A stretch of DNA of 64,000 nt from Spirochaetes bacterium GWB1_60_80 (GTDB lineage: Bacteria; Spirochaetota; Spirochaetia; Treponematales; UBA12059): assembly GCA_001829185.1 (NCBI GenBank), contig MIAR01000035.1, forward strand, positions 1 to 64,000. The letters are read 5' to 3'. A program made the position numbers and the translations under genes. This document shows positions 1-64,000 of the stretch, in pieces (positions within the stretch are counted from its first letter, which is position 1; each line of letters starts with the position of its first letter). The notes beneath the pieces were generated by a model. It was not told the DNA's origin. It searched no databases and saw nothing but the letters and a program-made list of their open reading frames with translations.

Positions 1-2
1 TG

Positions 3-269
3 CCGTCGCGTTTCCTGGCCGAGATTCCCGGCAAGCTGCTGGACACCACCGGCGGCAAGCTGGACCTGAGCGTTTCGGCCGCCATGGGGAAGTGGCGCAA
101 GGGCATGAAGGTCTACCACGACGACCACGGCAGCGGCTACATCGTCCAGGTCAGTAGCGCCGGCGAGGGCGGCGTCTGCGTCATGGTGCGCTTCGAAACC
201 GGCCGCAGCCTGCAGTTCTTCCCCAAATACACCAGCAAACTCGAGGTACTCAAAAACGATGACTTCTGA
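3..269 (+). CDS. UvrD/PcrA-type DNA helicase, C-terminal end (5' part outside window)
   Basis: The reading frame is open from the window edge and gives PSRFLAEIP near its start, the conserved motif of UvrD/PcrA/Rep superfamily 1 helicases just after the last helicase motif. The tail (GMKVYHDDHGSGYIVQV, then VRFETGRSLQFFP) matches the small tudor-like C-terminal domain of PcrA/UvrD, which contacts RNA polymerase in the family. The gene would act in DNA repair and removal of stalled complexes. Only about 88 residues are present, so ATPase motifs cannot be checked. The downstream reading frame starts inside its last codons (ATG at 259), suggesting translational coupling. Confidence 0.8.
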   Translation, partial: PSRFLAEIPGKLLDTTGGKLDLSVSAAMGKWRKGMKVYHDDHGSGYIVQVSSAGEGGVCVMVRFETGRSLQFFPKYTSKLEVLKNDDF

Positions 270-1130
270 CGACCCCACCCCGCCGGCCGGCAAAGCCAAG
301 TCCGACACCACCAAAACCGCCTCTACCAAATCCGACCGCAAGGGCGGGAAAGGCCAGCCTCCCGCCCCGCCAGCCGGCCAAGCCCGCAACAACAAAGCCG
401 CCCGCACGGCCCGCGCCGCCAAGCAACTAAGCGCCACGGCTACCCTACCCCACGACGACTCGCCGGCTGGCCCTGCTGCCGCCGGTGCGCCGGGCGCGCG
501 GCAACCGCCGCTACCTGGAGACCGACCGCCGCCTGCTGGATCTCTGGCTAGACGACGGCCGCATCATCCTGGGCGAGCGCGAGCGCAACAGCCGCCTCTA
601 CGCCCGCGACGCCGCCGAAAAAGGCCTAACTCGGGCTTACCCCGGCCTCTATAACCAGCGCCTGCGCAGCGCCCTGCAACGCACCTAGCCGCAGTTCACG
701 GCCGTCCTTTTACCAGAACGAGGAACGAGCCCTCCAAGCCTACGCCAGTCTTAGCCTCAACCCCAGCCCGGCCGGCCTGGCCGTACTACACGACGACCTC
801 CTGCCGGCCATGCTGCCTTACGCCGCCACCCGCGCCCTGGCCAGCTGTGAACACGAAGGCTACACCGAAGCCCACTGGGCTACCAGTGACGCGCGCCTGG
901 GCCGCTGGTTCGAGCGGCGCGGCTCCTACCTGTTCGCCCGCCTAAGCGTCGGGAATAAAACCGTCAGCTACGACGACTTCTTCCGCGCCGCCCTAGCCGG
1001 CGACGCCCTGGTCAGCCCCGACCCACTCCACCCGGCCATCGTGCCGCCGATCTTCGACCCTGGTGAATTGAAGAAATTGGACCGGGCGCTCGAGGGATTA
1101 TTCGGGCTTACCAAAGAAAAGGTTGATTGA
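259..1130 (+). pseudogene. unknown conserved protein broken by two frameshifts
   Basis: The frame opens at ATG 259, overlapping the helicase stop, with a low-complexity Pro/Ala/Lys N-terminus. Coding character then moves to a second frame (about 480-688, RRYLETDRRLLDLWLDDGR) and to a third (about 690-1130, SFYQNEERALQAYASLS, then a segment ending LTKEKVD). The pieces follow one another without gap and have similar codon use, so they most likely form one ~290-residue protein damaged near 480 and near 685. I do not recognise the family. Two errors in one gene could be real decay or sequencing/assembly error; the neighbouring broken genes favour decay but do not prove it. Confidence 0.55.
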
Positions 1131-1150
1131 AGGCCAGAACGCTTCACGGT

Positions 1151-2646
1151 TCACTCCTTCGCGAAAACTTCCACCGCGGCCTTGGCCCGTTTAATAGGCG
1201 CTAACGTCCCCGGTCCACCGATGCAACCATGGGGACAGGCCATACCCACCACCAATCGTGGTGGTGGGGTAATCTGCCGTTTTTCTATCTGGTTCAATAT
1301 GTCCAGGCAGGCACGGAGGGTATCAGGACTGGCCAAATTAAACTCGATAGGCGTGGAACAATTGGCTTGGTACTGATCCAAAATCGCTTTAGCCACATTG
1401 CCCGCGATCGGGTAAGCGCGTCCGGCGGAAGAAGCTTCATCAAGCCTATCGTTGCTTGGCAGTTGGGCCGGATCAATGCCCTTGGCCAGAAACATGGCCG
1501 CCAATTCCTCAAAGGTCAGTACAAAATCCACAAACCCAGCCACTTGGGGGCGGAAACACTCGGTTTTTTTAGCAACACAAGGACCAATGAAGACGATCTT
1601 TGCCAGGGGATCGTACCCTTTAATTTTTTTAGCGGTCTCAACCATGGGCGTAAATGATTCGGAAATGTTGCCGGCCAGTTCCGGGTAGTGGGACCGGGCC
1701 GCCAAAACCCAGGACGGGCAACAGGAAGTACCAATAAAAGCCCGGTCATCGGCCCCGGGTTGTGCAGCCAACAACAGACTCAACTTTTTGCTCTCGTCGT
1801 GGATCGCTAGATCCGCGCCATAGGCAACCTCGGCCACTCCGGCAAAGCCGAGCTGTATTAGCGCCGTCTTCAGGCTTTCAGGTTTAACCAGCGGACCGAA
1901 CTGACCAGCAAAGGAAGGCGCAAGCTCGGCGTGAACCCGGTTACCATCCTGGATTGAACGCAAAACCTGGGCGATCTCGGATTTTTCGCCGATAGCCCCA
2001 AACGGACAGGACACAACACACAAACCGCAGGAAACGCATTTTAGATAATCGATATCCGCAAAGCCTTCGACGTCGGATGAGATGGCCCCGACACCGCAGG
2101 CCGCCGCGCACGGTAAAGAATAGCGTTATAAGGGCAGACCGGCTCGCAGCGCCCACATTTGATGCACAATTCCTGATCGATAAATGACTTGCCCTTGACC
2201 ATGGATACAGCACGCTTGGGACATACCGCCACGCAGGGATGGGCCATACAGCCCATACAGCAATCCGACACGATGTACGATTTTTCGGGGCAGCGCTCGC
2301 AACCAATCTTGATGATGTTGACCAAGGGCTCGGCGATCACCTTATGGGCCACCAGGGCCGGAGCCGCATCGTCGATGATCGGGGCATGAGCGCCGAATTC
2401 CTTGAGGTCGAGCCCCAAAGCCAGGCGCACCCGTTCCCTGACAATCGCCCGCTCCCGAAAAATGCTGTCCCGGTAGGTCGGAGTGTTTTTCTGGATAATG
2501 AGGTACGGAATGGTTTCCACGTACTCTGATCGCTGGTTTTGATTCACCATTTTAGCTACCTCGACCAGCACCTTGCGCCGAATATCCATAACCGGCGTAA
2601 AAATCCCCCGCATCTTTTCAAAAATATGTACCCTGGTCTCATGCAT
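1151..2646 (-). pseudogene. monomeric [FeFe]-hydrogenase (group B-like), one frameshift
   Basis: The N-terminal half (2646 down to about 2113) carries ferredoxin-type cysteine clusters (CERCP, CCMGCMAHPCVAVCP, CIKCGRCEPVCP). The C-terminal half carries the H-cluster motifs: L1 TSCCPSW, L2 GPCVAKKTE and L3 GMACPHGCIGG. Between them the frame changes near 2105-2120; shifting it restores AACGVGAI and CVSCGLCVVSCPFGAI, so this was one ~500-residue enzyme for H2 production or sensing. The start ATG at 2646 directly abuts the stop of the upstream ferredoxin-like gene. Active-site cysteines are intact, so a single-base sequencing error is a real alternative to inactivation. Confidence 0.8.
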
Positions 2647-2907
2647 TTAACGCTGTCCTTCCCCGGCAGGCACCGTGACCATATCGTGCAACAGGTCAAC
2701 CAGCTTTTCGGAGGTCATGGACGTATACCGTTTGCCTTCGATAATAATGACGGGTGCAAAATCGCCATTCTGGCAGCTATTCAGGCATTGCTCGTAGCTG
2801 ACCGCAACCATAGCCCGCAACACGGGATCCGTTTCCATAGCCTGAATCAACTCTTGCCCGCCTCGCGCCGCACATTCCAAGCCGCAACAAATCCGCACCT
2901 GAATCAT
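2647..2907 (-). CDS. small [2Fe-2S] thioredoxin-like ferredoxin (NuoE/HymA-type)
   Basis: The ~86-residue protein has cysteines in CCGLECAARGG near the N-terminus and YEQCLNSCQNG further on. This is the spacing of thioredoxin-like [2Fe-2S] ferredoxins, the fold of NuoE/HymA/HndA electron-transfer subunits. The start at ATG 2907 (MIQVRICCG) is chosen because GGAGGGG lies just upstream; an in-frame GTG at 2919 overlaps that site. The stop TAA abuts the hydrogenase ATG, so the two form an operon and this protein likely passes electrons to or from the hydrogenase. Confidence 0.75.
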   Translation of the reverse strand: MIQVRICCGLECAARGGQELIQAMETDPVLRAMVAVSYEQCLNSCQNGDFAPVIIIEGKRYTSMTSEKLVDLLHDMVTVPAGEGQR

Positions 2908-2965
2908 AAACCCCTCCACAATCTTGCATTAATTTGTACGATCAGGCGCATCCGCTCCGACAGGA

Positions 2966-5546
2966 TTATACGGGGGGCGCCTTGCTTGTTTGCCTAAAAT
3001 CCCCTGTCCGGTACCGCTTGATCCGCAAGGCGTTGCTCAACACCGAAACCGAACTCAAGGCCATGGCCAGTCCGGCCCAAATGGGGTTGAGCCAGCCCAG
3101 CGCGGCGATCGGAATGCCAATGATGTTGTAGGCAAAGGCGAAAAAGAGGTTTTGGCGGATGTTCCGCATTACTTTAACACTCAGATCTTTGGCCCGGGCG
3201 ATGCCGATCAAGTCGCCTTTGACCAAGGTTATATCGGCGCTTTCCATGGCGACATCGGTACCGGTTCCCATGGCAATACCAACATCGGCCTGAGTCAAAG
3301 CGGGGGCGTCGTTGATGCCATCACCGGCCATGCCCACCACCGACCCTTGGGTTTGGCGAATTTTAACCTCGTTGAATTTGTCCTCCGGCAGGCATTCTGA
3401 GCGAAAGCTGTCGAGCCCCAGGATGGCGGCCACGGCGGCAGCGGTCCGTTGGTTGTCGCCGGTCAGCATAACGACTTTGACTCCATTTTGGTGCAAGCGC
3501 CTAACGGCCTCAGGTGTGGATTCCTTGATGGGATCAGTCACGCCGATATAGCCGATGTACTGGTGGTCGCGTAGCACAAACATGACCGTGTGGCCAGTGG
3601 TTTGCAGTTCCCGAACGGCGGACAGGTCGATGGTGGTACTAGCATCAGGGGATAACCTGCTCAAAAGCTTCTCGTTGCCGACCGCGATACGCTGTCCATC
3701 CACCAAGGCTGTCGCGCCCTGACCGGTGTGGGAAACAAATTCACGCGGTACCGTAAGGGACAGTCCCTGGCGGCGAGCGGCAGCCACAATAGCGGCAGCC
3801 AAGGGATGTTCGCTTTGTTGGTCTACCGAGGCGGCCAGCCGCAGTACTTCGTCATCGGTATAGTCTCCCTGCCCTTTATAAATAGCCACCGTCGGCTTGC
3901 CGAGTGTCAAGGTACCGGTTTTGTCGACCAAAAGGGTGTCGATCTGCTGCATTCGTTCAAGGGCTTTGGCATTCTTGATTAAAATGCCCGATTTGGCGCC
4001 TAAACCAGTGCCGACCATAATTGAGACTGGAGTGGCCAGCCCCAAAGCGCACGGACAAGCAATGATTAGCACGGCGATAGCGTTCACCAGCCCATGGTCC
4101 CATTTGGCGAAGCCTAGACCCCATACCAAAAAAGTCAACACGGCCAATACCACCACCGCCTGTACAAAAAAAGCCGCCACGATATCAGCCAGGCGCTGGA
4201 TGGGCGCTTTGGAGCGCGAGGCTTCATTGACCATTTGGACAATCCGAGCCAACAGCGTATCGCCCCCGACTTTCTGAGCCACCATCACAAAACTGCCGTT
4301 CAGGTTAATGGTGCCACCTGTCACCGCGTCAGCCGGATTCTTTTCGACTGGAATTGGTTCGCCGGTAATCATCGCCTCATCGACTACGCCATTACCTTCA
4401 GCCAGCACGCCATCCACCGGGATTTTCTCACCCGGCTTGACCCGTAGCTGATCGCCAACCACGACCTCGGCCAGCGGAATGGCCATTTCCCGGCCGTTCC
4501 TAACAACCAGAGCGCTGGTAGGCACTAGCAGGTTGTTGAAAAAGCCGGTTGCTTTCTCAACAACCTTAACAATTCCTCGCATAGCTTGCGCTATGCTGCG
4601 TAATTGTACCGGCTTTTGAAGTGTTGAAAAGCCGCATCCGCGTTTTTCAACACCCTGCTAGATTGAGTAGCTCTTTAATGGCGCTATTAGTCTTTGCGTG
4701 GGCCAGCAGCTCCAACATTTGGCCTAGAATGACCAGGGTTATAATGATGACGGTCGCTTCGAAGTACACCGGCACCAAACCGTCAGCCCGTCTCAAGGCC
4801 AGTGGGAATATATCGGGCACAAAAGTAGCGACCAGGCTGTATGTCCAAGCCACACCTGTACCCAGGGCGATCAGTGTGAACATGTTAAGTTTCCAGGTTT
4901 TGACGCTCTGGTAGCCTTTGGCAAAAATAAAAGCCGCCGCGATCAGCACCACTGGCACCGACAGCCCCAGCTGGAAGAACAGATTGGTTTTTGCCGCCAT
5001 AAGATTCACTATAATTTGGCCTAGGCCAGGCACCAGCTCGCCCATCGACAAAACCAACACCGGCGCGGCAAGCGCAGCAGCCAGGACAAACCGACGACGC
5101 ATCTTCCGGAACGCCGCAGTCTCAGCATCCTGTTCGGGTACCAGTGGACCACCAAAGACGACTACCTGAACCAAATGCATGCCACAAACTGGACAATCGT
5201 TCGGCGCCGGGTAGGTTTTATCGCCTTCGCAATGCATCGGGCAGGCATACCCCCCGGCCGACATCTTGCCGGCAGGCGCCACCATTGGCAAGGCCAGATT
5301 CAGCTCCTGAAACGAGCACTGGCAATTGGCCACACAGGTCCCATCGCAGCCGGGCGCACCGCAGACACAGGCGTGGCCGCCAGCGGGGTGTTCGGGATCC
5401 TCCGTGTCTGCATCGGCATCACGATTAGAAGTGGGACCAGAATCGGCTTCCTTGACCGGAACGAGCTTCATGCCACAAACCAGGCATTTTCCTGGTTGGA
5501 CATAGGTCTTGGGACCTTCGCAGCCCATTGGACATTGGTAACGCAT
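2966..5546 (-). pseudogene. copA: Cu+-type P1B ATPase, split by a 137-bp element
   Basis: Start ATG 5546 has a strong GGAGG site. The N-terminus carries two heavy-metal-binding domains (YQCPMGCEGPKTY with CLVCGM; YACPMHCEGDKTY with CPVCGM) around a Cys-rich stretch instead of HMA domains, then membrane segments. The second part has the catalytic set [21 protein letters not shown] and GDGINDAPA, plus late-helix residues (AYN, MALSS) typical of Cu+ transporters. The frame stops at 4647 inside an inserted repeat. Removing the element plus one CTAG gives a continuous frame ([10 protein letters not shown]), so the gene was intact before insertion. The half starting at an ATG inside the element lacks the first membrane helices and is unlikely to work. 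Confidence 0.9.
4525..4661 (+). repeat. CTAG-ended 137-bp element, copy 1 (inside copA)
   Basis: Full-length copy running from CTAG at 4525 to CTAG at 4658. Terminal inverted repeats are CTAGCAGGTTGTTGAAAAAG and its near-complement ending CACCCTGCTAG. Three hairpins fill the interior; the central one is GCATAGC-TTGC-GCTATGC. There is no coding capacity. It lies inside the Cu+ ATPase gene, and both flanking CTAG copies fit a 4-bp target duplication. Confidence 0.95.
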
Positions 5547-5574
5547 CGGTGCCTCCTTGCTTGTTTTCCGACGT

Positions 5575-5840
5575 TCATGGAGCATCCAGATCGGTTTTGA
5601 TCCGGTCGTATTCCTCTTTGGTGATCTCGCCTTTTGGCGTAGCGTTTTTTCAAGATCATTTCCGGCGTCTCTCCACTACCGCCGGATTGAAGGCCGCCAG
5701 TCAGACCGCCCTGCCGACTAAAGAACCGAACTGCCTTGCGATCAAAAAATAACGACCACAACGACAATTAGGCCAATAAGCATGCCGATCCACCCCCAAC
5801 CGCCCGTCATCCCGTAGCCTGGATAATATCCACCCATCAT
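5575..5840 (-). pseudogene. SHOCT-domain small membrane protein, frameshifted
   Basis: From ATG 5840 (preceded by GGGAGGATG) the protein begins MMGGYYPGYGMTGGWGWIG, a glycine/aromatic-rich start and one membrane helix typical of SHOCT proteins. The frame breaks at a run of six T (about 5743-5748, minus-strand sense). The SHOCT motif (GSGETPEMILKKRYAKGEI, then TKEEYDRIKTDL) is completed only after a second shift at a run of four A near 5630. Both shifts are in homopolymers, so sequencing error is possible. It sits 28 bp upstream of copA and probably belongs to the same metal-response operon. Confidence 0.65.
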
Positions 5841-6212
5841 AAAACATCCTCCCGATACCAGAGCCGCTGGCGTTACCCCCATCATGCCCCAGGGGTAGCC
5901 GACCAAATGGTCGAAATCGATCCGTTGGTGCATCTGCGCCAGGGATGCGGATCCATCGCTGCCCATCATAGCGTCCATTCGCTCATACAGATCATGGTCG
6001 CCAAGAGTCGCCTCCATGACCGAGTCGCCCAGTTCTTCAGGCCGGGCGGCGCTGACCTTGGAAACAGCAATCAGCTCTTCAGCCTTGATACCCTAATCGG
6101 CCTGGATATCGGCCATAACCGCTGGGATAGTCCGAGAGATGTCCATTACAGCGGCACCGGCCAAGCCGTCGACCACCAGAAAAACCGCTATGCCAAGCAT
6201 TGTTTTCCGCAT
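5841..6212 (-). pseudogene. exported small protein next to copA, broken
   Basis: ATG 6212 starts MRKTMLGIAVF, a signal-peptide-like N-terminus. The hydrophobic stretch continues (LVVDGLAGAAV) only if one T is added to a T run near 6190. An in-frame TAG follows DIQAD, after which GIKAEELIAVSKVSAARPEELGD and a Met/His-containing tail (ERMDAMMGSDG, QMHQRI) remain in frame up to the SHOCT gene. The Met/His content and position suggest a periplasmic copper-related companion; that is inference and I do not recognise the family. A frameshift plus a nonsense codon argue for a true pseudogene. Confidence 0.5.
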
Positions 6213-6580
6213 ATCCCGACATCCTGTCATACAGCATAAGCCAGGTCGCCCTTTTTATCAAAGCAATAGAGCGACTTTAATAGCAACGTGGCCTGGCATG
6301 TCATTAAAGGTGGCTAACGCGATTCAACCGGTTAGGGACTGCCTGGAACGCGACATTCAGGGCTCGCCGGTTCTCAGCCAACTGATGATACATGAGTTGA
6401 TAGTGCAAATCCTCAAGGAACCAGGCCGCTGCCCTGAGCAGCAGTCACATGCGGGAGTCCCGCGGCCTCCACGTTTCCGACAAAGCCAAACCCAGGCCGC
6501 TTATCCAGTTTGCCTATTCCGATTCGCGGAAGCAGCGATGTAGCCGAAGCCATACCATGCTAGGCGCGCGAATAGTTAAG
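6213..6580. other. intergenic stretch, possible AraC-type remnant on + strand
   Basis: No intact gene is seen. On the + strand, codons from about 6301 read VANAIQPVRDCLERDI and LMIHELIVQIL, which loosely resembles the ligand-domain linker of AraC-type regulators, but there is no HTH and no proper start. I treat it as an unproven gene scrap. Confidence 0.25.
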
Positions 6581-7105
6581 TCATGTTATTTTAAATTGTC
6601 CTGCTTCGGTCTGGACGACTGAAACATCATGAGCATTCTTATAGGTGAGTTCGGACACGGCAACCATCGATTGATCGATATCATCGGTACCAGCAGCAAT
6701 CTCGCCGATACCCCTGCGAACCTCTTCGGATATCCCCAGAAGGATGCGTATTTCTGAAAGGACGGAAGCACTGGCAATCTTCATCTCGGCGGAGGCCGTT
6801 CTGACTTCTGTCGTGACCGTGTTGATTTTCGCCAATGCATCAAGAATCTGCGTTGAGCCCGCATTCTGCTCCACCATAGCCCCTTTTACCTCTTCCTGGA
6901 GTCCATAGAGAATGTTTATTAACGAACGAACCTCGTTAAAGGTGCGTTCAGCAGTGCTCGAGGAGGCCACTATAGCCTTGATCGCGCCTTGTATCGATTT
7001 GAGGTTCTTGTCGATGCTCTTTGATTGGACGGCCGAACCTTCCGCTAGCTTGCGGATTTCATCCGCAACAACTGCGAAGCCTTTGCCGGCCGATGATTTC
7101 ATCGT
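6581..7105 (-). pseudogene. methyl-accepting chemotaxis protein, C-terminal fragment
   Basis: The frame contains SAGKGFAVVADEIRKLAE, the conserved tip of the MCP signalling hairpin that binds CheA/CheW, followed by the descending coiled coil to the stop at 6581. Everything before the hairpin (sensor, membrane helices, HAMP) is missing. The first residues (AVVQDDTMK) belong to the adjacent IS21 sequence, so the break is near 7095-7110. It was probably created by insertion of the IS element with deletion of the 5' part. Confidence 0.8.
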
Positions 7106-7129
7106 GTCGTCCTGGACGACCGCCAAGGC

Positions 7130-7652
7130 ACACTCTGATCAATTTATAACCGTTGCCGGGAAGCTCTACGGTTTGCCGGCACCATTCATCGGCAAGACAG
7201 TCCAGGTCAAGCTTGTCGGTCGTTTCGTCGAAATATACCACCAGCACAAGCTCGTACGGTCTTTCACCATTCCGGATAAAGGCCGGGCGTACCTGCCTGC
7301 CGACTTCCCGGAGCATGGTGAGCCTTTCAAACCAGAGGCTTACGCCAACAGCCTCATCATGCGCGCCGGCCGTTTCGGTTCGCAATCCGCGCAGTACCTG
7401 CGGGCCATGCTTGCCACGGGCGGCAACCTTTCCTTGCGGCGGGCGCAAGGCTGTTTGAATGTTCTCGAGAAGTATTACGGTTCAAGCGGATATTCGCATG
7501 TCCTGGCTGGAGCCATGACCGCCGGCGTATCCATGCCGAAGCGCTTGGCGCAATTGTTTGAAGACGAAGCCAGACAAAATGTACTGCCTTTCACCGCCTC
7601 CGAGCGCGGGCAGGCCATGACGAGGAACGCGGAGTATTACGCGGGCCCGTAG
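7130..7652 (+). pseudogene. istA: IstA transposase, C-terminal fragment
   Basis: The frame reads HSDQFITVAGKLYGLPAPFIG onward, matching the beta-barrel C-terminal domain of IS21/Mu-like IstA transposases, and ends TAG at 7652. The DDE catalytic core and HTH are absent, so it cannot transpose. IstB starts about 36 bp downstream. Confidence 0.8.
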
Positions 7653-7687
7653 TGGTCCGCTTGAGTTGCTTTTTCGGGAGGAACGAC

Positions 7688-8461
7688 ATGAAGGAACAGG
7701 ATCTGGTTATTGACTTGAAGAAACTCAGGCTGCCAGGAATGGCCGACGCGCTTGACCGGCGGGTGCGCGAAGCCGAGGTAGCCAAGCTTGGTTATTTTGA
7801 ATTCACAAGACTATTGGTCCAGGACGAGATGGCCAGCCGTGAATCGAACTCGCTCCAGAAGCGGTTGAAGGCGGCCGGCTTCACCATGCGGATGACCTTC
7901 GAGGCGTTCGACTTCGATTTCAACGGCGTGGTATTACCACCGCCGGCCTTGCGTGACCTGGCCAGCTGCCGCTTCATCGAGCAAGGCCGGAATCTGGTGC
8001 TGGCGGGCCCGCCGGGTATCGGCAAGTCGCACATCGCCCAAGCGCTGGGGCATGAGGCAGCCCGGCGCGGTATGGATGTGGCTTTCTTCAAAACCCACAA
8101 ACTGCTGGAGCGTTTGGCTCCCGAACGCCTGAGTACGCGACGCGGCCAGATTCTGCTCCGACGCTGCCTGTCCGCCGGCTTGCTCATCCTGGATGACTTC
8201 GCCTTCCGGGCCTACAGCCAGCTGGAAACCGAGCTCCTGTACACTTTGGCAGACGAACGGCTCAACTCAAGCTCAATCGTGGTGACATCCAATCGTCCGC
8301 CAGAGGACTGGTTCTCCGTCTTTCCGGACCCGGTAGTTGGCGGGGCGGTCATGGACCGGCTGGTTTCAAGTGCGGCGAAGCTCATCGTCACCTCCGGTCG
8401 TTCCTACCGACGAGACGGCCCTTCGCGCTATATGGCACCGCTGGAGGCAGCCACGGCTTGA
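7688..8461 (+). CDS. istB: IstB-like ATP-binding helper of IS21 transposition
   Basis: AAA+ ATPase of about 257 residues, DnaC-like. Walker A is GPPGIGKSH and Walker B is LLILDDF; a sensor-like TSNRPPEDW follows. The family helper selects target DNA for the IstA transposase. The ATG at 7688 follows GGGAGGAACGAC; an upstream in-frame GTG at 7652 overlaps the istA stop and is less likely. The protein looks complete, but its partner is truncated. Confidence 0.9.
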   Translation: MKEQDLVIDLKKLRLPGMADALDRRVREAEVAKLGYFEFTRLLVQDEMASRESNSLQKRLKAAGFTMRMTFEAFDFDFNGVVLPPPALRDLASCRFIEQGRNLVLAGPPGIGKSHIAQALGHEAARRGMDVAFFKTHKLLERLAPERLSTRRGQILLRRCLSAGLLILDDFAFRAYSQLETELLYTLADERLNSSSIVVTSNRPPEDWFSVFPDPVVGGAVMDRLVSSAAKLIVTSGRSYRRDGPSRYMAPLEAATA

Positions 8462-8544
8462 CGCCGGAAGCAAGTCAATTTACACTGAAACTCCCTGGCC
8501 CAATATCGTGACCCTGGCTGGCGGAATAAGATGACCCTGGACAG

Positions 8545-9810
8545 TCACAAGGAATCATGGTATTTTTCGATTAAATTATCAAGTATCCTGTTCAGATTTT
8601 CGTCATCCGATAACATGAGTTGCTGATATTCTTCAGTCGCGATTCGACAGAAGGCTTCCACCAATTCAGGATCGAAATGAATACCGCTATCACTACGGAT
8701 AATGCGTAAGGATTCTTCAAGGCTAAAAGCATCTTTATAAGGTCGTTTGGAAATAAGCGCATCGAATACATCGGCTATCGCGAATATCCGGGCAGGTAAG
8801 GGTATCGCCTGCCCGGATAGTCCTGCGGGATAGCCGCTTCCGTCATACTTTTCATGGTGATGTCGGATTATCGATGCAGCCGATTCCAATCCATGATAAT
8901 GCTTCACGATATCGATCCCATGCGATACATGACTCTGCATTATTTTAGTTTCTTCTAATGTCAATCTGCCGGGTTTTAAGAGTATGCTATCCTGAATCGC
9001 TATCTTTCCTACATCATGGAGAAATGACCCGTTGATGAGCCCTGCCACAAGGTCCTTACGGAGCCCTACTTCTTCAGCCAAACGCGTTGAAAGTATCGTA
9101 ACGCGATAATTATGGCTGTTCGTATCGCTGTCCCTTTTTGCCACGGCGCTGCCGAGAGACTTCAGTAATCCAATATTCGCTCGCGACAAGTCCTGCGACA
9201 CGCGTAAAACCTTACGGTTCAGCAAGATGATCACAGGATACACGGATAGAGCTGTGATGAAAATTATAATAATCACTTGGCTAAGTGATATAAAAATACG
9301 ATCCTTGATAGAATTGATGGTTCCCTCGTCGACTTTATAGACAGCCTCGAAATAACCAACCATACTAGCCGAATCTTCCTTGAGCGGGACAAAAACCAGC
9401 AGGAAAACTTGACCATATTTACCAAGAAATCTCCTAAACTGCGCGTCTGGTCCAAAAAGCAATACTGGTTTTGATTCCTCGGAGTCGTAGACCGCCGGTT
9501 CCTCAGCAGTATTCTTCACAGAAAGGATTAAGCGTTTTTCGGCGTTGTATAAATTTATGATGATAAAGTGCCCATCGCTAATATGTGAAGCAAGCTCCGA
9601 TCTAATCTGATCGAGGTGATCCTGGCTTGGATCGGACAAATATAGACCATGAAGCATGCGGAGCTCTGTTGTTTCTTCCTCAGTCAAATCGAGCAGAATA
9701 CTGTCTATCTCCTCTAACTCCCGCAGGAGAACAATTCCTCCGATAACCGAGGACAGAATAACCCATACGATAAAAAGCCTTAGGATCAAAGCCTTGTATA
9801 TTAAAACCAT
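8545..9810 (-). CDS. membrane-anchored HD-GYP domain protein
   Basis: 421 residues. An N-terminal membrane helix (LRLFIVWVILSSVIGGIVLL) is followed by an extracytoplasmic sensor region (about 30-185) and a second helix (VIIIIFITALSVYPVIIL). The C-terminal HD-GYP phosphodiesterase domain has HDVGK, HVSHG, IIRHHHEKYDGSGYP, then ADVFDAL and KRPYKDA. The expected role is cyclic-di-GMP hydrolysis in response to an external signal. Base composition is clearly more AT-rich than the surroundings, as is the adjacent MCP fragment, suggesting acquisition. Its stop lies exactly at the IS21 terminus, so the final residues may be altered. Confidence 0.88.
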   Translation of the reverse strand: MVLIYKALILRLFIVWVILSSVIGGIVLLRELEEIDSILLDLTEEETTELRMLHGLYLSDPSQDHLDQIRSELASHISDGHFIIINLYNAEKRLILSVKNTAEEPAVYDSEESKPVLLFGPDAQFRRFLGKYGQVFLLVFVPLKEDSASMVGYFEAVYKVDEGTINSIKDRIFISLSQVIIIIFITALSVYPVIILLNRKVLRVSQDLSRANIGLLKSLGSAVAKRDSDTNSHNYRVTILSTRLAEEVGLRKDLVAGLINGSFLHDVGKIAIQDSILLKPGRLTLEETKIMQSHVSHGIDIVKHYHGLESAASIIRHHHEKYDGSGYPAGLSGQAIPLPARIFAIADVFDALISKRPYKDAFSLEESLRIIRSDSGIHFDPELVEAFCRIATEEYQQLMLSDDENLNRILDNLIEKYHDSL

Positions 9811-10383
9811 TCTCCATTCTCCAAAAGGGACGTCTGCCAGACGCCTCCAAATAGATACGTACCACCAAAATTGTCATTCCTCATGACCTTTACTGTCAAT
9901 AGTGGACAGTCAGTTTATAGCGGTTTTTCTTCCACTGCAAAATCCGTCGGCATACGCCATTGTCGCGATAAAACTCAATGCATCGTTGATTCCGACATCC
10001 GCCCGAAGCGGTTCGTCCCCGCAGGCGTGAAGTGACCTGGTGGCGGCCGCCGCCCCCCGCCAACCGTATCAAGATCGCCCTAGCAGGGTGTTGAAAAACG
10101 CGGATGCGGCTTTTCAACACTTCAAAAGCCGGTACAATTACGCAGCATAGCGCAAGCTATGCGAGGAATTGTTAAGGTTGTTGAGAAAGCAACCGGCTTT
10201 TTCAACAACCTGCTAGACCGCATAATGCAAAACCGGCCAGGCGGCCTGGAGTTCATGGTTCCTGCCAACCTGGAAAACGGCCAGGGCTACCACCGGGAAC
10301 TGGTCAGCCAGGCCAGCCGCGGCCAGTACCTGACCGAGCAGCCGCCCGTCTACACTAGCCCCACCCGCCTGGACGCGGCCTGA
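9811..10383. other. gene remnants around element copy 2
   Basis: No intact gene. At 9903-9912 TGGACAGTCA repeats the end sequence of the IS21 element at 8538-8547, perhaps a second IS scar. A + strand frame ending at 10383 (NRPGGLEFMVPANLENGQG, then SPTRLDAA) is joined in frame across element copy 2 to upstream codons reading WWRPPPPANRIKIAL. It therefore looks like a gene that was already partial and was then hit by the element. I cannot identify it. Confidence 0.4.
10080..10216 (-). repeat. CTAG-ended 137-bp element, copy 2
   Basis: Full-length copy in the opposite orientation to copy 1, bounded by CTAG at 10080-10083 and 10213-10216. Excising the element plus one CTAG joins the flanking + strand codons in frame (KIAL-DRIM). 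Confidence 0.95.
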
Positions 10384-10411
10384 GTTGGGTGATTATTCCT
10401 GAATAACAAAT

Positions 10412-10447
10412 GAAAAGACTCGCCGTTGGAAGACGGCGAGTCTTTTC
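10412..10447 (+). terminator. rho-independent terminator
   Basis: Perfect inverted repeat GAAAAGACTCGCCGT / ACGGCGAGTCTTTTC with a 6-base loop and T run. It lies about 30 bp after the stop of the remnant frame at 10383 and could also serve the minus strand, because the stem ends in A and T runs on both sides. Confidence 0.8.
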
Positions 10448-10524
10448 TGTTACGGACCACTGCTGGAAGGCGTCGGGTTTTTCACTCGCCTGTTAGAATT
10501 TTCCACCATGAGCTAAACCATTAT

Positions 10525-10905
10525 TCAGCTTGGCTCTTTTTCATAATATTTAACCCGCAACAGATCCTTGAAGTGCCTGTCCTGAGTCCAGAGCGTGCAA
10601 TCATATTTCAGGCTCGTCGCATAGATCAGGCTATCGGCCATGGCCAGCTTATAATCCTTGCCTACCTTTGCGGCCGTAATCGCCAAATCGGCATCAATCT
10701 CCACCACTTTCCCGAGTTTCATATGGGCAATGGCCATAATCGCCTTGTCCTCATCCACTTCGACAAGTAATTTTTTAAACACCTCATACAAGACAATGGC
10801 CGGAACCACCAAATTTTCCAGATCCCCGATAATCGACGCAATTTCTTTCCCGACTTTGCTTCCGGCAAAAAATTCCAGCCAGCACGATGAATCGATAATA
10901 TTCAT
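10525..10905 (-). CDS. vapC: VapC-like PIN-domain toxin
   Basis: 126 residues with PIN-domain acidic residues: NIIDSSCWLEFF at the N-terminus, E in YEVFKKLL, and MADSLIYA with TQDRHF towards the C-terminus. These form the Mg-dependent RNase site of VapC toxins, which cleave tRNA or rRNA when released from antitoxin. It overlaps the upstream antitoxin gene by 4 bp (ATGA type). Composition is lower in GC than the flanks, consistent with transfer. Confidence 0.88.
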   Translation of the reverse strand: MNIIDSSCWLEFFAGSKVGKEIASIIGDLENLVVPAIVLYEVFKKLLVEVDEDKAIMAIAHMKLGKVVEIDADLAITAAKVGKDYKLAMADSLIYATSLKYDCTLWTQDRHFKDLLRVKYYEKEPS

Positions 10906-11111
10906 ATTCTATCGGATTTTTCACGGTTCACAGTGGTGTTTATGCCCTTAAATATACCTATTAGGTTTGTTATCGGCTGAATGGGAACCAATTCAAGACG
11001 ATTCCCATAGCAAATCAATTCCAAGGTTGCACCAACCTTCAACCCGATCGTCTCCCTGATTTCTTTCGGAATGACCACTTGATATTTGCTTGAAACCACG
11101 ACCGTGTTCAT
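10902..11111 (-). CDS. vapB: VapB-like AbrB/MazE-fold antitoxin
   Basis: 69 residues beginning MNTVVVSSKYQVVIPKEIRE, the swapped-hairpin AbrB/SpoVT DNA-binding motif, with a C-terminal tail expected to wrap the toxin. It pairs with the overlapping VapC and should autoregulate the operon. Its ATG overlaps the stop of the element-split membrane gene upstream, so the pair may have been cotranscribed with it. Confidence 0.85.
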   Translation of the reverse strand: MNTVVVSSKYQVVIPKEIRETIGLKVGATLELICYGNRLELVPIQPITNLIGIFKGINTTVNREKSDRI

Positions 11112-11528
11112 CGATAACCACCTTGACTTACTATATCGCTATCGATCAGGGCTGTCAACAATTCCGTAATCTGCCACTCGTTACGCTCGTTATCCGGCTG
11201 TCGTATTGTCTTGACACCGAAGATCAGCAAGACAAAGCCAGAGAAGAGAACAATCAGAGCGGTTACTAGCAGGTTGTTGAAAAAGCCGGTTGCTTTCTCA
11301 ACAACCTTAACAATTCCTCGCATAGCTTGCGCTATGCTGCGTAATTGTACCGGCTTTTGAAGTGTTGAAAAGCCGCATCCGCGTTTTTCAACACCCTGCT
11401 AGATTTATGGTGCCGGTCCCATCGAGAAAATCGGTAAACAGAAAGTAAAAACCGATAAACGCAGCAACTGAGCTAAAAATATATACCACTGCCAGCGCAC
11501 GTCTGAGTCGCGCCCATTTATTACTCAA
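11108..11528 (-). pseudogene. small two-helix membrane protein split by an element
   Basis: From a TTG start at about 11528 the frame gives WARLRRALAVVYIFSSVAAFIGFYFLF (first membrane helix) up to GTINL, then runs into element copy 3. Beyond the element it continues VTALIVLFSGFVLLIFGVK (second helix) and a soluble tail ending at 11108. Removing the element plus one CTAG gives a continuous ~94-residue protein. Function is unknown. It overlaps vapB by 4 bp. Confidence 0.7.
11266..11402 (+). repeat. CTAG-ended 137-bp element, copy 3
   Basis: Full-length copy, same orientation as copy 1, bounded by CTAG at 11266 and 11399. It interrupts a small membrane-protein gene at a CTA-G codon junction. 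Confidence 0.95.
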
Positions 11529-11535
11529 AACACCC

Positions 11536-12153
11536 TCACCAGCGCAGCACCTGAAAGCCGTATGACGCCAGATCCTCGCCCATTTCCAGGGCGTAGGCTT
11601 GGCTCATGAAAATGTAATCCGGTATGCCCAGCACCTGCTGGATGGCGCCCAGCCTATCCTCGGCCAACGGATACTCATCGTAGGGAAGTTTCAGGATGGC
11701 CGCCAATTCGCCGCCGGAGACGCCAAAGGCTTGGGCCAAGGCCGGCAGGCCGCTGATGGCAGGCACCGGCTCGGCGCCCTCCCAATAGCCCGGCCAGGAA
11801 TCGTAGGCAAAAGCCCGAACGCCGTTCACATACAGCAGTATGACCAGAATATCACTGTCATGCACCATGGTGAAAAGCACCGGGCAAGCCAGGGCGGCGG
11901 ACAATTGCCCGCCAAAGTAGTCGGCAAACCCCAGGTCCTGGGTATCGGCCACCTGGTCGCAGATCAGGTAGAAGCGCGGCGTGGCCGGGTCGAAGATGCC
12001 GCTGATGCCGGTGCGGTCGACGCCGTCCAGGAATACTTCCACCGCCTGCGGGGGCGCGTCGATGACCAGGAAGTTGGCGATAAAGGCGCCGGCATGCAGC
12101 CGGGTCGATATCAGGCAGAACAGGCACAGCAGGCCAAGGCTCAACTTGCGCAT
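11536..12153 (-). CDS. exported protein of unknown function
   Basis: About 205 residues starting MRKLSLGLLCLFCLISTRLHAG, a signal peptide with probable cleavage after LHA. The start at 12153 has GAGGGGGG upstream; the in-frame GTG at 12165 covers that site. No domain is recognised; the mature part is acidic and aromatic. It lies 8 bp after the stop of the 508-residue membrane protein, so it is probably the last gene of the ppx-ppk-glgA transcription unit. Confidence 0.7.
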   Translation of the reverse strand: MRKLSLGLLCLFCLISTRLHAGAFIANFLVIDAPPQAVEVFLDGVDRTGISGIFDPATPRFYLICDQVADTQDLGFADYFGGQLSAALACPVLFTMVHDSDILVILLYVNGVRAFAYDSWPGYWEGAEPVPAISGLPALAQAFGVSGGELAAILKLPYDEYPLAEDRLGAIQQVLGIPDYIFMSQAYALEMGEDLASYGFQVLRW

Positions 12154-12161
12154 GGCCCCCC

Positions 12162-13688
12162 TCACCCCGGCTCATTCGTATCAAACACCGTATCCCCCAG
12201 CTTGTAGTCGTCAGCCTTGACTGCGCGACGGATGGCAGCAATATCCTGCAGCTTGCGCTGCAGCTCGGCGAAGTTCCAGCTATCGCCGGTCAGCGATTCG
12301 GCCTGCTCGTAGGCGGCCAGGGCTTCGGTGGTCTTGACCAGCGCCTTGCTGTCGGCCTTGCCGACGGTAGCCGGCAGGTTGCCGATCTGGTGCGGGTTGA
12401 AGGCCGTCGGGTTTTCTAACACGCGCGCATAGAGGGTACGGCGCAGGTTCTGTTGGCTTATGGCCCGGTTCTCGGCCTTGACCCGTCCGGCGCGCACCAG
12501 GGGCACCAGCCAGAATAGCAGCGAGAAGACGATAGGCACCACGCCCAGGGCGATGCCGATAAGGGCGCGCGGATCGGGCGTGAGGTAGCTGAACAGCAAG
12601 TAGACGATGCTGTAAAAGAATTCGGCCACCTGAGTACCCTTGCCGTAGGAGCTGACGATATCCAGGTTCTGCCAGGCGTACAGAAAAAAACCGCCGAACA
12701 GCAGGTTGACGCCGTTGATGAGGGCATAGCCGGCGTTGGCTTTGCGGCTATTGGCGCTAAAGGGACGCGGCTGTTGCATGGCCGAAAGCCCAACGGCCCC
12801 GGTCTCGGCGCGGGCGCGCTCTAGCAGCTTGGGGAAGTGATAATAAATTGTTCCATTAGCGGTGACTTCCGGGCTGCCCTCGAATTCATATAGGTAGCGC
12901 GAGATGGCCAGGTCGGCCTGGTCGGCGGAGAGGCCGGTCAGGGCCATGAACTCCTCGAGCAGCACCATGCCCTTGCCTTGCTGGGCCAGGGCGACGAACA
13001 GCCGGCGCTCGACCTGGTCGTGGCCGGCGTTGGGGTCTATCTCGCCAAAAATGAAGGAAAAAATGCGCCGGTGCATCGGCCGCTTCTCGCCGCCCGCGGC
13101 GCCGGCCTTGGCGCCGCGCTGCAGTCGCAGTTCCATCTCGCGCTGGCGTTGTTGCGGCGATTTGAACAGCTCGCTGTAGAACCAGATGCGCATGAAGGCG
13201 CGCACCAGGCCCATGGTCAGGCCGAACATGCCGGAACTGCCGCGGCTGCGGCTGCTGGAGCCCTTGGAGCCGGCCACCGACAGGGCGATGGAGGCGACGA
13301 TGGCGAAGACCACCAGGGCCAGGAAAAGCACGAAGTAGCCGACCAGCATCACCATGATCCAGATCTTGAACAGGAAGGCCGCCACTTTGCCGGCTACCTT
13401 GAAGAAGCCGCCGAAGAAACGTTTGAGGGATGGTCCCAGGCCGCGGTAACGGCTGGCGTAACCCTGCGGGAAGGAATAGACTATTGTACCGGACTCGGTG
13501 ACTTTCAGCCGGCCGCGGTATTCGTCGGCCAGGGCCGGCAGTTCCGTCTCCACCTGGTGCTTGGGCAGGCCGGTGAAGGACACCAGGTCGGCCGCGGCCG
13601 CCTCGCCGCCATGCTTGCGGAAGGCATTGAGCAGCGTGGCGCGTACCTTGTCCTTGTTATAATCGTATACCTTGGTTTCCGTCTTCAT
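12162..13688 (-). CDS. large membrane protein with duplicated domain, function unknown
   Basis: 508 residues. Two copies of a winged-helix-like module are visible: one at about 10-75 ends VTESGTIVYSFP and one at about 225-285 ends VTANGTIYYHFP. They alternate with membrane segments (IWIMVMLVGYFVLFLALVVF near 110; a pair near 330-430). A soluble tail contains a tetratricopeptide-like helical stretch. The ATG overlaps the glgA stop (ATGA), showing coupling. It is perhaps a cytoplasm-facing sensor in the membrane; that is inference only. Confidence 0.65.
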   Translation of the reverse strand: MKTETKVYDYNKDKVRATLLNAFRKHGGEAAAADLVSFTGLPKHQVETELPALADEYRGRLKVTESGTIVYSFPQGYASRYRGLGPSLKRFFGGFFKVAGKVAAFLFKIWIMVMLVGYFVLFLALVVFAIVASIALSVAGSKGSSSRSRGSSGMFGLTMGLVRAFMRIWFYSELFKSPQQRQREMELRLQRGAKAGAAGGEKRPMHRRIFSFIFGEIDPNAGHDQVERRLFVALAQQGKGMVLLEEFMALTGLSADQADLAISRYLYEFEGSPEVTANGTIYYHFPKLLERARAETGAVGLSAMQQPRPFSANSRKANAGYALINGVNLLFGGFFLYAWQNLDIVSSYGKGTQVAEFFYSIVYLLFSYLTPDPRALIGIALGVVPIVFSLLFWLVPLVRAGRVKAENRAISQQNLRRTLYARVLENPTAFNPHQIGNLPATVGKADSKALVKTTEALAAYEQAESLTGDSWNFAELQRKLQDIAAIRRAVKADDYKLGDTVFDTNEPG

Positions 13689-15184
13689 TTCTTTGTCTCC
13701 TCTTTCGGAAGCATGTCAGCAAACAGCGCGGTATATTCGTGGGCGGCCTTATCCCAGGAAAACTCCTGGTGCATGGCCCGCTGACGCATGGCCTGGAAGT
13801 GGTCTGGGCGGTTGTACCACAGCCAGATTGCCCAGCCGGTGGTGTCGTAGATGGCGTGCGGCGACAGGTGCTCAAACATGAAGCCGGTGCCTTCGCCGCT
13901 CTTTTCGTCGTAGTTGGACACGGTATCGGCCAGGCCGCCGGTGCGCCGCACGATGGGCAGGGTGCCGTAGCGCAGGCTGTACATCTGGTTTAGGCCGCAG
14001 GGTTCGTAGCGGCTGGGCATCATGAAGAAGTCGGCCCCGGCTTCCACTAGGTGGGCGATGGCTTCGGAGTAGCCGATGCGCGCCCGGAAGTTGGGCAGCC
14101 GCCCGGCCAGCGAGCGCAGTTCGTTCTCGCACCAGGTCTCGCCGGAACCCTGGATCGCGAACTGCACGGCCATGTCGTGGCAGATGTGCCAGGCCGAGCC
14201 GTACAGCGGGCCAAACAGCTCGGAAACGCCCTTCTGGTCAGTCAGGCGCGACACCATGCCAATAAGGGGCACTTTGTCGTCCACCGGCAGGCCGAAGGCT
14301 TCCTGGGCGGCGCGCTTGCAGGCCGCCTTGCCGGCCAGGTCGGTGCTACTGTAATGGGCCGGCAGGTGCGGGTCGACGGCCGGATCCCATTCATGCAGGT
14401 CGACGCCGTTGAGAATGCCCACCAGATCGGAGCTGCGGCTGCGCAAGAGGCCGTCCAACATGCAGCCCTGCTCGTGGGCCTGTATCTCGCGGGCGTAGGT
14501 CGGCGAGACGGTAGTCAGCCGGTGGGCGCAGGTGATGCCGGCCTTGAGCAGGTTGAGGGAACCGTAAAACTCGAAGCCGGCGCCGTGCCAGGCCTCCCAG
14601 GGCAGGGCAAAGCTTTCGAAGGCCGACTTGCCATAGACGCCCTGGTAGCCGAGGTTGTGAATGGTCAGCACCGCCTTGGTGTTGGCGAATTCGCCAGCGA
14701 AATCACCGGTGAATTCACCACCCGATTCGGTAAAGCGCAGGTAGACCGGCGCCAGGGCCGACGGCCAGTCGTGGGCTTGCAGGATATCCGGGAACCAGGC
14801 CAGTTTGCGGCAAAGTTGAAAAACGGCCCGGTTGAAGAAGGCGAAACGCTGCGGGTTGTCGGCGAAGTCCGGCTCAGCCTTGTTGCCGTAGATGCCGTCG
14901 CGGCCGAAAAAGCCTTCGTGGTCGATAAAATAGACGGGAACCTGGGAATTGGGCAGGGTGGCCTGAAAAACGGCCGACCAGTGCTCCTGCCCGCCTAGGG
15001 GAACGCCGAGCGGCCCTTCCAGCTGGATTAAACCATCGCGGGCAATCGAGTAGTAACGTGGTAGAACGATGCGCACGTCATGGCCGGCCCGCTGCAAGGC
15101 GCGGGACAGGGCCGAAACGGCGTCGGCCAACCCACCGGACTTGGCGAAGGGGGTCGCCTCGCTGGAAACCATCAATATTTTCAA
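13685..15184 (-). CDS. glgA: glycogen synthase (ADP-glucose type)
   Basis: About 499 residues, GT5 family. The N-terminus KILMVSSEATPFAKSGGLADAV is the nucleotide-sugar-binding KxGGL loop in its KSGGL form. The C-terminal half has PSRYEPCGLNQMYSLRYGT and RRTGGLADTV, with the catalytic Glu. It elongates alpha-1,4-glucan from ADP-glucose. I chose the TTG start at 15184 because GAGGAG sits 6 nt upstream and the family starts at this residue; longer in-frame starts add unrelated sequence. It lies downstream of ppk and overlaps the next gene. Confidence 0.93.
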   Translation of the reverse strand: MKILMVSSEATPFAKSGGLADAVSALSRALQRAGHDVRIVLPRYYSIARDGLIQLEGPLGVPLGGQEHWSAVFQATLPNSQVPVYFIDHEGFFGRDGIYGNKAEPDFADNPQRFAFFNRAVFQLCRKLAWFPDILQAHDWPSALAPVYLRFTESGGEFTGDFAGEFANTKAVLTIHNLGYQGVYGKSAFESFALPWEAWHGAGFEFYGSLNLLKAGITCAHRLTTVSPTYAREIQAHEQGCMLDGLLRSRSSDLVGILNGVDLHEWDPAVDPHLPAHYSSTDLAGKAACKRAAQEAFGLPVDDKVPLIGMVSRLTDQKGVSELFGPLYGSAWHICHDMAVQFAIQGSGETWCENELRSLAGRLPNFRARIGYSEAIAHLVEAGADFFMMPSRYEPCGLNQMYSLRYGTLPIVRRTGGLADTVSNYDEKSGEGTGFMFEHLSPHAIYDTTGWAIWLWYNRPDHFQAMRQRAMHQEFSWDKAAHEYTALFADMLPKEETKK

Positions 15185-15301
15185 GCCATACTCCTCACGG
15201 TCACTGATAGCAGCCTGGCTGGCCGCCGGCCGAAGCGGTCGCCCTTTGTCAGTATACACAATATACCGGCCGGCCGCAAACCGCGCCGCCGCCCCACGCT
15301 G

Positions 15302-17542
15302 CTAGGGTTGTTGACGGCGGACCTGCAGGTCGGAAACGATCGACTGGCTCTGCAGGAGCTCGAAGCGGCTGCGGGCCGCCTTGGCGAAGGTCTCCTGGGC
15401 GCAATAGGGGCTGACGCCGGCCGGCACGGGCAATCGCCGCCAGGCCCCACGGCTGTCCAGCTCGCGCGCCTGGGTGTTGTCCATAAAAAAGGCCATCAGG
15501 ATGTCGTAGACGCGGTCGCGCTGCTCGGCGGCCAGCACTGGCACCATCAGCTCGATGCGGCGAACCAGGTTACGCGGCATCCAGTCGGCGCTGGCCAGGT
15601 ACAGCTCGTCGGCGCCGCCGTTGCGGAAGTAGTAGATGCGGGCGTGCTCCAGGTAGCGGCCGATGATGGACACCACCCGGATGTTTTCCGACTGGCCGGG
15701 CACCCCGGGCACTAGCTGGCAGACGCCGCGCACGTTCAAAAGGACGCGCACGCCAGCCGTTGAAGCCTTGTACAAGGCCTCGATGACCTCCCGGTCGCAC
15801 AGGGCATTCAGCTTGGCGGCGATCATGCCCGGCGCGTCCGGGGTGGAGCGGCCGGCCTCGCGCTCGATCATGGTCAGCAGGCTATGCTTGAGTTCAAAAG
15901 GCGCCATGGTGACCGTTTTGAGGTCTACGGCCTGAGACAACCCGGAAACGATATTGAAGAAGGCGCCGATGTCGGCGCACAACAGCGGGTTAGCCGTCAG
16001 CAGGCCGATGTCGCCGTAAAGCCGGGCGGTTTTTTCGTTGTAGTTGCCGGTGGAGACGTGGCAGTAGCGATGGATGAGGCCGTCCTCCTCGCGCCGCACC
16101 ACCAGGGCGGCCTTGGCGTGCACCTTGAGGTGGGCCGCGCCGTACACCACAATGGCGCCGGCTTGTTCCAGGCGGGTCGCCCAGGCGATATTGCGCTCCT
16201 CGTCGAAGCGGGCCTTGAGCTCCACCACCACGGTAACCTGCTTGCCGGCCCGGGCGGCGCGGGTCAGGGCCTTGACCACCGGCGAGTCGCCGGCCGTGCG
16301 GTACAGGGTGGTCTTGATGGCCAGGACGGCCGGGTCGCGCGCCGCCGAATCGAAGAAATCGTTGACCGGGCCAAACGATTCGTAGGGCAGGTGCACCAGG
16401 ATATCGCGTTTGCGCAGCTCCATCCAGATGCTGTTCTCCTCGCTGGAGGCGAACAGGCGCACCGGGTCCCTACCTGAGAAGCGCAGCTGCTCGAAGCCTT
16501 TCATGGACACCAGCTCCATAAAGCTGCGCAAGTCGATCGGCCCGGGCAGGCGGTAGACGTCGGCCTCGGCCAGCTCCAGGGCGTAGGCCAGGATGTGAAC
16601 CAGCCGGTCCGACTCGCCGGAAATGGTCATGCGCACCGGGCTGGCGTTGTGCCGGGTAGCCAACACTTCCTGCATGGCCTCCACGAAGTCGTCGTCGCGT
16701 AGCTCGTCGACGCTGATGTCGGCGTCGCGCGCCACCTTGAACAGGCAGCGCTCGCGCACCCGCCAACCGGTGAACAGGAGGTGGCCGAAGGTCAGTATAA
16801 CGTCGTCGAGCAGGGCCAGGCTGAGTCGCTTGCTCTCGTTACGCGGGATGGAAACGAAGCGCCCCAGATTGGGCGGCATCTGGACGACGGCCAGCCGCTC
16901 GCCGGGCTGAAAACCGTCTGGCCGGGGCTTTTGCAGCGAGCGGACGTCCGATTCCAGCGGATACATCAGGAAGGCGCCGTGGATGCGCAGGTTGCCGGTG
17001 CTGGGGAAGTCGACGTCGTCCTCGTTGGAGACGGCCAGCGGCGTCAGCAGCGGCGCTATCTGGCTAATGAAGTAGCCCTCCAGATGGTGCAGCATGCGGC
17101 TGTCCCACTCGGCCGGCCGGACGACGTGGAGCCCGGCGGCGGCTAAGGCCGGCAGGATGTCACCAGAAAAGCATTCGTACTGCAGCGCGGTCAGCTGGTG
17201 GGCGCGCGTCGACACCAAGGCGCAGATCTGATCGGGCAAGAGGCCGCCTGGATCGTCGCCCTGGTTGTCCAAGCGAACTTGCTCCTTGAGGGCGGCCACC
17301 CGCACCATGAAGAACTCGTCGAAATTGGCGGACACGATGGCCAGGTACTTGAGGCGCTCCAACAAAGGGTTGCGGATGTCGAGCGCTTCCTCGAGGACGC
17401 GGCCGTTGAATTCCAGCCAAGACAACTCGCGGTTAAAGTAGCGGCGGCTTTCGGTAAAGGCATCGGCGAGAGTGGTAGCGGGCATGTGCGAACTCCGTGT
17501 AACTGTGGTACGGCCGCCACCGGCGTCTGTGGGGCGTTTCAT
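15302..17542 (-). CDS. ppk: polyphosphate kinase 1
   Basis: About 747 residues with all PPK1 regions: N domain (YFNRELSWLEFNGRVLEEA), KYLAIVSANFDEFFMVRVA, the phospho-acceptor His in YCHVSTGNYNEKTARLYGD, the second catalytic region HAKAALVVRREE, and the C-terminal SIIGRYLEHARIYYFRNGG with SADWMPRNL. It makes polyphosphate from ATP reversibly. ATG 17542 overlaps the ppx stop; an alternative start MPATTLADAF at about 17485 has its own CGGAG and fits the family N-terminus slightly better. Confidence 0.95.
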   Translation of the reverse strand: MKRPTDAGGGRTTVTRSSHMPATTLADAFTESRRYFNRELSWLEFNGRVLEEALDIRNPLLERLKYLAIVSANFDEFFMVRVAALKEQVRLDNQGDDPGGLLPDQICALVSTRAHQLTALQYECFSGDILPALAAAGLHVVRPAEWDSRMLHHLEGYFISQIAPLLTPLAVSNEDDVDFPSTGNLRIHGAFLMYPLESDVRSLQKPRPDGFQPGERLAVVQMPPNLGRFVSIPRNESKRLSLALLDDVILTFGHLLFTGWRVRERCLFKVARDADISVDELRDDDFVEAMQEVLATRHNASPVRMTISGESDRLVHILAYALELAEADVYRLPGPIDLRSFMELVSMKGFEQLRFSGRDPVRLFASSEENSIWMELRKRDILVHLPYESFGPVNDFFDSAARDPAVLAIKTTLYRTAGDSPVVKALTRAARAGKQVTVVVELKARFDEERNIAWATRLEQAGAIVVYGAAHLKVHAKAALVVRREEDGLIHRYCHVSTGNYNEKTARLYGDIGLLTANPLLCADIGAFFNIVSGLSQAVDLKTVTMAPFELKHSLLTMIEREAGRSTPDAPGMIAAKLNALCDREVIEALYKASTAGVRVLLNVRGVCQLVPGVPGQSENIRVVSIIGRYLEHARIYYFRNGGADELYLASADWMPRNLVRRIELMVPVLAAEQRDRVYDILMAFFMDNTQARELDSRGAWRRLPVPAGVSPYCAQETFAKAARSRFELLQSQSIVSDLQVRRQQP

Positions 17543-19071
17543 AACACGACGACTTTCTGGCCGAAGACATCCTCGAACATATCGCCCTTGGACTGTAACG
17601 ACAGCCGTTCCAGCGATAAATCGTATTCGGCGTCGGTCTGGAGCAACAGGTTTTCCTCGCGGACTTCGACATCGACTAGTTTGAGGCGCTGGGTGTGGCT
17701 CTTGTCCAAGGCGTCGGCTACGCGCAGGATGGCCGCCAACTTGAGTACCAACACCCGGTCCTCGCGCGTCAGGCTGGCGTAGTTGACGTTGGCCAGCACC
17801 GGTCCGCTCTTGCGGTGGTAGCGGGCGACGCTGGAGATGATAGTCAGTTCCTCGCGCTGCAGGCCGAAGACCTCGCTGTTCTTGATAATGTACTCCGAAT
17901 GCTTGTGGTGGCTGTTGGAGCGGATAAAGTTGCCCACGTCGTGCAACAGGGCGGCTACCTCCAAAAGCAGACGCTCTCGAGTGGCCAGGCCGTGCATGTC
18001 GCCCAGGTGGTCGAACAGGAACAGCGCCGTCTCGGCCACCCAGCTGGCGTGCTTTTCGTCGAAATGGTAGCGGCGGCCCAGGTTGAGGGCCGAAGCCAGC
18101 ACTTGGTTGCGCAGCTCGGCCGCGATTTCGGTACTGGAGCCGGTGGCCAGGGCCAGCAGGATGCCTTCGCGGATGGAAACGTCCGGGACGATCAGCTCCT
18201 CGGCCGCGGTGCGCTCCAGGAACAGGCTGGTGATAATCAGGCCAGGCACCACCGCCTCGGCGTCGGCGTAGGGCAGGCGGTAGTGGGCGGCCAGCTCGTC
18301 CAGCGTCATGGCCTGCAGGCGGTCGACCAGGGTGACGAAATCACCCTGGGGCAGAACCCGATACTGCTCTCGGCCGTGGACGCCAATCAGGCTGGCGGCG
18401 AAGCGGGCGTCCTTGCCGATGACGATGAAATTGCGCACCTTGGACAGCGGCAGTTCCTTCTCGATGCTGGCGCAAACGGTGCGCACATTGTCTACCAGGA
18501 CGCGCATCAGCCAGGCCGACGAGCCGGAGGCGGCCTTGAGCTGCTCCTCCATGCGCACCGTGCCCAGGTGCAGCGAGTGGGCGGCCACGATCTTGCCGCG
18601 CCGCAGCAGCATCATCTCGGTAGTGCCGCCGCCGACTTCCATCATCAGGGTGTTGGCGCGCGCGAAATAGCGGGCATCCTCGCCCAGGGCGTGCTGCACG
18701 GCCAGGTAGAGGTAATGGCTCTCCTCGATGTCTTCGACTATGTTGACCCGGAAGCCGGTGCGCATGGCCACCCGGTCGACGAAGGCGTCGCGGTTGGTAG
18801 CTTCGCGCAGGGCGCTGGTGGCGATCAGGTGGACTTCTTCCGGCGGCAGGCCGTAGCCCTTGAGAATTTCCTTGAAGCCGCGCAGGATAGCAATGCACTG
18901 GTGGATGGCCTCGCGGCTGATAAGACCGGTGGTGAAGGCGTCGCGGCCAAGCATGGCCTGCTTACCGGCCGACTCCAAAATCTCGTACGATCCGTCGACG
19001 AAGACGTTGGCTATCAGGAGCCTGATGCCGGTGGAGCCGATCTCGATGATGCCAACAGTGCCCGCGGACAT
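17539..19071 (-). CDS. ppx: exopolyphosphatase, Ppx/GppA with C-terminal HD domain
   Basis: About 510 residues. The N-terminal ASKHA phosphatase fold has GIIEIGSTGIRLLIA and MMEVGGGTTEMML. The C-terminal HD domain has VAALLHDVGNFI and HHKHSEYII, the layout of long exopolyphosphatases. It hydrolyses polyphosphate or pppGpp. The start at ATG 19071 (MSAGTVG) is preceded by GGGGGAA; a longer frame to 19128 adds residues unlike the family. It overlaps ppk by 4 bp, so synthesis and degradation enzymes are cotranscribed. Confidence 0.92.
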   Translation of the reverse strand: MSAGTVGIIEIGSTGIRLLIANVFVDGSYEILESAGKQAMLGRDAFTTGLISREAIHQCIAILRGFKEILKGYGLPPEEVHLIATSALREATNRDAFVDRVAMRTGFRVNIVEDIEESHYLYLAVQHALGEDARYFARANTLMMEVGGGTTEMMLLRRGKIVAAHSLHLGTVRMEEQLKAASGSSAWLMRVLVDNVRTVCASIEKELPLSKVRNFIVIGKDARFAASLIGVHGREQYRVLPQGDFVTLVDRLQAMTLDELAAHYRLPYADAEAVVPGLIITSLFLERTAAEELIVPDVSIREGILLALATGSSTEIAAELRNQVLASALNLGRRYHFDEKHASWVAETALFLFDHLGDMHGLATRERLLLEVAALLHDVGNFIRSNSHHKHSEYIIKNSEVFGLQREELTIISSVARYHRKSGPVLANVNYASLTREDRVLVLKLAAILRVADALDKSHTQRLKLVDVEVREENLLLQTDAEYDLSLERLSLQSKGDMFEDVFGQKVVVL

Positions 19072-19150
19072 GACTTCCCCCGTCAAAACAGCATAATCCA
19101 CAACGGGAGGCGTGACAAGACACCCCATCTTCCATTATAAATAGACTACT

Positions 19151-20767
19151 ATGAAGCCGTCGCACACCTCCGTCCCCCTAACGTCACCCGCAACTGTCCG
19201 CCCCACCCGATCCCGCCCTCACAGGGGGGCGACCCTGGTGAGTGGGCTGTGTCTCTTGGCCTGCCTGATAGCCTTAAGCGCCTGCCGCCGCCTAGCCGGC
19301 TGGGGCGTGGTGCTGTGGCCGAGCGCGGAATCCGGCCTGACGGTTGGCGCCGTCATCCCCGTGCACTTCAAGTCTAACATCAGCCGCACCTGGATCATCG
19401 ATATTCCGGGCTCGAGCGACAAGCAGGAAGTGGAGCTCTGGCGCCTAAGCGTCCATGCCAGCAAGGGCAAGGCTGAGCAGTACGCCGAGGATTTCCAGAC
19501 TTTTGCCCGGCTTTACGGCCTGAGCCGCCGCGACGGCCTGGTGCTACGCGACGCACCGGAGAACCTTGGCAAGCAGGTCTACCGCTTGCGGCTCGACGAA
19601 ACCATCAAGCTGCTCAAACAGGTAGCCGGCGCCGCCGTCGAAACCGGCGGGCAGGCTTTGGAAGGCGACTGGTATCTGGCGCTGGCCGAGGACGGCACCA
19701 CCGGCTACGTTTTTTCCAACCAGTTGGCCATCTGGGCCGACGGGCTGGACGCGCAACCGCCGCTGACGGCCAATGCGCCGGCCATGGACGTACGCATGAT
19801 GGACATCTTCGACGCTACCTGGCGACCAGACTACTTTGCGGCCATGCAGGCTTCCGGCCGCATCGACCTCAACCGTTACCAGCTGCGCTTCGGCATCTTC
19901 GCCGACCCCATTAACCGCCAGATCCGCATCGAGCTGCCCTGGTTCTCCAACGCCTACAAATATACCGCCATCGACCAGCAAGCCGACGGTTCCTTCGTCC
20001 TGCGGCCATCTGGGGCCATCTTCCATTTTACCCAAAGCGGCGACCTAGTCTTCACGCCGCCGGAAGCCGACATCAGCGACAGCGTCCGCCAGAGCTTCCA
20101 GAACTCGACCGCTCCCCTGCCCTCGACCATAACCATTATTGCCGCGCCAGCCGTACCGGCGGCCGCCACCGGTGGCGACGGTGTCGCACTAGGCGACGTC
20201 ATCGCCGCTAGCCAGCCGCCGGCCACTACCCCGGCCACCGCTCCGGCGGTCGCTCAGCCGTCCGCAGCCGCCCCGACCGAGGCGGCCACGGCTACGGCGG
20301 CGGCGGTAGAAGAAGAGCCGGTCGCCGTAAGTTTCCTGTTCAAGCGTCAGACCGGCGAACCGCGTCAGGTGATTGCCGCCGAGGAACGCCGCCGGCTCAA
20401 CCTGCTAGCCACCATGGTGGCCGGGGGCGAATACTTCGAGAGCATGACCGGCGGCGTGCTGGTCATCACCCCTACCGGCCGCTTCACTTGGATGGGCTAC
20501 GAAACCTTGGTACCGGCCGTAATCCCGGCCAATCGCGGCGACCGTGGCCAGATCAGCATGGACCTTTACCTGCACCCCCAGCTGCAAACCGAATGGCAAG
20601 GCGCCTTCACCCTGCGCTTCGACAATTTCCTGCGCGAGCCACTCCAGTTCGCCTACAAGATCGACCAGCAGAGCCTGACCATCGTGCCCCTGCCAGCCGG
20701 CAGCGTCCGCATCTCCACCGTCCTGCAGATTGACCCGGCCCTGGGCATCTTCTTCATGCGGTACTGA
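19151..20767 (+). CDS. lipoprotein of unknown function
   Basis: 538 residues. A hydrophobic stretch (LVSGLCLLACLIALSAC) ends in a lipobox LSAC after a longer-than-usual Arg/His-rich N-terminus, so it should be lipid-anchored. Residues about 160-200 (GDWYLALAEDGTTGYVFSNQL) resemble an SH3-like fold. A Pro/Ala/Thr-rich linker (about 330-385) separates this from a C-terminal domain. It diverges from ppx across an 80-bp gap and ends 2 bp before the ABC-F gene. A shorter start inside the N-terminus is possible. Confidence 0.7.
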   Translation: MKPSHTSVPLTSPATVRPTRSRPHRGATLVSGLCLLACLIALSACRRLAGWGVVLWPSAESGLTVGAVIPVHFKSNISRTWIIDIPGSSDKQEVELWRLSVHASKGKAEQYAEDFQTFARLYGLSRRDGLVLRDAPENLGKQVYRLRLDETIKLLKQVAGAAVETGGQALEGDWYLALAEDGTTGYVFSNQLAIWADGLDAQPPLTANAPAMDVRMMDIFDATWRPDYFAAMQASGRIDLNRYQLRFGIFADPINRQIRIELPWFSNAYKYTAIDQQADGSFVLRPSGAIFHFTQSGDLVFTPPEADISDSVRQSFQNSTAPLPSTITIIAAPAVPAAATGGDGVALGDVIAASQPPATTPATAPAVAQPSAAAPTEAATATAAAVEEEPVAVSFLFKRQTGEPRQVIAAEERRRLNLLATMVAGGEYFESMTGGVLVITPTGRFTWMGYETLVPAVIPANRGDRGQISMDLYLHPQLQTEWQGAFTLRFDNFLREPLQFAYKIDQQSLTIVPLPAGSVRISTVLQIDPALGIFFMRY

Positions 20768-20769
20768 CG

Positions 20770-22902
20770 GTGGCCTTCGTCCAGTTTACCGGCGTCTCGC
20801 TGGCCTTCGGCGACCGCGACATCCTGCTCGACGCCAGCCTCTACCTGGCCTCGGGCAGCAAGGCCGCTTTGGCCGGGCCTAACGGCAGCGGCAAGACCAC
20901 CCTGCTACGCATCATCTCAGGCGACCTGGCGGCCGATTCCGGCGACCGGGCCGTCCAGAAGGACTGCCGGGTGGCCTGGCTGGCCCAGTCCGGCGCCGCC
21001 TACAAAGGCTGCAGCGTCTTTGCCGAGGCCGAGAAGGCCTACGCCGCCATCGAAGCCCTGATCGAGGCCCGCGACGCCATCGGCCGCCAGCTGGAGACTA
21101 GCTCGGCCGACGACCGCCGCACCACACTCTGGCTGGAGCGTTACCAGCACCTCGACGAAAGTATCAACGACTCCGGCTGGTATCGCCGCGCCGACCGCAT
21201 CCGCGAGGTGCTGCAGGGCCTGGGCTTTGCCGTTGATAGCCTAGACCGCCCGATCGGCGAACTATCCGGCGGCTGGCAGATGCGCGTCAGCCTGGCCAAG
21301 GTGCTGTTGTCCAACCCGGACATCATGCTGCTGGACGAGCCGACCAACTACCTGGACCTGGAGGCGCGCGACTGGCTGGAAGCCTTCCTGCAGGCCTTCC
21401 GCGGCGGCTTCGTCATCGTGTCGCACGACCGCTCCTTCCTGGACGCCTGCGTCAGCGAAGTCTACGAACTCTTGCACGGCAAACTGACGCGTTACGCCGG
21501 CAACTATTCGGCCTACGAGGTGCGGCGCAGCCAGGAACTGGCCACCCTGTTCAATGAATGGGAAGCCCAGCAGGAGGAAATCGCCAAGCTGGAGGATTTC
21601 ATCCGGCGCTTCCGCTACAAGCCGACCAAGGCCGCCCAGGTGCAGAGCCGCGTCAAACAGCTGGAGAAGATCGACCCCATCGTCATCCCCGAAGGCATGA
21701 AGAAGATGCACTTCAGCTTTCCGCCGCCGCCGCACGCCGGCAAAATTGCCCTGACCCTGGACGGCGTCGCCAAGGCCTACGGCGACAAACGCGTCGTCGA
21801 CCAACTCAGCCTGACCATCGATGCCGGCGAGAAGATCGCCTTCGTCGGCCGCAACGGCGCCGGCAAATCCACCCTGATGCGCATTATCGCCGGCGTGGAC
21901 AAGGACTTCTCCGGCGGGCTGCGCTACGGTATCGGCATCAGCACCGCCTGGTTTTCGCAAGACGTGGCCGACAACCTGGACGAGAGCCGCACCGTCATCG
22001 AGGAGGTGGAGTCGACCTGCCCCAACCACCTGATACCGGGCCTGCGCAACCTCTTGGGCGCCTTCCTGTTCCGTGGCGACGATGTCGAGAAACGCGTCAA
22101 GGTGTTGTCCGGCGGCGAGCGTTCGCGCGTCGCCCTGCTCAAGATGCTGCTGCACCCGGCCAACCTGCTGGTACTGGACGAGCCGACCAACCACCTGGAC
22201 CTCAATTCCAAGGACGTGCTGCTGGAAGCCCTGCAACGCTTCGAGGGCACGGTGCTGTTCGTATCGCACGACCGCTTCTTCATCGACGAGCTGGCCACCC
22301 GAGTGCTGGAGCTGAGCTGCGGCACCTCGCCGCGCCTGTTTCACGGCAACTACCGCTACTATCTGCAGAAGAAGGCCTCTGAGGGCGACCCGGCGGCCAT
22401 GGCGCAGCTGGCCTTGCAGCCGGCCGACAAAAACGCCCTGCCCACTCCGTCAAATGGCTCGTCGGCCGGCCTGGCCGCGCGTCCAGCCAACACTGGCGCC
22501 GTTGGCACTAGCGCCAACAGTATTTCTGGCGCCACCGGTAATGCCGGCGCCGCCAGTAGTCCTGGCGCCGCCAGTAGTCCTGGCGCCGCCTCGGACGACG
22601 CCCTGGCCGACGGCCGCGACGGCAAGGCCCAGCGCGAGCTGGACAAGAAGCGCAAGACCGAATACCGGCGCCTGCTACGCCGCGAGGAAGATTTGATCGG
22701 CCAGAGTGACCGGCTGGATGCTGATATCGCCAGCCTGCGCGAGGACATGGCCCAACCGGCCAACTACTCGGACGGCCAGCGCATGAAGCAACTGCAGCAG
22801 CGGCTGGAGCAGCTGGAGCAGTCGGCCGCTACCGTGGCCGCCGAGTGGGAAAAAGTGGCCGCCGAGCTGGAACAGTACGCCGACCTGGCCACGTCGGCTT
22901 GA
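20770..22902 (+). CDS. ABC-F family ATPase
   Basis: 710 residues, no membrane segments, two ATPase domains. Walker A sequences are GPNGSGKTT and GRNGAGKST; signatures are LSGGWQMRVSLAK and LSGGERSRVALLK; Walker B sequences are MLLDEPTNYLDL and LVLDEPTNHLDL. The inter-domain linker (about 235-305) is the P-site-tRNA-interaction region of ABC-F factors, which act on the ribosome. An Ala/Ser/Gly-rich stretch precedes a C-terminal coiled coil (about 610-705) as in Uup-type proteins. The GTG start at 20770 follows the lipoprotein stop by 2 bp. Confidence 0.92.
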   Translation: MAFVQFTGVSLAFGDRDILLDASLYLASGSKAALAGPNGSGKTTLLRIISGDLAADSGDRAVQKDCRVAWLAQSGAAYKGCSVFAEAEKAYAAIEALIEARDAIGRQLETSSADDRRTTLWLERYQHLDESINDSGWYRRADRIREVLQGLGFAVDSLDRPIGELSGGWQMRVSLAKVLLSNPDIMLLDEPTNYLDLEARDWLEAFLQAFRGGFVIVSHDRSFLDACVSEVYELLHGKLTRYAGNYSAYEVRRSQELATLFNEWEAQQEEIAKLEDFIRRFRYKPTKAAQVQSRVKQLEKIDPIVIPEGMKKMHFSFPPPPHAGKIALTLDGVAKAYGDKRVVDQLSLTIDAGEKIAFVGRNGAGKSTLMRIIAGVDKDFSGGLRYGIGISTAWFSQDVADNLDESRTVIEEVESTCPNHLIPGLRNLLGAFLFRGDDVEKRVKVLSGGERSRVALLKMLLHPANLLVLDEPTNHLDLNSKDVLLEALQRFEGTVLFVSHDRFFIDELATRVLELSCGTSPRLFHGNYRYYLQKKASEGDPAAMAQLALQPADKNALPTPSNGSSAGLAARPANTGAVGTSANSISGATGNAGAASSPGAASSPGAASDDALADGRDGKAQRELDKKRKTEYRRLLRREEDLIGQSDRLDADIASLREDMAQPANYSDGQRMKQLQQRLEQLEQSAATVAAEWEKVAAELEQYADLATSA
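22546..22590 (+). repeat. 18-bp tandem repeat in the ABC-F linker
   Basis: Two and a half copies of GGCGCCGCCAGTAGTCCT, encoding GAASSP units in the low-complexity linker before the C-terminal coiled coil. The unit is a multiple of three, so copy-number change keeps the frame. Confidence 0.85.
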
Positions 22903-22930
22903 GTCCGGGTGGGCCGTTACCGGCTCAGAC

Positions 22931-23479
22931 TCAAGGCAGGTTGCGCCAATCCAGATCCGAGGCCAGGATAGCCGTGTTCATCTGCTGCAGCCAAGCGCTG
23001 CGGATGGCGTACAAGGCGTACATGTCGACGACAACCGACACGGCGGTGCAGCCCAGCGAGATATAGATGCCCACTTCGCCGATCAGCGGTGCCAGGATGG
23101 CGCCGGCCGCGAAGACGGTGGTGACGATGGCCGCCGTCCGGGAATTGTTCAAGTAGCTTGAAGCATCAAAGCCCAGGCCACGTTCCAGCCAGAGTCGGTT
23201 GGTTTTTTCCATGAAGCCCTGCGACACCCAAGCCCCGCTGGCCGAAAAGAGCGGCGCAATCTGCATGAATACCAGCGCCACATCCAGACTGATGCTGGTG
23301 GCCGCTCCGCCACCAATAACCAGCCCGAAGCCGGTGGCTTCCAATACCAAGCCGGCCATGGCCCCAAAATCGTTGAAGGGCTGTAGCGGCTGCTCAGCCG
23401 GCTGAGCGACCGATTGGGCGGTCAGCGCCCCGGCTACCACCAGAAGCAGGCTCAGAATCAGGACACAACGTTTCAACAT
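22931..23479 (-). CDS. exported/membrane protein of unknown function
   Basis: About 183 residues from ATG 23479, which has AGGAGG directly upstream; the long in-frame extension overlaps the divergent gene's region and is rejected. The signal peptide is LKRCVLILSLLLVVAGALTAQS. Two hydrophobic stretches follow (LEATGFGLVIGGGAATS; IVTTVFAAGAILAPLIGEVG). No family is recognised. It is convergent with the ABC-F gene and divergent from the LuxR-type regulator. Confidence 0.65.
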   Translation of the reverse strand: MLKRCVLILSLLLVVAGALTAQSVAQPAEQPLQPFNDFGAMAGLVLEATGFGLVIGGGAATSISLDVALVFMQIAPLFSASGAWVSQGFMEKTNRLWLERGLGFDASSYLNNSRTAAIVTTVFAAGAILAPLIGEVGIYISLGCTAVSVVVDMYALYAIRSAWLQQMNTAILASDLDWRNLP

Positions 23480-23602
23480 GCCATCCTCCTCAAAAAATTG
23501 GCCGCTCCAGGCGGCCGGCTGGCGGCACCAGCTCTTTGCCGCAGACAATAGCCCGCCTGAGGCCAGCAACACATTGTACCAAGGTACAATCTGCGTTACT
23601 AT

Positions 23603-25516
23603 ATGGCCCTCATGACACTTTTTCGCCATCGATTGGGCAACGGACTGCTGCTCGCCCTGGTCTGCCTGACGGCCGGCCTGGCCTACAACAACCTCAGCCG
23701 CTGGCACAGCCGGCAGCCGGTGCGCAGCCAACCGGCTGGCCAGGCCATCGCCACCCGCGCCAGCCTGGACAGCGGCTGGTCCTACCGTTACGGTGACGAC
23801 ACCACGGGGGCCTGGCAACCGGCGGTCAAGCCGTGGGGCGAACAACCCGGCCGCGACGGACAGGACAGCCTCTGGCTGCGCACCCGCCTGCCGGCGGTCT
23901 ACCTGGACGACGCCAGCCTGCTACTACACCGCCCGATACTCGATGTCGACGTTTACCTGGACGACCGGCTGGTCTACAGTTCGGGCGGCGCCGAGCGAGG
24001 TTACGCCGTCGTCGGCACCAGCCTGCACCTGATACCTATTCAGGGCGGCTCCGAGCTGCTCATCCGCGTTCATTCCAGCCTGCCCTTCCTAGGACTGCCC
24101 GACCCGGTGATCGTCGACAGCGACCGCGGACACCTGCGCCGGCTGCTGGTAGCCGAGCTCGACGAAGGCATCATGCTGGGGCTCTTTTTGTTCATCGCGG
24201 TTGGTAGTCTGCTGCTGGCTGGACTGAGCCACCTCCGGCGGCTGGCCCTGGGTCTGGCGGCCTGCGCCGCCTTGTCCCTGGGCTACGTCCTGTCCCAGAC
24301 CAACCTCAAAGACTTCTTCCTGCCCTCTGCCCTGCCCTGGCTAGCTATCTGGCTGGCGGCGCTGTTCCTGTTGCCAGCCGCCTTCGTCAACCTGCTGACC
24401 GCCATCCAACCGTTACGCTGGCTGCAGCGCCTGCGCTTCTGGCTGGCCGTGGCCGGCCTGGTCGGCCTGGCCGTGCTGGCACTCTATCTGGTCATCCTGC
24501 GCACTCCGGCCGCCGGGGCGGTCTTCAAGCTGCTCTTCGTCTACCGATTGGCCTACCAGTTGGTCATCCTGCTGACCGGCCTGGCCTGCATCATAGCCGC
24601 CCTGCTGCATTACGCGCGCTCCGGCCAGGCCACCGGCTGGCTGCTCGGCGCCGGACTGTCCGCCTTCTTCGGCGTCTGCGTCGGCCAGATCCAGGTGGCT
24701 TTCGGCAGCGGCGCGGCCGGCGCGGCCGGCAATATCCACGTCGGTCTGGCGGCTTTCCTGCTGTCCGGGCTGGGCGTCCTGCTGCTCAAGCTGGAAGGCC
24801 AACGCCGCACCCTGGCGCTTTCCCACCAGGCGATGGATACCTACAAGGCCGCCCTGCAGCGGACCATCGCCAAACCCCTGGTCATCGTGGCCGCCAACGG
24901 CAGTACTTTCTACAGCAACGAGGCTTTCCGGCGCCAGTTCGGCGCCAACGCCAGCCTGCAGCCGGGCTGGCCGGCCCTCAATTCGGCGCCGGCTACGGCC
25001 GCTGGCCCTGTGGCCGAACCGCGTACCGTCAGCCTGGAAATTGCGGCCGGTCGCGCCCGGCACCGCCGCCAGGCCATCCTGATCCCCCTCCAGGACGGCC
25101 CAAGCGCCGGGCAGACCGCCGTTCTGATCCACGACGAGGGCCAAACCGACGGCCTCAGCCTGGGCGCCAACCTAACGGCGCGCGAAGGCGAACTAGTGGC
25201 GTTGACCATGACCGGCCTATCCAACCAGGCTCTCGCCGAGCGCCTGAGCATCAGCCTGCGCACCGTCAAAGCCCACTTGAGCTCGATTTTCGACAAACTG
25301 GGCATCGGCTCACGGCGCGAACTGATGGCCAAGCTGCTGACCAGCCAGGCCGTCGACCAGGCCAGCATCGCGCAAAGCGCCATCAGCAATCCGATACTGG
25401 CCAAGCCCCCGGCTACGGCGGCTACGGCGGCTACGGCGGCTACGGCGGCTACGGCGGCTACGGCGGCTACGGCGGCTGCCGCTCCGGGTCGGCGGCTGCT
25501 GGGCAAGCCAGACTAG
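23603..25516 (+). CDS. membrane-bound LuxR-type transcriptional regulator
   Basis: 637 residues. An N-terminal helix is followed by an extracytoplasmic beta-rich domain (about 60-180), then seven or so hydrophobic helices (about 195-400), like 7TM sensor (7TMR-DISM) proteins. A PAS-like segment (about 420-510, VIVAANGSTFYSNEAFRRQFG) follows. The LuxR/GerE HTH (about 515-575) reads LTAREGELVALTMTGLSNQALA with SLRTVKAHLSSIFDKLG. A DNA-binding domain on a membrane receptor implies transcriptional control from the membrane. The C-terminus carries seven ATA tripeptide units from a 9-bp DNA repeat. Confidence 0.8.
   Translation: MALMTLFRHRLGNGLLLALVCLTAGLAYNNLSRWHSRQPVRSQPAGQAIATRASLDSGWSYRYGDDTTGAWQPAVKPWGEQPGRDGQDSLWLRTRLPAVYLDDASLLLHRPILDVDVYLDDRLVYSSGGAERGYAVVGTSLHLIPIQGGSELLIRVHSSLPFLGLPDPVIVDSDRGHLRRLLVAELDEGIMLGLFLFIAVGSLLLAGLSHLRRLALGLAACAALSLGYVLSQTNLKDFFLPSALPWLAIWLAALFLLPAAFVNLLTAIQPLRWLQRLRFWLAVAGLVGLAVLALYLVILRTPAAGAVFKLLFVYRLAYQLVILLTGLACIIAALLHYARSGQATGWLLGAGLSAFFGVCVGQIQVAFGSGAAGAAGNIHVGLAAFLLSGLGVLLLKLEGQRRTLALSHQAMDTYKAALQRTIAKPLVIVAANGSTFYSNEAFRRQFGANASLQPGWPALNSAPATAAGPVAEPRTVSLEIAAGRARHRRQAILIPLQDGPSAGQTAVLIHDEGQTDGLSLGANLTAREGELVALTMTGLSNQALAERLSISLRTVKAHLSSIFDKLGIGSRRELMAKLLTSQAVDQASIAQSAISNPILAKPPATAATAATAATAATAATAATAAAAPGRRLLGKPD
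25411..25473 (+). repeat. 9-bp tandem repeat, seven copies
   Basis: Seven exact copies of GGCTACGGC at the 3' end of the LuxR-type regulator, encoding Ala-Thr-Ala. The unit length preserves frame; perfect identity suggests recent expansion by slippage. Confidence 0.95.
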
Positions 25517-25530
25517 CCAGCTAAGCGCAA

Positions 25531-25767
25531 GGAGCCTGTCGAACTTTGGAACGCGAAGAATGATTATCAAGAAAAATGGGGAAACAAATCTGAAGAATCC
25601 AGAAACTCGGAAGATTTTTCACGCTTTTTGGCCGAGCTCAGCGCCCCACGGCGTAAAATCGGTTCGTCAATCGGGCCATACAGGCAGTATGACCCTCAAT
25701 CCTCACCAATTTTCCACTCGTGGCTCGCTTTCGCTGGGCCAAAATCCAAAGCCCGACAGACTCCTAG
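25531..25767 (+). repeat. second inverted-repeat element family, copy A
   Basis: Ends are GGAGCCTGTCGAACTT on the left and its near-complement GCCCGACAGACTCCTAG on the right, giving a ~235-bp non-coding element. The internal segment TTTTCACGCTTTTTGGCCGA recurs in the element at 63879-64000. The right flank is CTAG; the left flank has decayed to GCAA. Confidence 0.75.
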
Positions 25768-25791
25768 AACGAAACGGTGGCACCGCCACAG

Positions 25792-25826
25792 AAAAAAGCG
25801 GATGCCCGAGCAGGACATCCGCTTTT
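25792..25826 (-). terminator. rho-independent terminator
   Basis: Stem AAAAGCGGATG / CATCCGCTTTT with an 11-base loop, followed on the minus strand by a T run. It lies 33 bp after the stop of the minus-strand outer-membrane-like gene. Confidence 0.85.
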
Positions 25827-25858
25827 CGTTAGCCGATAAAGATCAGCGCGCTGTTAGA

Positions 25859-26455
25859 TCAATGGCCGCCGAGCGCTACGCCCCCAAAAAGGGTGACTTG
25901 GAAGGGAGCCACCGCGCTCAGAGTCTGAAAACCGGTGACGGGAATGTCGATGGACGACAGGCGGTAGCCCACCTTGGCTCCCACCAGGAAGCCGCTAAGA
26001 TCGATTGCGAGCCCCAGATTAAAGGTCGGATAAATTCCCAGGGCCTGGATGCCTAGCTCGGTATAGTTGACGGCGCCAAGGTTGACTGATCCGGCACAGC
26101 CGACTCCCATTTCAGCGAAGGGATCGAGAAATGCACCCCCGCCAAACAGGTGGAAAGTCAGCAGCAAATCGCCTTGCCAGCCAAGGTTCGCGGTAAAGTC
26201 CGGAAGTATGGCTGCATCGGTTGAGTCATAGGAAACCATATAATTTCCCGCCAGGCCGAGATGATCGAAGATCACTTCCCAAAATAATCCGGCCATATAG
26301 GAACCCGGAGAGCTGAAACTATTGGTGACCGCCGCAAAATCGGGTCGATAATCGAAATCCTTGGCGACTTCGAGCCCCAGCCGAACTTGTCCATCCGCGA
26401 ACGCCGCTGCCGCCATTACAAACGCTACGCAAAAGAATACGAGTACCCTTTTCAT
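25859..26455 (-). CDS. putative outer-membrane beta-barrel protein
   Basis: 198 residues with a signal peptide (KRVLVFFCVAFVMAAAAFADG, cleavage after AFA). Alternating hydrophobic/polar strands with Gly and aromatic residues follow, and the C-terminus is FQVTLFGGVALGGH. This pattern fits a small beta-barrel, but no specific family is recognised. Upstream AGGAGG supports the start. A clear terminator follows, so it is a single-gene unit. Confidence 0.6.
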   Translation of the reverse strand: MKRVLVFFCVAFVMAAAAFADGQVRLGLEVAKDFDYRPDFAAVTNSFSSPGSYMAGLFWEVIFDHLGLAGNYMVSYDSTDAAILPDFTANLGWQGDLLLTFHLFGGGAFLDPFAEMGVGCAGSVNLGAVNYTELGIQALGIYPTFNLGLAIDLSGFLVGAKVGYRLSSIDIPVTGFQTLSAVAPFQVTLFGGVALGGH

Positions 26456-26812
26456 TTCTTTCCTCCTGTGGATCAGGGCTTAAGCCCCAAGAACCAAGCG
26501 CCTTTTCAGGCCACAGCAAACAATGTATCACGAGGAAATCTAAAACCATGGCGTTTTGCCATTTTTCGGTAGTTATCGCAAAAGTTCCTCAACCGGGCAA
26601 AGCCCGCCGGTGGCCAGGCTGGCCGGCCGCTGGCGCTTGAGCTGAAATGCACACCGACAAGATGGAGACGATTACGACGCTATCTGATAAGAGGCGGGCC
26701 AGTCCGTAGGGCATCCCGACGATTCCGGCGCTGCTGAGCTTGACATCGCCGCGGGCATGACCGAAAATTTCCGGAACAATCAGCCGGACGCCAAATCCGG
26801 CAAGGAGGCATC
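26456..26812. other. intergenic stretch without a gene
   Basis: Contains the upstream region of the minus-strand barrel gene and of the + strand 64-residue gene; AAGGAGG lies at its right end. No ORF with coding character, RNA or repeat was recognised. Confidence 0.6.
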
Positions 26813-27007
26813 ATGGCCGCAACGAAGGCTATCGCCGAACTGGTCGGCAAGAAGGTCACCATTTCCATCCGGGACGACAACTACTACCTGTTTGAGGTCC
26901 TAGGGCTCGACGCGGCCAACGGCTTCATCAAGCTCAACAACACCGAGAACGAGGACGGCCCCATCTGGTACCCGTTCAGCATCATCAACTGGATCCGCGA
27001 GAGCTGA
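26813..27007 (+). CDS. small acidic protein of unknown function
   Basis: 64 residues (MAATKAIAELVGKKVTISIR to NWIRES) with a strong AAGGAGG site 5 nt before ATG. Strand-forming stretches (KVTISIRD, YYLFEVLGLD, FIKLNN) suggest a small beta-barrel. It is a stand-alone gene with no terminator seen. I do not recognise the family; the ribosome site and codon use support it as real. Confidence 0.6.
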   Translation: MAATKAIAELVGKKVTISIRDDNYYLFEVLGLDAANGFIKLNNTENEDGPIWYPFSIINWIRES

Positions 27008-27080
27008 TTCCGGGTTGACCAAGCAACAAGGCCGGCGGCGGGCGACTACCATCAGGCCGCGCCGGAAGCCGGTCGCCAGC

Positions 27081-28556
27081 TCATAAAAACGAGGCTTCTT
27101 CCACGATGATACGCAGGCTGGCCGGCGCGGCCGTACCGCTGGCGGCGTTTAGAATAAAGCCGCAGACTCCTTGCCGGCCTGGTTCCAGAAGCGGCGCCTG
27201 CTGGATGAAGCCCCAGACATAATCCTGATCCACCACCTGGCCGACCACATCCAGCCACTCGCAGCGGAACTTCAGCTTGTCGATCGGCCGGGTGCCGCCG
27301 TTGCGATACGCTAGGTCGACATACAGATAGGCGCTACCCGAGGTCGAAGGTCCGGACACCCGCCGCAAAGACAGCTCCAGGCCCTGGCCAAAGGCGCCGC
27401 CCGACTCGTCGACCCAGGCCACCGGCATCGTGCTGTTAGCCACCGGCGGGCTACTGACCGCCAGGGCTTCAGCGTAGACTGGCTCCACCACCACCCGGGC
27501 GATATCCGGCGGGAGGCCCTTCTCGTACACCAACAATGACAAGGCGACCCGGTCACCGGGGTAATGTACCGGCTGGTGCGACTCCACTACCGCCTCCCGC
27601 TTGGTGAACAGCAAGCGGCCGTCGGCAGCGTAGAAATGGATCGCGCAGGCCAGTTGCTTGAAGGCCGTGCCGCCGGAGACGGCCGCCGCCGCCAGCTCGT
27701 ACGACCAAGCTGGCTCGGCCAGGTCAAAGAACTGCAGGTTGGAGCGGATGGCCGACCAGGTCAACTGCCAATCGCCAGGGTGCGTCTCCACCGGGATGTC
27801 GCGCCGACCGTCGGTATCCGAAGCTGGCAGGCGGACTGGTTGGTCGGCGGGCTGATCGGTCGGCGCGGCTGGGGCGGTGCTGTCCGGCGACGGTTGGTCG
27901 GCCGGGCTGTCCAGGCCAGGGTCGGCTAAGCGACCAGCCTGGCGCTGGGTCAGCCCCAGAATCAGCCAGACAAGCAAAGCCGTCAGGGCCAGAATCACCA
28001 ACAGCAGCATCAGACGCTGCCTTGCCGGCCGGCCAAAGCCGCCGCCAAACGGGCCGCCTTCCCGGCCGGCCGGCAAGGCCTCGGCCGGCGGACCGGCCCG
28101 GCGCAGCTTGTCCACGGTGGCCAAAGCGCGGTAAGGGGCCGCGTCGCCCGGTTGCAGCTGGATGGCTCGGCGCAGGGCGTGCTCGGCCGCGCCCAGGCAA
28201 TCCGAACTGGTCTGCGGCTGGGCCGAGCCGGTAGCGCCGCCCAGCCGGCGGGTGCCGCCGGCCTGGTACAGGCCCAGCCAGGCCGCCGCCAGTTCCAAAA
28301 GTGGCGCACCGTCCCAGGGTGACAAGTCGGCCGCTTCCTGCCAGGCGGCGATGGCGTCGTGCCACAGTTGCTGCCTGGCATAGCCTTGGCCCATGGCAGC
28401 CACGGCCGCGCGACGGGCCTCGATAACGGCCAGGGCCGCCTCGTCCAGACCGGCGCCGCGCACCACTTCTTCCAGGCCGGCGCGGTCGATTGTACCGGCC
28501 GCGTCGATACGGGCAGCGGCTTCTATATAGCGGGCAATAATCGTCTCGTCATCCAT
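27081..28556 (-). CDS. TPR-containing membrane protein of unknown function
   Basis: 491 residues. The cytoplasmic N-terminal half has TPR-like helices (about 35-145, WHDAIAAWQEAADLSP; LGAAEHALRRAIQLQPGDAAPY). One membrane helix follows near 185-205 (LMLLLVILALTALLVWLILGL), then a Pro/Asp-rich linker. A C-terminal ~240-residue beta-rich domain presumably lies outside the cytoplasm. It may link an internal TPR scaffold to an external domain; the ligand is unknown. The gene is monocistronic or first before a 66-bp gap. Confidence 0.6.
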   Translation of the reverse strand: MDDETIIARYIEAAARIDAAGTIDRAGLEEVVRGAGLDEAALAVIEARRAAVAAMGQGYARQQLWHDAIAAWQEAADLSPWDGAPLLELAAAWLGLYQAGGTRRLGGATGSAQPQTSSDCLGAAEHALRRAIQLQPGDAAPYRALATVDKLRRAGPPAEALPAGREGGPFGGGFGRPARQRLMLLLVILALTALLVWLILGLTQRQAGRLADPGLDSPADQPSPDSTAPAAPTDQPADQPVRLPASDTDGRRDIPVETHPGDWQLTWSAIRSNLQFFDLAEPAWSYELAAAAVSGGTAFKQLACAIHFYAADGRLLFTKREAVVESHQPVHYPGDRVALSLLVYEKGLPPDIARVVVEPVYAEALAVSSPPVANSTMPVAWVDESGGAFGQGLELSLRRVSGPSTSGSAYLYVDLAYRNGGTRPIDKLKFRCEWLDVVGQVVDQDYVWGFIQQAPLLEPGRQGVCGFILNAASGTAAPASLRIIVEEASFL

Positions 28557-28622
28557 GGCTTGAAGTATGGCGCATGGCTGGGCTTTTGTCAGCCATTTTT
28601 AGCTGCGGCCATACACAAGGTG

Positions 28623-30200
28623 TTAGTCGATGCTGCCTAGGAAGACCGGCGCCATCAGGCTTTCCACTGGAGCGTGCCAGTCGGTCAGCACCAGGCCGTG
28701 GTTTGCCGTACCCAACTGGGCACGCTCCACCAGGCCCAGGCGGTAGCCGACGGCTTCGCCGGCATCGCCGTGCAGGACGGGCGGGATTTGATCGTCCCGC
28801 CCGGCAACGATGACGTAGGTGGAGCGCAAGTCACGGTTAAAGCGCGGGCCGCAATAGATGGCGGTATGGGGCAGGACGGTATCGAGGGTGGCCAGGTAGG
28901 CGCCGATGAAGCCGCCACTGTTAAAGATGTCGATGCAGTTGGCCAGCAACAGGCCGTCTGGCTTGAGCAGGCTGGCCAGTTTGGCGCTGAATTCGCGGGT
29001 GGTCAGGTGGTAGGGCACCGAAAAGGAACTGAAGGCGTCGAGATAGATGACGTCGAACAAGCCACGGCCGGCGGTAGTCGCGGTGGCGCGGCGGGCGGCG
29101 CTGTTGACCCAGGCGCGGGCGTCGGCCACCGCCACTTCCAGGCCGCTATCAAGCGGCACCTCGAAATAGCGGTAGGCCAAGTCCACCACCAGCGGGTCGA
29201 TCTCGACCACCACGTTGCGCTGCGGCCGGTAGTGCCGCTGCAGCCAGGCCGGGAAGGTCATGGCGCCGCCGCCCAGGGTCAGGGCGCTGAAATCCGACGT
29301 GCCGCTGCGCGCCAGATTGTCCAAGGTGAGGGCCTTGAACAGCCGCTCGTACTCATACAGTAACTCGTCTGGCCGGCTGGAAACATGGCGGTTATGCGTC
29401 AGGCCGTCCATGATCAGCTTGCGCTCCAGCGGCTGCCCGGCCTCGTCCAACAAGTCGACCACCTGGATGTGCGAGTATTGCGAATAGCGCGAAAAAAGCA
29501 CTCGGCGACCGGCCACGCCGATCAGGCCATCCGGATCCAGCGTCTGGAACAAGACGAACAAGAGGCCGATGCCGGCCAGGACCAGCAGGCTGACGCGCCG
29601 CCCGCTCGGGAACAGCAGCGCCATGCCGGCCAGCGTCAGGGCGACGATCAGGATAATCAGGCGGATATCGAGCAGCGGGATGAGCACGAAGCCGGCCAGG
29701 AAGGTGCCGATGATGCTGCCAATGGTACTGAGGGCGTACAGGCTGCCGACGGTGCGCCCGACCTTGGCCTGTTTCTCCAGGGCGTATTTGGCCATCACCG
29801 GAGAAAAGGTGCCCAGCGCGGCGCAGGGAATGAAGAACAGGCCGAAGATAACCAGGATGGACTGCAGCACCATGACGCCGGTCAGCAAGCTGGCGGCGTC
29901 GGCCAGCAGCGACTGCAGCAGGCTGTCCAGCACCAGAATCAGAAAGACCAGCAGCGCCGAGAGCCGCAGCAGCCAGCCGATCAGCACTTCTGGCCGATAG
30001 CGGTCAGCCAGCCGGCCGCCCAGGAAATTACCCAGTGATATACCGCCTAAGCAGATACCGATGACGCCGGTCCAGGTGTACAGCGAAGTGCCGAAAAACT
30101 TGGACACCAGGCGGCTGGCCACCAACTCCAGTATCATCATGGCCATGCTGCCCAGGAAAACCACCAGCTGGGGGACGATCGAAACGCGCGGCTTGTTCAT
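28623..30200 (-). CDS. fused membrane-transporter / spermidine-synthase-like protein
   Basis: About 525 residues. The N-terminal half has MFS-like membrane helices (VPQLVVFLGSMAMMILELVASRL; GGISLGNFLGGRLADRYRP). The C-terminal half is a spermidine-synthase-type methyltransferase fold with LGGGAMTFPAWL, VVVEIDPLVVDLAYRYF and DVIYLDAFSSFSVP. Polyamine transfer is not assured because such fusions are functionally uncharacterised. I place the start at MNKPRVS (30200); 12 further in-frame residues to 30236 are possible. Confidence 0.8.
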   Translation of the reverse strand: MNKPRVSIVPQLVVFLGSMAMMILELVASRLVSKFFGTSLYTWTGVIGICLGGISLGNFLGGRLADRYRPEVLIGWLLRLSALLVFLILVLDSLLQSLLADAASLLTGVMVLQSILVIFGLFFIPCAALGTFSPVMAKYALEKQAKVGRTVGSLYALSTIGSIIGTFLAGFVLIPLLDIRLIILIVALTLAGMALLFPSGRRVSLLVLAGIGLLFVLFQTLDPDGLIGVAGRRVLFSRYSQYSHIQVVDLLDEAGQPLERKLIMDGLTHNRHVSSRPDELLYEYERLFKALTLDNLARSGTSDFSALTLGGGAMTFPAWLQRHYRPQRNVVVEIDPLVVDLAYRYFEVPLDSGLEVAVADARAWVNSAARRATATTAGRGLFDVIYLDAFSSFSVPYHLTTREFSAKLASLLKPDGLLLANCIDIFNSGGFIGAYLATLDTVLPHTAIYCGPRFNRDLRSTYVIVAGRDDQIPPVLHGDAGEAVGYRLGLVERAQLGTANHGLVLTDWHAPVESLMAPVFLGSID

Positions 30201-30363
30201 GCCGGCCACTGTAGCCTGTTTGCGGCGGCCGGTCAAGTTTTAGCCGGGTCTATGGTCAACCGGCCAGACCGGCTTCGCAAAGCGGATCAGCTGAGCGTAT
30301 ACTGGCACCAACCGGCGCTGGCTTGATTGGCCGCCGCCGAGCGCCGCCAGCAAGGAAGGATTT

Positions 30364-30948
30364 ATGGACAATGCCGGACTGGAAACTCTCTGGGACCGCT
30401 ATCGCGGGCGCCTCCTGGCCTTCATCAAGCGGCAGGTAGCCAACCCGGACGATGCCGAAGACCTGTTGCAGGAGGTCTTTATCCGCATCCACCGCGGCCT
30501 TTGCTGCCTGAGCGGCTGGACGGACATGGAGCGCTGGATCTATCGGGTAACCCGTAATCTGATTATCGACCAGCGCCGTTCTAGCCGCAGACTGGAGCCG
30601 CTGGCCGATGATCATCCTTCCCTGACCGAAGCGATGCCGCCGGAACCCGACCCGGCAGTCAAGCTGGCCTTCTCGCTGCGCGAAACCATCGACCAATTGG
30701 CGGAGCCATACCGCGAGGCCCTCGTCTTCACCGAGTGCGAAGGCCATACCCAGGCCGAATACGCCAGCCACGCCGGACTGTCCCTGACCGGCGCCAAATC
30801 GCGGGTGCAACGCGGCCGACAAAAACTCAAAGCGCTCTTGCTGGAGTGCTGCCACTTCGAACTGGACCGACTGGGCGGCATCATCGATTACCACGAGCGC
30901 TGCTGCGCCTGCCAATCCAAAAACGGCCTGCCTGGCACGGCTTGCTGA
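30364..30948 (+). CDS. sigZ: ECF RNA polymerase sigma factor, SigZ-like
   Basis: 194 residues. Region 2 is LLAFIKRQVANPDDAEDLLQ with WIYRVTRNLIIDQRR; region 4 is PYREALVFTECEGHTQAEYA with GAKSRVQRGRQKLK. A Cys-rich tail (LLLECCHFELD, HERCCACQ) matches the SigZ group, where a metal or redox cue is plausible. AAGGAAGG precedes ATG 30364. It lies 66 bp upstream of a CxC-motif permease and probably controls or is cotranscribed with it. Confidence 0.82.
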   Translation: MDNAGLETLWDRYRGRLLAFIKRQVANPDDAEDLLQEVFIRIHRGLCCLSGWTDMERWIYRVTRNLIIDQRRSSRRLEPLADDHPSLTEAMPPEPDPAVKLAFSLRETIDQLAEPYREALVFTECEGHTQAEYASHAGLSLTGAKSRVQRGRQKLKALLLECCHFELDRLGGIIDYHERCCACQSKNGLPGTAC

Positions 30949-31014
30949 CTTTTTTTGCGTCCTTTTCCGAAGGCCTCCGTTTGTATAGGTGCATCTATGC
31001 ACAGGAGGACCACT

Positions 31015-32112
31015 ATGGACTATTTGATCACCCTTTTTCAGAAAGTCTTCGGCCAGACCCTGGTATCGTTGGCCCACAACTGGCCGTTTCTGGCAGCCAG
31101 CATTCTGATCGCCGCCGGCCTGAAAACCTTTGTAGCCACCGCTAAGGTTTCCGCCTTCATCCGCCGCTTCCGCGGCGCCGGCGTATTCGTGGCGACCGCC
31201 GCGGCCGTAGGAACGCCCTTCTGTTCTTGCGGCACCACGGCGGTGGTCCTGGGCATGATGGCCAGCACCATGCCGTGGGCGCCGATGGTGGCCTTTATGG
31301 TCGCCTCGCCACTGAGTTCGCCCGAGGGCTTGCTCTACGGCGCCGGCTTGTTCGGTTGGCCCTTCGCCATTGCCTACTTCATGGCGTCCATCCTGCTGGG
31401 ACTGGCGGCCGGGGGCGTGGCCTCATATCTTGAACGACGCGGTTTCTTTGTCGGCCAGGCTCGGCTGGCCATGCCCAAGGCGGCAGCCACCAAACGGCCG
31501 GCCTTTCAGCCGCTAACCAGGCCGCAGGCAACTATGCCGCCAGCCTTGGCCCGCAGCCTTGAGGTACCGACGACTTGCGCCTGCCGTGCCGAAAATGCGA
31601 CGCTGGCGCTGCCGCTTAACCCGCTCAGCCCAAGCGATCAGGCTGACCAGGCGCGCCTGCAGCTGTTTCCCGCCCGAATCGGCCAGCTTTGGCGCGAAGC
31701 CTGGACGGTGGCCCGCCGCTTGTTGCCCCTGTTTATCAGTTTTGCCTTCATAGGCTACCTGATCAATAGCCTGGTGCCCGCGGCCTGGATCTCTACCCTG
31801 TTCGGCAGTGGACGGGCCTACGGCGTCCCGCTGGCGGCCACCATCGGCCTGCCGCTCTACTTCAGTTCAGAGGCGTCGATGCCCTTGATCAAAGGCTTCA
31901 TTGAACTGGGCATGAGCCCGGGTGCCGTTATGGCCTTCCTGATTGCCGGCTCGGGCACGTCCATCGGCGCCATCGTCGGCGCCTTGACCATCGCCCGCTG
32001 GCGGGTTGTTGGCCTGGTTGTCCTGGTGCTCTGGCTGGGAGCCATCCTGGCAGGCTACGCCTTGAATGCCTTGATCGCCTCGGGCCTGCTGCCAGGCTTT
32101 GTGCTGGGCTGA
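31015..32112 (+). CDS. permease of the UPF0718/ArsP-like family
   Basis: About 365 residues with eight or so membrane helices. The family motif TPFCSCGTTAVVLG follows helix two, and a repeat-related SGTSIGAIVGAL lies near the C-terminus. A central soluble loop contains a second CxC (TTCACRAEN). Relatives move small thiol- or metalloid-type substrates such as organoarsenicals; the substrate here is unknown. The start at 31015 has CAGGAGG upstream. Confidence 0.8.
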   Translation: MDYLITLFQKVFGQTLVSLAHNWPFLAASILIAAGLKTFVATAKVSAFIRRFRGAGVFVATAAAVGTPFCSCGTTAVVLGMMASTMPWAPMVAFMVASPLSSPEGLLYGAGLFGWPFAIAYFMASILLGLAAGGVASYLERRGFFVGQARLAMPKAAATKRPAFQPLTRPQATMPPALARSLEVPTTCACRAENATLALPLNPLSPSDQADQARLQLFPARIGQLWREAWTVARRLLPLFISFAFIGYLINSLVPAAWISTLFGSGRAYGVPLAATIGLPLYFSSEASMPLIKGFIELGMSPGAVMAFLIAGSGTSIGAIVGALTIARWRVVGLVVLVLWLGAILAGYALNALIASGLLPGFVLG

Positions 32113-32213
32113 GGACAAAGCGCCCCGGACAAGGCTGCACCGCCGCCGTCAGGCAGCGGTGTCTCGCTTTGGCGCCACCAGGTCGGCCGGCTTGCCTCGG
32201 CCCCTGGCCTGGT

Positions 32214-32251
32214 CGCCACGAAGCAAGCGCCAAGCGGCTTGCTTCGTGGCG
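32214..32251. terminator. strong hairpin between convergent permease and phoH-like genes
   Basis: Perfect 15-bp stem CGCCACGAAGCAAGC / GCTTGCTTCGTGGCG with an 8-base loop. There is no T run on either strand, so it may be a bidirectional pause or mRNA-stabilising structure rather than a classic terminator. Confidence 0.6.
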
Positions 32252-32254
32252 CGT

Positions 32255-33565
32255 TTACAGCAAACTGGCGGCCAAATCGGCCAGCTCGCTGCGCTCCGTC
32301 TTCTGCAGCGAGACATGGCCATAGATGGCCTGGCCCTTGAAACGGTCCACCAGGAAGGACAAGCCGTTGGAATTGGCGTCCAGGTACATGTTGTCGATTT
32401 GATAGGGGTCGCCGGTCAGCACTACCTTGGTGCCCTGGCCGGCCCGCGAGACGATGGTCTTGATTTCGTGCGGCGTCAGGTTCTGGGCCTCGTCGATAAT
32501 GATAAACTGGCCGGGCAGCGAGCGGCCGCGGATGAAGGACAGCGCCTCGATCTCGATCAGCTTGTCTTTAAGCAGTTGGTCGGCACTTTTTACCTTCTCG
32601 CGCTTGTGTACCGACAGGATGTAGTCCAGGTTGTCGAACAGCGGCTGCATCCAGTTGGCCATCTTGGCCGATTTCTCGCCCGGCATGAAGCCGATATCCT
32701 TGCCCATCGACACCACCGGCCGCGACACCAGCATGCGGGTGTAGACTTTCTCCTCGAACAGCTTGCGCATGCCGGCCGCCAGGGCCAAGAGGGTCTTGCC
32801 GGTACCGGCCTTGCCCATCAGCGTCACCAGTTTGAGGTTGTCGTCCAGCAGCAGCTCCAGGGCCACCCGTTGGTAGGCGTTGAAAGGCGTGATGCCGGAG
32901 ACCGATCCCAGCTCGTCGCGCAACAGGCGGACTACGCCCTCCTCCGGGATATAGCGCGCCACCCGCTCGACCTCGCCGGGTCGCCCGCGGAAAATAATGA
33001 ACTGGTTGGGCTTAAGCGGTTCTTTCCAGGGCAGCTCGCCGGTAGCCACCAGCGCGGCCATTTGGCCACCCGAGCCGTCGACTTCCAACACGCCAGTGTA
33101 CAGTGAGGCGATGTCGACCTTCTGCTTGTCGTAATCGACCGCCTTTATGCCCAGGGCCGTGGCCTTGACGCGGGCGTTGATGTCCTTAGACACGAAAAAG
33201 ACCAAGCGGCCGTCGTTCTTGAGCTTGAGGGCGCACAGGATGATGCGGTTGTCGTTGATGGCAATGTCCAGGCCGCGCGGAGTGGTGTCCGGCTGCTCCA
33301 GGGAAACGCGCAGAATGGAACCATTCTCCAGCTTGACGCCTTCATGCAAGTTGCCTTTCTTGGCGTAGGTATCCAGGTAGCGAATGGCCTCGCGGGCACT
33401 GCGACCGCGCTGCTCGTGCTCGGTCTTGAGCCGATCCAGCTCCTCCAGTACCTGCAGCGGAATGACTATTTCGTTGTCTTTGAAGGACATGAGCGCTTCC
33501 GGGTAATGGATCAGCACATTGGTGTCGATGACAAAAATTTTCAGTTGCTCGCTGTTGTCGCTCAT
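32255..33565 (-). CDS. PIN-PhoH fusion protein (PhoH2-like)
   Basis: 436 residues. An N-terminal PIN RNase domain (IFVIDTNVLIHYPEAL; ALKLKNDGRLVFFVSKDINARVK) is joined to a PhoH ATPase/helicase domain with Walker A MGKAGTGKT, Walker B FIIIDEAQNLTPHE and VLTGDPYQID. PhoH2-type proteins couple RNA unwinding to cleavage. AAGGAGA precedes ATG 33565. It is monocistronic, convergent with the permease. Confidence 0.9.
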   Translation of the reverse strand: MSDNSEQLKIFVIDTNVLIHYPEALMSFKDNEIVIPLQVLEELDRLKTEHEQRGRSAREAIRYLDTYAKKGNLHEGVKLENGSILRVSLEQPDTTPRGLDIAINDNRIILCALKLKNDGRLVFFVSKDINARVKATALGIKAVDYDKQKVDIASLYTGVLEVDGSGGQMAALVATGELPWKEPLKPNQFIIFRGRPGEVERVARYIPEEGVVRLLRDELGSVSGITPFNAYQRVALELLLDDNLKLVTLMGKAGTGKTLLALAAGMRKLFEEKVYTRMLVSRPVVSMGKDIGFMPGEKSAKMANWMQPLFDNLDYILSVHKREKVKSADQLLKDKLIEIEALSFIRGRSLPGQFIIIDEAQNLTPHEIKTIVSRAGQGTKVVLTGDPYQIDNMYLDANSNGLSFLVDRFKGQAIYGHVSLQKTERSELADLAASLL

Positions 33566-33794
33566 CAGGCTCTCCTTAGCGCGAAGGGATGTGAATCAGG
33601 TCGACCAGGCAGAACGGCCGCCGGATCCCTATAATCCAGTATAGGCCAGCGCCCGGCCTTTGGCAAATCCACGGACTTAGCCGCCCCTGAGACAGTAGCC
33701 AGCGGGAGGGAGTCAGCTTGCGCTTGTACCGGAGGTGGGTTAGACTATTGGGATACGACGTATAATCGAAGAATCTGATCCACGGAGGTTCCCC

Positions 33795-34247
33795 ATGAAA
33801 AAGCTTGTTCCGCTACTGGCCTGCCTCGTCGCCCTGGTCGCTTCATGCAGCTTATTTTTTGGCGAAAAACGCACGGTCTCCATCACGGTCCAGCATCTAG
33901 AGACCGCATTGGAATCCAATGACGGCGTCGGCGAAGATTGGTTGGCGCCAGCCTACCTGGTCAACGGCCAAGCCCTGGCCAGCGGCCAAAGCGCCACGGT
34001 CGAGTGCACCACCTGGGACAATCTGATAGTCAACGCCCAGCACGAAGAAAGCGACGACGCCTACCCGGACGTTGGCAGCAAGGAATATAAAGAGGCCGTG
34101 TATTCGCTCATCAAACGCCAAGGTCTATCCGGAGGCCTGACCCTCTATACTACGGTCTACGAAAGACGGGGTACCACCATCGGACCGGACGCGGCCACGG
34201 CCATCTGGAAGGACAGCTTTATGGTGACCATTACATACCAGGACTGA
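33795..34247 (+). CDS. small lipoprotein
   Basis: 150 residues. The signal peptide KKLVPLLACLVALVASC ends in a lipobox (VASC). The mature part is acidic and beta-rich with no recognised domain. GGAGG precedes ATG and a TATAAT-like hexamer lies about 35 bp upstream. It is convergent with the rhomboid gene, 12 bp between stops. Confidence 0.7.
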   Translation: MKKLVPLLACLVALVASCSLFFGEKRTVSITVQHLETALESNDGVGEDWLAPAYLVNGQALASGQSATVECTTWDNLIVNAQHEESDDAYPDVGSKEYKEAVYSLIKRQGLSGGLTLYTTVYERRGTTIGPDAATAIWKDSFMVTITYQD

Positions 34248-34259
34248 AGACCGTCGGTC

Positions 34260-34862
34260 TCAGTTCAGCTCGGCCGTTTGTCGGCCGGTCAGCTTGGCCT
34301 TGCCTTTTGTGCCGGTGGGCTGCAGGAAACCGAAGATGCTGCCAAACAGGCCGCCGATGATGTGAGCGAACTCGGAAATGTCGTTGGCCTGCAGAGCGTG
34401 GATCACTTCCTTGCCCAGGAACAGCACCACCACCAGAATGAAGGTAATCGGAATCTCGCCTTTGGCAAAATTGGTAAAGGATGACAGCAGGATCATCATG
34501 AAGACGATGCCGCTGGCGCCCAGGAGGCCGGAGGGAAAGAGGATCAGGTTCAGGACGGCGGTGGCCACAGCCGTGATCAGCATCATGAAAATGAGGTTGC
34601 GGGCGCCGTACAGGCTTTCCAGGATAGGCCCCAAGAGCAGGATGAAGGTCAGGTTGGACAAGAGGTGGCCGATGTCGGCGTGCCCGAAAATGTGCGAAAA
34701 CAGCCGCAGGTAGGACAGTGGATTGGCGAAGCTGAAGCCACCCTGGCCGGCGGCCACGAACAGACCGTCCCGCAGGCCGGGGATGATGGTGCCCAAAAGC
34801 AAAACGACGCCGCAAATCAGTGAAAAGGTCAGCGTCACCGGGGCATTATACTTCAGTTTCAT
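34260..34862 (-). CDS. rhomboid-family intramembrane serine protease
   Basis: 200 residues and six membrane helices. The hallmark GASG (GLLGASGIVFMM) carries the serine nucleophile; the HADIGHLLSN segment lies in an early helix and the catalytic His is in FAHIIGGLFG. It cleaves membrane-spanning substrates; the target is unknown. The motifs are intact, so activity is likely. Single gene. Confidence 0.85.
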   Translation of the reverse strand: MKLKYNAPVTLTFSLICGVVLLLGTIIPGLRDGLFVAAGQGGFSFANPLSYLRLFSHIFGHADIGHLLSNLTFILLLGPILESLYGARNLIFMMLITAVATAVLNLILFPSGLLGASGIVFMMILLSSFTNFAKGEIPITFILVVVLFLGKEVIHALQANDISEFAHIIGGLFGSIFGFLQPTGTKGKAKLTGRQTAELN

Positions 34863-35029
34863 GCGTGCTCCTTGGCTAAAGCCTGATACCGATTATAGCA
34901 CAGGCCGGGTCGGCGTGCTACGCCATTTTCGTAGCGCGCTTGCCTTTGAATTATAGAGAAAGTATCTTATATTTCGTCAGGTCAACCAGGCGCGAACTGG
35001 CTCGGCGAGCTGAAAATAAGGAGACAAAA

Positions 35030-35554
35030 ATGGCCACTATCACCCTCAAAGGTAAACCGATTCATAGTTGTGGCGAATTGCCGCGGGTGGGGGACAAGTT
35101 GCCCGCTTTCAAGCTGACCAAAGGCGACCTGTCGGACGTCGATCCGGCCGATTTTCCTGGCAAGGTGCTGATCCTGAACATCGTGCCCAGTCTGGACACC
35201 GGCGTCTGCGCCGCCAGCGCCAGGGCTTTCAATACCCGCATCAAGCAGCTAGGTGGCGCCCTGGTGTTGACTATCAGCCGCGACCTGCCCTTTGCCCAGA
35301 AACGTTTCTGCGAGGCCGAAGGCATCGACGCCGTCATTCCGCTGTCGCAGCTGCGCGACGCCAAATTCGGTCGCGACTACGGCATCGAGCTGGTGGACGG
35401 GCCGCTGACCAGCCTTTTGGGCCGAGCCGTCATCGTGGCCGACGCTAGCGGCCGCATCGTCTATACCCAACTGGTGCCGGAAATCGGCCAGGAACCGGAC
35501 TACGAGTCCGCCCTGGCCGCCGCCAAGGCCGCTGCCGCTGCCGCTGGCTACTAA
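35030..35554 (+). CDS. tpx: thiol peroxidase
   Basis: About 174 residues with the Tpx pattern: peroxidatic Cys in PSLDTGVCAASAR and the resolving Cys in KRFCEAEGI. It reduces peroxides with thioredoxin. AAGGAGA precedes ATG 35030; the frame upstream to 34940 has no family similarity. A good terminator follows. Confidence 0.93.
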   Translation: MATITLKGKPIHSCGELPRVGDKLPAFKLTKGDLSDVDPADFPGKVLILNIVPSLDTGVCAASARAFNTRIKQLGGALVLTISRDLPFAQKRFCEAEGIDAVIPLSQLRDAKFGRDYGIELVDGPLTSLLGRAVIVADASGRIVYTQLVPEIGQEPDYESALAAAKAAAAAAGY

Positions 35555-35576
35555 AACCCAGCTGCCAGCGCAGGCA

Positions 35577-35618
35577 AGCGCCCGGCCGCCGTCATGGCCA
35601 CCGGGCGCTACTTTTTTA
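35577..35618 (+). terminator. rho-independent terminator of tpx
   Basis: Stem AGCGCCCGG / CCGGGCGCT followed by TTTTTT, 23 bp after the tpx stop. Confidence 0.85.
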
Positions 35619-35622
35619 TAAT

Positions 35623-35686
35623 GCCATGTCTGGCTAAGCCGGCCGTGGCGCCGCCAGACATGGCGGCGCCAGCTCTAGCTGGCGCC
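35623..35686 (-). terminator. tandem hairpins after the FliM-FliG fusion
   Basis: Two adjacent perfect hairpins. One is GGCGCCAGCT / AGCTGGCGCC (35665-35686, touching the stop codon) and the other is GCCATGTCTGGC / GCCAGACATGGC (35623-35664). There is no T run on the minus strand. They probably end or protect the mRNA of the switch-protein operon. Confidence 0.55.
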
Positions 35687-37524
35687 TACTCGTCGGACCG
35701 CAAGATGACGATCTGTCCCTCGCCTTCCAGCTGCTTAATGACCTCGACCACCCGGAAGCCGGCGGCGTCGGCGTCGCTCAGGCGCACCCGGCCCATAGCC
35801 TTGAGGGCGGCCAGCAGGCGCTCGGCGATGGCGGCCGGGAAGCGCGCCAGAATCAGGTCGCGGCTTTTCTCGGCCACGCCCTTCAGGGCCAGCAGGATAT
35901 CCTGCTCCGAGGCGCGCGCCAGCACGGCGGCGATCGACTCGTCGTCCAGCAGGCAGATATCCTCGAAGACAAACATGTTGCGCTTGATGGACTCGGCCAA
36001 GGCTGGGTCGCTAGTATCCAGGCTGAGAATAACCTGGCTCTCCACGGCCCGCGGCACCTGGCTGAGGATGTCGACCACCTTGGCCACGCCGCCCAGCTTG
36101 GCTGGCCCGCGCTCACTGTGACGCAGCCGGCCGGCCAGCCAGGCGTCTAGTAGCGACAGCACCACTGGTGGCACCCAGTCGAGGTTGGCCAAGCGGCGCA
36201 CCACCTCGGTCTGGATCCCGGCTGGCAACAAGCTGAGGCTGTCGGCGGCCTGGGCGCTGTCCATGAAGGCCAGCAACAAGGCCTGCAGTTGGCAGCGCTC
36301 GCCGGACAGCAGCAGGGCCAGATCACTGCCGGCCACGCCGGCCAAAGCGGCGAAGGATCGGCGCGCCCCGGCTGGGGCCTCATCCAGGTCGGCCTGGCCG
36401 TAGAGCACGCGGTCGGACAATTCGTCCTGGCGGGCCTGCAAGCCGGCCAGCTCGCCAGACAAACCCTGCAAGGCGCTGCCCAGGCTATTCTGGATCGCCG
36501 CCAGGCCGGACTTGAGGTCCTGCGCCAGAGCGGTCAGCGGGTCGCTTATAACTTCATCACCAGCGTCGGCCGGGTCGCGCGCCTCGGGCACGAAGTTGGC
36601 CGACCAAGCCTCATCCGAGCGCTGCAAGCCATCCAGCGCGGCCACCGCCTCGCCGCCGCAGCGCAGCACGGCCAGACCGCGGTCCAGGGCCGGCAGCGGC
36701 AGCTCGCTGCCAGGCCGCAAGGCGCGCAGGGCGGCCACGCTCAGCTCGCCGGCCGGACACAACAGCTGGCTGTCCAGCGGCACCTGCCGGGCCAAATCCC
36801 GGCTGGGCCGGCGCTGGTCGCCAGCGGGAACCTCGTACCACCAGGCCGGGGTCAGGCGCTTGGCCAGCGGCTCCAGGAATAAAAATGGATACACCAGATT
36901 CAGCCGGCCAGGCTGGCCCGCCAAACTTAGTTCCAGTCCAACCACCAAAACCATCTCGTGCGGCGGCAGAATCTGGCACAGTCGCGGGTCGCTCTCCACC
37001 CCAACCAGGCGGCCGGCGCCGCTGCCCAGACCCTGCCAGGCCTGCCTGAGCTCGTCGAGCAGCCAGGGGGCGGCGGCGCGCAAAGCCTGGCCCTCGGCCT
37101 CGCTCCAGGACGCGGCGGCCAGGCCAGGCGCTTGGTTATCAAGCGGATCGGCCGCCACCAGCTGAGCCACTGGCGCGCCAAACAGGCGTTCCAACAACCG
37201 GCCGGCGCTCTGCGAGTCGAGCTGCAGCAGCAGGTTGGACTTGATCGGGTCCAATGCGGCCAGATAGAAGCCCTGCCGGCCAGTCAGGCTGGCGATGTAG
37301 TCGCCGTAGGTTTGCTGCTCCAATCCGCAGACGCGGACGTCGGCCGGGCAGCGCAATTCGCTGACCAGACGGGCCGCCAGTGCGCTGGCATAGGCTTGAT
37401 GCATCATTTCCAGGGTACGCAGTCGCTCCTTGCTCAGCTTGTCCGGATAGCGGAAATCAAAGGGTTTGGCTAGTCGATCGGCCGCGCGGCCGCCGGCTGC
37501 CAGGAAAGCTACAGGCTGGCCCAT
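35686..37524 (-). CDS. FliM-FliG fusion protein (flagellar switch-type)
   Basis: 612 residues joining two proteins that are normally separate. Residues about 20-225 are FliM: PFDFRYPDKLSKERLRTLEM, the SWSEAEG region, then QILPPHEMVLVVGLEL and FLFLEPL. Residues about 245-305 are a SpoA (FliN-like) domain. A helical linker (about 330-375) leads to FliG middle (ERCQLQALLLAFM in place of EHPQ, about 400-470) and FliG C-terminal domain (LGGVAKVVDIL, MFVFEDICLLDDESI, LLALKGVAEKSRD). FliG-N, which binds FliF, is absent, and so is the N-terminal CheY-binding motif of FliM (LSQxEIDALL type). Its start overlaps fliN by one base. No other flagellar genes are in the window. Confidence 0.9.
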   Translation of the reverse strand: MGQPVAFLAAGGRAADRLAKPFDFRYPDKLSKERLRTLEMMHQAYASALAARLVSELRCPADVRVCGLEQQTYGDYIASLTGRQGFYLAALDPIKSNLLLQLDSQSAGRLLERLFGAPVAQLVAADPLDNQAPGLAAASWSEAEGQALRAAAPWLLDELRQAWQGLGSGAGRLVGVESDPRLCQILPPHEMVLVVGLELSLAGQPGRLNLVYPFLFLEPLAKRLTPAWWYEVPAGDQRRPSRDLARQVPLDSQLLCPAGELSVAALRALRPGSELPLPALDRGLAVLRCGGEAVAALDGLQRSDEAWSANFVPEARDPADAGDEVISDPLTALAQDLKSGLAAIQNSLGSALQGLSGELAGLQARQDELSDRVLYGQADLDEAPAGARRSFAALAGVAGSDLALLLSGERCQLQALLLAFMDSAQAADSLSLLPAGIQTEVVRRLANLDWVPPVVLSLLDAWLAGRLRHSERGPAKLGGVAKVVDILSQVPRAVESQVILSLDTSDPALAESIKRNMFVFEDICLLDDESIAAVLARASEQDILLALKGVAEKSRDLILARFPAAIAERLLAALKAMGRVRLSDADAAGFRVVEVIKQLEGEGQIVILRSDE

Positions 37525-37781
37525 CAGGTCCTCCCCGCGGCCGGCCCAGCCCGGCCCCGTAATTCGGTGATGCGGATGCCGTAATACTCGTCAATGATTA
37601 CCACTTCGCCGGTGGCGATACATTCATCACCCACCCGGAACTGCACCGGTTGGCCGGCCAGGGAATCAAGCTCCACGATGCTGCCCTGGCCGATGCCGGC
37701 CAACTGGGCCAGCGTCAGCTCGCGCTCGCCCAAAACCACCTGTACCCGGACCCGGGCGTCGTCAATGCTGCCAGTTTTCAT
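37524..37781 (-). CDS. fliN: FliN-like SpoA-domain protein
   Basis: 85 residues, essentially one SpoA domain: VRVQVVLGERELTLAQLAGIGQGSIVELD, then VGDECIATGEVVIIDEYYGIRI. This is the FliN/YscQ-C signature that builds the base of the C-ring. The long N-terminal extension of many FliN proteins is missing. It overlaps the upstream SpoA gene (ATGA) and the FliM-FliG start (TGATG). Confidence 0.88.
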   Translation of the reverse strand: MKTGSIDDARVRVQVVLGERELTLAQLAGIGQGSIVELDSLAGQPVQFRVGDECIATGEVVIIDEYYGIRITELRGRAGPAAGRT

Positions 37782-38050
37782 AGTGCCTCCCCGCTTGCTT
37801 CCATCATTCGGTCGACCACGAAGGCCGAGCCGCCGGGCCGCTGTTCCAGGTGGCCTTCAGCCACCAGTACGCCGCCGGCTTCCAGCCAAAGCCGGTCGCC
37901 CGTCGGCGCCGCCCACTGCAGGCGGCCGCTGCGGCGCGCCCTGGCGACGGCTGCGGCACTCAGTTGACTGTTCGCCAGCACCACGTTCACCGCCAACGCC
38001 AGATCGGCCACCTGCACCGTGGCCGACTTAGCCGCGTTATCTTTTGTCAT
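37778..38050 (-). CDS. second small SpoA-like protein
   Basis: 90 residues from ATG 38050 (GAGGAGG upstream). The sequence VQVADLALAVNVVLANSQLSAA, then LQWAAPTGDRLWLEAGGVLVAEG keeps the SpoA plan of an N-terminal strand-helix, central strands and a Gly turn, but is more diverged than the FliN neighbour. It probably pairs with it, as FliN-type domains form homo- and heterodimers. First gene of the three-gene switch operon. Confidence 0.7.
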   Translation of the reverse strand: MTKDNAAKSATVQVADLALAVNVVLANSQLSAAAVARARRSGRLQWAAPTGDRLWLEAGGVLVAEGHLEQRPGGSAFVVDRMMEASGEAL

Positions 38051-38169
38051 CCTGTCCTCCTCACGCCGGGAGCCGCTATTGGCCGCTCCCGGCGCATGAG
38101 ACAAGCATAAACCCGCTTACGGGCTGCGGTCTTGCACTATCCTGCGTATTTAAAAACCTAAAAGCGACA

Positions 38170-38781
38170 CTATCCTGCGTTTTGGCGCCAGGCGCGCGGC
38201 GTGCAGCCCATCAGGCGCAGGAAGTAGCGGTTGAAGAAGGAAAGGTTATTGTAACCGACGGCGCTGGCGATCTCGATGATGGAAAGCTGCGACGACTTGA
38301 GCAGCAGGCAGGCTCGCCGCACCCGCTGGCGGTTGAGGTACTCGAACAGCGGGTAGCCGGCCAGAGCCTTGAAGCGGCGCGAGAAGTCGCCTGAGTTGAT
38401 GGCGCACTTGTCCACGAAAAATTCGATGCTGAAGGCCTGATCAAAGTGGCGGTCGAGGTAGTGGCGGGCGTCGGCGATGCTCCAGACCCCGGCCGGCTCT
38501 TGCCAGGTGACGGCTGTGGCGGCCGTGGATGTAGCCTGGCTACCGGCCGCTGTGTCGCCCGGCGCCAGCCGCTCCAGCAGGCTAACTAGGATTTCGCGTT
38601 CCGCCGCCGGCTGGCCACCCGGCCCCAGCGGCCCCCGCGCCGCCTGGCGCAGGCGCTCGCCCAAGGCGGCCAGGCGCTCCGCCTCGCTGCCGGCCAGGTT
38701 CAAGTACCAGCTGGCTGCGGCATCGTCAAGGGTAAGCTGGTAGCGTCTGCCACCGTAATCGAGACTGAAACTGTGGGCCAT
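38170..38781 (-). CDS. AraC-family transcriptional regulator
   Basis: 203 residues. The C-terminal double HTH (about 100-200) reads SIEFFVDKCAINSGDFSRRFKA and LSIIEIASAVGYNNLSFFNRYF, then GCTPRAWRQ. The short N-terminal region has no recognised ligand domain. It lies 119 bp upstream of the SpoA operon on the same strand, so it may control or be cotranscribed with it. Confidence 0.85.
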   Translation of the reverse strand: MAHSFSLDYGGRRYQLTLDDAAASWYLNLAGSEAERLAALGERLRQAARGPLGPGGQPAAEREILVSLLERLAPGDTAAGSQATSTAATAVTWQEPAGVWSIADARHYLDRHFDQAFSIEFFVDKCAINSGDFSRRFKALAGYPLFEYLNRQRVRRACLLLKSSQLSIIEIASAVGYNNLSFFNRYFLRLMGCTPRAWRQNAG

Positions 38782-38956
38782 GCGCGCTCCTGAGTACCTG
38801 ATACAAGCCTGTTAGCAGTGTAGCCGCGCCGACCGGCTTGTCAAGCGTCGCCTCGCTGCTCAAGCGCCAGTCAGCCGCTTGCAGAGTGGCCGCCCCTGAA
38901 TCATACTGTCTTCATGGCGCGGCGCCCAGCTGGCCGCCCAGCGAAAGGATGACATC

Positions 38957-39940
38957 ATGGTAATCGCGGTCTTGTTATTCCTGGGCGGACTGGCCCTGCT
39001 GCTGGCCGGCAGCGAACTAGTTACCCGCCAGATCGGCCCCATCGCCCACCGCCTGCGCATCAACGAACTAGTGGTAACCGTACTGGGCGTCAGCGTCCTA
39101 TCTAGCCTGCCGGAGTTGATGATCTCCAGCGTCGCCGCCCTCCAAGGCCAAAGCGACGTCAGCCTGGGCAACATCGTCGGCTCCAACTTCGTCACCCTGA
39201 CCTTCGTGACGGCCGTCTGCGCCCTCATCCGCCCTATCGAGACCACGCTGCAAATCAAGGATCGCGAGTCCAGCTGGATGATCCTGTCCACCACCCTGGT
39301 GCTGGTGCTCGGCCACGACGGCCGCCTCGGACGGGTGGACGGCATCCTGCTTATCCTGTGCTACCTGCCGTACATCGTGTCCGTCATCCGCGGCGCCCTC
39401 AAAGACCAGGCCGCCACCCAAACCACCCAAACCCTGCATCAAGCCGCCCCCGCCGGCAGGACCATCCCCTTCGCGCTACGCATCCTGCTAATGCTGGCCG
39501 GCCTAGCCGCTATCGTCTTCGGCGCCGACTGGGCCGTCTCCGGCGGCCAAACCATGGGCCAAGCCGCCGGCATCCCGCCGCTGGCCCTCGGCGTGGTGCT
39601 ATTCGCCCTGGGCACCAGCCTGCCGGAACTGTCCATCGCCGTCAACGCCACCCTCAAAGGCAAAAGCGAAGTCAGCATCGGCGAAGTCTACGCCTCCAAT
39701 ACCTTTACCATGATGGTGGTGCTCGGCATCTGCGCCATCCTACGACCCCTGGAAGTCAGCCAGTCCATCACCCATTTCGCGCTACCCTTCCTGGTGTTGG
39801 CCAGCGTCATCATCCAAGGCCTCATCACCACCGGCATGAGGCTCAGCCGCCGCGAAGCCCTGGTCTTGCTGGTCCTCTACGGCTTCTTCGTCTACGCCAA
39901 CTTCAACGACGTCCTAAGCTGGACCTTCAAGCTGCCCTGA
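38957..39940 (+). CDS. Na+/Ca2+ exchanger family antiporter
   Basis: 327 residues, ten or so helices in two inverted repeats. The alpha-1 repeat is GSELVTRQIGP with SSLPELMISSVAALQGQSDVSLGNIVGSNF; the alpha-2 repeat is GTSLPELSIAVNATLKGKSEVSIGE. The ion-binding Glu residues are in place. It likely exports Ca2+ in exchange for Na+ or H+. AAAGGATG precedes the start. Confidence 0.9.
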   Translation: MVIAVLLFLGGLALLLAGSELVTRQIGPIAHRLRINELVVTVLGVSVLSSLPELMISSVAALQGQSDVSLGNIVGSNFVTLTFVTAVCALIRPIETTLQIKDRESSWMILSTTLVLVLGHDGRLGRVDGILLILCYLPYIVSVIRGALKDQAATQTTQTLHQAAPAGRTIPFALRILLMLAGLAAIVFGADWAVSGGQTMGQAAGIPPLALGVVLFALGTSLPELSIAVNATLKGKSEVSIGEVYASNTFTMMVVLGICAILRPLEVSQSITHFALPFLVLASVIIQGLITTGMRLSRREALVLLVLYGFFVYANFNDVLSWTFKLP

Positions 39941-40074
39941 GGTTCACGGTAGCCGGTTTTGGGCGTGCCGGCGCGGCGTACGCGCCGCGCCGTCGGGTCG
40001 GCCGCTGCAAATCCTCGCCAGTAAAGCTGGCTGCGGGTTTTCCGCTCTGCCCCTCACGCCAGTCGACGGTCAAC

Positions 40075-40116
40075 AAAAAGTAACACCCCGCGGCCTCAAG
40101 CAAGCGGCGGGGTGTT
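40075..40116 (-). terminator. rho-independent terminator for the minus-strand lipoprotein locus
   Basis: Stem AACACCCCGC / GCGGGGTGTT; the minus strand continues into ACTTTTTG. It lies 26 bp after the delta-60 lipoprotein stop. Confidence 0.8.
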
Positions 40117-42608
40117 GGTAGGACGGTGGGGCCGTTATCGGCTAGTCCACCAGGCTCAGCCAGCCGAAAGTGGTCTGGCCGCCGTCTTCCTGTCGGCTGC
40201 CGCCGCGCACCAGGCTGCCGTCCGGCCGAACCGCCGCCACGGCGCAGCTGGCGCCGATATCGGCCACGGTCGCGTCGCCCAGGCTCAGGACGCCGCCGGA
40301 AGCAAAGCTGACGTCCAGGCTTAAGTCCGGCCCCAGCGCCAAGAGGCGCGGCCCGGCCGTCTTCGAGGTGTCTTGGTAGGCGATGAACAGGCGGCCATCC
40401 GGGTGCAGGCTGGCCTGGAGGACTGGCGCGTCATTGTAACCGGCTAAGGTAGCCGTGCTCAGGCTGCCCACCAGATCGGCCAGTTGGCCACCGGCCAGGA
40501 AAAGCGGATTGGCGGCAGTGCCGCGGCCAGCCACCAGGCGCCAGCGCCCGTCGGCGTTGACGGTCAGACGGCTAGCCTGGTAGTCGGCCCGCGGCGCCAG
40601 CGTTACGGCCGCCGCCTCCGTCAGCGCCCAGGTACCGGCTAACTCGCTGATGGTCATGCGCGCCAGTCCCAGGTTGACGTCGTCGATATAAGCCCAGAGA
40701 ACCGAGCCATCCGAGGCGGCCACCAAGCCGTAGGCCGGCTTCGCGCTGGCATCGGCGCCACGCTCTTCCCAATCCGCAACAGCGCCGGTCGGATTAATCA
40801 AGTACAGGCCGCCAGATTGCGTTCCACCTTCAACGAGACCGGCAGCCAGCACGATATCCTGCTCGCCCCAGGCCAGGCACTGTAAGGCCATGACCCGCCG
40901 AGGTGCGGCAGGCGGTAACGACCAATTGGCCACAGTCCAATTAACCATGTCGCTGCCGGTGGCATCCACCCGGATGACGAGCGGCGACGGGTCAACGCTA
41001 ATCATCGTCCAGCCGCCCAGCAAGAGGTCGCCGTTGGGCGCCTCGGCAGCCGTCTGGAACCACCGCGTATCGCCACCAGTGCTGAGCTGATACAGGCCGG
41101 GTTGGGAGGTGTTGCCAAAGCCCGCCACCGGCGCGCCGGCAGCGTCCAGCTTAAAGGCAACGGCATCGCTGCCCATGGCGCCAACCGCCAACAGGGACCC
41201 GTCACGCAAGGCTAGCACATCAGTTATGTAGACCGCCTCCTGACCCAGGCTGACTGGATCGCCCAGCCGGCCGGCGTAGGTGGTACCCAGCGTCGGGTCG
41301 ATGGTCACCAGCCGCAGATCGGCCAGCGTGCCAGCGCCCTGGGTGCCGGTCAGGTGCAGGCCGGTGGCGGAAAGCGTCAGAGCTTTAACTTGCTGGATGT
41401 CCGGGATCAAACGGTACTGGCTGAGGCCGCCATCTTTGTTGAAGCCGACGTCGGCTATAGCCAGGCCGCTAGTTAGATCATCATTGATCTTGGAGCACCA
41501 GCCTTGGCTGAGGCCTCCGTCGGTGCCGGCCAGGTAGACCACGCCCGAACCCACCACCAAACCGCTGGCCGGGCCGGTGCCGGCAGTCAGCGGCAGATAA
41601 TTGGTACCTGAGGCCGTCTGACCACTCAAAGTGTATTTGTTCAGGTTCTGGTTGGTATTTTCTTGGTAGCAAGCATAGATGGCGTCGGCGCTGACGGCGA
41701 TGGGGCCGGGGCTGGCCAGAGGGTCATAGCAAACCTGCAAACTGTTGCTGAAGGTGCCTGCATACCAAGTGATAGAACCGAAGTTTGTGCTCATCAGCAG
41801 ACCATCGGCGCCAAAGCGGCTGATGCGCATGGTGCCCATGCTGCCTTCCCAGGAGGCTAAAAACAACGTGTCACTCGGCCCCAGCGCCACTCCGGTGGCT
41901 ACCGTGCTCGTACTCGGCGTGGCCCGCAAGCGGCCGCTGCGCTCACCAAGCTGGAATCCAGAACTCCCGTCGCCGTCAGCCGCGCCGCGCAGACCATTGG
42001 AAGGGTATTATTTTCGGTATACGCCACCAGGATGCGCCCAACGCTATCCACCTGGCAGAAAACCGGGGCATCCACCTGGGCTATGGTATCGCGCCAGAAA
42101 TCGTTGGCACCAAAAGCCGTGTCTAGCCGGCCGTCTAGCTGTAGTCTGGCTACCTGGCTGTGGTAGGCCGTGCCATCGTACGATAGGCCGGCCACGATTA
42201 AGTAGTTGCTGCCGGCCGTGGCCTGCAACGCGCAGCTGTTCAGGCTGTACGTTTCGCCTGCCGCCTGCGGCAGGAACAGCCAGCCTTTGCCGGCAAAACT
42301 GGTGTCCAGGCGGCCGTTAGCCAGGTTGAAACAGGCCACAAAGGGATACGGCGTGCCGCCAATCAGGCTGTTGCCTACGGCATAAAGCCGGTCGCCTAGG
42401 ACCACGCTGGCCGTCAGGCTGTCCTGGCTGTCGCTGCACGGCAAGCCGTTTAGACGGGTCAGGCCGCCGTCGCCAAAACTGGCGCGCGGCACGCCAACCG
42501 AGCTACGCGCCAGGCGCGGCCGAATGTTGGCCGAACCCGGGATGGCCAGGAAACCGCCCTGGCCGGCTTCGACGTCAAAGCTGGCCAAAGGCGCGCCGGA
42601 ATGACCGA

Positions 42609-42745
42609 CTAGCAGGGTGTTGAAAAACGCGGATGCGGCTTTTCAACACTTCAAAAGCCGGTACAATTACGCAGCATAGCGCAAGCTATGCGAGGAATTG
42701 TTAAGGTTGTTGAGAAAGCAACCGGCTTTTTCAACAACCTGCTAG
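42609..42745 (-). repeat. CTAG-ended 137-bp element, copy 4
   Basis: Full-length, CTAG at 42609 and 42742, inside the delta-60 lipoprotein gene. Excision with one CTAG restores the reading frame exactly. Confidence 0.95.
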
Positions 42746-42981
42746 GGGAGAGCCGTTTGGATCCCAGGCCAGAGCGCTCAAGTTAGTGCCCTCGGCCACT
42801 AGTGTGTAGCGGCCAGCGGCCGAAGCTTGGAATCCAAGTATGGCTGGCCGATCGCTGCCAACCGTAAGTACAGCGCCATATCCAGGGGTCAGTTGGATGG
42901 CGCCGGTGGGCAACAGGCTCAGGCTGAGTGGGTTGTCGCCAGCGGTCAGGGTCAGGCTGCGGCTGGCGCTGGCGTAATCGC

Positions 42982-43080
42982 CTAGCAGGGTGTTGAAAAA
43001 CGCGAATGCGGCTTTTCAACACTTCAAATGCCGGTACAATTACGCAGCATAGCGCAAGCTATGCGAGGAATTGTTAAGGT
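42982..43080 (-). repeat. CTAG element, copy 5 (truncated)
   Basis: Starts with CTAG at 42982 and matches the element to 43080, then stops abruptly; the last ~39 bp are missing. Two base differences (GCGAATG and CAAATGC) show it is the most diverged long copy. It inserted in the same lipoprotein gene 0.2 kb from copy 4. Confidence 0.9.
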
Positions 43081-43578
43081 CATCGCTGGCGGTAACCGTG
43101 ACGATGTACTGGCCGACAGTCAGGTCGGCCAAGGTGCAACTGAATCTGGTGGCGCTCACCGGCACCGCCTGGGCAGTCTGCAGGACCGCGCCGTTGGCGC
43201 CCAGGCTGACCGTCACGGCCGTGGTGTCCGGCAATAGCAGGCGGGCGCCGGCCACGGCCAGATCGTCAAGCCGGGTTGGCCAGACCGGCAGTTCAATCTC
43301 CAGGCGCAGCGCGGCTGGCGCGACGTTTTGCGGCCAGGCACAGGCCCCGAGCCAACCGGCCAACGCCGCAATAGCCACCAGAACCAAATAACGTCGGCCT
43401 GACTTTCGACCAGATAGCGCACTTTGCAACATAAACTGCCTCCCCTTAAAACCAAATACAACGGGTATACCAATGGCCAACCCAATATCTACAATATAAC
43501 ACGGTTCAGCCCTGCCGTCAGGCAGGGAAGAAGCGCCCCCCTTGGGGAATGTCGGCCAAATCGGCTATGCTGGCCGCC

Positions 43579-44601
43579 ATGAACCAGCCAAACCAATCAA
43601 ACCAGCCAGCCGCGGCCGTCCTAATCAGCCGCGCCTTCAACCACACCCGCCGCGGTCTACTCCTCTTCCTACTGTTAACCCTCGGCGCCACCGCCTGCGC
43701 CACGCCCACCCCGACCAGCCCCCTGCCGGCCGTCGCCGACAGCCTAACCGCCGCCACCCTGGAGCACATCCTGGCGCTGGAAACCATCGGCCCGCGGGTG
43801 GCCGGCAGCGCGGCCGAGCGCCAGGCCGCCGATTACATCGCCGCCACTTTCGCTCAAGCCGGTTACGAAGCCACCCGCCAGGATTTCAGTTTCAGCAACC
43901 ACGGCCAGTCCGGCAGCTCAGCCAACATCAGCGCCGTCAGGGCAGGTACCACCGGTAAACAAATCATCATCGGCGCCCACTACGACTCGGTCAACGTCGG
44001 CCGCGGCGTCGACGACAACGCCTCCGGCGTCGGCCTGATGCTGGCTCTGGCCGCCCAGCTGCGTGAGCTGCCTACCAAGCACACGCTTGTCTTCATCGCC
44101 TTCGGCGCCGAGGAAGTCGGCCTGCGCGGTTCCAGCGCCTATGCCCTGGCGATGAGCGAAGCCGCGGTGGCCGCTACCCTGGTCATGATAAACCTGGACA
44201 GCCTGGCGGTCGGCGACTATGCCTACCTCTACGGCGACGCCGGCCCGGACGGCCGGCTGCGCGACTGGCTGCTGGCCCGCGCCGCTACCGAAAACCTGGA
44301 CCTGCGTACCCAGGACGGCTCCGGCGACTATCCAGTTGGCACCACCATCCCCGGCTGCTCCGACTTTGCCCCCTTTGCCCGGCGCGGCATCCAGCACGCC
44401 TACTTCGAAGCCACCAACTGGACCCTGGGCGAACGTGACGGCTATACCCAGGTGCCCCTCAATTACGGCGTAGCCGGCGAGATATGGCACACCCGCCACG
44501 ACACCTCAGCCTACATCGAGGCCACCTTCCCCGGCCGCATGACCCAACGGTTGGCGCTCTTCGGCCGGCTATTGCTGCTGGCGGCGACGGAATTTGGCTA
44601 A
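43579..44601 (+). CDS. M28-family metallopeptidase lipoprotein
   Basis: About 340 residues. An N-terminal hydrophobic helix (GLLLFLLLTLGATAC) ends in a lipobox (ATAC). Zinc ligands and catalytic residues fit M28: GAHYDSV, RGVDDNASGV, FGAEEVGLRGS, MINLDS and the late TRHDTSAY. It is a likely aminopeptidase outside the cytoplasm. The start MNQPNQS at 43579 is preferred over upstream frames; TTG or GTG alternatives cannot be excluded. Confidence 0.85.
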   Translation: MNQPNQSNQPAAAVLISRAFNHTRRGLLLFLLLTLGATACATPTPTSPLPAVADSLTAATLEHILALETIGPRVAGSAAERQAADYIAATFAQAGYEATRQDFSFSNHGQSGSSANISAVRAGTTGKQIIIGAHYDSVNVGRGVDDNASGVGLMLALAAQLRELPTKHTLVFIAFGAEEVGLRGSSAYALAMSEAAVAATLVMINLDSLAVGDYAYLYGDAGPDGRLRDWLLARAATENLDLRTQDGSGDYPVGTTIPGCSDFAPFARRGIQHAYFEATNWTLGERDGYTQVPLNYGVAGEIWHTRHDTSAYIEATFPGRMTQRLALFGRLLLLAATEFG

Positions 44602-44735
44602 CGGGTTTGCCAAGACGGCCGAGCATCAAATCTGCAAAAAACTGGATTCCCGGCCGTAAACTGCTTATACTTGCTTAGGCAGGAAGGCGGATCCGCCCGA
44701 GCGGCGTTCCCAGCCCCTGCCGGCAGGAGACCATC

Positions 44736-45140
44736 ATGAAAAAAACAGGCACCGCCAGCCAAGCTTCAGCTGGCAAAGTCCCCGCGGCGGCCGCCGGCCC
44801 GCAGGCCAACGTCCTAACCGTCCGCCTGACCAGCCTGCCGGACATCAGCAGCCTGTCCGACGTCGAGGAACATGGCTACCTTTTTTACGGCCGCTTCGCC
44901 GTCACCCGCGACGGCAAGTTCTGGTTCGCCGATGCCCTTTCAACCCACCCCGTCAACACCGAAATCGGCTGGTACTGGGCGCTGGCGACCAACGGCGAGC
45001 TCCTGGTCTCGGCCCGCGGCGTGGCGCTGGAGGGCGAAAGCCTTTTTCACGGCCATAAAGCCAGCCTGGCCCGGTTGATCCACGAACTGGCGCAACACGA
45101 TTACATCAAGGAACCGACCGGCATCCGGATGATCACCTGA
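44736..45140 (+). CDS. protein of unknown function
   Basis: 134 residues with CAGGAGA before ATG. The Ala-rich N-terminus is followed by a compact alpha/beta region (LTSLPDISSLSDVEEHGYLF; GWYWALATNGELLVSARG). No signal peptide or known domain is seen. It is convergent with the prenyltransferase-like gene. Confidence 0.6.
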   Translation: MKKTGTASQASAGKVPAAAAGPQANVLTVRLTSLPDISSLSDVEEHGYLFYGRFAVTRDGKFWFADALSTHPVNTEIGWYWALATNGELLVSARGVALEGESLFHGHKASLARLIHELAQHDYIKEPTGIRMIT

Positions 45141-45173
45141 GACCCGCACCGCAACCAATCGGCTGCCCTGGGC

Positions 45174-46124
45174 TCAGGCTAACGCCCGGGTACGGTCGAG
45201 CCAGCGGAAAACGCGCCGCGCCCGCAGGGTATTCCAGCGGCCGGCCTTCCCGTTCGGCTCCAGCGTGAGGAAAGTTTTGCCTGCTTGGGCGGCGGCCTTC
45301 CAGCGGCCATCGGCCGAACGCTTGGCCGCTAGGCAATCCAACGCGTCGTCCATGCGCTGGTCAAACGGCAGCCGGCAAGCCCGGAAAAAATCCAGGCAGC
45401 GCAGGATGTCGTATTTCCAGCGTACCGGAAAAGCGAACTTGAAAAACTGGTCGCTGATTATTTCGCCGGAAGTCATCGACTTGAACAATTCGTGGCGCAG
45501 GATAAACTCGACGCCGTCGGCCAGGGCCTGGCGCAGTTCGGCCGCCCGGTAGGCGCGCCCCGCCGCCAGGTAGCCGGCCAGGCCCTCGGCCACGCTGATG
45601 GTGGTGTGCAGCGAACTGCGCCGGGCCTCGCGGTAGTATTCGCAATTCCAGCCGCCGTCCGCCATCCGCACCTGCAGCAGGTAATCGACCAGGCTGTCCA
45701 CCCGCCCGTCCTCGACCCCGAAATAGGCCGCCAGGTTCAGGACCACGCCATTGACGCAGACGTCGCTGTAGGCCACCGTGCGGGCGTAGTTGACGCCGCC
45801 GTCGACCCCCTGGGGGCTGTTCAGCAGCAGGCCGACCGATGCGCGGCAGGCTGCATTGTCGCCGCTCAGGCCGGTCTGCAGTAGTTCGAACAAAACGTAG
45901 TGGGTGCAAGTCCACTTAGGGTTGTAGCAGCCGTTGCCCCAGTGTCCGTCCGGCCGCCGCCGCTCTAGGAGCCGGCCCGCCCAGGGGCCGGCCGGTATAC
46001 GTTTCCGCAGCGCCTCCAGTCGTTTAGCCGGCAGGTCCAACAAGTCGCGGCTCACCTGATAGACCAGCGCCGGCTCGTCGCCCTCCAGCAGCCAATCTGT
46101 TATATTCGTATCACGAATAATCAT
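45174..46124 (-). CDS. prenyltransferase/squalene-oxidase-repeat protein
   Basis: 316 residues built from alpha/alpha-toroid repeats: RRPDGHWGNGCYNPKW, RMADGGWNCEYY and RSADGRWKAA are the DGxW motifs of terpene cyclase/prenyltransferase-like proteins. The DxDD cyclase motif is not seen, so enzymatic cyclisation is doubtful. It starts 6 bp after the acetyltransferase stop, so the two are cotranscribed. Confidence 0.75.
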   Translation of the reverse strand: MIIRDTNITDWLLEGDEPALVYQVSRDLLDLPAKRLEALRKRIPAGPWAGRLLERRRPDGHWGNGCYNPKWTCTHYVLFELLQTGLSGDNAACRASVGLLLNSPQGVDGGVNYARTVAYSDVCVNGVVLNLAAYFGVEDGRVDSLVDYLLQVRMADGGWNCEYYREARRSSLHTTISVAEGLAGYLAAGRAYRAAELRQALADGVEFILRHELFKSMTSGEIISDQFFKFAFPVRWKYDILRCLDFFRACRLPFDQRMDDALDCLAAKRSADGRWKAAAQAGKTFLTLEPNGKAGRWNTLRARRVFRWLDRTRALA

Positions 46125-46130
46125 GGCCGC

Positions 46131-46703
46131 TCACGGCTGCCAGCGCATGCGCTGCTTGCCGCCGTCTAGCTTGCCGACCGGCAGGAAGCCGGCCTTCAGG
46201 AACAGCGACGCGGTGCCGGTCCAGGCGAAAGCCGCCGTCAGCTTCTGGCCAGCCTTGGACTTGACCGGGTAAGCTTCGATAATCGCCGCCCGGTATTGGT
46301 CGCGCAGCACTCCCAGCGCAAAAGCCAGCAAGGCCGCGGCCACGCCCTGAGCGCGAAATTTGGGATGTATATAGAAACAAGGCAACGACCAGACCTGATC
46401 GGCATCGTCGCAGGCCAGGCTCGGCGCCCGGTCCAGCCGCAAAAAATCGCGCCGTCGGTCAAAAGAGCACCAGCCAACCGGTTGTCCCCCACTGTAGGCC
46501 AGAGCGCCGTGCGCCTGGCCAGCCAGCACCAGCGCCTTGAAACGCTGCCGGTTGGTTTCGCCTTTCAGCCGCTCCCAGCGCTCGCCCTTGGCCGTCCGCC
46601 ACGACATGCACCAGCAGCCACCACAGGCGCCGCGCTCGCCAAACAAGCGCTCCAGATCGTCCCAGCGCTCCGGGACCAGCTCCCGGCAATCCACCTCAGC
46701 CAT
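46131..46703 (-). CDS. GNAT-family N-acetyltransferase
   Basis: 190 residues. The acetyl-CoA loop region reads CFYIHPKFRAQGVAAALLAFAL (R-x-x-G-x-A type). A Cys-rich start (ERGACGGCWCMSW) matches a GNAT subgroup of unknown substrate. GGGGAGGC precedes ATG 46703. First gene of a two-gene operon. Confidence 0.85.
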   Translation of the reverse strand: MAEVDCRELVPERWDDLERLFGERGACGGCWCMSWRTAKGERWERLKGETNRQRFKALVLAGQAHGALAYSGGQPVGWCSFDRRRDFLRLDRAPSLACDDADQVWSLPCFYIHPKFRAQGVAAALLAFALGVLRDQYRAAIIEAYPVKSKAGQKLTAAFAWTGTASLFLKAGFLPVGKLDGGKQRMRWQP

Positions 46704-46761
46704 GATGCCTCCCCATTAAACCCTTCAGCGGCGACCAGCCGTGTCCAGCCAGCCAGCCAGC

Positions 46762-46817
46762 CTTAGCAGCTTTTGAAGTGTTGAAAAGCCGCATCCGCGT
46801 TTTTCAACACCCTGTTA
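46762..46817 (+). repeat. CTAG-family element, copy 6 (56-bp deletion derivative)
   Basis: Flanked by TTAG on both sides instead of CTAG. It contains only a few left-end bases (TTAGCAG) joined to the right hairpin (TTTTGAAGTGTTGAAAAGCC to CACCCTGTTAG). The stop codon of the adjacent histidine kinase lies in its right end. Confidence 0.85.
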
Positions 46818-48086
46818 GCGCTTAAACTCCAACGCCACGCGGGTACCAACCCCAGGCTCCAGATAAATGTTTCCATTGAGCTGCTCGGCCAGCGCCTTGA
46901 CCAGCATCAGCCCAAAGCCGGTCGAACGCTGAAAGTCCACCCCGGGCGGCAAGCCTGGCCCGTCGTCGGCCACCGTGACGCGGACCAGGCCACCGTCCAG
47001 CCGGGCCGTGACCGCTATCTGCCCGCCGGAGCGCCCGCTAAAGGCGTACTTCATGGCGTTGGTCAGCAACTCGTTGACGATGAGCCCCACCGGCTGCAGG
47101 CGTTTGGCATCCAAGCGGATATCGTCGACCGCCTTCTCCACGCTCAAGTTAGCGCTGCGCGGAAAGTTGGCCAGGACATCGTCGACCAGCGCCGGCAAGT
47201 AGTCGCGCAATGACAGCTCGGAAAAGTCGGCTGACCGGTAAAGCTTGTCGTACAGCAGCCCCATGCTTTGCAGGCGCTCGCCGGCTTCGGTCAGCGCCGC
47301 CACGGCCGTGGCGTCGTCCAGGCTGTCGGCTTGCAGCGACAGCAGGCTGACCATGGTATTCATGTTATTCTTGATGCGGTGATGGACTTCCTTAAGCACC
47401 AGCTGCAGCTCGCGGTTGCGGTCCAGGTTCTCGGCGTTGAGCCGCTGGCTAAACATAAGGACAAAGCCGAAGGTCCACAGGAGGCTGGCTATCATCGGTA
47501 CGATGAAGGAAATCACCCGGACGGGAACCAGCTTGATGTCGGCGTAGGAGATGAGCGGCGGCAGCACAAACGTCGCCGCCGTCAGCGTCGCCTGAAACAG
47601 GCTGTAGGCCAGGAATACGGTCGCGGTAAAGATCGCCGAGCCGGCGTACGAGCGCTGCCGACCAGCCAAAATACTCAGGGCTATCAGGCCGGCCACCAAG
47701 GCCGTCGCCACTGACACCACCAGGCTGCGCCCCATGAGGCTACTGTCGATAAAAATAAAATAATAATAAACTGCCAGGAAGGCAGCATAACCCAGCGCCA
47801 CCAGCCGGCCGTGCGCCGGTTTGCCCAGGAACCGGACGGTGCCGCCGTACAGCAGCATCTGGCCGAGTACCACCAGCGGGTTGGCAAACATGGCCAGCCG
47901 GCGGATAGGGCCGACCGTGATGGCCAGCATCAGAATAAAACCCACCGCCTGCAGGGCCGTGCCCACCAGCCACCAGCCGGCACCCCGGTAACTGACATTT
48001 ACCCGGAATTGCGCGAACACGGCTACGGTCAGAGTGGCAAACATCAGACCGGTCATAAACGCAATCGTCGCCGTATCGAGCAGCAT
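46815..48086 (-). CDS. membrane sensor histidine kinase (HisKA_2 type)
   Basis: About 423 residues. Seven or so hydrophobic segments (about 1-205) form a membrane sensor, then a coiled coil leads to the H-box LKEVHHRIKNNMNTMVSLLS (phospho-acceptor His, HisKA_2 group). The ATPase domain has LIVNELLTNAMKYAF and DDGPGLPPG with GFGLMLVKALAEQL. No response regulator is adjacent. The start at 48086 has AAAGGGGG upstream. The TAA stop is contributed by the element at 46762-46817, so the native C-terminus may have been changed. Confidence 0.85.
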   Translation of the reverse strand: MLLDTATIAFMTGLMFATLTVAVFAQFRVNVSYRGAGWWLVGTALQAVGFILMLAITVGPIRRLAMFANPLVVLGQMLLYGGTVRFLGKPAHGRLVALGYAAFLAVYYYFIFIDSSLMGRSLVVSVATALVAGLIALSILAGRQRSYAGSAIFTATVFLAYSLFQATLTAATFVLPPLISYADIKLVPVRVISFIVPMIASLLWTFGFVLMFSQRLNAENLDRNRELQLVLKEVHHRIKNNMNTMVSLLSLQADSLDDATAVAALTEAGERLQSMGLLYDKLYRSADFSELSLRDYLPALVDDVLANFPRSANLSVEKAVDDIRLDAKRLQPVGLIVNELLTNAMKYAFSGRSGGQIAVTARLDGGLVRVTVADDGPGLPPGVDFQRSTGFGLMLVKALAEQLNGNIYLEPGVGTRVALEFKR

Positions 48087-48209
48087 CGCCCCCCCTTTGC
48101 TAGTCTTGATTCCGCCCGCGCGCCCGGTCACTTGGCCGCCTAGCAGCGCTTGCACTGCTTCCATACTACGCTTGCCATAGCAACTTTGCAAGCGCGCTTT
48201 ACAAGCGCA

Positions 48210-48346
48210 CTAGCAGGTTGTTGAAAAAGCCGGTTGCTTTCTCAACAACCTTAACAATTCCTCGCATAGCTTGCGCTATGCTGCGTAATTGTACCGGCTT
48301 TTGAAGTGTTGAAAAGCCGCATCCGCGTTTTTCAACACCCTGCTAG
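48210..48346 (+). repeat. CTAG-ended 137-bp element, copy 7
   Basis: Full-length, CTAG at 48210 and 48343, in the gap between the divergent histidine kinase and kdd, about 105 bp upstream of the kdd start. It may separate kdd from its native promoter. Confidence 0.95.
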
Positions 48347-48452
48347 GCTCGCCCGGGAGCCAGCCACCGTTGCGGAATTCGCCCCCAAATGCTACACTGA
48401 AACCACGCTGCCAGCCGCGGCAGTTCATGAACGCCTGCAAGGAGCCAAGACT

Positions 48453-49499
48453 ATGACCACCACCGCGCCCCAAGCCTGCCGCTACGGCAGCCACCGGGTA
48501 CTGGACGCCAAGCGCATCCTGCCCCAGCCGGCCCAGAAGCTCGACAATACCATGACCATCTACGACAACGAAGTGCTGATCGACGTCAGCACCCTCAATA
48601 TCGACTCGGCCAGCTACACCCAGATCAAGAAAGCCTGCGACGGCGACGCCGAGAAGATGAAGGCCATGATCCTGGGCATCGTGGCCGAGCGCGGCAAAAT
48701 GCAGAACCCGGTCACCGGCTCCGGCGGCATGCTCATCGGCACGGTGCGGGCCATCGGCAAGCACTACCCCAACCAGAAACTCAAAGTCGGCGACCGCATC
48801 GCCACCCTGGTGTCGCTGTCGCTTACCCCGCTCAAGATCGAGCGCATCGTCAAGCTGGACCCGGCCTCCGACCAAGTGGACGTGGTGGCCCAGGCCATCC
48901 TGTTCGAGAGCGGCATCTTCGCCATCGTCCCCACCGACTTACCTGAGAAACTGGCCCTGGCCGTCCTGGACGTAGCCGGCGCCCCGGCCCAGGTGGACCG
49001 CCTGGTGCGCGAAGGCGACACCGTCTGCATCATCGGCGGCGGCGGCAAGTCCGGCATCCTGTGCTGCTACCAGGCCATGAAAAACGTCGGCCCCTACGGC
49101 AAGGTCATCGTCGTCGAGTACTCCCAGGAAAACGCCCAGCGCATCGTCGACATGAAGCTGGCCACCGACGTCATCGTGGCCGACGCCACCGACGCCATCG
49201 ACGTCTACCACAAAGTCATCGCCATCACCGGCGAGCGCGGCTGTGACGTCACCATCAACAACGTCAACGTGCCCAACACCGAAATGACCAGCATCCTGAT
49301 CACCAAGGGACAAGGGCTGATCTACTTCTTCTCGATGGCCACCTCGTTTACCAAGGCCGCCCTGGGCGCCGAAGGCGTCGGCAAGGACATCGAGCTGATC
49401 GTCGGCAACGGCTACGCCAAGGGCCACTCCGACCTGTCGCTGAATATCCTGCGCGAAAGCCCGGCCATCCGCGCCCTGTTCGAAAAGCTGTACGTTTAG
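48453..49499 (+). CDS. kdd: L-erythro-3,5-diaminohexanoate dehydrogenase
   Basis: About 348 residues, matching the lysine-fermentation enzyme that oxidatively deaminates 3,5-diaminohexanoate with NAD(P)+. Features are the N-terminal YGSHRVLDAKRILPQPAQKL, the substrate-domain GKMQNPVTGSGGMLIGTV and the Rossmann motif VCIIGGGGKSGILCCYQAM. ATG 48453 has AAGGAG upstream; the frame extending back into element copy 7 is an artefact. The 3' end from 49402 is duplicated beyond the defence island. Other lysine-pathway genes are not adjacent. Confidence 0.9.
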   Translation: MTTTAPQACRYGSHRVLDAKRILPQPAQKLDNTMTIYDNEVLIDVSTLNIDSASYTQIKKACDGDAEKMKAMILGIVAERGKMQNPVTGSGGMLIGTVRAIGKHYPNQKLKVGDRIATLVSLSLTPLKIERIVKLDPASDQVDVVAQAILFESGIFAIVPTDLPEKLALAVLDVAGAPAQVDRLVREGDTVCIIGGGGKSGILCCYQAMKNVGPYGKVIVVEYSQENAQRIVDMKLATDVIVADATDAIDVYHKVIAITGERGCDVTINNVNVPNTEMTSILITKGQGLIYFFSMATSFTKAALGAEGVGKDIELIVGNGYAKGHSDLSLNILRESPAIRALFEKLYV

Positions 49500-49591
49500 G
49501 AAGCAAGGGGGCGCCAGGCCACCGCCGTTCAAGCGGCGGCTGCCAGACGCGCCCCCTGGCGCGCACAAGGTTGCGCGCCTCCCCGAGGAAG
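49402..49591 (+). repeat. direct repeat, left copy: kdd 3' end plus downstream hairpin
   Basis: 190 bp matching 60249-60436. Covers the last 32 codons of kdd, its stop and a GC-rich hairpin (GGGGGCG/CGCCCCC, 49507-49556). Codon differences in the coding part are synonymous. Confidence 0.9.
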
Positions 49592-49951
49592 AAGCAGCCA
49601 GCTGGGCGGCTGGCCTGGCAGCTGTGGCCAGTCAAGACAACCTGCTCACTAGTTCAGGCGGGATTTTATATACCAGGGGCGGCTGGCGCAGTATTTTAAT
49701 AAATACTTAACTGTATTGAACTTGCTCAATGGCGTCGCGCTATTGCTGTTCATTAAAGCTCTTGCTAAAACATCAGAATGGTATATTATAGAAGAAATAG
49801 CTAATTTCAGTGAAAAGTGTTAGGCTGAACGGTAGAAATGAGTGTTAGGTTGGTGCCTTCGGCGCGAAAAAAAAATTACCAGTATTCAATGCAAACTGAC
49901 CGTTATGTATCCAGGCTTCAGTTTTTCACTAAATTCCTATAGGATGTGTGC
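49592..49951. other. AT-rich island boundary region
   Basis: No gene. Composition drops sharply in GC. Two GTTAGG cores (TGTTAGGCTG near 49819 and TGTTAGGTTGG near 49841) resemble integron recombination cores but lack a visible inverted partner here. A weak AGGA site precedes hsdR. The hsdR promoter is presumably in this stretch. Confidence 0.4.
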
Positions 49952-52918
49952 ATGACCAGCGAAAGCCAGATAGAACAAGCCTTTCTCAACAAACTTCAAG
50001 AGCTCAAATACACCTATCGCCAAGATATTCGTGACCTTGCGGCGCTGAAGCTAAACTTTCGGGAAAAGTTTGAGGCTCTTAACCATGTCAAACTGCTCGA
50101 TTCCGAGTTTGCCAGGCTGATGGATGAGATTATTAGCGCTGACGTTTTTGCCGCCGCCAGGATTTTGCGCGAACGGAACACCTTCGAGCGGGAAGATGGT
50201 ACGCCACTCCATTATACTCTGGTGAACATCAAGGACTGGTGCAAGAACTCCTTCGAGGTGGTGAATCAACTCCGGATCAACACAGAAAACAGCCACCAGC
50301 GCTACGACGTCATGCTTTTGATCAATGGTGTGCCTATAGCGCAGATTGAACTGAAAACTTTGGCCATCAGTCCCCGTCGGGCTATGCAACAAATCGTGGA
50401 CTACAAGAATGAACCGGGAAACGGTTATGCGCGGACACTGTTGTGTTTTGTGCAATTGTTCATTATCAGCAACCGGAGCGATACCTGGTATTTTGCCAAT
50501 AACAACGCCAGCCACTTCAGTTTTGACGCCGACGAACGGTTCTTGCCTTTGTATCAGTTTGCCGACGAAGCCAATAAAAAAATCACTCACCTGGACGACT
50601 TCGCCGAACAGTTTTTGGCCAAATGTACGCTGGGCGCCATGGTCAGCCGGTACATGGTGCTGGTGGCCAGCGAGCAAAAGCTCCTGATGATGCGTCCTTA
50701 CCAGATTTATGCGGTGCGGGCCATTGTGGACTGCATCCACCAGAACCGGGGAAACGGCTACATTTGGCACACCACGGGCAGCGGCAAAACCTTAACATCT
50801 TTCAAAGCCTCGACCCTGCTCAAGGACAATCCCGACGTGGAAAAATGCCTCTTTGTGGTGGACCGTAAGGACTTGGACCGCCAAACCCGCGAGGAGTTCA
50901 ACAAGTTCCAAGAAGGCTGTGTGGAAGAGAATACCAACACTGAAGCCATGGTCCGTAGGCTTTTGTCCGACGACTACGCCGACAAGGTCATTGTCACGAC
51001 CATTCAGAAGCTTGGCTTGGCCTTGGATGGCAGCAACAAGCGCAATTATAAGGAACGCCTGGAACCCCTGCGCAACAAGCGCATGGTGTTCATTTTTGAC
51101 GAATGCCATCGGTCGCAGTTTGGCGAAAATCATCAGGCTATCAAAGAATTTTTCCCCAATTCCCAATTGTTTGGTTTTACCGGTACGCCCATTTTTGAGA
51201 AAAACGCCACGTATCAGCAAATCGAAGGTCAAGAAGCCACACTGATAACCACCGACGATGTATTCCAGAAACAGCTGCATGCCTACACCATTACTCACGC
51301 CATCGAAGACCGCAATGTACTCCGCTTTCATATTGATTACTTCAAGGCCGAAGGCAAAGCCACGCCAAAACCAGGGGAGAGTCTGACCCAGGAAGCCATA
51401 GTCAAAGCCATTTTGGACAAGCACGATGCCGCTACCGCGGGCAGGCGATTCAACGCTGTCTTGGCCACGGCCTCTATTAACCACGCCATCGAATACCACC
51501 GACTATTCCAGAAAATCCAAGCCCAACGGCTGGCCGAAGACAGTTCGTTCCGGCCCTTGAATATCGCCTGTGTCTTTTCACCCCCGGCGGAGGGCAACAA
51601 GGATGTCCAGCAAATTCAGGAAGACCTTCCCCAGGAACGGGCGGACAATCAGCATGCACCGGACGAGAAGAAGGCCGCCCTCAAGGCCATCATAACCGAC
51701 TACAATACCAGCTACAAAACCAACCACGATATCAACAACTTCGATTTGTACTATCAGGACATCCAGAAGCGCATCAAAGACCAGCAGTACCCGAACCAGG
51801 ACTATGGGCATGGCCAGAAGATCGACCTCGTGATTGTAGTGGATATGCTCCTGACCGGTTTTGACTCCAAGTACCTCAATACGCTGTATGTGGATAAAAA
51901 TCTAAAGTACCACGGTCTGATTCAGGCCTTTTCCCGCACCAATCGCATTCTGAACGACACCAAACCCTACGGCACTATTCTGGATTTTCGCCAGCAACAG
52001 GAAGCGGTCAACGAGGCGATTGCCCTTTTTTCCGGTGAAAAGACCGACCGGGCCAAGGAAATCTGGCTGGTCGATCCCGCGCCGGTGGTGATTGGCAAAC
52101 TGGAAGGGGCGGTGGCGGCTTTGGACAAGTTCATGACTTCCCAGGGTCTGGCTTGTGCACCCGAAGAAGTGGCCAACTTAAAAGGCGATGATGCTAGAGG
52201 CCAGTTCATCAACCTCTTCAAAGAAGTTCAGCGGCTTAAAACCCAGTTGGACCAATACACCGACATCGGTCCCGAAGACAGTCAGAAGATTGAAGCGGTA
52301 TTGCCCGCCGACCAGCTCTGGGGTTTCCGTGGTGTGTACTTGGAAACCGCTCAAAGGCTCAAAGCCAAGCAGAGCAAATGGGGAGATGACAACGACCAAA
52401 CCCAGCAACTGGATTTTGAGTTTGTGCTCTTCGCTTCGGCCATGATCGACTACGACTACATTATGGGTTTGATCTCCTCCTACACCCAAGCTACGCCGGG
52501 CAAGCAAACGATGACCCGAGACGAACTGATTGGCCTGATCGCCGCCGATGCCAAGTTTGTGGATGAGCGCGAGGACATTGCCGCCTATATCAGTACGCTT
52601 AAATCTGGCCAAGGTTTGAACGAAAAAGAGATCAAGCAGGGCTACCAGGACTTCAAGTCCGAAAAAAATGCCCAGCGCATCACCGAACTGTCGGCCAAGC
52701 ACGGACTTGAACCTGCGTCCCTGCAAGGGTTTATTGATGGAATCATCCAGCGGATGATCTTCGATGGCGAAACCCTGAGCGACCTGCTCGCTCCCCTGGA
52801 AATGGGTTGGAAGGCTCGGACCCAAAAGGAGCTGGACTTGATGGAAGACCTGACACCGCTCTTGCACAAACTGGCCCAAGGCAAAGAAATCTCAGGATTG
52901 GCGGCGTATGAGCGGTAA
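49952..52918 (+). CDS. hsdR: type I restriction enzyme, R subunit
   Basis: About 988 residues. The N-terminal PD-(D/E)XK nuclease has NGVPIAQIELK (catalytic E-x-K). The SF2 translocase has HTTGSGKTLTSF (Walker A), FDECHRSQFG and FTGTPIF. The C-terminal part contacts HsdM/S. It cleaves unmethylated DNA after translocation. I start at ATG 49952, which has AGGA upstream, rather than the GTG two codons earlier. First gene of the island operon; GC is clearly lower than in the flanks. Confidence 0.95.
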   Translation: MTSESQIEQAFLNKLQELKYTYRQDIRDLAALKLNFREKFEALNHVKLLDSEFARLMDEIISADVFAAARILRERNTFEREDGTPLHYTLVNIKDWCKNSFEVVNQLRINTENSHQRYDVMLLINGVPIAQIELKTLAISPRRAMQQIVDYKNEPGNGYARTLLCFVQLFIISNRSDTWYFANNNASHFSFDADERFLPLYQFADEANKKITHLDDFAEQFLAKCTLGAMVSRYMVLVASEQKLLMMRPYQIYAVRAIVDCIHQNRGNGYIWHTTGSGKTLTSFKASTLLKDNPDVEKCLFVVDRKDLDRQTREEFNKFQEGCVEENTNTEAMVRRLLSDDYADKVIVTTIQKLGLALDGSNKRNYKERLEPLRNKRMVFIFDECHRSQFGENHQAIKEFFPNSQLFGFTGTPIFEKNATYQQIEGQEATLITTDDVFQKQLHAYTITHAIEDRNVLRFHIDYFKAEGKATPKPGESLTQEAIVKAILDKHDAATAGRRFNAVLATASINHAIEYHRLFQKIQAQRLAEDSSFRPLNIACVFSPPAEGNKDVQQIQEDLPQERADNQHAPDEKKAALKAIITDYNTSYKTNHDINNFDLYYQDIQKRIKDQQYPNQDYGHGQKIDLVIVVDMLLTGFDSKYLNTLYVDKNLKYHGLIQAFSRTNRILNDTKPYGTILDFRQQQEAVNEAIALFSGEKTDRAKEIWLVDPAPVVIGKLEGAVAALDKFMTSQGLACAPEEVANLKGDDARGQFINLFKEVQRLKTQLDQYTDIGPEDSQKIEAVLPADQLWGFRGVYLETAQRLKAKQSKWGDDNDQTQQLDFEFVLFASAMIDYDYIMGLISSYTQATPGKQTMTRDELIGLIAADAKFVDEREDIAAYISTLKSGQGLNEKEIKQGYQDFKSEKNAQRITELSAKHGLEPASLQGFIDGIIQRMIFDGETLSDLLAPLEMGWKARTQKELDLMEDLTPLLHKLAQGKEISGLAAYER

Positions 52919-52994
52919 ATCATGGAATATAATGTCAATATGCGTGACATTTATGCAAATACAAGCTATATTACCTGTATTAGAGGGTAAATAG

Positions 52995-54260
52995 ATGCTT
53001 GTTGAGTTCAATTTTGATAACTATCGTTCTATCAAGGATCCGCTCCAATTCAGCATGGTTTCCGGCACAGGCAATAGTTTGAACTGTTTTACCGCTAAGG
53101 GCCTGTCTCTTTTGACCAGTGCTGTTATCTATGGGGCCAATGCCAGCGGTAAAAGCAATTTTCTTAGGGCTTTCGACTACATGAAGGCCCTGGTGCTCAA
53201 TCAGCCAAAAATCATCCAATCCACCGACATCATCCCCTATGATCCCTACCGTTTATCCACGGAAACAATGGATGCATCCAGCTCTTTCGAAATGGTCTTC
53301 ATCGTTGGCGATGTAAAATACCGTTACGGCTTTGAGATTGACGCTTCCACGGTGTATGCCGAATGGCTTTTTGCCGACGAGAAGGGCAAAGAAGCTAAAT
53401 TGTTCTTCCGGGACTTAGGCGAGGCCGAGTTATACGTCAATCCGGACAGATTCAAGGAAGGAAAAGGCGTTAAGGTCCTGACCAACAGCCTCTTCTTATG
53501 GCGCTGTGATCAAGAAGGCGGTCCCGTTTCCCGAAAAATCCTGGCTTGGTTTCAAAACCTCAATCTATTAAACGGAATGCATGCCTCAGCCTATTTGGGC
53601 TACTCCATTCAACAACTGAAACAGCAAAGTTTCCGCGACCAGATCATGAAGTTGATACAGGCAGCCGACTTAGGCATTAGCAATCTGCAGGTGGAAGAGA
53701 AAGACTTGCAGAGCGCCGATATCGATTCCATGCCCTTACCGGTAGAAGTGCGGGAACAATTACGCCAGGCAGAGTCTCCCTTAAAAAAGATTGGCTTGCG
53801 GTCCAGCCATCAACGTCTTGGTTCTGACAATAAGGTTACCGGAGAAACAGAATTTGATTTTGCCAGAGATGAGTCTGAAGGCACAAAGAAGTATTTCTGC
53901 CTGTCGGCTCCGATTATTGATACACTGCTCCATGGCAAGGTTTTGGTGATTGATGAGCTGGATGCCAGCCTGCATCCTATGCTGACTCGGGCCTTGGTGC
54001 ATCTTTTCAATGATCCGGTACAAAACCCAAGGCATGCGCAATTGATTTTCGCTACCCACGACACCAATCTGCTTGATCAAAACCTGTTTCATAAATCCCA
54101 GATCTGGTTTGTTGAAAAGGAAACGGCAGGCGCTACTCATGTGACGTCCTTGACAGAATATAAAAACGTTCGCTCCACTGATAATATCGAGAAGCACTAC
54201 ATCCAGGGGAGATACGGGGCCATCCCCTTTTTAGGCAATTTTGCTTTGGAGAAGCATTAA
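52995..54260 (+). CDS. rloA: RloA-like AAA family ATPase
   Basis: 421 residues. An SMC/OLD-like ATPase start (MLVEFNFDNYRSIKDPLQFSM) leads to Walker A YGANASGKSNFL, late Walker B VLVIDELDASLHPML and switch FATHDTNLL. Paired with RloB it forms an abortive-infection module (AbiLi/RloA type) often found in type I restriction loci. Overlaps rloB by one base. The phage trigger is unknown. Confidence 0.88.
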   Translation: MLVEFNFDNYRSIKDPLQFSMVSGTGNSLNCFTAKGLSLLTSAVIYGANASGKSNFLRAFDYMKALVLNQPKIIQSTDIIPYDPYRLSTETMDASSSFEMVFIVGDVKYRYGFEIDASTVYAEWLFADEKGKEAKLFFRDLGEAELYVNPDRFKEGKGVKVLTNSLFLWRCDQEGGPVSRKILAWFQNLNLLNGMHASAYLGYSIQQLKQQSFRDQIMKLIQAADLGISNLQVEEKDLQSADIDSMPLPVEVREQLRQAESPLKKIGLRSSHQRLGSDNKVTGETEFDFARDESEGTKKYFCLSAPIIDTLLHGKVLVIDELDASLHPMLTRALVHLFNDPVQNPRHAQLIFATHDTNLLDQNLFHKSQIWFVEKETAGATHVTSLTEYKNVRSTDNIEKHYIQGRYGAIPFLGNFALEKH

Positions 54261-54979
54261 TGGCCCGGCGCTTAAAAGATGATCGAGAGGATCGTAGTCG
54301 CCTCCAGAGCCACAAGGCGCGAAAAGAAAGGCTGCGCAACCAACGCTCACTCCTCATCATTGCCTGTGAGGGAGAGAATACTGAACGGTTGTATTTTGAG
54401 TCATGGTTTGCCCGACTAAAGGAATCTCAACAGCTCTCCTCCCGTTCCTGCGTTATCGCATCTCATAGCCATACAAACCCAAGCGGTGTCTTAGCAGACC
54501 TTCTAGCCTTCCAAGATGGTGGATTGACTTTTAAGGATTTCGAACAGCGTTGGATTATCATTGACCGGGACGCTGAACGAACAAACGGCGGTGGCCATAC
54601 GCTAGCAGACTTCAATACTGCCTTGCAGCAAGCCGAGCACAAAAAACCCAAGGTCTTGGTAGCATGGTCGAATCCCTGTTTCGAACTCTGGTACCTTTTA
54701 CATTTCCGCTACCAGAACACCGGGACTGACCGCGACCTGATTAAAGGCCAACTTACAAGCGCCCTTGGCATTAAGTACAATAAAAGTGATCCGAACCTGT
54801 TCACTCTAACCATCGCCAAACTTCCAGACGCCCTGAGAAACGCCAAGCGCTTACATAATGATTTTCTGGAGCAAGGCTTATCAGCTGATAAATCCAATCC
54901 TTGCACCACGGTCTACCAGTTAGTGGAATTGCTGGAAGGTATGACACACACCGGCGCGGAAACAAAGGAACAAATATGA
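54260..54979 (+). CDS. rloB: RloB-like protein
   Basis: 239 residues. A basic N-terminus is followed by a TOPRIM-like fold: ACEGENTERLYF (conserved Glu) and WIIIDRDAERTNGG (acidic pair), then VAWSNPCFELWYLLHF, the RloB hallmark. It is the partner of RloA and probably the nuclease effector. Translationally coupled to rloA and overlapping hsdS (ATGA). Confidence 0.88.
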   Translation: MARRLKDDREDRSRLQSHKARKERLRNQRSLLIIACEGENTERLYFESWFARLKESQQLSSRSCVIASHSHTNPSGVLADLLAFQDGGLTFKDFEQRWIIIDRDAERTNGGGHTLADFNTALQQAEHKKPKVLVAWSNPCFELWYLLHFRYQNTGTDRDLIKGQLTSALGIKYNKSDPNLFTLTIAKLPDALRNAKRLHNDFLEQGLSADKSNPCTTVYQLVELLEGMTHTGAETKEQI

Positions 54980-56256
54980 GTGTTCCAAAATTACGCTTTC
55001 CGGAATTCCGGGATGCGGGGGAGTGGGAGGAGAGTACTGTTGGGGACAAATCCATAAAAGTCGGCAGCGGCGTAACACCGAATGGTGGTGACAAAAACTA
55101 TAGGGTTGAAGGGCGTCCATTCGTTCGAAGTCAAAATGTGGGCTGGGGTATCTTACTTTTAGAGGACATTGCGTACATTGATGAAGAAACACACTCAACC
55201 TTTTCCGGTACAGAGATAATGAAAAATGATGTGCTCCTAAACATTACCGGTGCTTCAATTGGCCGTAGTGCCATTGCGAATCACGCAATAGAAGGTGGGA
55301 ATGTTAATCAGCACGTTTGCATTATTCGTACAAGAGATTCTGAATTAGATCCTAAATTCTTGAACCAATACTTGCTGTCAGAGTATGGACAAAAACAAAT
55401 TGATAGTTTTCAAGCCGGTGGGAATAGACAGGGATTGAATTTTACACAAATTCGGTCCTTTAGGTTCTGGCTCCCCTCCCTCCCCGAACAACAAAAAATC
55501 GCTGATTGTCTGTCTTCACTCGACGAGCTGATTGCTGCCCACAAACAAAAGTTAACCGCCCTAGGGCTCCACAAAAAAGGCCTGATGCAACAGCTTTTTC
55601 CAGCTGAAGGCGAAACCGTGCCGTGCTTGCGCTTTCCGGAGTTCCGGGATGCGGGGGAGTGGGAGGAGAAGCGATTTGGTGATATTTGTAAGTTTGTCCG
55701 CGGTCCTTTTGGAGGCGCATTAACAAAAAACATTTTTGTTAAAAACGGGTATGCGGTTTATGAACAGTCGCACGCAATATATGCGGATTTCAGTTCTTTC
55801 CGGTACTTCATAACGGCTGAAAAATTCAAGGAACTGAGAAGGTTCTCTGTTGAACAGAATGACATAATAATGAGTTGTTCAGGGACTATGGGGCGGTTTG
55901 CAGTAATTCCTGAGAAATGCAAAGAAGGCTTAATAAATCAGGCACTCTTAAAACTGACGGTCAAATCAAATGTCATTGTTTCTTTTGTCAAGTATATTCT
56001 TGAATTGCCTTTGAATCAGGAAAAGCTACTTTCACAATCTGCCGGTGGTGCAATAAAGAACGTTGTTGGTGTTGATATTATGAAAGAAATCCCATTCCAA
56101 ATACCCTCCCTCCCCGAACAACAAAAAATCGCTGATTGCCTGTCTTCCCTTGACGAGCTGATTGCCGCACAGGTTCAGAAAATCGAGACACTCAAGATGC
56201 ATAAAAAGGGGCTGATGCAGCAGTTGTTCCCGGCCGCCACCGAGGGTGGAAAATGA
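54976..56256 (+). CDS. hsdS: type I restriction enzyme, specificity subunit
   Basis: About 426 residues with two target-recognition domains (about 1-160 and 215-370). Each is followed by a conserved helix: SLPEQQKIADCLSSLDELIA occurs twice. The entry sequences LRFPEFRDAGEWEE are also duplicated. At DNA level the repeats (54994-55032 with 55630-55668; 55475-55545 with 56104-56167) are nearly identical, which permits recombination between domains. It determines the methylation and cleavage target. Confidence 0.93.
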   Translation: MSVPKLRFPEFRDAGEWEESTVGDKSIKVGSGVTPNGGDKNYRVEGRPFVRSQNVGWGILLLEDIAYIDEETHSTFSGTEIMKNDVLLNITGASIGRSAIANHAIEGGNVNQHVCIIRTRDSELDPKFLNQYLLSEYGQKQIDSFQAGGNRQGLNFTQIRSFRFWLPSLPEQQKIADCLSSLDELIAAHKQKLTALGLHKKGLMQQLFPAEGETVPCLRFPEFRDAGEWEEKRFGDICKFVRGPFGGALTKNIFVKNGYAVYEQSHAIYADFSSFRYFITAEKFKELRRFSVEQNDIIMSCSGTMGRFAVIPEKCKEGLINQALLKLTVKSNVIVSFVKYILELPLNQEKLLSQSAGGAIKNVVGVDIMKEIPFQIPSLPEQQKIADCLSSLDELIAAQVQKIETLKMHKKGLMQQLFPAATEGGK

Positions 56257-57326
56257 AAATAGACGAAATTGCCAAACAGCTAAAGGACCTAAGTCAAAAC
56301 ATTGTTCTCATTTATGCATTTAACGGCACAGGTAAGACGAGATTATCAGTAGCCTATAAGGACATAACCAAAGACCCTGAAAGCGGGCATCATGCAGGCG
56401 TTTATTACAACGCTTATAGTGAAGACCTATTTGTTTGGGATAATGATGAAGATCATGATGGTGCGAATATTGAGTTACAAATCGTGAGCAGCAGTCTAAA
56501 CAAGTTTCATAGTTTCTTGTACGAAAATATTGAAATCATTATGGACAAGCTGGCAATGTATGCACCTACTTACACCTTCAAGTTTAATCCCCACGAAAAT
56601 CCCGAGGACGGTATTAAATCCATTTCTTTTTTCCTGAATAATGATGATGAAGAGCCTATTAAAATTTCCAGAGGTGAAGAACGCATCTTTGTCTGGTGCT
56701 TTTTTTTAGCGCTTCTAGAGGTTGATGGATGGTCGAATGAGCAAGATGCCCATGTTTTTATCGACGACCCTGTATCCAGCCTGGATGAGCACAATATCTA
56801 TATTACTGCTGATTCAATTTTTCAGCAAATTGAGCAGCACTATCTCAAGAAACGATTGATAATTACCACGCATCACGTAGGATTGTTTTCGATTCTGGCG
56901 GACCGGTTAATGAAAGGTAGTAAAAGTTCTCGGTATAAGAATCTGACCAAACTCTTCACTCTTGACAAGAATGCAGACGACCATTTACTCAGGGATCTTG
57001 GTGACAGTGTTTTCCTATTTCACCTCCACCTATTACAGGTGCTGGATGAGGCAATCCGTTCGGGTCTATATGCACATCATGTAGTAATGCTTAGACAGAT
57101 ACTTGAAAACATTTCCTCCTTTCTAGGGAAAGGAAATATTAACTATGTGCTCAGCCAAATTGGTGTTAATGACCCAGAAAATGTAGCGAATACTATTAAC
57201 TCGCTTTCTCATAAGGATGCATACTACTATCAAAGCAACTTGATGGCACCTGCTGTGGAAACTGTTCTAAAAGATGTGTTCGGAAAACTACTCGAAAAGT
57301 ACAAATTTTCTTTCAACAGAGGATAA
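56253..57326 (+). CDS. prrC: PrrC-like anticodon nuclease with ABC-type ATPase
   Basis: 357 residues. Walker A is IYAFNGTGKTRLS (about 20-32), the form characteristic of PrrC; the signature region is SRGEERI, Walker B is FIDDPVSSLDE (about 170-180) and the H-loop is IITTHHVG. After the ATPase, R282-Q-I-L-E286 and H321 give an R-x3-E...H arrangement like the known catalytic triad of E. coli PrrC, with similar spacing. Such enzymes cut a tRNA anticodon loop when phage inhibits the linked restriction enzyme. It lies between hsdS and hsdM, overlapping hsdS by 4 bp. Target tRNA unknown. Confidence 0.82.
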   Translation: MKIDEIAKQLKDLSQNIVLIYAFNGTGKTRLSVAYKDITKDPESGHHAGVYYNAYSEDLFVWDNDEDHDGANIELQIVSSSLNKFHSFLYENIEIIMDKLAMYAPTYTFKFNPHENPEDGIKSISFFLNNDDEEPIKISRGEERIFVWCFFLALLEVDGWSNEQDAHVFIDDPVSSLDEHNIYITADSIFQQIEQHYLKKRLIITTHHVGLFSILADRLMKGSKSSRYKNLTKLFTLDKNADDHLLRDLGDSVFLFHLHLLQVLDEAIRSGLYAHHVVMLRQILENISSFLGKGNINYVLSQIGVNDPENVANTINSLSHKDAYYYQSNLMAPAVETVLKDVFGKLLEKYKFSFNRG

Positions 57327-57328
57327 CT

Positions 57329-58948
57329 ATGACTGACAGAGGCCAGAAAGAACTAGGCAATACTCTTTGGCAAATTGCCGACGACCTGCGCGGCTCGATG
57401 AATGCTGACGATTTTCGCGATTACATGCTCTCGTTCTTGTTCTTACGCTATCTTTCGGACAACTACGAAACTGCGGTTAAAAAAGAGCTGGGCAAGGACT
57501 ATCCAGTAGTAGCCGTGGGCGGTAGCCTTTCGCCTCTGTCCTTGTGGTACAAGAACAACGCCGACGACATTGCCCAATTTGAATTGCAGATGCGGCGCAA
57601 GGTCCATTATGTCGTCAAACCAGATTTTCTATGGAGCAGTATTTCGGAGTTGGCTCGTACCCAGCACAACGATTTACTTCATCGCTTGGAAGATGGCTTT
57701 CGGTACATCGAAAACGAATCCTTTGAAAGCACCTTTGGAGGCTTGTTCTCAGAAATCAATCTGTCATCGGAGAAACTCGGCAAGAACTACACCGAACGCA
57801 ATACTAAGCTCTGTACCATCATCACCAAAATCGCCGAAGGAATTGCCAAGTTTTCTACATCCAGCGATATCTTGGGCGATGCCTACGAATACTTGATTGG
57901 GCAGTTTGCCGCCGGATCGGGCAAGAAGGCCGGTGAATTTTATACTCCCCAGCAGATTTCCACCATCCTGTCTGAGATTGTTACTCTGGATAGCCAAGAT
58001 CCCAGCACTGGCAAGAAGAAGCATTTTTCCAAAATCCTTGACTTTGCTTGTGGTTCTGGCTCCCTCCTCCTCAACGTCCGTGGCCAGATTGGCGCACATG
58101 GTATCGGCAAAATTTATGGGCAGGAAAAGAACATCACTACCTACAACTTGGCGCGGATGAACATGCTTCTACATGGCGTAAAAGATTCGGAATTCGAGAT
58201 TCACCATGGCGATTCTCTCTTAAACGATTGGGGTATCCTAAACGAGCAAAACCCCGCCAAAAAGCAAAAGTTCGACGCCGTAGTAGCCAATCCGCCTTTT
58301 AGTTACCGATGGGAACCCACCGGCGCCTTGGGCGAAGACTTCCGCTTCAAGAACTATGGCTTGGCTCCCAAGTCGGCCGCCGACTTTGCCTTTCTCTTGC
58401 ACGGATTTCACTTTCTATCCGATGAAGGGACAATGGCGATTATTTTACCCCACGGCGTCCTCTTCCGTGGAGGTGCCGAAGAACGTATTCGCCGGAAATT
58501 GCTGGAGGACGGCAATATCGACACCGTGATCGGACTTCCGGCAAACCTCTTCTTCTCGACCGGGATTCCTGTGTGCATTCTGGTGCTCAAGAAATGCAAA
58601 AAGCCCGACGATGTGTTTTTCATCAATGCCAGCGAGCACTTTGAAAAGGGTAAGCGGCAGAATCAGTTAACACCGGAGCACATCGAAAAGATCGTCTCTA
58701 CCTACCAATTCCGAAGGGAGGAAGAGCGGTACTCACGCCGAGTTTCAATGGGCGAGATCAAGACCAACGACTTTAACCTCAACATTACCCGCTACATCAG
58801 CACGGCGATCCAGGAAGAAGAGATTGATCTTGCGGCAGTGAACAACAATTTGTTGGAGATTGAAAAAAGCATTCTTGAGGCGTCGAAAAAACACAATAAG
58901 TTTCTGAAGGAACTGGGAAAACCGGGTCTTCCTTATGGTGGCAAATAA
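57329..58948 (+). CDS. hsdM: type I DNA methyltransferase (N6-adenine), M subunit
   Basis: 539 residues. The N-terminal helical domain (LWQIADDLRGSMNADDFRDYML) precedes GEFYTPQQIS, the SAM-binding FACGSGSLLL and the catalytic NPPFSY motif of adenine-N6 enzymes. It methylates the HsdS target and completes the type I set. It starts 2 bp after the prrC stop. Last gene of the operon; an attC-like site follows. Confidence 0.95.
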   Translation: MTDRGQKELGNTLWQIADDLRGSMNADDFRDYMLSFLFLRYLSDNYETAVKKELGKDYPVVAVGGSLSPLSLWYKNNADDIAQFELQMRRKVHYVVKPDFLWSSISELARTQHNDLLHRLEDGFRYIENESFESTFGGLFSEINLSSEKLGKNYTERNTKLCTIITKIAEGIAKFSTSSDILGDAYEYLIGQFAAGSGKKAGEFYTPQQISTILSEIVTLDSQDPSTGKKKHFSKILDFACGSGSLLLNVRGQIGAHGIGKIYGQEKNITTYNLARMNMLLHGVKDSEFEIHHGDSLLNDWGILNEQNPAKKQKFDAVVANPPFSYRWEPTGALGEDFRFKNYGLAPKSAADFAFLLHGFHFLSDEGTMAIILPHGVLFRGGAEERIRRKLLEDGNIDTVIGLPANLFFSTGIPVCILVLKKCKKPDDVFFINASEHFEKGKRQNQLTPEHIEKIVSTYQFRREEERYSRRVSMGEIKTNDFNLNITRYISTAIQEEEIDLAAVNNNLLEIEKSILEASKKHNKFLKELGKPGLPYGGK

Positions 58949-58972
58949 GAATAATTGACTAAGGAAGAGACA

Positions 58973-59089
58973 TCCAACAAACAGTTCAACCTGACAATTC
59001 CTTTAGTCATGAAAATTGCAGTCGCTTCGCTCGGCACAAACCACGCCAATCCCTTCGGGCCGGAATTGCAGGTTAACTGAATGTTAGGC
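58973..59089 (+). other. integron attC-like recombination site
   Basis: 117-bp imperfect inverted repeat. The left arm is CCAACAAACAGTTCAACC, continuing TGACAATTCC; the right arm is GGAATTGCAGGTTAACTGAA, continuing TGTTAGGC. The arms pair except for two extra bases on the left side and a short unpaired block next to the outer core. This is the extrahelical-base and spacer layout of attC sites, with a GTTAGGC crossover core at the right. No integron integrase gene is in the window. Confidence 0.6.
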
Positions 59090-59266
59090 GAACCCTTCGG
59101 GCTCAATAGTTTTTTTACAACTTGAGGTCAAGCATCGGATGCCATGCCAAGTCATGCTGCGCTCACTCCGTGGCGATGGCCCTGCTACACTGCGGCATTC
59201 AGTCAATTCTGCCCAAGTTGGGGCACGGGAGACGACATGGAGTCTTTTAGAGCTCTCCAATAAACC

Positions 59267-60130
59267 ATGCCTAACACCGACCAGGAAATAAGCAATTCGC
59301 TCCAGCATTACCGGACACTCGGGTTGTCCCCGCAAGCCTCCGCGGAACAGATCAAGTCCCGGTACCGCGAGTTGGCGTTGCGCCACCATCCCGACATGAA
59401 CGCTGGCTCTCCCGAATCACAAGCCATCTTTATCACCATCAAGAACGCCTGGGAAATTCTCGGAAACCGGGAAAAGAAGAAAAAGTATGACGCCTATCTT
59501 GCCGCCCGCGCCGCGCCGCCAGCCAGTACCGCCGCCGGCTCCAAGGAATCCAATGCCGCCCCCAAGCGCACCCAGCCCACTCAAGCCTCCGCTGGTCCCC
59601 GGAAACAAGCCCAGCCCTTACCGGGGGACATGGCCCGCCGGGCCCGCCAAACCATGGGAACGCTGCTGTGGGACATCGACGATTTGGCCCGGCAACGTTC
59701 TTACGGCTACCTGAACCACACTGACTATTGCAAGCTCATGTTTCAAATTCTGTGCTGTCTCTACCGGTGGATTCTGCGGCCAGCCGGCTTCACTGAAACA
59801 GTCCTGGAAAGACTCGGCTTGGAACGGCTTGGCGCCGCCGCCCTGGCGGACATGATCTACCGCTACGATGCCAGCCGCTTGCAGTTCCCGCTGCGCAGCA
59901 TTTCCGATTTCTGGTACCTGCTCAGGAAACCATTGGAACGCTATCTCCAACGCCTAGATACTCTCCCGTGGGGGGCAACAATTCCTGGAGCTACCCTGAG
60001 CTTCATCGACGCCTGGATCGAAGCCCAAAATTGCATAACCCATTATCTTGGCTACATCCGTCGGCTGGAAAACGTCTACCAAACCGTACTGGAACCCTAT
60101 GTTTCCGCTTTACCCGGTTTCGAATTATAA
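59267..60130 (+). CDS. J-domain (DnaJ-like) protein
   Basis: 287 residues. The N-terminal J domain (about 12-75) has LALRHHPDMNAGSPE with the HPD tripeptide needed to stimulate DnaK. A Pro/Ala/Lys-rich linker (about 80-125) leads to a C-terminal helical region (about 130-285) with no known domain. It lacks the Gly/Phe and zinc regions of DnaJ. It is probably a specialised Hsp70 co-chaperone whose client is unknown. It lies between the attC-like site and the right repeat of the island. Confidence 0.75.
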   Translation: MPNTDQEISNSLQHYRTLGLSPQASAEQIKSRYRELALRHHPDMNAGSPESQAIFITIKNAWEILGNREKKKKYDAYLAARAAPPASTAAGSKESNAAPKRTQPTQASAGPRKQAQPLPGDMARRARQTMGTLLWDIDDLARQRSYGYLNHTDYCKLMFQILCCLYRWILRPAGFTETVLERLGLERLGAAALADMIYRYDASRLQFPLRSISDFWYLLRKPLERYLQRLDTLPWGATIPGATLSFIDAWIEAQNCITHYLGYIRRLENVYQTVLEPYVSALPGFEL

Positions 60131-60248
60131 ATTAATCAAGCCTTGCCGGACAAGCGATTTGGACTGCCCCGCCACCGCTACGGGCAGGGATTCGCCAGAA
60201 GTCTGGCGCCTTTTCAACCCGGTAAAGACGACACCGCCCGCCTGACCA

Positions 60249-60436
60249 TCGGCAACGGCTACGCCAAAGGCCACTCCGACCTGTCGCTCAACATCCTGCG
60301 CGAAAGCCCGGCCATCCGCGCCTTGTTCGAGAAGCTGTACGTTTAATTAACAAGGGGGCGCCAGGCCACCGCCAACAGCGGCGGCTGGCCAGACGCGCCC
60401 CCTGGCGCGCACATGGTTGCGCGCCTCCCCGGGGAA
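60249..60436 (+). repeat. direct repeat, right copy, with kdd 3'-end fragment
   Basis: 188 bp. The reading frame up to TAA 60346 gives GNGYAKGHSDLSLNILRESP through FEKLYV, identical in protein to the kdd C-terminus but with different third bases (AAA/AAG, CTC/CTG, AAC/AAT, TTG/CTG, GAG/GAA). The following hairpin (60354-60402) is also shared. It is a non-functional gene fragment marking the right island boundary. Confidence 0.92.
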
Positions 60437-60460
60437 GGGGATACTGTCCAGGGATACTGG

Positions 60461-61735
60461 TCAGCAAGCCGCCCGGGCCAGATACTTGCCCAGGTGCGGG
60501 TCGCTTTTAGTGGTGTGGTTGAGCAGCCAGTCCACCACCAGAATGCGTACCCGGAAGGCGATGTAGGCGCCGTGAGTGCCGGGGTCGGCCAACTCCTCAA
60601 CCAGGCAGGAAAAAACGGCCGTGAAGCGCTCGTGCTGCGCCTTGTGGTCACGGTAGAATGGATAGTCGCAGGCCTCCATCAGCCGTTCCTCGGTCTTGAA
60701 ATGGACATCGACGTACTTGGCCAGGAAGTCGATGACGGAATCCAGCTTGCCGTAATCGTCAGCGTCGATCATGCGCATCAGCAGCGCCACCGACTCGAAA
60801 AGCTTCCTGTGGTGGGCGTCGATAACGGCGTGGCCGACGGAAAACTCCGGCCCCCATTGCGGGTAGGCCATCATCTCCACGGCGCGCTCCAGAACGCCGG
60901 TGCTGCGGTAAGCCTGGCAGCGGCGCAGGTACTCGCCCACCACGGCGTCGCCGGGGCAGGCCGCCGCGCAACGTTCGAAAGCCGCCTGGGCATCGGTTAT
61001 CTTTCCATAATGATAGTAAGCCACCGCCCGGTCGAAATCGGCCTGCGCCGCGGCCTTCTGTTTGCCCAGCGGCTCGGAGTCGCCGCCGAAATACTCATAG
61101 ACCGACAGCGGAATCTGCTTGCCGCGCACCAGGATACGGTCAATGAAGCGTAGCCGAAAATCGTCCGGCCGGGTCAGGCGGTTGTAGCTATGTTCGCTTA
61201 GCAGCACGTCCGCCCCGTAGGCCTTGGTAGTCGCTTCTATCCGCGAGGCGATGTTTACCGCGTCGCCGACCACGGTCAGCTCCAAGCGCTCCGGACTGCC
61301 GATGGCGGCCAGGGCGGCGATGCCAGTATTGATGCCAATGCCGGCCCGCAGCGGCGCTTGGCCAGCCGCCACACGCTGGCGGTTAAGGTCAGCCATGGCC
61401 GTCAACAGTTGGCCGGCACAATGCAACGCCGCGTCGGGCCCGCCGGGGAAGACGGCCATGACCGCGTCGCCGATATACTTGTCCACGAAGCCGCCCTGGG
61501 CCGCTATCAGTGGCTCCAGGCAGCCGAACCACTGGTTGAGCACCCGGACAATGCCGTCCAACTCCATCGCCTCGGCCAGCGTGGTGAAGCGCCGCAGGTC
61601 GACGAACATGACGGTGACCACCGCCTCGACGCTGTCGCCGGCCGCGACCTCCTCGCAATCGGCCTTGCCGAGCAGAGCCAACGCCGCGGCCGGGACGAAG
61701 CGCGCGCAGCGGCCGCCGGCTTTCAGGCCGCTCAC
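60461..61735 (-). CDS. class III adenylate/guanylate cyclase fused to hemerythrin
   Basis: 424 residues. The cyclase domain (about 35-215) has the metal-binding Asp in [12 protein letters not shown] and [12 protein letters not shown], and late [19 protein letters not shown] short linker helix region (about 230-275) follows, then a bacteriohemerythrin domain (about 285-420) with [32 protein letters not shown] and [14 protein letters not shown], the diiron ligand set. It could couple O2 or iron-redox sensing to cyclic nucleotide production. The GTG start at 61735 overlaps the MCP stop (GTGA). Confidence 0.88.
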
Positions 61736-63279
61736 GAGGTAGCCTGGGCGGCACTAGTACTAGCTTCGATGCGCGACAGGCAGCCGACAATCCGTTCCGA
61801 GAGTACCTCCAGCTCGCCGAGGGCCGCGCCATCGGACTGGCCAACGTTGGCTATCAGCTTGGCGGCCGTCAGGTGCAAGGCGTCGTGGTCGTGTTCCAGG
61901 GCGTCCGTATCGACCAGGCCGCGGACCTGCTCCAGGCCGCCATCGCGATACAGCCAGGTGCCCAACAGGCAGCGGTGGGAATCGGATACCACGGCGGCGT
62001 CCAGCTTAAGCGCGCCCTGGCGGTGCAACAAGACCTTGGCCACCCATTCCTTATGGTGCAGCTTGGCCGCCGCCACGTCCAGCAGGCCGTAGCGGTAAGC
62101 CGTAGCGCCGGCGCCGGCGCCGGCGGAGAGCGGCGCCAGGCAGCCAATGATGGCGTCGCAGCGCTTGAAGCTGCCGGAATTAAGCGACGAGGCCTTCAAC
62201 AGGCCGACGTTGAGGGCCACCACATTGGCGTCCAAATCGGCCAGAGAGCGTCCGCTGGCCGCGGCGTTAGCCTCGGAGCCGTGGATGCCGGACTGGAGGC
62301 TGGAGGTGGCGGCGGCGATATCGCTTGAACTCTGCTTGATTTCAATCGTCACCGCGCGCGTCTGCTCGATGGCCGAGACGATCTCCGAGGCGCTGCCCGA
62401 CAGTTCGGCAATACCCTCGGCCATGCCGGCGAAGGAGCTGACCGATTCTTCCACGATGGCGGCGATGTCGCCCAGGGAGCGGGCATTGCGCGTTCCGGCT
62501 TGTTGGGCGGCCGTAATCGAGTCCTGGATCGAGCTCAAGATGCGCTCGATTTCGGCCGCCTTCTCGGAGGTGGTGGCCGCCAATTTGCGGATCTCGCTGG
62601 CCACCACCGAGAAGCCCCGGCCGTACTGGCCGGCGTGGGCCGCCTCGATAGCGGCGTTCATGGCCAGCAAGTTGGTACTAGTGGCAATGTCGTTGATGGC
62701 GTGCACCATATCGGTCACCATTATAGAGCGTTGGGCGAATTCCTCAATGACACTGGCCACCTGGCGGGCGGTCTCGACGCCTTCGCGGGCTCTGGCCGAA
62801 AGCCGCTGGTTGGCCGCAGTTCGGCCCTCCACGGCGCCGGCGATGGCGGCGGCCGAAGCGGACATCTGCTCGATGGCCGCCGCCGCCTGGGAGACCACGG
62901 CCGATTGCCGAACGGCCAGGTCGGCCAGGCTACTGGCGCTAGCCGTCAGCTGCTCCACGGCGCTGGCCGCCGAGGCCAGCTCGCCAGCTAAATTGACGCC
63001 GGCGCCGGACAGGCGACTTGATTCTTTACGAATGCTCATAACCGAGCCCAGGACGTTGACCAGCTCGCCGGAAAGGGCCTGCGAGTCGCCGCGCACCTCG
63101 TTAGCCAGGCGGCGGGATTCCTGGACGGCCGAGGCGGCGACCGACGAGGCCGCGATATTCCCGCCAGCAATGGCCGCCGTCTGCGCGGCCAGCCGGTGGC
63201 GTAGGCGCCGTAGCCGAAACTCCGAAACCGCCAGCGAGGCCAGCAGTGCGCCGCCCAAGCCGAAATATGCCAGAATCAT
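61732..63279 (-). CDS. chemoreceptor with C-terminal CZB zinc-binding domain
   Basis: 515 residues. One N-terminal membrane helix ([16 protein letters not shown]) and no periplasmic sensor are seen. The MCP signalling domain (about 55-345) has the hairpin [27 protein letters not shown]. The C-terminal CZB domain (about 400-480) has [19 protein letters not shown] and EHDHDALH, giving the His/Cys zinc ligands. CZB receptors sense oxidants such as hypochlorite or zinc. It overlaps the cyclase-hemerythrin gene by 4 bp, so the pair act together. Confidence 0.9.
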
Positions 63280-63434
63280 GAATGCCCCTCACGCCGGATT
63301 TGAAATTCAAATATAGCGGCAATGAATCCGAAAAACAACTGAAAACTACCGCTATTTTGGAGATACCGCCTTTGGGGGTATGGCACAGCCCTCCTGCCAG
63401 CGCCGCGGCGGACTGTCAGCGCAGCGGCGAACTG

Positions 63435-63854
63435 TCAGCGCGGCACCGTCTTGTCGGTCAAGACAAGAACCAACGAAACGGCGTAAGCGCCAAGCGCCAG
63501 GCAGAAGGTTGCCAGCATGCTGTACTGGATGGTGGGGTTCATCGAACCTTGCGGATAGATAAGCTGCATCGCCACCCGGCAAGCCCACAGCAGACAAGTG
63601 GCAGCTAAAACCACCGCCATCGAAAAGCGCGCCGGCGGACCAAAGGCCAAGAACAGGTTCATCAAGCCGAACAGCACCAAGGAAAGCGAGAAGAAGACAT
63701 TGATGGCCCGGACGGCGATGATCAGCTCGGTCGCGGTCGGGTCCATGAACGAATACCACTTCCAGATGGCCGGCACCCAGAAATGCCAGATACCAAAGCC
63801 AATCGAGGCTAGGCTACCAAAGCTCACCAAGATCCGCACCGCCACATTCCGCAT
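63435..63854 (-). CDS. four-helix membrane protein of unknown function
   Basis: About 139 residues from ATG 63854 (GGGAGGCG upstream) with four hydrophobic segments, including ILVSFGSLASIGFGIWHFWVP and AVVLAATCLLWACRVAMQ. No recognised family; the GIWHFWVPAIWKW motif may help a search. Single gene, same strand as the MCP-cyclase pair. Confidence 0.6.
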   Translation of the reverse strand: MRNVAVRILVSFGSLASIGFGIWHFWVPAIWKWYSFMDPTATELIIAVRAINVFFSLSLVLFGLMNLFLAFGPPARFSMAVVLAATCLLWACRVAMQLIYPQGSMNPTIQYSMLATFCLALGAYAVSLVLVLTDKTVPR

Positions 63855-63878
63855 CGACGCCTCCCGGCCTGGCCGCAC

Positions 63879-64000
63879 CTAGGAGCCTGTCGGACTTAGG
63901 AGCGCCAAAAAAATTTTCTAGGTAAAATTAGCATGCCATTCTAGTGAACCCAGAATTTCGACCTGCTTTTCACGCTTTTTGGCCGATCTCAGCGCCCCGC
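63879..64000 (+). repeat. second inverted-repeat element family, copy B (cut by window end)
   Basis: Begins CTAGGAGCCTGTCGGACTT and includes TTTTCACGCTTTTTGGCCGA near 63967, shared with the element at 25531-25767. The right end lies outside the window. Confidence 0.75.

Follow-up and report, generated by a model that had tools for sequence, protein, structure and literature searches.

The flagellar C-ring is usually regarded as one indivisible rotor and switch, in which FliM1-FliN3 units are carried on a ring of FliG. The locus described here lies in a 64,000-nucleotide stretch of the Spirochaetes bacterium GWB1_60_80 genome (the window) and encodes the same FliM middle, SpoA and FliG middle and C-terminal folds, together with the MFVF hinge and the Gly-Gly linker. 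In contrast to the C-ring, these parts are rearranged into a new chain: FliM and FliG are joined, FliG-N (anchoring), the CheY-binding motif and the torque charges are absent, and the gene sits outside the flagellar operons under its own, apparently dedicated, AraC-type regulator.

FliF-FliG fusions are known as laboratory constructs or mutants. The fusion in PDB 8z4d likewise has FliG in one chain with a neighbouring rotor protein, but it joins FliG to the MS-ring, whereas the window fusion joins FliG to FliM. Extra or fused C-ring proteins of the FliM/FliN/SpoA family also occur in the diversified C-rings of Campylobacter jejuni, where FliY-type proteins are parts of a working motor and, unlike the fusion, contain no FliG (PMC6946799). 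Spirochaetes often have two FliGs, FliG1 and FliG2 (PMC7225975), and in Borrelia, as in the genome analysed here, the second exists in addition to the main one. The two Borrelia proteins retain all three domains (N, M and C) and are unfused to FliM, whereas the fusions form a separate branch in the FliG tree. The second FliG of the window's genome (contig C46; L082:4435-5628, plus strand; 397 aa) has three domains and deviates at the MFxF and torque positions. In the FliG tree it makes up a clade of its own, and it is probably a paralogue of the spirochaete FliG1 type.

SpoA pairs in an AraC-regulated operon also occur in secretion systems. The SctQ/HrcQ sorting platform shares this combination with the present locus, but the ten carrier genomes analysed for it have no second export gate, and FliG domains are foreign to SctQ. 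The likeness that we propose to the EpsE clutch (PMC3000366) and the YcgR brake (PMC10140304), which act at FliG, is that of an inducible protein on the rotor that reduces its output. Neither is related in sequence to the proteins of the fusion operon, which are built from rotor parts. The first-pass annotation of the window knew of no described FliM-FliG fusion, and we found none in the openly licensed full-text literature, which is a weak negative.

Architecture of the fusion and its SpoA partners

The genes of the operon and the domains of the fusion are as follows.

35686..37524, minus strand: FliM(middle)-SpoA-long helix-FliG(middle)-FliG(C) fusion, 612 aa (Pfam, PDB sequence matches, AlphaFold2 model, relatives)
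36853..37461, minus strand: FliM middle domain, residues 22-224 (PF02154, 1.3e-27), CheY-binding N-motif absent
36580..36786, minus strand: SpoA (FliN-like C-terminal) domain within the fusion, about residues 247-315 (AlphaFold2 fold matches)
36379..36540, minus strand: one long helix, residues 329-382, at the place of FliG-N (AlphaFold2 secondary structure)
36115..36321, minus strand: FliG middle domain, residues 402-470 (PF14841, 3.5e-14), EHPQ motif here ERCQ
35704..36024, minus strand: FliG C-terminal domain, residues 501-607 (PF01706, 7.6e-26; alignment with T. maritima FliG, 1lkv)
37524..37781, minus strand: SpoA2, FliN-like SpoA protein, 85 aa (PF01052, 5.7e-20), start overlapping the SpoA1 stop
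37778..38050, minus strand: SpoA1, divergent SpoA protein, 90 aa from an ATG behind AGGAGG (weak Pfam score, profile match)

The fusion reading frame is intact, and its FliM, FliG_M and FliG_C Pfam scores all exceed the curated cut-offs. The FliM middle domain PF02154 is present in 13/13 members of the fusion family, while the window protein falls below the TIGR01397 FliM equivalog cut-off (116.6 bits against 219.6). Sequence matches to solved structures are 1lkv for FliG middle and C (4.8e-32) and 3soh for FliM middle (1.8e-15). An AlphaFold2 model built from 13 aligned relatives has a mean pLDDT of 73 and a pTM of 0.50, so the relative placement of its domains is unreliable. Within it, the FliM middle fold matches H. 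pylori FliM (5x0z, Z 24) and the FliG middle and C-terminal domains match 3usy (Z 16.8). The internal SpoA domain is unscored by Pfam in the window protein and matched in two of 13 relatives; its model (about residues 243-320) resembles YscQ-C (3uep, Z 5.3) and HrcQb (1o9y, Z 5.0). The first-pass annotation had placed FliM, SpoA and FliG middle and C domains in one chain and had named a domain search as the test that could overturn this; FliM and FliG_C were both recovered above their cut-offs.

Two small SpoA genes with overlapping starts had also been noted ahead of the fusion gene, and the overlaps are seen as ATGA at 37778-37781 (SpoA1/SpoA2) and TGATG at 37524 (SpoA2/fusion). The window SpoA1 is only weakly SpoA by Pfam (0.009), and it is through its family that the sequence is recognised as a diverged SpoA: nine of 11 members match SpoA in Pfam (best 3.6e-5), and the SpoA1 and SpoA2 profiles align with a probability of 93.9%. 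A single-chain model of SpoA1, of low confidence (pLDDT 66), has a SpoA-like strand order. The spoA1 leader contains a strong inverted repeat, CGCCGGGAGC...GCTCCCGGCG (window 38060-38095), immediately ahead of the AGGAGG ribosome site.

Features lost and kept

The CheY-binding motif (EIDxLL) is present in 17/17 canonical FliMs and in none of the 14 fusions with a complete N-terminus. Pfam finds no FliG_N (PF14842) in the window protein, and both absences are as first annotated. Weak FliG_N matches in three relatives (best 3.2e-4) were taken as cross-matches of FliG_M; the position was examined for L019 alone, in which the match (residues 414-490) overlies FliG_M.

The torque features had been read differently. 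The LDD that the first-pass annotation took as a retained part of the FliG-C torque helix follows immediately on MFVFEDI, outside that helix; aligned with T. maritima FliG, the window protein has alanine at the equivalents of Arg281, Asp288 and Asp289. The Arg281 equivalent is retained in 0/14 fusions that have the position and the Asp288 equivalent in none (one has Glu), and no fusion has the Asp288/Asp289 pair. The Lys264-equivalent lysine is retained in nearly all. Given the loss of the torque residues, a second torque-generating motor is unlikely and was set aside.

Other regions are better kept. The MFVF hinge is present in 14 of 16 fusions and the Gly-Gly linker in all. For alignment columns with 90% or higher conservation in canonical FliG, the mean share retained by the fusions is 96% around the MFxF hinge, 78% for linker plus ARM_C, 75% for ARM_M and 53% for the C1-6 torque part. 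Two motifs of the FliM-FliG contact, GGxG and EHPQ, survive unchanged in L018 and L030, which are deep members; most other fusions have altered forms.

A linked AraC-type gene and its candidate operator

The conserved unit is larger than first annotated and consists of an AraC-type gene and spoA1-spoA2-fusion; the regulator gene at 38170-38781 had been overlooked as part of it. The unit and its control region contain the following further features.

38170..38781, minus strand: AraC-type transcription regulator, 203 aa (HTH_18, 3.7e-20; neighbourhood comparison)
38817..38844, minus strand: sigma-70-like promoter of araC, TTGACA-16-TACACT (consensus scan, 10/12; by itself no functional evidence)
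38168..38180, minus strand: candidate operator site 1, ACGCAGGATAGTG (direct repeat), overlapping the araC 3' end, 33 bp from site 2
38128..38144, minus strand: candidate operator site 2, CAGGATAGTGCAAGACC (match to CAAGATAGTGCAAGACC), with a ACGCAGGATAGTG copy at 38135-38147
38104..38133, minus strand: promoter-like element, AAGACC (-35-like, beside operator site 2), 18 bp, TATGCT (-10-like) (upstream alignment)

A search for chains with FliM and FliG_C and a listing of their neighbours, as had been suggested, gave further spirochaetal loci, and an AraC-type gene adjoins spoA1-spoA2-fusion in all 14 loci with a readable flank. It is mostly upstream; in L030, L079 and L080 it is downstream, overlapping or closely following the fusion gene. 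Beyond it, no other neighbour is conserved around these loci. One relative has an extra ORF of about 170 aa with HETMHAF between araC with its tandem operator and spoA1 (L149:400-930). In the window the unit is flanked by genes for a thiol-peroxidase-like redoxin (35030-35554) and a rhomboid-like protein (34260-34862). The position of the redoxin gene is unconserved in other families. A mobile element was considered, as the flanks vary between families, but the same-genus relative L013 has the same PhoH and rhomboid genes as the window, which points to vertical descent.

Two copies of ACGCAGGATAGTG lie 33 bp apart between araC and spoA1 in the window. At the same position, five relatives (L012, L015, L149, L153 and L150) have a tandem pair of CAAGATAGTGC at 32 bp. 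In L016, L017, L077 and L152 only the copy nearer the promoter can be recognised, and in L018 and L079 that copy is weak; the alignment of the relatives' upstream regions revealed no such motif upstream in L030 and L080. In the better-conserved relatives, AAGACC comes after the tandem motif, then a spacing of 17-18 bp and a hexamer resembling TATNNT. These promoter and operator calls are consensus-based, and the assignment of the hexamers is our own reading. Promoters that depend on an AraC-type activator usually have this layout, with an operator beside a poor -35 box, and the elements of an AraC-activated operon (AraC-type gene, tandem operator, upstream promoter with a weak -35) are all recognisable here. 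Linkage suggests that the adjoining AraC-type protein binds the tandem sites.

The exact CAAGATAGTGC tandem occurs once in the 3.6-Mb genome, at the fusion locus, and operator site 2 is the sole place in that genome within two mismatches of CAAGATAGTGCAAGACC. In the relatives, nearly all exact-tandem matches are the same fusion locus; additional single-site near-matches are no commoner than for a reversed control pattern, and no wider regulon is visible among them. Since the exact tandem is unique in its own genome, the AraC-type protein looks like a dedicated local activator, and it appears to have one target, the fusion operon.

Distribution and descent

A scan of one genome per species (84,980 species) gave 11 further fusion loci, all spirochaetal; matches in other groups were ordinary FliG. 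Whole-genome searches found the full-length fusion in 9/393 genomes of the phylum and 12/294 of the order. With fragments counted cautiously, the carriers number at least 16 genomes in at least five family codes, and all, with perhaps one exception, are uncultured assemblies.

Recurrence in at least 16 genomes from separate assemblies argues against an assembly error, which the first-pass annotation had raised as grounds for rejecting the fusion; so do the formation of essentially one clade by each half and dN/dS values of 0.23-0.34 for close fusion pairs. The Pfam scores and dN/dS likewise exclude a chance ORF or a chance domain. The fusion is under purifying selection, and a rearranged C-ring chain has thus been kept in several spirochaete families. 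Frames are intact except in the single-contig genome G203 (C1 near 2964000-2966000; L139/L111/L143). There an AraC-type gene and SpoA1 accompany a FliM-SpoA chain, the FliG_C of which follows in a different frame (a frameshift), and SpoA2 is absent; this copy is probably a decayed version of the operon.

In the FliM-half tree the fusions group together (SH-aLRT 99), and in the FliG-half tree 13 of 14 do so (SH-aLRT 97), the long-branched L080 being unplaced. The inner branching order is similar in the two trees. The simplest account of this grouping is a single old FliM-FliG fusion event, with inheritance as a unit and frequent loss. The fusion branches are much longer than those of canonical proteins from the same genomes.

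Flagellar context and possible functions

In the window's genome, the canonical fliG, fliM and fliN genes are located on contig C23, separate from the fusion contig. The description of the operon as lying away from flagellar genes therefore holds, and the full separate set whose presence was to be checked exists. Canonical FliM is present in 9/9 carriers of the phylum sample. Exactly one FlhA is found in each of ten fusion genomes, and exactly one FliF match in nine of them and none in the tenth; with one FlhA and at most one FliF per carrier, a second flagellum or secretion system is unlikely. Earlier, the operon had been tentatively interpreted as a self-contained C-ring-like assembly. A compact conserved set apart from flagellar genes is indeed present, but the unit also includes its dedicated AraC-type regulator.

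The operon products are probably either a conditional brake or an independent ring. The sequences show a chain of the composition given above, with its losses and retained hinge, in an operon with a conserved control region. On that basis we tentatively propose that the operon provides a conditionally made, torque-dead wedge of C-ring that docks on the C-ring of the flagellum and reduces or rewires the output of the motor. The AraC-type activator would bind the tandem sites upstream of spoA1 and turn on the spoA1-spoA2-fliM.fliG promoter. The fusion chain would then supply the roles of FliM and of FliG middle and C, normally divided between two proteins, while its SpoA domain together with SpoA1 and SpoA2 would replace the FliM-C/FliN base. 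Having lost FliG-N, the fusion alone would not be anchorable to FliF; having lost the CheY motif, it would be deaf to CheY-P via FliM-N; and lacking the Arg/Asp/Asp set, it should take no stator torque. The wedge may dock on the flagellar C-ring or be built into it, where it would lower or rewire motor output as a brake, clutch or clamp.

We prefer docking on three grounds: it is the assembly surfaces that are retained, the carriers have a single ordinary flagellar system, and there is precedent for brakes and clutches that act on FliG (EpsE, PMC3000366; YcgR, PMC10140304). Against docking, evolution of the fusions is far faster than that of canonical proteins from the same genomes, the GGxG and EHPQ contact motifs are altered in most of them, and most flagellated spirochaetes do without the fusion (12/294 order genomes carry it).

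The fast evolution and altered contact motifs fit a free-standing ring at least as well, and this is the main rival to docking, though we consider it somewhat unlikely. Fusion chains would polymerise by stacking of their FliG middle and C domains and by FliM contacts, with SpoA1 and SpoA2 closing the structure below, to give an AraC-inducible C-ring-like ring or scaffold off the motor with a function other than rotation, for example as a cytoplasmic scaffold or sensor. Such a ring would account for the loss of the FliF and CheY contacts alongside retention of the polymerisation hinge and Gly-Gly linker, for the joint divergence of the FliM and FliG surfaces, for rapid evolution uncoupled from the canonical proteins and for the full set of SpoA partners in the same operon. 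A second C-ring-derived protein of the same genome, described below, likewise has a regulator, not flagellar genes, as its partner. Yet no membrane or client gene is conserved beside the fusion locus, and no aflagellate carrier turned up, which says little as carriers are few. Action on the motor would make the fusion a brake built from the rotor's own parts; action elsewhere would mean a C-ring with a role outside the motor. With FliM and FliG naturally in one chain, their stoichiometry is fixed at 1:1, which makes the protein a useful structural object, and it may crystallise or form rings without FliF.

It is improbable that the proteins serve as a titration decoy, binding soluble FliM, FliN, FliH or export factors and so limiting new flagella without forming a ring. 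The retained FliM and SpoA folds and the inducible control implied by the tandem operator and promoter-like element would suit a decoy, but it would have no need to keep FliG middle and C with an almost invariant MFVF hinge.

Still less probable is that the C-ring-like proteins act as a sensor controlling the AraC-type protein, which would in turn regulate distant genes. There are parallels in the link of C-ring assembly to FlrA transcription via FlhG (PMC12826062, review) and in flagellum-associated two-component systems that also connect C-ring state to transcription (PMC7064773). The strict linkage of the operon to its regulator would be consistent with this, as would the presence of Crp/Fnr genes, or in one case an ECF sigma/anti-sigma pair, beside an unrelated C-ring-derived protein. 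However, the single visible operator target, with near-matches in relatives at the level of the reversed control, speaks against a wide regulon.

It is highly improbable, and largely refuted, that the operon belongs to an additional flagellar or type III export system or is a relic in decay: C-ring proteins do belong to such systems and the G203 copy is frameshifted and lacks SpoA2, but carriers have one FlhA and never more than one FliF, and outside G203 frames are intact with dN/dS in the range given above.

Other C-ring-derived proteins in spirochaetes

Outside the window, the same genome encodes a 440-aa SpoA-SpoA-FliM protein, with the domain order reversed (C35:70874-72196; L084:4875-6197, minus strand), whose gene is followed directly by one for a Crp/Fnr-type regulator. 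This pair is also found in G379, G011, G163, G053 and G015, while in G074 the SpoA-SpoA-FliM gene adjoins an ECF sigma and anti-sigma pair instead. Together with the AraC-linked fusion, these cases place C-ring-derived proteins beside a regulator in at least two unrelated spirochaete arrangements. Beside a GGDEF-like protein, the genome further has an ORF of 232 aa that is FliG_C-like over part of its length (L004:1075-1773, minus strand; C5:3243-3392), and FliG_C fragments similar to this ORF occur in several relatives.
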